Shown here piece by piece: positions 1 through 12,258 of a DNA stretch of 12,258 nt. The DNA is taken from NCBI GenBank assembly GCA_947630515.1, contig CANRHY010000016.1:1-12258 (forward strand), written 5' to 3'. The notes under the pieces are model-generated. The model did not search any database. It worked only from the letters and a program-made list of their open reading frames with translations, and was not told the origin of the DNA. The number at the start of each line of letters is the position of its first letter. The stretch's first letter is position 1. Source of the DNA: an uncultured Bacilli bacterium (GTDB taxonomy: Bacteria; Bacillota_I; Bacilli_A; RF39; UBA660). Position numbers and translations under genes: made by a program.

Positions 1-182
1 TATGTTTCTCCTATACCATTACTACTTTCCTTTGTAGTACTTAAAGTTTCTTCATATATTTTCTTAACTTCACTCTCTATATCTAAAAATGAAAACTTAG
101 GCATACTCTCTTTAGCATTATTAAGCATTCTCATTATTTTAGCATATTCACTATTAAATTTTATTCCTAAATCTTGATACAT
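1..182 (-). CDS. Unrecognised protein, N-terminal 60 residues only
   Basis: This reading frame is open from an ATG at 182-180 to the left edge, so only the first 60 residues are visible. The start is supported by a strong ribosome site (AAGGGGGGA on the minus strand, about 6 bases upstream) and by a good promoter of its own. The visible part begins MYQDLGIKFNSEYAKI, is charged and probably helical, and has no signal peptide or membrane segment. I do not recognise the family. A terminator separates it from trxA, so it is probably an independent transcription unit rather than part of the cvpA-trxA operon. The gene is cut by the window, not broken. Confidence 0.75.
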   Translation of the reverse strand, partial: MYQDLGIKFNSEYAKIMRMLNNAKESMPKFSFLDIESEVKKIYEETLSTTKESSNGIGET

Positions 183-209
183 AAACAGTCCCCCCTTAAG
201 AACTATCAT

Positions 210-238
210 ATTATATCACTAAATACCCTTATTAACAA
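210..238 (-). promoter_or_regulatory. Sigma-A promoter of the left-edge gene
   Basis: On the minus strand TTGTTA (238-233) is followed after exactly 17 bases by TATAAT (215-210), with TGA just before it (an extended -10, TGnTATAAT). Transcription would start near 203, giving a leader of about 20 bases that holds the ribosome site. It lies just downstream of the trxA terminator. Confidence 0.75.
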
Positions 239-262
239 GAAAAAAGCACTAAAATGTGCCTT
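239..262 (-). terminator. Rho-independent terminator of cvpA-trxA
   Basis: On the minus strand AAGGCAC (262-256) pairs with GTGCTTT (249-243), a 7-bp stem with one G-U pair and a 6-base loop, followed by a run of six T. The stem overlaps the trxA stop codon at 263-261. Confidence 0.8.
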
Positions 263-563
263 ATAAATTATTTACTTCTTCTATTTTTTCTTCTAAAGTT
301 TCTTTATCCATAAATCCAGTTTCATTACTTACTTCTTTACCATTTTTGTAAAACTTTATATGAGGGATACTCATTATTTTAAATCTATTAGCTAAATCAC
401 TATACTCATCTACATTAACTTTAATTATTTTAATTTTATCTTCTATAGTTTCTAATACACTTCCAAGCATTTTACATGGACCACACCAATCTGCATAGAA
501 ATCTACTAAAATAACTCCTCCACTTACTAATTTATCAAAGTCTTCTCCTTTATAATAAGTCAT
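261..563 (-). CDS. trxA: Thioredoxin
   Basis: Small cytoplasmic dithiol-disulfide oxidoreductase of 100 residues, close to the usual thioredoxin length. The redox motif WCGPC is at residues 26-30 within VDFYADWCGPCK, the buried Asp equivalent is D21, and the conserved cis-proline is P67 (SIPH, where Thr usually follows the proline). The C-terminal part (about residues 82-97) fits the last strand and helix. The start is certain: an AGGAGG ribosome site lies 6-8 bases upstream, and it is formed by the two Gly codons that end cvpA. Only one base separates the cvpA stop from this ATG, so translation is probably coupled. Thioredoxin would serve ribonucleotide reductase, methionine sulfoxide reductase and general thiol repair; the pairing with cvpA does not point to a narrower job. 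Confidence 0.95.
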   Translation of the reverse strand: MTYYKGEDFDKLVSGGVILVDFYADWCGPCKMLGSVLETIEDKIKIIKVNVDEYSDLANRFKIMSIPHIKFYKNGKEVSNETGFMDKETLEEKIEEVNNL

Positions 564-564
564 A

Positions 565-1173
565 TTAATTTCCTCCTATTAGTTTATTTAAGTTATCTTC
601 ATTAATAATATTTTTTTCAAATAAATTTTGTAAAGCTTCTTCTACATTACTTGATTCATATACGTCTTTTATACCTTCCCAAGCATCACTTACTAGGGGC
701 GCTAAAAGGGGTGTCTTATTTAATATAAAATTATTTACTTTACTTTCTTTTACCATAGTAATATTAAATATACTAAGTATAAATAAAACTATAAATACAA
801 AAATGTACATTTTAATTAAACCAAATACTCCACCTATTATTCTAGATACAAAACCTAAAATAACAGTCGCGTCTAATACTTTTTCTACTACATTTGTTAT
901 CTTTAATATTACTCCGTAAATAAGACCAAAAATAATAAGTAAAATTATAAATGATAATACGTAATAAATAAGTACAGAAACTGCACTGTTGCCACCTATT
1001 TGTGGTAAATGATTAATAAGAAAATTTGCTAAAGTTCCTTTTAAAACCCAAGATAAGAAAAATACTATAATAGTACCAAAGAAACTTACTAAACTTCTTA
1101 TCGCACCAAGTCTTACACCATCTAAAACCCCAATAATTAAAACGACAATTATAATCGCATCAACTAAATTCAT
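565..1173 (-). CDS. cvpA: CvpA family integral membrane protein
   Basis: A 202-residue membrane protein with four predicted transmembrane segments at about residues 4-20, 25-43, 64-90 and 113-137, and a soluble C-terminal tail from about 140. The opening NLVDAIIIVVLIIGVLDG, the following Arg/Gly turn and the hydrophobic profile are typical of the CvpA (colicin V production) family, which is widespread in Firmicutes and lies near rnhC/zapA in Bacillus. The exact function is unsettled; envelope homeostasis has been proposed for the family. An AGAGG ribosome site precedes the ATG. It heads a two-gene operon with trxA and is divergent from rnhC. Its promoter must lie in the very AT-rich 1174-1268 stretch, where several TATAAT-like hexamers occur but none has a convincing -35. 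Confidence 0.85.
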   Translation of the reverse strand: MNLVDAIIIVVLIIGVLDGVRLGAIRSLVSFFGTIIVFFLSWVLKGTLANFLINHLPQIGGNSAVSVLIYYVLSFIILLIIFGLIYGVILKITNVVEKVLDATVILGFVSRIIGGVFGLIKMYIFVFIVLFILSIFNITMVKESKVNNFILNKTPLLAPLVSDAWEGIKDVYESSNVEEALQNLFEKNIINEDNLNKLIGGN

Positions 1174-1221
1174 ATATACCTCTTTTCTTAATATTATATT
1201 TTTATTATATAATAATTATAA

Positions 1222-1249
1222 TGAAAAATAAATAAATTTATGGTAAAAT
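1222..1249 (+). promoter_or_regulatory. Probable promoter of rnhC
   Basis: TG-G-TAAAAT (1241-1249) is an extended -10; a weak TGAAAA (1222-1227) lies 16 bases upstream. Transcription would begin near 1256, only about a dozen bases before the AGGTGAAGG ribosome site of rnhC. The region is so AT-rich that alternatives cannot be excluded. Confidence 0.45.
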
Positions 1250-1268
1250 TTTATTTAGGTGAAGGAAA

Positions 1269-2192
1269 ATGACTATAGTTTTTAAAGTAAGTGATAATAT
1301 AAAAGAAAAAATGATTGAATATTATCAAGATAAAAGAAAGGAAAAAACTCCTCCTTATGCAGTATTTCAAGCAGTTGAAGCAGATACTGTTATAACACTT
1401 TATGAAAGTGGTAAAGTTATGTTTCAGGGAATTTCGGCTGACGTTGATGCCGCTATGTGGAGAGATTTAGAAAAACATTTTAATAATATTGATATAGATA
1501 TTACAGATACTCAAACTAAAAAAGAAGAGAAAATAGATAAATCCAATTATTATTACAGTGCGATTGGAAGTGATGAAGTTGGTACTGGAGACTATTTTCT
1601 TCCTATTGTAGTAACTTCATGTTTCATGAAAAAAGAAGATATTCCTTTTTTAGAAAAATTAAAAGTACATGATTCAAAAAAATTAACAGATGAAAAAATA
1701 AAAAGATGTGCCCCATTAATTATAAAAAGAATTCCATATGAGTCTATGATTATTACTAATAAAGAATATAATGAACTTCATGAAAAAGGATATAATATGA
1801 ATAAAATAAAGGCAATACTACACAATAAAGTTCTTTATAAAATGAGAGAAAAGACACCTAATTATGATAAAATTATAGTAGACCAATTTGCCCTACCGGG
1901 GGTATATTATAATAATTTGAAAGAGGCAAAACAAAAAGTAACAAACATAACATTTTTAACTAAAGCAGAAGATAAAAATCTAAGCGTTGCTTGTGCTTCA
2001 ATCATAAGTAGATATATATTTTTAATAGAACAAAAAAAATTAGAAGAAAAATTAAAAACTTCTATACCTAAAGGTGCTGGAGTTAAAGTAGATGAAGTTG
2101 GTAGAGAGTTAGTAAAAAAACATGGTAAAGAAATTCTAAATGAAATAAGTAAAATTAGTTTTAAAAATACAGAAAGAATATTAGGGAATTAA
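1269..2192 (+). CDS. rnhC: Ribonuclease HIII
   Basis: Endonuclease that cuts the RNA strand of RNA-DNA hybrids, removing R-loops and primers. Length (307 residues) is normal. Residues 1 to about 80 form the N-terminal substrate-binding domain that distinguishes HIII from HII. The catalytic domain opens with GSDEVGTGDYF (residues 100-110), containing the DE pair D102/E103. HDSKKLTDEK (134-143) and the acidic residues D205 (in VDQF) and D235 (in KAEDKNLSVACASIISRY) follow; the 30-residue gap between the last two matches what I recall for the Geobacillus enzyme. The C-terminal GAGVKVDEVGRELVKKHG and FKNTERIL also fit. The ATG is preceded by AGGTGAAGG. Divergence from cvpA recalls Bacillus, where rnhC and cvpA are also close. 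It is followed by its own terminator. Confidence 0.97.
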   Translation: MTIVFKVSDNIKEKMIEYYQDKRKEKTPPYAVFQAVEADTVITLYESGKVMFQGISADVDAAMWRDLEKHFNNIDIDITDTQTKKEEKIDKSNYYYSAIGSDEVGTGDYFLPIVVTSCFMKKEDIPFLEKLKVHDSKKLTDEKIKRCAPLIIKRIPYESMIITNKEYNELHEKGYNMNKIKAILHNKVLYKMREKTPNYDKIIVDQFALPGVYYNNLKEAKQKVTNITFLTKAEDKNLSVACASIISRYIFLIEQKKLEEKLKTSIPKGAGVKVDEVGRELVKKHGKEILNEISKISFKNTERILGN

Positions 2193-2210
2193 CTAATATT
2201 CTTTCTTTCT
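2171..2210 (+). terminator. Terminator overlapping the end of rnhC
   Basis: AGAAAGAATATTAG (2171-2184) is perfectly complementary to CTAATATTCTTTCT (2193-2206): 14 bp with an 8-base loop that contains the rnhC stop codon. A pyrimidine tract follows but the T run is interrupted by C, so termination strength is uncertain. Confidence 0.65.
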
Positions 2211-2253
2211 TCGAGGTCTCGCCAGATTTAACTTCTTCAATTTACAAATAAAC

Positions 2254-2282
2254 TTTCATATTTTTTAAAAATATAATATAAT
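2254..2282 (+). promoter_or_regulatory. Candidate promoter of the XRE regulator gene
   Basis: TATAAT at 2277-2282 (an overlapping copy lies at 2272-2277) has a poor -35, TTTCAT, at 2254-2259 with 17-base spacing. Position fits a short leader carrying the AAGGTGAGAG ribosome site. The -35 is weak, so use of an activator or a different start is possible. Confidence 0.35.
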
Positions 2283-2301
2283 GTCATTAAGGTGAGAGAA
2301 T

Positions 2302-2511
2302 ATGCAAAAAAGTAGAAATATAATAAAAGAATATAGAGAAAAGAAAAAATTAACACAAGAAGAGTTATCTGAAATGATAGGAATATCTAATAGACAATTA
2401 CAAAGAATAGAAACTATGGAAAGTGAAACTAAATTAGAAACATTAAGAAAAATAATAGAAGTGTTAGAAATAAAAGATAAAGATATTGTTGAATTAATAA
2501 CCAAAAAATAA
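2302..2511 (+). CDS. Small XRE (Cro/C1-type) DNA-binding regulator
   Basis: A 69-residue protein that is little more than one helix-turn-helix domain of the Cro/C1 class. LTQEELSEMIGIS (residues 17-29) forms the positioning helix and turn, and NRQLQRIE (30-37) the recognition helix; the rest completes the five-helix fold, with TLRKIIEVLEI in the usual place. No ligand or dimerisation domain is attached. AAGGTGAGAG precedes the ATG. The gene stands alone between rnhC and the convergent Fe-S operon, each side closed by a terminator, so the context does not reveal its targets; autoregulation is common in such proteins but no convincing operator was found. It is not accompanied by a toxin or phage gene. 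Confidence 0.88.
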   Translation: MQKSRNIIKEYREKKKLTQEELSEMIGISNRQLQRIETMESETKLETLRKIIEVLEIKDKDIVELITKK

Positions 2512-2533
2512 ACTGAGAAAATTCTCAGTTTTT
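2503..2533. terminator. Bidirectional terminator between the XRE gene and iscU
   Basis: AACTGAGA (2511-2518) pairs with TCTCAGTT (2523-2530), 8 bp around a 4-base loop. A T run (2529-2533) follows on the plus strand, and on the minus strand the A run at 2503-2508 gives a T tract. It therefore can end both convergent units. Confidence 0.85.
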
Positions 2534-2535
2534 AG

Positions 2536-2961
2536 TTACTCTTCATCTTCATGAATATCGCTTTTAGGTTTTTTTAATCCTTTTATTTCGATATTATTTT
2601 TAGTAGCATAATCCCAAAGTGCTGCATGTATTGCTTCTTCTGCAAGTAGGCTACAGTGTATTTTTACTGGAGGAAGCCCATCTAATGCTTCCATAACAGC
2701 TTTGTTGGTTACTTCTAAAGCTTCTTCTATAGTTTTACCCTTTACAAGTTCTGTAGCCATACTGCTTGTAGCAATAGCTGCTCCACAACCAAAAGTTTTA
2801 AACTTAACATCTCTAATAACATGATTATCATCTATATCTAAATAAATTCTCATGATATCTCCACATTTTGCATTACCTACTGTTCCTACTCCACTTGCAT
2901 TTTCTATCTCTCCTACATTTCTAGGATTAGTGAAGTGGTCCATTACTTTATCACTATACAT
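2536..2961 (-). CDS. iscU: Fe-S cluster assembly scaffold, IscU/NifU type
   Basis: Scaffold on which iron and the sulfur delivered by IscS are assembled before transfer to apo-proteins. In 141 residues it has all three ligand cysteines: C33 in NAKCGD with D35, C59 in TFGCGAAIA, and C103 in VKIHCSLLAE. The LPPVK motif (96-100), which HscA-type Hsp70 chaperones bind in IscU, is intact. These features, with no insertion between the second and third cysteines, place it with IscU rather than the SufU of Bacillus, which lacks LPPVK. A lysine/acid-rich tail of about 15 residues extends the C-terminus. The AAAGGAGAA ribosome site is formed by the last codons of iscS, whose stop lies two bases before this ATG, so translation is likely coupled. 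It is the last gene of arsR-iscS-iscU; no hscA, hscB or ferredoxin gene follows. Confidence 0.95.
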   Translation of the reverse strand: MYSDKVMDHFTNPRNVGEIENASGVGTVGNAKCGDIMRIYLDIDDNHVIRDVKFKTFGCGAAIATSSMATELVKGKTIEEALEVTNKAVMEALDGLPPVKIHCSLLAEEAIHAALWDYATKNNIEIKGLKKPKSDIHEDEE

Positions 2962-2963
2962 AA

Positions 2964-4136
2964 TTATTCTCCTTTCTTTACAAAGTCTTCATATAAAGGT
3001 GACATACTTCTTAAGTCACTTATTATTTTAACTAAACTATCAACTACATAATCTATTTCTTCTAAAGTATTATCTTCATTAATACTTATTCTTAATGAAC
3101 CATGTGCGATTTCATGAGGAAGTCCTATTGCTAAAAGAACATGCGATGGGTCTAAACTTCCACTTGTACAAGCACTTCCTGAAGAAGCACATATACCTAG
3201 AGCATCTAACTTAAGTAACATACCTTCTCCTTCAATAAATCTAAAACTAATATTAGCGTTTCCTGGAAGTCTATGCTCCCTACTTCCATTTAATCTTGAA
3301 TATGGAATTTCTTTTAACACTCTATCTATAAAATGTTCTCTTAAAGACTCAACATATTCATTATTCTTTTCCATATTAGGTAACTTTAATTCTACTGCTT
3401 TTTTAAATCCAATTATAAATGCAGAATTTGTAGTTCCTCCTCTTTTACCTCTTTCTTGACTACCTCCATTAATTAATGGGTCTATCATAACACCTTTTCT
3501 TACATATAGTAGTCCTATTCCTTTTGGCCCTCCTACTTTATGTGCACTTATACTAAGTAAGTCTACTCCTAAGTCTTTTACGTCAATTGACATATTTCCA
3601 TAAGCTTGTACACAATCTGTATGAAATAACACATTATGTTTTTTACAAACACTAGCTAATTCTTTAATAGGTTCGATTGTACCAATTTCATTATTTGCCA
3701 TCATTATACTCACTAAAACTGTGTCTTCTCTAATAGCGTCTTCTAAAGTTTTTGGGTCTATTAGTCCTTCTTCATTTACGTCTAAGTAAGTTACAACATA
3801 CCCCTCTTTTTCTAAAGCCTTACATGCATTAAGTACTGCATGGTGTTCAATTTTACTTGTTATAATGTGTTTGCCTTTTTCTTTTCTAGCACTTGTTATT
3901 CCTTTAATAGCCCAGGTGTCACTTTCACACCCTCCACTTGTAAAATATACCTCATCACTACTTGCATTAATACTTTTTGCAATATACTCACGTGCTTCAC
4001 TTACCTCTTTACTTACTTCTCTAGCACTTTTATATATACTACTTGCATTTTCATACTTTTCATAAAAATAAGGTAACATTTCATTAACTACTTCTTTTTT
4101 TACTCTAGTAGTTGCAGCATTATCTAAATATATCAT
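2964..4136 (-). CDS. iscS: Cysteine desulfurase, IscS/NifS type
   Basis: PLP enzyme that converts cysteine to alanine and carries the sulfur as a persulfide, for Fe-S clusters on IscU and possibly for tRNA thiolation. At 390 residues it has normal length. The start MIYLDNAATT is the family hallmark. H99 (EHHA), D174 (HTDCVQ) and Q177 are cofactor contacts, K200 in SAHKVGGPKG forms the Schiff base, and C323 in SSGSACTSGSLDPSHVL is the persulfide cysteine on the long flexible loop of the IscS/NifS (type I) class. It overlaps arsR by four bases (ATGA), with its AAGGAG ribosome site inside the arsR end, and is two bases from iscU. It should therefore be controlled by the arsR promoter and operator. 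Confidence 0.96.
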   Translation of the reverse strand: MIYLDNAATTRVKKEVVNEMLPYFYEKYENASSIYKSAREVSKEVSEAREYIAKSINASSDEVYFTSGGCESDTWAIKGITSARKEKGKHIITSKIEHHAVLNACKALEKEGYVVTYLDVNEEGLIDPKTLEDAIREDTVLVSIMMANNEIGTIEPIKELASVCKKHNVLFHTDCVQAYGNMSIDVKDLGVDLLSISAHKVGGPKGIGLLYVRKGVMIDPLINGGSQERGKRGGTTNSAFIIGFKKAVELKLPNMEKNNEYVESLREHFIDRVLKEIPYSRLNGSREHRLPGNANISFRFIEGEGMLLKLDALGICASSGSACTSGSLDPSHVLLAIGLPHEIAHGSLRISINEDNTLEEIDYVVDSLVKIISDLRSMSPLYEDFVKKGE

Positions 4137-4432
4137 ACTATCTTCTCCTTTATATGTTCTAGTCCATACTCTAAAATAATTCTAATGTGCTCATCTGTTA
4201 TACTATAAGTAACATTTTGTCCATTTTTAATAGTTTTAACTAAATTTAAGTCTCTCAAACTCTTAAGTTGATGGCTTACTGCTGAAGGGCTAATACCTAA
4301 CACACTCGCAATATCTCCCACACATTTATCACCACTAAGTAGGCTATCAAGTATTCTAAGTCTTGTCTCGTCAGAAAAAACTTTAAAAAATGAAGCTAAA
4401 TGATTTAAATTATCTTGAAATTGAACTCTCAT
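4133..4432 (-). CDS. ArsR/SmtB family metal-responsive repressor
   Basis: A 99-residue winged-helix repressor. The N-terminal helix with FKVFSDETRLRILDSLL (residues 16-32) and the recognition region ISPSAVSHQLKSLRDL (47-62) followed by the wing are standard ArsR fold. The C-terminal helix carries D80, H82, H93 and E96: exactly the D-x-H-x10-H-x2-E spacing of the alpha-5 zinc site of SmtB/CzrA. C37 and D40 (KCVGD) match part of the alpha-3 site, but there are no N-terminal cysteines, so only alpha-5 looks complete. I infer a Zn (or Co/Ni) sensor. It is first gene of the operon with iscS and iscU, and an SmtB-like inverted repeat overlaps its transcription start, implying autorepression relieved by metal. 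IscR or SufR would be the usual partner of such genes; neither is here. Confidence 0.93.
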   Translation of the reverse strand: MRVQFQDNLNHLASFFKVFSDETRLRILDSLLSGDKCVGDIASVLGISPSAVSHQLKSLRDLNLVKTIKNGQNVTYSITDEHIRIILEYGLEHIKEKIV

Positions 4433-4443
4433 AATTTCTCCTT

Positions 4444-4461
4444 TATGAACATGTGCTCATA
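4444..4461. promoter_or_regulatory. Probable ArsR/SmtB operator
   Basis: TATGAACA-TG-TGCTCATA (4444-4461) is an imperfect inverted repeat, 7 of 8 positions symmetric per arm, closely resembling the TGAACA-n2-TGTTCA core bound by SmtB, CzrA and ZiaR. It covers about +1 to +17 of the predicted arsR transcript, just ahead of its ribosome site, a classical repressor position. Confidence 0.75.
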
Positions 4462-4466
4462 TACTC

Positions 4467-4494
4467 ATTATATATCAAAAAAATCTATAGTCAA
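4467..4494 (-). promoter_or_regulatory. Sigma-A promoter of arsR-iscS-iscU
   Basis: Minus strand TTGACT (4494-4489), 16-base spacer, TATAAT (4472-4467). Transcription would begin near 4460, inside the inverted repeat. This is one of the best promoter matches in the window, consistent with a strong promoter held down by a repressor. Confidence 0.8.
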
Positions 4495-4512
4495 GTAAAT
4501 TTCAAATATATA

Positions 4513-4541
4513 TTTCTTTTTTTTAACTTTTAGTGTATAAT
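4513..4541 (+). promoter_or_regulatory. Candidate promoter of the EIIB-like gene
   Basis: TATAAT at 4536-4541 with a weak -35 TTTCTT (4513-4518) at 17 bases. Short leader with AAAGGAGAAG before the start codon. The -10 is perfect, the -35 poor. Confidence 0.45.
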
Positions 4542-4563
4542 TTTAATAAAGGAGAAGAAGAAA

Positions 4564-4878
4564 ATGAACTATATACAATATATAATTATAATAGTTGTGC
4601 TTTTAATACTTTCTATTGTAGTTATTAAAATCAATAAAAAAGATTTTACAGTTAGAATAAATAAACTTATACAATATTTAGGTGGTAAAGATAATATAAT
4701 TAAAACGGAAAGTAATATGTCTAGACTTAAAGTTTTAGTAAAAGATACTAGCATAGTAAATAAAGATGCAATACAGAAGTTGGGGGCTAAAGGTATAGTA
4801 GAAATTGATAATCAATTAAAAATAATATTTGGGCCTAACTCAAGCCAATTAAAAAAGTATATAAAAGATTTGAAGTAA
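4564..4878 (+). CDS. Membrane-anchored PTS EIIB-like domain protein lacking the phospho-cysteine
   Basis: 104 residues: one transmembrane segment (about 5-22), a short basic linker (KINKKD), and a domain (about 32-100) matching glucose-type PTS EIIB. IQYLGGKDNI, SRLKVLVKD, AIQKLGAKGIVEIDNQLKIIFGP and the final helix align with the family. In true EIIB the phosphorylated cysteine sits in C-x-T-R-L-R; here the equivalent segment is N51-M-S-R-L-K, and the whole protein contains no cysteine. It cannot act as a normal phosphocarrier, and no EIIC or EIIA gene lies nearby. I infer a structural or regulatory role at the membrane, for example sensing or scaffolding; the actual job is unknown. AAAGGAGAAG sets the start. 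It lies upstream of the histidine kinase gene in the same direction but about 95 bases away, with that gene having its own control region. Confidence 0.75.
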   Translation: MNYIQYIIIIVVLLILSIVVIKINKKDFTVRINKLIQYLGGKDNIIKTESNMSRLKVLVKDTSIVNKDAIQKLGAKGIVEIDNQLKIIFGPNSSQLKKYIKDLK

Positions 4879-4893
4879 TTCATTTCTTTTTTT
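4864..4893 (+). terminator. Weak terminator after the EIIB-like gene
   Basis: AAAGA (4864-4868) pairs with TCTTT (4885-4889) and TGAA (4871-4874) with TTCA (4879-4882), separated by a symmetric TT/TT internal loop, followed by TTTT. The hairpin overlaps the stop codon, is AU-only apart from two pairs, and is probably leaky. Confidence 0.35.
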
Positions 4894-4910
4894 GATAATT
4901 TTTTTAATAT

Positions 4911-4937
4911 TTAGACAAAATTCGACATTGTTCGACA
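4911..4937 (+). promoter_or_regulatory. Tandem Spo0A-type boxes before the histidine kinase gene
   Basis: TTCGACA at 4921-4927 and again at 4931-4937 is the exact reverse complement of the Spo0A box TGTCGAA. The two copies are direct repeats separated by 3 bases (10 bp period), the arrangement bound by Spo0A dimers. A third element, TTAGACA (4911-4917), keeps the same period with one mismatch. They lie about 20-50 bases upstream of the likely transcription start of the kinase gene, covering its -35 position. Confidence 0.7.
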
Positions 4938-4945
4938 TAGAAGTA

Positions 4946-4954
4946 TGATATATT
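4946..4954 (+). promoter_or_regulatory. Extended -10 of the histidine kinase gene
   Basis: TG-A-TATATT (4946-4954). No -35 hexamer is recognisable 16-18 bases upstream; that position is taken by the second Spo0A-type box, as expected for an activator-dependent promoter. Confidence 0.45.
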
Positions 4955-4973
4955 ATCATTGGGTGACGAAAAT

Positions 4974-6191
4974 ATGAATATTATATTAATTTTAATTATT
5001 AATGCAATTTTAATTATTACTCCAATTTTAATATATCAATATTTTTCTTTATATATACAAAATATGAAGAAAGAAAAAATAGATATACTCCTTTCCATTG
5101 CGCTTTTCTTCTCGTTATTTCTAGTAATAAATTATAAAACTTATATACCAATAAATTATCAATTTACTTCTCTTATGTTATTAGTTGTGATTGCATTTTT
5201 AAATAGGAAACCAAAAGAAGGCTTACTCATTGGGATTGTTTTATCTGAGTATTTTGTTAAAAACTTAAACTACTCTATTGGCTCTTTAATAATATTATTT
5301 GTTTTAATGTACGTGGTAAATACTATATATATGAAAACAAATAAAAAACATATATATTTAGTAAATACTTATGTTTTATTAATAAGTATTACTCTTTTAT
5401 TTAATACTAGAAAGATAATTACTAAGGAATATTTAGATATTATATTATCTATAGTAATTTTTAGTGCTATTTTATATATAATTAGTAATGCGATTACTAT
5501 TGCAAAAGATATTTTAAATTTACATAGTAATTTAAAAGAATTTGAAAAGGAAAAGGAAATTAAATCATCTTTATTTAAAATTACTCATGAAATTAAAAAT
5601 CCTATAGCGGTAGTTAAAGGTTATATAGATATGTTTGACCCATCTGATAAAATTAAGAGTAAGAGATATATTAATATTATGAAAAGTGAAATTGATAGGA
5701 CTTTAAATTTACTTACAGATTTTTCAGAATTTAGTAAGATTAAAGTTAATAAAGAAAATATTGATATTAATATATTAATAGATGACGTTAAAGAAGTTTT
5801 AATTCCTTTCTTTAAAGCAAAGAATGTAAATTTCTATTTTGAAGTTGAAGATGAGGAAGTAATACCTATAGATTATTTAAGAATGAAACAAGTAATTATA
5901 AATATAATAAAAAATGCAGTTGAAGCATGTTCACCTAATATAGGTATAGTTTCAACTACAGTATTTAAAGATACAGAATCTTTATATATTTATGTAAAAG
6001 ATAATGGGTGTGGAATGAACAAAGATGTCATGGATAATATTTTAGTACCTTTTTATACTACTAAAGAAAAAGGTACTGGTCTTGGTGTAAGTCTTTCTAA
6101 AGAAATTGTAGAAGCACATAAAGGAAATATTAGTTATACCTCTACTTATCAAAAAGGTACAGTATGTAAAATTAGTTTACCTCTTAAGTAG
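4974..6191 (+). CDS. Membrane sensor histidine kinase, KinB-like layout
   Basis: 405 residues from the ATG at 4974. GGGTGA lies 7 bases upstream; an in-frame TTG at 4959 would overlap this site and is less likely. Six or seven hydrophobic segments fill residues 1 to about 178 with no large extracellular domain, then a coiled linker (about 180-198) leads to the dimerisation domain with H205 in THEIKNPIAVVKGYIDM. The ATPase domain follows: N box QVIINIIKNAVEA (306-318), G1 DNGCGM (343-348), F/G2 PFYTTKEKGTGLGVSLS (359-375). All catalytic motifs are present. A membrane bundle with a HEIxNPxxxVxGY phosphoacceptor is the style of sporulation kinases such as KinB, and no response regulator gene is adjacent (orphan kinase). 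With Spo0A-type boxes in its promoter I infer a phosphorelay kinase under positive feedback. The stop abuts the stop of the convergent coat-like gene. Confidence 0.9.
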   Translation: MNIILILIINAILIITPILIYQYFSLYIQNMKKEKIDILLSIALFFSLFLVINYKTYIPINYQFTSLMLLVVIAFLNRKPKEGLLIGIVLSEYFVKNLNYSIGSLIILFVLMYVVNTIYMKTNKKHIYLVNTYVLLISITLLFNTRKIITKEYLDIILSIVIFSAILYIISNAITIAKDILNLHSNLKEFEKEKEIKSSLFKITHEIKNPIAVVKGYIDMFDPSDKIKSKRYINIMKSEIDRTLNLLTDFSEFSKIKVNKENIDINILIDDVKEVLIPFFKAKNVNFYFEVEDEEVIPIDYLRMKQVIINIIKNAVEACSPNIGIVSTTVFKDTESLYIYVKDNGCGMNKDVMDNILVPFYTTKEKGTGLGVSLSKEIVEAHKGNISYTSTYQKGTVCKISLPLK

Positions 6192-6386
6192 TTATCTATA
6201 GTATGGAGCATATCCGTATCCAGGATATGGGTATCCATAATTATAGTATGGTCTAGGTCTATTAGGCCCAAGAGCACCTACTGCTACACCACCTGTTAAG
6301 GCACCTAGTAAAAATGGTCCAGCAAATGGAACAAATCTATCATCTTTTTTGTAACTTATATTTCTAGGTATATAACTTTGATACAT
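6192..6386 (-). CDS. Small Tyr/Pro/Gly-rich protein, spore-coat-like
   Basis: 64 residues. The ATG at 6386 is chosen because AGAGGTG ends 6 bases upstream; an in-frame GTG three codons earlier is part of that ribosome site. Residues 1-20 are polar, 20-42 form a glycine-rich hydrophobic stretch (FAGPFLLGALTGGVAVGAL), and 43-64 are repetitive Tyr/Pro/Gly, with nine tyrosines in the last 18 residues. Low-complexity tails of this kind are common in Firmicutes coat and exosporium proteins, where tyrosines can be cross-linked. I do not recognise a named family. A sporulation-type promoter element just upstream supports the guess, and the neighbouring kinase has Spo0A-type boxes. Alternatively it is a small surface or membrane-associated protein. 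It shares no base with the kinase gene, but the two stops touch. Confidence 0.7.
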   Translation of the reverse strand: MYQSYIPRNISYKKDDRFVPFAGPFLLGALTGGVAVGALGPNRPRPYYNYGYPYPGYGYAPYYR

Positions 6387-6424
6387 AAAAAACACCTCTT
6401 ACTCTTATTGTATGAGATGTTTTT
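6387..6424 (-). terminator. Terminator-like hairpin that also covers the coat-like gene's ribosome site
   Basis: Minus strand AAAACATCTC (6423-6414) pairs with GAGGTGTTTT (6398-6389), 10 bp with one U-G pair and a 15-base loop, ending in six T (6392-6387) directly before the ATG at 6386. It would end transcripts of the phosphoesterase-like gene. The 3' arm GAGGTG is the ribosome site of the coat-like gene, so read-through RNA would have that site buried. Confidence 0.65.
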
Positions 6425-6432
6425 AATTTAGT
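6406..6432 (-). promoter_or_regulatory. Candidate sigma-K/sigma-E promoter of the coat-like gene
   Basis: Minus strand CATACAATA (6414-6406) is a perfect match to the sigma-K -10 CATAnnnTA and to the first bases of the sigma-E -10 CATACAnT. AC (6432-6431) lies 16 bases upstream, as in the sigma-K -35. No sigma-E -35 is visible. Transcription would start near 6400, inside the hairpin loop, leaving out the 5' arm. Confidence 0.45.
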
Positions 6433-7312
6433 TAACACTTTTTAATCTTATTAAAGTAATTGATGGAGTATTAAATAATCTAAAATTATATTCTTTACTT
6501 CCAAGACCATTAGAAATGTATAATAATGTGTTATCTATATTATAACTTTCTTTATAATACTTTTTACTTCCAGCAAATTTATATATACCTCCATAAAAAG
6601 GAATATTTATAATTCCACCTACAGTATTACCTGATAACATTAAGTCTACTTTTTCTTTACTTTTTAATACTTTGTCTATTATATCTCCTTCATGTGAAAC
6701 AAGAATTTTATAAGCACAATCTGATTTATCTTTAAATGTTTCTTCTATATTATATTCACCTTTATTGTAACTAGATAAACCAAATATACAAATAGGTGTA
6801 AGTTCTTCATTATATATAAAGTCACTACTATTTTCTAGTAAGATAAATTCATTATTAGTTAATACTTCTTTAGAATAATAAGCGTCATTACTTCCAAGTG
6901 TTGCATATTTTGCTATTTTAGAGTTTAGCCCTTTAAAAAATGTTTCTATTGTTTTTTTATCATTATCATTTACTTTATACCCTTTACTTATTAAGTCTCC
7001 ACCGAAAATTAATATGTCAGGTTTTAATTCGTTTATTTTTTCTTTTAATTTATTTAATTCGTCTTTATAATAGGTACTTCCATATAATATATCAGAAAAG
7101 TATACTATTTTCATACCACTAAAATTATTAGGAATGTTTTTGTTATTTATCCTGTACTCTTTTACACTTAAAAATTTGGGAGCTAAGTATTTTCCATACA
7201 TGATAACTGAAACTACTAAAATTACTAAAAATATTAAGATATTTATTATCGTATTTGATTTTTTCTTTTCTACTACTTCTTCTTTTTCTTCTACAATTTC
7301 TTTATTTTCCAT
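6428..7312 (-). CDS. Membrane-anchored metallophosphoesterase-like protein with most metal ligands lost
   Basis: 294 residues: a charged Glu/Lys-rich cytoplasmic start (1-20), one transmembrane segment (21-40), and an extracellular calcineurin-like phosphoesterase fold (about 66-290) of the YkuE/YaeI type. The framework is clear (GMKIVYFSDILYG, LKPDILIFGGDLI, LLYISNGLG), but ligand motifs are degraded. DxH is D74-I-L, GNHD is G-S-N-D (140-143), and GHTHGG is G-N-T-V-G-G (228-233). D74, D106 and H207 (VSHEGD) remain. I infer a pseudoenzyme or an enzyme with changed chemistry; the reading frame is intact, so it is not decaying by frameshift. The AGGTGA ribosome site overlaps the stop of the CPBP gene seven bases upstream, indicating a two-gene operon with coupled translation. 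Confidence 0.85.
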   Translation of the reverse strand: MENKEIVEEKEEVVEKKKSNTIINILIFLVILVVSVIMYGKYLAPKFLSVKEYRINNKNIPNNFSGMKIVYFSDILYGSTYYKDELNKLKEKINELKPDILIFGGDLISKGYKVNDNDKKTIETFFKGLNSKIAKYATLGSNDAYYSKEVLTNNEFILLENSSDFIYNEELTPICIFGLSSYNKGEYNIEETFKDKSDCAYKILVSHEGDIIDKVLKSKEKVDLMLSGNTVGGIINIPFYGGIYKFAGSKKYYKESYNIDNTLLYISNGLGSKEYNFRLFNTPSITLIRLKSVN

Positions 7313-7319
7313 AATTCAC

Positions 7320-8018
7320 CTACATAGCCATCATTATTAATACAAAACATACAAAATTATGTAACATATGCATTAGAGTACTACAAAATATATTATCTGT
7401 TTTATTATATAAGTAACCAAAAGCATATCCTAAAGCACCATAAGGAATAACATATAGTAAATATGGTAAATCACTAAGTGAATTTATTCCAGTAAGTGCA
7501 TGAGGAAGGCCAAATAATAAGGCTGATATTAAAGGGAAAATGCTTACTCTTCCTGTTACTTTTCTAAGAGCAAATCTAAATATCATTTCTTCTATAAAAG
7601 GGGCTACTAAAACAACTAATATAAATCCTACTACAACATTACTTTCTATAAATATTCTATTTAATTCTTCATTTGTAGCTATTTCTCCAGGAAATATAAA
7701 TACGTTAAGTATAATATTGCTAATTGCCATTACAAGTAAACCTATTCCCCAATATTTTAAACTATCTCTAAAGTAATTAGGAAAGTTACTAATATAGTCT
7801 TTTATTTTTTCTTTAAACATTTTATAAAATATTATTATAAGTAATATAAGGAATCCTAAGTCACCTATTAAAGTTGCAGAGTATTCACTTAAATGCAAGT
7901 TTTTATATAAAGGGTAAGCAATTAAACTTGGTATATACATATAACTTATGAAAAATACTACAAAAATAGTTAAATTTTTCATAAAGTTATCTACTTTTTT
8001 TCTAATATTATCAAACAT
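7320..8018 (-). CDS. CPBP family intramembrane protease (Abi/CAAX type)
   Basis: 232 residues with about six to seven membrane segments. The start is the ATG at 8018 because AGGTGA lies 5 bases upstream; an in-frame GTG at 8027 falls within that site. The three conserved motifs are intact: E143-E144-x3-R148 (FIEEMIFRFALR), F169-x3-H173 (FGLPHAL) and H217-x3-N221 (HMLHN), the glutamate/histidine set of Rce1-like glutamic proteases. Family members process prenylated or secreted peptides, take part in bacteriocin self-immunity, or have unknown substrates. No bacteriocin or small exported peptide gene is visible beside it, so the substrate is unknown. It is first gene of an operon with the phosphoesterase-like protein and has its own sigma-A promoter. 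Confidence 0.92.
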   Translation of the reverse strand: MFDNIRKKVDNFMKNLTIFVVFFISYMYIPSLIAYPLYKNLHLSEYSATLIGDLGFLILLIIIFYKMFKEKIKDYISNFPNYFRDSLKYWGIGLLVMAISNIILNVFIFPGEIATNEELNRIFIESNVVVGFILVVLVAPFIEEMIFRFALRKVTGRVSIFPLISALLFGLPHALTGINSLSDLPYLLYVIPYGALGYAFGYLYNKTDNIFCSTLMHMLHNFVCFVLIMMAM

Positions 8019-8043
8019 TTTTATCACCTACTAGCATATATTA

Positions 8044-8072
8044 ATCATACTACAGATATATTTATTTATCAA
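8044..8072 (-). promoter_or_regulatory. Sigma-A promoter of the CPBP operon
   Basis: Minus strand TTGATA (8072-8067), 17-base spacer, TATGAT (8049-8044). Transcription would start near 8037, about 20 bases before the ATG. No clear terminator separates it from tyrS upstream, so some read-through is possible. Confidence 0.7.
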
Positions 8073-8088
8073 TATAAATACTTGTATT

Positions 8089-9273
8089 TTACTTTAAAGA
8101 TACTTTTATTATTGTTTTTTTACCTTTACTTATTATGGTATCATTAATAGAAACTATCATATTTTCATCACTTACTTTTTCGTTATTTACTTTAATTCCT
8201 CCTTGTAATATCATTCTTCTTGCTTCACTTTTACTAGGAAGTAACTTTGTAAGAACTAATAAATCTATGATATTAATACTTTTTTCTTCTACATAAACAG
8301 TTGGCATATTTTCACTTACCATACCACTAAATACTTCTTCACTTGTTTTTTTAGCATTTTCTGCTTCTTCTTCTCCATGAATAAATTTAACTACTTCATA
8401 AGCTAGAGTTTTTCCAGCTAAACGTTTTTCAGGTTCAGTTTTTAAACTACTTTCTAACTTACTTATTTCTTCTAAACTAAGAAATGTTAGTTTTTTTAGA
8501 TAATCTATTACTTTTTCATCTTCACTATTAAGTAAGAATTGATACATTTGATATGGGGTTGTTTTTTCTTTTGAAAGCCATACTGCTCCACTTTCACTTT
8601 TTCCAAATTTAGTACCATCTTTTTTTGTAATTAAAGGCATAGTAAGTCCATAACATATAGCGTCGTCTCCACATTTTTTTCTAATAAGTTCAAGTCCACT
8701 TGTAATATTTCCCCATTGGTCTTGTCCACCTATTTGTAAAGTTACATTTTTTTCTTTATATAAATGTAAGAAATCAATTGATTGAAGTATCATATAAGAA
8801 AATTCAGTATAACTAATTCCACTTTCTAGTCTAGCCTTAACTGTTTCTTTATTTAACATGTAATTTAAATTAAAGCATTTTCCATAGTCTCTTAAGTAAT
8901 CTATAAAATTAATATTCTTATACCAGTCATAATTATTTACTATGTCACAGCCAAAAAGTCTAGTGATTTGTTCTTTTAAAGCCTCATAATTAGAATTTAA
9001 TTCTTCCTTAGTTATAACGCTTCTTTCAGTAGTTTTTCTAGGGTCACCTATAAGACCAGTTCCACCTCCTACTAAAATATATGGGTGATGTCCAGCCATT
9101 TTTAGACGAAGCGCTACTAACATGCTAGATAAATGCCCGATATGTAAGCTATCAGCAGTTGGGTCTGTTCCAATATAAAAATTTAATCCACCACTATTTA
9201 GCTTATCAATTAAGTCTTCACTTGTAATACTTTCAATTAATCCTCTTTCTTTTAAATCTTCATATAAAGTCAT
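8089..9273 (-). CDS. tyrS: Tyrosyl-tRNA synthetase
   Basis: Class I synthetase charging tRNA-Tyr; 394 residues, slightly below the usual 410-420. The Rossmann catalytic domain has HIGH at residues 44-47 (DSLHIGHLSSML), GGQDQWG (182-188) in the tyrosine pocket and KFGKS (222-226) as the KMSKS loop. An alpha-helical domain follows, then a C-terminal S4 RNA-binding domain (about 330-394, LLPSKSEARRMILQGGIKVN). GAGGAGG precedes the ATG. Expression is controlled by the T-box leader and promoter directly upstream. Single-gene unit; the AT-only inverted repeat beyond the stop is too weak to call a terminator. Confidence 0.98.
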   Translation of the reverse strand: MTLYEDLKERGLIESITSEDLIDKLNSGGLNFYIGTDPTADSLHIGHLSSMLVALRLKMAGHHPYILVGGGTGLIGDPRKTTERSVITKEELNSNYEALKEQITRLFGCDIVNNYDWYKNINFIDYLRDYGKCFNLNYMLNKETVKARLESGISYTEFSYMILQSIDFLHLYKEKNVTLQIGGQDQWGNITSGLELIRKKCGDDAICYGLTMPLITKKDGTKFGKSESGAVWLSKEKTTPYQMYQFLLNSEDEKVIDYLKKLTFLSLEEISKLESSLKTEPEKRLAGKTLAYEVVKFIHGEEEAENAKKTSEEVFSGMVSENMPTVYVEEKSINIIDLLVLTKLLPSKSEARRMILQGGIKVNNEKVSDENMIVSINDTIISKGKKTIIKVSLK

Positions 9274-9287
9274 AATTTTCCTCCTCT

Positions 9288-9363
9288 AAAAATAAAAAGT
9301 GTTACCCAAAGGACTAGAAAAACTCCAGCGGTACCACCTTATTTTATATTTCTATACACTTTT
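9288..9363 (-). promoter_or_regulatory. Antiterminator and terminator region of the T-box
   Basis: Antiterminator: AAGG (9340-9337) pairs with CCTT (9312-9309), the UGGUACC bulge binds the tRNA end, and GCTGGA pairs with TCTAGT. Terminator candidate: AAAAGTGT (9363-9356) is complementary to ACACTTTT (9302-9295), followed by T-rich TTTATTTTT. This terminator stem encloses the antiterminator instead of overlapping it, so the switching competition is not obvious from sequence. Confidence 0.6.
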
Positions 9364-9486
9364 ACTATAACGCGTAACCTATAGTCTCCTTTATGTGTAA
9401 CTTCACTTTAATAATATGCTAATTTTCACCATACATTAACTCTCTATAAAGTATTATTAAAGCTAATTCATAATATCACAAACTAT
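9288..9486 (-). ncRNA. Tyrosine T-box riboswitch leader of tyrS
   Basis: The T-box core AAGGTGGTACCGC (9340-9328) matches AGGGTGGnACCGC. Stem I features include AGAGAG (9445-9440), a GGTGAAA distal loop (9430-9424) and the complementary arms 9462-9452 and 9416-9406. UAC-A at 9399-9396, on the expected 3' side, is the likely Tyr specifier, though I could not fold Stem I unambiguously around it. A second hairpin, ACTATA...TATAGT, follows before the T-box core. Uncharged tRNA-Tyr should stabilise the antiterminator and allow tyrS expression. Confidence 0.93.
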
Positions 9487-9492
9487 GAGTAA

Positions 9493-9522
9493 ATTATAAC
9501 ATATTTATCTTAAAAATGTAAA
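9493..9522 (-). promoter_or_regulatory. Sigma-A promoter of the tyrS leader
   Basis: Minus strand TTTACA (9522-9517), 18-base spacer, TATAAT (9498-9493) with TGT before it (extended -10). The start near 9486 gives a leader of about 210 bases, right for a T-box. Confidence 0.75.
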
Positions 9523-9563
9523 TATTTTTATTATATTTAATATACTATTTATAGGTGAGTATT

Positions 9564-9830
9564 ATGGCACTTAACTTAACAAAAATTATAAGTGGAGTTA
9601 ATGAAACATTAGGTTTATTTAACCGCGCGATTCCGATATATAAGCAAGTAAGTCCCATAGTAAAAAATGTAAAAAGTGCATTTAGTACATTTACTACGGT
9701 AAAAGAAGAAGCTAAAAAAGAAAGAATAAAAGAAATGAAAAAGTTTGAACGCCCAGTTAGTATACTTAAAAAGAAAAATGACAGTAACCGAGGAGATTTT
9801 AACTTAGATACTTTAACGTTTTTCCAATAA
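9564..9830 (+). CDS. Small YqfQ/VrrA-like protein
   Basis: 88 residues from the ATG at 9564, chosen because AGGTGAG stands just upstream; an in-frame GTG at 9555 lies inside that site. The first half (residues 4-45, with NETLGLFNRAIPIYKQVSPIVKNV) is amphipathic, and the second half is basic (KEEAKKERIKEMKKFERPV), ending in a short polar tail. The pattern of a hydrophobic helix with IYKQVSPIVKNV resembles the start of Bacillus YqfQ (VrrA), a protein of unknown function. The location beside trmK and rpoD agrees, since yqfQ lies a few genes from trmK-sigA in Bacillus. No membrane segment is clear. It is divergent from tyrS and convergent with trmK. No convincing promoter was found in 9500-9563. 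Confidence 0.7.
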   Translation: MALNLTKIISGVNETLGLFNRAIPIYKQVSPIVKNVKSAFSTFTTVKEEAKKERIKEMKKFERPVSILKKKNDSNRGDFNLDTLTFFQ

Positions 9831-9854
9831 AAAAATTAGATATTTTCTTCTAAT
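9829..9854 (-). terminator. Terminator of dnaG-rpoD-trmK
   Basis: Minus strand ATTAGA (9854-9849) pairs with TCTAAT (9840-9835) around an 8-base loop and is followed by seven T (9835-9829). It overlaps the last codons of trmK. The stem is AU-rich, so strength is moderate. On the plus strand there is no T run after the hairpin, so it would not end the YqfQ-like gene. Confidence 0.55.
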
Positions 9855-10462
9855 ATAGAAATTATATTATCTAACTTTTCTTTATCTTCTTTTTTTGTAA
9901 CACGAGTTACAATATTTTTATATACATTTAAAACCATTTTATTTCTTACTTTAAAAAGCCTCATATTTTTATGGTTTACTCCAAGAAGTAATTCACTATA
10001 ACTATAATTACTTTTTTCTTTTTCAAATATAATTAAATTATAAAATTTGCCTTTATCATATATTATTTCTTCTAATTTGATTTTATATCCCATTAATGAC
10101 ATGTTTTCTCTTAAATAGAAATGATTATTATTAGAGATAGTGATAATTTTATCAAAGTATTTATTATTCTTTTTTAAGATATCTATCATTAAATAGGAGC
10201 CCATTCCAGACATTACTAGGGTGTAATCTGTTTCTTCTTCTTTTAAAGTAATTCCATCTCCTACTCTAAAAGTTATATATTTTTTTTCTTCTTTAGTTAA
10301 ATTTTTGCTAGCACTATCTATAATGCTTTTTTTTATATCAGTTGCTATTGAATATATACCTCTTTTAGCAAGTAATTTTGATAAAAGAGCTTGGTCACAC
10401 CCAACGTCTATTACTTTTTCTTCTTCAGTTATATATGAAGATATTGCTTCTATTCTAGTCAA
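9836..10462 (-). CDS. trmK: tRNA (adenine-22 N1)-methyltransferase
   Basis: SAM-dependent enzyme that methylates N1 of A22 in tRNA D-loops (family of Bacillus TrmK/YqfN). 208 residues, slightly short of the usual 220-240. Motif I is [15 protein letters not shown] (17-31; the family usually has DxGTDHA), followed by D42, VGDG (67-70) and [13 protein letters not shown] (84-96), the family's GMGG segment with Ser for the last Gly. The C-terminal third (about 150-208) is a charged helical domain. The start is a TTG at 10462: AAAGGA lies 8 bases upstream, formed by the last codons of rpoD, and [11 protein letters not shown] matches the family opening. It overlaps rpoD by 8 bases. Position after rpoD is the same as in Bacillus, which supports the assignment. 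Confidence 0.9.
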
Positions 10463-11552
10463 TTAGAAAATCCTTTAGTTTTTTAGCACGTGATGGATGA
10501 CGTAACTTGCGTAAAGCTTTAGCCTCGATTTGTCTAATTCTTTCTCTAGTAACGCCAAACTTCTTTCCTACTTCTTCTAGAGTATGACTACTTCCATCAT
10601 ATAATCCAAAACGAAGGGCTAATACTTCTTCTTCTCTTTTAGTTAAAGTTTCAAGTACTTTCTTTAATTCTTCTTTAAGCATTTCGTATGTAGTATATTC
10701 TTCTGGACTCATAGTTCTTTCATCTGCAAGAAAATCTCCTAAGTGAGAGTCGTCTTCTTCTCCTATAGGTGTTTCTAAACTTACTGGGTCTTGGCTTATT
10801 TTCTTTATTTCTACTATTTTATCAATGGAAAGACCCATTTTTTTAGCTAGTTCTTCTTCTGTCGGTTCACGGTCTAAGTCAAGCGCCATTTGTCTTTCAA
10901 TTCTAGCCATTTTATTTATTGTTTCAACCATATGTACTGGAACACGTATAGTTCTTGCTTGGTCAGCTAAGGCACGAGTTATTGCTTGTCTAATCCACCA
11001 TGTAGCATATGTTGAAAATTTATATCCTTTATCATAATCAAACTTTTCTACTGCTTTCATAAGTCCAATATTTCCTTCTTGAATTAAATCAAGAAATAAA
11101 AGCCCACGTCCTACATATCTTTTAGCAATACTTACAACTAATCTTAAGTTACTTTCAGCTAATTTTTGTTTTGCTGCTTCATTACCACTAGCTATTTCTC
11201 TACTTAATTCTTGTTCTTCTTCTAGACTTAATAAACTAATTCTACCTATTTCTTTTAAATACATTCTTACATTATCATTAACTGCCATATCTTTGCTTTC
11301 GTTTGCTAATGCTTCAATATTTAAATCAGGTATATCTCCTAAAAGTCCACCATCTGTATCATCTTCGTCTTCACTTCTAACTTCGATATGATTATCATTT
11401 AGTTTGTTATATAATTCGTCTAAATTATTGCTATCTAACTCTAGATGTGATGTCTTTTTAGCAATTAGTTCATAAGTTAGAAAACCATTCTTTTTCCCTT
11501 CTTCAATTAATTCATCTAATACTTGTTCAAAAGTTTTTAATTCGTTTACCAT
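10455..11552 (-). CDS. rpoD: Primary sigma factor (sigma-70/sigma-A)
   Basis: Housekeeping sigma factor that directs RNA polymerase to the TTGACA/TATAAT promoters seen throughout the window. 365 residues, typical for Firmicutes. A short region 1.1 (1 to about 65) ends in an acidic stretch (EDEDDTDGG). Region 1.2 begins at [11 protein letters not shown] (93-103). Regions 2.1-2.4 span about 130-205, with [33 protein letters not shown] and [15 protein letters not shown]. Region 3 covers about 206-290, and region 4 has [12 protein letters not shown] and the helix-turn-helix [30 protein letters not shown] (324-353). AAGGAAG before the ATG is supplied by the end of dnaG, whose stop overlaps this start by 7 bases. 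Middle gene of dnaG-rpoD-trmK. Confidence 0.98.
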
Positions 11553-12258
11553 TTTAACACTTCCTTCTTCATATTTTCTATTCTACTTGCTATTTTTTTC
11601 TTTTCTTCTATATCTATAGTACTTTTTAATTTTTCATTTAATTTATCTATTGTTTTTTTAACTCTTAATTCTTTTATTCTAGTAATATAGTCTTCCACTT
11701 CTTCCATTGTATATTCATCTGTTTCGTTAAAACTAACTACTTCTTTTAGAGTTTTATTTAAATTAGGATAATCTATAGTGTAACAAATAAAGTCTGCATA
11801 GTCAAATGTTTTGTTTTTATTTTTATAATTTATTATAGCATTTGCTAAAGCTTTTCTTTCTTCATTATTCATGTATCCTAGGTGAGTTTCATAATAATTT
11901 ATAATACTTATATTATTAAGCATTAAGTATAAAAGCCTAAGTTCACTTTTATCGTATTTATTATATTTTACTCTTTTTTCTGTTTTTTTAACTTTAGGTT
12001 CAAGTTTTTCTAGTTTTATGATAGGTCCTACTTTTTCTTTAATTAAATCAATACTTATACCATATTCTTTAGACAATTCATTCATTTTTAATTCTTTTAA
12101 TACCGGGTCTTTTATTTCTTTAATTACTTCAATAGATTTATTAATGTAACTAGCTAGTTCTACTGAATTACTTATGTCTATATTTTTTTTCATATAGTCA
12201 AGTTTGAAATCTAAGAAACTTACTCTTCCTTCATAGGCTTTTATAAATGCCTCTAATC
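11546..12258 (-). CDS. dnaG: DNA primase, C-terminal part (runs off the right edge)
   Basis: The frame is open from the right edge, so the ATG at 12193 is internal and 236 C-terminal residues are visible. The segment just before that Met ([16 protein letters not shown]) and [37 protein letters not shown] match the end of the DnaG polymerase core, where regulatory helices follow the TOPRIM region. After a basic linker ([16 protein letters not shown]) the last 150 residues form the all-helical P16 domain that binds the replicative helicase; LRLLYLMLN and the long charged final helix are typical. DnaG makes RNA primers at the replication fork. Its stop overlaps the rpoD start. Order dnaG-rpoD is the conserved macromolecular-synthesis operon. 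Zinc-finger and catalytic TOPRIM parts lie outside the window. Confidence 0.93.

Follow-up and report, generated by a model that had tools for sequence, protein, structure and literature searches.

Introduction

What governs Fe-S assembly when the gene at the head of the operon encodes an ArsR protein? The question is raised by a stretch of 12,258 nucleotides from an uncultured member of the Bacilli (the window, meaning the whole stretch analysed), in which arsR is followed by iscS and iscU. The Rrf2-family regulators IscR and RisR likewise head or adjoin Fe-S operons, and in the available part of PMC9973013 both are described as holding an Fe-S cluster for feedback. The window ArsR differs from them in belonging to another family and in having no recognisable cluster site. 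The known regulators of Fe-S assembly read Fe-S clusters, iron or redox state. In the literature searched, with few subscription papers and no preprints among it, no report of an ArsR/SmtB protein controlling iscSU was found. The explanation favoured here, with a probability of about 0.7 for the whole of it, is that a zinc-type repressor descended from an efflux sensor runs iscSU, repressing as the apo-protein and releasing with Zn or Cd.

The arsR-iscS-iscU operon

The features of the locus are collected in Table 1. The first-pass annotation had described the genes as overlapping or nearly touching, which is accurate: arsR and iscS have 4 bases in common, and 2 bases separate iscS from iscU. 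Its naming of the second and third genes holds as far as desulfurase and scaffold go, but the products pass the models for NifS and clostridial NifU and neither reaches the cut-off for IscS or IscU proper, so that the names iscS and iscU are used loosely. The two desulfurase motifs in Table 1, together with Cys33, Cys59 and His102-Cys103 of the scaffold, all of which are in place, are the residues expected of such proteins.

Table 1. Features of the operon and its control region (window coordinates)
Feature	Position	Strand	Description	Basis
iscU	2536..2961	-	clostridial NifU/IscU-type scaffold, 141 aa	TIGR03419, 216 vs 188 bits
iscS	2964..4136	-	NifS-type cysteine desulfurase, 390 aa	TIGR03402, 559 vs 531 bits; SAHKVGGP, SSGSACTSG
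arsR	4133..4432	-	SmtB-type repressor, 99 aa	profile matches, alignment, structure model
alpha-5 metal-site region	4145..4195	-	D80-E-H82-x10-H93-x2-E96	SmtB alignment, relatives, model
predicted operator	4443..4462	-	ATATGAGCA-CA-TGTTCATAA, SmtB/CzrA-like inverted repeat	16/18 to family consensus
promoter	4467..4494	-	sigma-70-type; -35 TTGACT (4494-4489), 16-nt spacer, -10 TATAAT (4472-4467)	11/12 positions
terminator-like hairpin	2510..2531	-	with T tail, 3' of iscU	sole one in 2200-4900; shuffle mean 0.7

A similar gene content is found in the minimal ISC system (MIS), a desulfurase and a scaffold with no carrier (PMC12192291, available part). Rrf2 genes occur near MIS operons. The window operon also pairs desulfurase and scaffold with no carrier gene inside it, and its regulator is an ArsR.

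The repressor and its putative metal site

The window ArsR exceeds the cut-off for Pfam HTH_5 in a profile search, scores 87.7 bits against NCBIfam HTH_metalloreg (NF033788, cut-off 55) and has the winged-helix fold of ArsR proteins. It had been credited by the first-pass annotation with the alpha-5 ligand spacing of SmtB and CzrA, and alignment bears this out, placing D80, H82, H93 and E96 on 104-DHH...H..E-120 of SmtB (numbering from the accessible text of PMC9241078). The structure model of the window protein has a helix spanning residues 81-98, and the closest solved structures are those of SmtB and CzrA, not NmtR. Among the 120 nearest proteins, 119 carry the complete motif DXHX10HXXE/H. 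In an alignment of nine rows, the window protein included, that covers all eight isc-linked ArsRs, the rows are 61-69% identical to the window protein and the four ligands are invariant in 9/9, being part of a total of 45 invariant columns. Such residues could be inherited and yet unused.

Sensors of other kinds were also compared. The alpha3N type, represented by CadC and ZiaR, has a Cys-rich N-terminus and alpha-3 cysteines; the only Cys of the window ArsR is C37. Its Pfam matches do not include the Rrf2 domain (PF02082), nor its 10 NCBIfam matches the SufR model. SufR is a winged-helix repressor of Fe-S assembly genes that binds [4Fe-4S] with cysteines of its C-terminal part, whereas the window ArsR, at 99 aa with one Cys, has no C-terminal cysteines. 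Persulfide sensors of the SqrR/BigR kind have two conserved Cys; with its one, the window ArsR reaches 38.6 bits against the BigR model (cut-off 155). A Cys-based sensor of an Fe-S cluster, of persulfide or of arsenic would give ordinary sulfur or Fe-S feedback, and C37 is indeed invariant across the nine aligned rows, hence in all eight isc-linked proteins. This explanation is nevertheless highly improbable for a protein whose sole Cys lies outside alpha-5, and whose 120 close relatives have Ser (53) or Tyr (18) at position 37 and are Cys-free in 54 cases.

The N-terminus of these proteins varies. A His there, as MHT or MxxH, is present in eight of the nine aligned rows, the window ArsR being the exception. 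In NmtR an N-terminal His serves as a metal ligand. Metal preference may, judging from this difference, vary within the genus.

Promoter and predicted operator

The promoter in Table 1 is the top promoter-like match within 2200-4900, a region where the number of such matches (19, against 14.7 with sd 3.7 in shuffles) is in itself no excess. An SmtB-like inverted repeat had been placed at 4444-4461, on the transcription start, by the first-pass annotation. The repeat is present, with its core TGAACA-TG-TGCTCA at 4446-4459 forming a single site that both strands match with one mismatch, and it covers the expected +1 because it sits immediately past the -10; one half-site is, however, imperfect (TGAGCA), and the start under the repeat is a predicted one. 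Within the window alone the repeat is weak: chance predicts 0.55 matches to the 14-bp core pattern, and two or more turn up in 28 of 200 shuffles. It is accepted because it recurs at the same position in the promoters of relatives, in 8/8 that precede isc-linked arsR genes and 25/25 examined before arsR genes linked to an ATPase (see below). The promoter layout ahead of the operator is also alike in the two sets. The common 20-bp consensus, ATATGAACA-NN-TGTTCATAT, is matched at 14-17 of 18 positions by isc-linked and at 15-17 of 18 by ATPase-linked operators; it was picked after the sequences had been viewed and the shuffles were first-order, and p-values serve as a guide only. For comparison, a site from a pattern search in Anabaena has the core TGAACA-N2-TGTTCA inside a 12-2-12 repeat (PMC8790569, in the portion available).

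Searches for further sites gave little. Among the matches listed, a loose operator pattern found fewer sites than its reversed control in every genus genome. A tighter pattern, built from the eight isc-linked promoters themselves, matches exactly at those eight promoters and nowhere else in the nine genus genomes, and allowing up to two mismatches adds one place (G005:C20:2583). With up to three mismatches and its own sites removed it gives 36 matches in the nine genomes and the reversed control 24, a slight excess in which weak additional targets of the repressor are possible.

Evidence from both site and protein bears on whether metal control is real at all. The repressor might be a weak autoregulatory brake with a vestigial metal site, iscSU being effectively constitutive and the linkage serving a steady level. 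Strong metal-dependent repression would be costly if this is the only Fe-S system, as it perhaps is, and the imperfect half-site in the window genome fits as well. A vestigial site is harder to reconcile with ligands that are invariant among the isc-linked proteins and nearly so in the 120 relatives, and with an operator kept at every isc-linked promoter, and such a brake is accordingly rated improbable.

Conservation of the linkage

The genus was sampled by nine incomplete metagenome-assembled genomes. An orthologue of the window arsR (65-72% identity) is found in seven of the other eight. In the one without it, G005, iscS begins at base 2 of the contig and the gene upstream is cut off. The first-pass annotation had named a survey of relatives, for the linkage and for the repeat, as one test on which its proposal could fail. 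The proposal came through on both counts: arsR lies immediately 5' of iscS in all eight genus genomes that have it, and the repeat accompanies it in each. iscU follows iscS in seven of the eight; in G007 the contig stops inside iscS.

Flanking genes were compared by BLAST. Eight loci show seven kinds of gene immediately upstream, the five loci where the downstream neighbour is visible show four kinds of it, and the window locus has no adjoining gene in common with the other genus loci. Varied neighbours around a constant block mean that the three genes were kept together as their surroundings changed. To say that the block has different flanks everywhere would be too strong, as L083 and L084 share genes on either side; L085, L086 and L087 have some farther upstream genes in common with others.

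An arsR that merely happens to lie upstream of iscS, through chance neighbourhood or faulty assembly, would be another account of the locus. All loci are metagenome-assembled, and the flanks shared by L083/L084 and L085-L087 make part of the linkage inheritance of a region. Against this, the same block recurs in eight separate bins among varied next genes, and its genes overlap or nearly touch between one promoter and one terminator, so that coincidence is very hard to credit.

Beyond the genus the arrangement was not seen in the loci compared. In 110 arsR loci (the best 80 of 122 relatives plus the best 30 matches of a second search), iscS is present at 10, namely those of seven genus members, two duplicate entries of these and the window, and at none of the remaining 100. 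Conversely, no close ArsR was seen beside iscS at 47 iscS loci (all 27 new ones from one iscS search and 20 of 29 new ones from another), within flanks of about 1.5 kb, some of which are truncated at contig ends, and in a comparison that would miss distant ArsRs.

Relatives linked to a metal pump

The next closest ArsRs (55-65% identity) lie outside the genus, at 25 loci (L088 and L090-L113), several of which carry an ArsR sequence identical to that of sampled family genomes. Directly after arsR, 25/25 encode a protein of about 600 aa, or its start at contig ends. The three that were typed exceed the cut-off for TIGR01512, a cadmium-family P1B ATPase, and fall below the cut-offs of the zinc/cadmium ATPase models that they also match. 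Of seventeen further, non-identical family rows of the tree, 16 have an ATPase that is at least 42% identical and one, L182, has a match of 26% only; the linkage thus amounts to 41 of 42. Farther out it fades, an ATPase match being found in 5/15 distant tree rows and at 7/48 loci (L114-L161), in L150 on the opposite strand. At most of these 48 loci no good operator match occurs within 150 bases before residue 12, a span that may overlook promoters of ArsRs with N-terminal extensions. No such ATPase was found beside an isc-linked arsR. The operons of the 25 loci share with the window a similar repressor and the same promoter and operator layout, and differ in that their output is a P1B heavy-metal ATPase.

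The same holds for better known systems. SmtB of Synechococcus and CzrA of Staphylococcus aureus sense Zn(II) and have the fold, the alpha-5 motif and the inverted repeat near the start that are found in the window, but their output is metallothionein or metal efflux. CzrA controls metal efflux. The SmtB output is smtA, a metallothionein (PMC8790569, available part). An exporter or metallothionein is the usual output of the subgroup, though not a defining one; in the genus it is replaced by iscS-iscU, and close relatives outside have the ATPase. The window ArsR thus appears, by the features compared, to belong with SmtB and CzrA in all but its output.

In a tree of 65 ArsRs, built on few columns, the eight isc-linked proteins form one clade (98/93), and ATPase-linked rows both adjoin that clade and lie outside it. 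ATPase linkage is taken as the older state because it occurs in the sister clade and beyond, although the fork joining the isc clade to its nearest ATPase-linked clade is weak (88/31). The simplest history would be a single exchange of output, from pump to iscSU, with sensor and operator retained.

This history bears on the identity of the metal. The motif DXHX10HXXE/H serves Zn as well as Ni/Co sensors (SmtB, CzrA and NmtR, according to the available part of PMC8960804), and the metal is therefore not fixed by the motif alone. The effector might have changed to Co, Ni, Fe(II) or Mn within an unaltered alpha-5 site, iscSU then tracking another metal and perhaps iron supply. The N-terminal His of most isc-linked proteins recalls the N-terminal ligands of NmtR. 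Such a change is nonetheless unlikely, if somewhat less so than a vestigial site: the window ArsR itself has no N-terminal His, its nearest solved structures are not those of NmtR, and where relatives share its alpha-5 site and operator, the gene that follows encodes a Zn/Cd-type ATPase. The proposal of a Zn/Co/Ni-class sensor over an Fe-S operon, made in the first-pass annotation, is well supported as to the wiring; as to the metal, efflux ancestry makes Zn(II) or Cd(II) likelier than Co or Ni.

Fe-S assembly and metal export elsewhere

Of 145 sampled family genomes, two of them from the genus, 136 have the SufB/D core above cut-off, whereas 0/9 genus genomes do, three of these nine being at least 90% complete (control 14/14). 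No SufB/D match was obtained in six non-genus genomes either, and the absence is therefore not peculiar to the genus; it may be due in part to incomplete assemblies. Rrf2 proteins above cut-off are likewise absent from the nine genus genomes, three of which give weaker partial matches (control 12/14). Two other desulfurases, named by eye, are present in G000: one has a ThiI-like protein as its neighbour, and the other, SufS-like, stands alone. As far as the incomplete assemblies go, the genus appears to have no Fe-S assembly operon other than arsR-iscS-iscU.

Outside the genus, a close iscS (at least 52% identity; the next is 46%) is rare, being found in six of 288 sampled family genomes, and iscU adjoins it in five. 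An Rrf2-family gene lies 5' of iscSU in three of these (L193, L194 and L195), and neither ArsR nor Rrf2 accompanies iscS-iscU in the other two (L192 and L196). At L192, in another genus (G205), iscS is 71% identical and has an inverted repeat of its own past the promoter, TGAAAAC-N8-GTTTTCA, which suggests another regulator.

Potential metal exporters are present elsewhere in the genus. A ZntA-type ATPase occurs in 5/9 genomes and a CDF protein in 6/9, with at least one of the two in each; metal defence therefore need not rely on the arsR-isc switch. By coordinates, the ZntA-type ATPase adjoins a second ArsR in four of its five genomes. The second arsR at L219 and L221 (G002 and G006), with the cysteines CDCN and CVCD, precedes the ATPase. 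In some members of the genus, control of efflux has apparently passed to this second gene.

Proposed regulation

The proposed mechanism takes from sequence comparison the fold, motif, operator, operon, kept linkage, output exchange and the lack of SufB/D and Rrf2 matches above cut-off; repression by the apo-protein, the identity of the metal, release and benefit are inferred. arsR-iscS-iscU would be a single transcription unit under its own first product. As with SmtB and CzrA, in the absence of metal an SmtB-type dimer would sit on the inverted repeat at the start site and hold transcription low. Zn(II), or a metal of the same class such as Cd(II), would occupy intersubunit alpha-5 sites (D80 and H82 with H93' and E96'), and the filled sites would lower DNA affinity and raise the output of iscS and iscU. 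Sensor and operator would derive from the repressor of a Zn/Cd-type efflux ATPase, whose gene was swapped for iscSU in the genus. The benefit would be extra scaffold to replace or outnumber any that the competing metal has blocked. Zinc is known to poison Fe-S assembly, and in E. coli an overload inhibits the process by binding IscU, IscA and ferredoxin (PMC6495748, available part); it would therefore make sense for desulfurase and scaffold to rise under metal load.

The main difficulty is a paradox: a sole, presumably essential Fe-S operon would require metal for its expression. Leaky repression would remove it, as would a set point close to normal zinc.

A broader history can be offered tentatively, at slightly less than even odds. 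The genus would have lost SUF and Rrf2/IscR, and zinc control would have replaced Fe-S feedback when an efflux repressor and its operator were captured by the sole minimal iscSU, need being gauged by the poisoning metal. Fe-S operons acquired Rrf2 regulators on several occasions, very likely because these proteins can bind a cluster (PMC9973013, in the part available); in the window a sensor of another kind would have been recruited, one that has no recognisable way to read clusters.

The wiring is real, conserved, surprising and made of known parts, and its function is a predicted one. The case is carried by the linkage in eight genomes, the common operator and the exchanged output. It suggests that toxic metal, in place of the usual Fe-S feedback, turns on cluster assembly in these gut bacteria, whose genus is little known. 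Nature offers here an exchange: what precedes an efflux pump in the relatives, sensor and operator alike, precedes Fe-S assembly in the genus. If zinc induces the operon, Fe-S assembly itself can be a metal-resistance output, and what is apparently the only assembly system of a cell can run without cluster feedback.

Other features of the window

The window has no Rfam match at gathering scores. The G+C content of the operon (2536-4432) is 31.5% and that of its flanks about 25%, a difference that conserved coding or acquisition of iscSU might explain. A divergent gene at 4564-4878 encodes a lone PTS EIIB-like domain after an N-terminal hydrophobic stretch, and the ORFs that flank the operon at the other seven genus loci include no homologue. 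At 6192-6395 a small ORF has an end rich in Pro, Tyr and Gly (RPYYNYGYPYPGYGYAPYYR).
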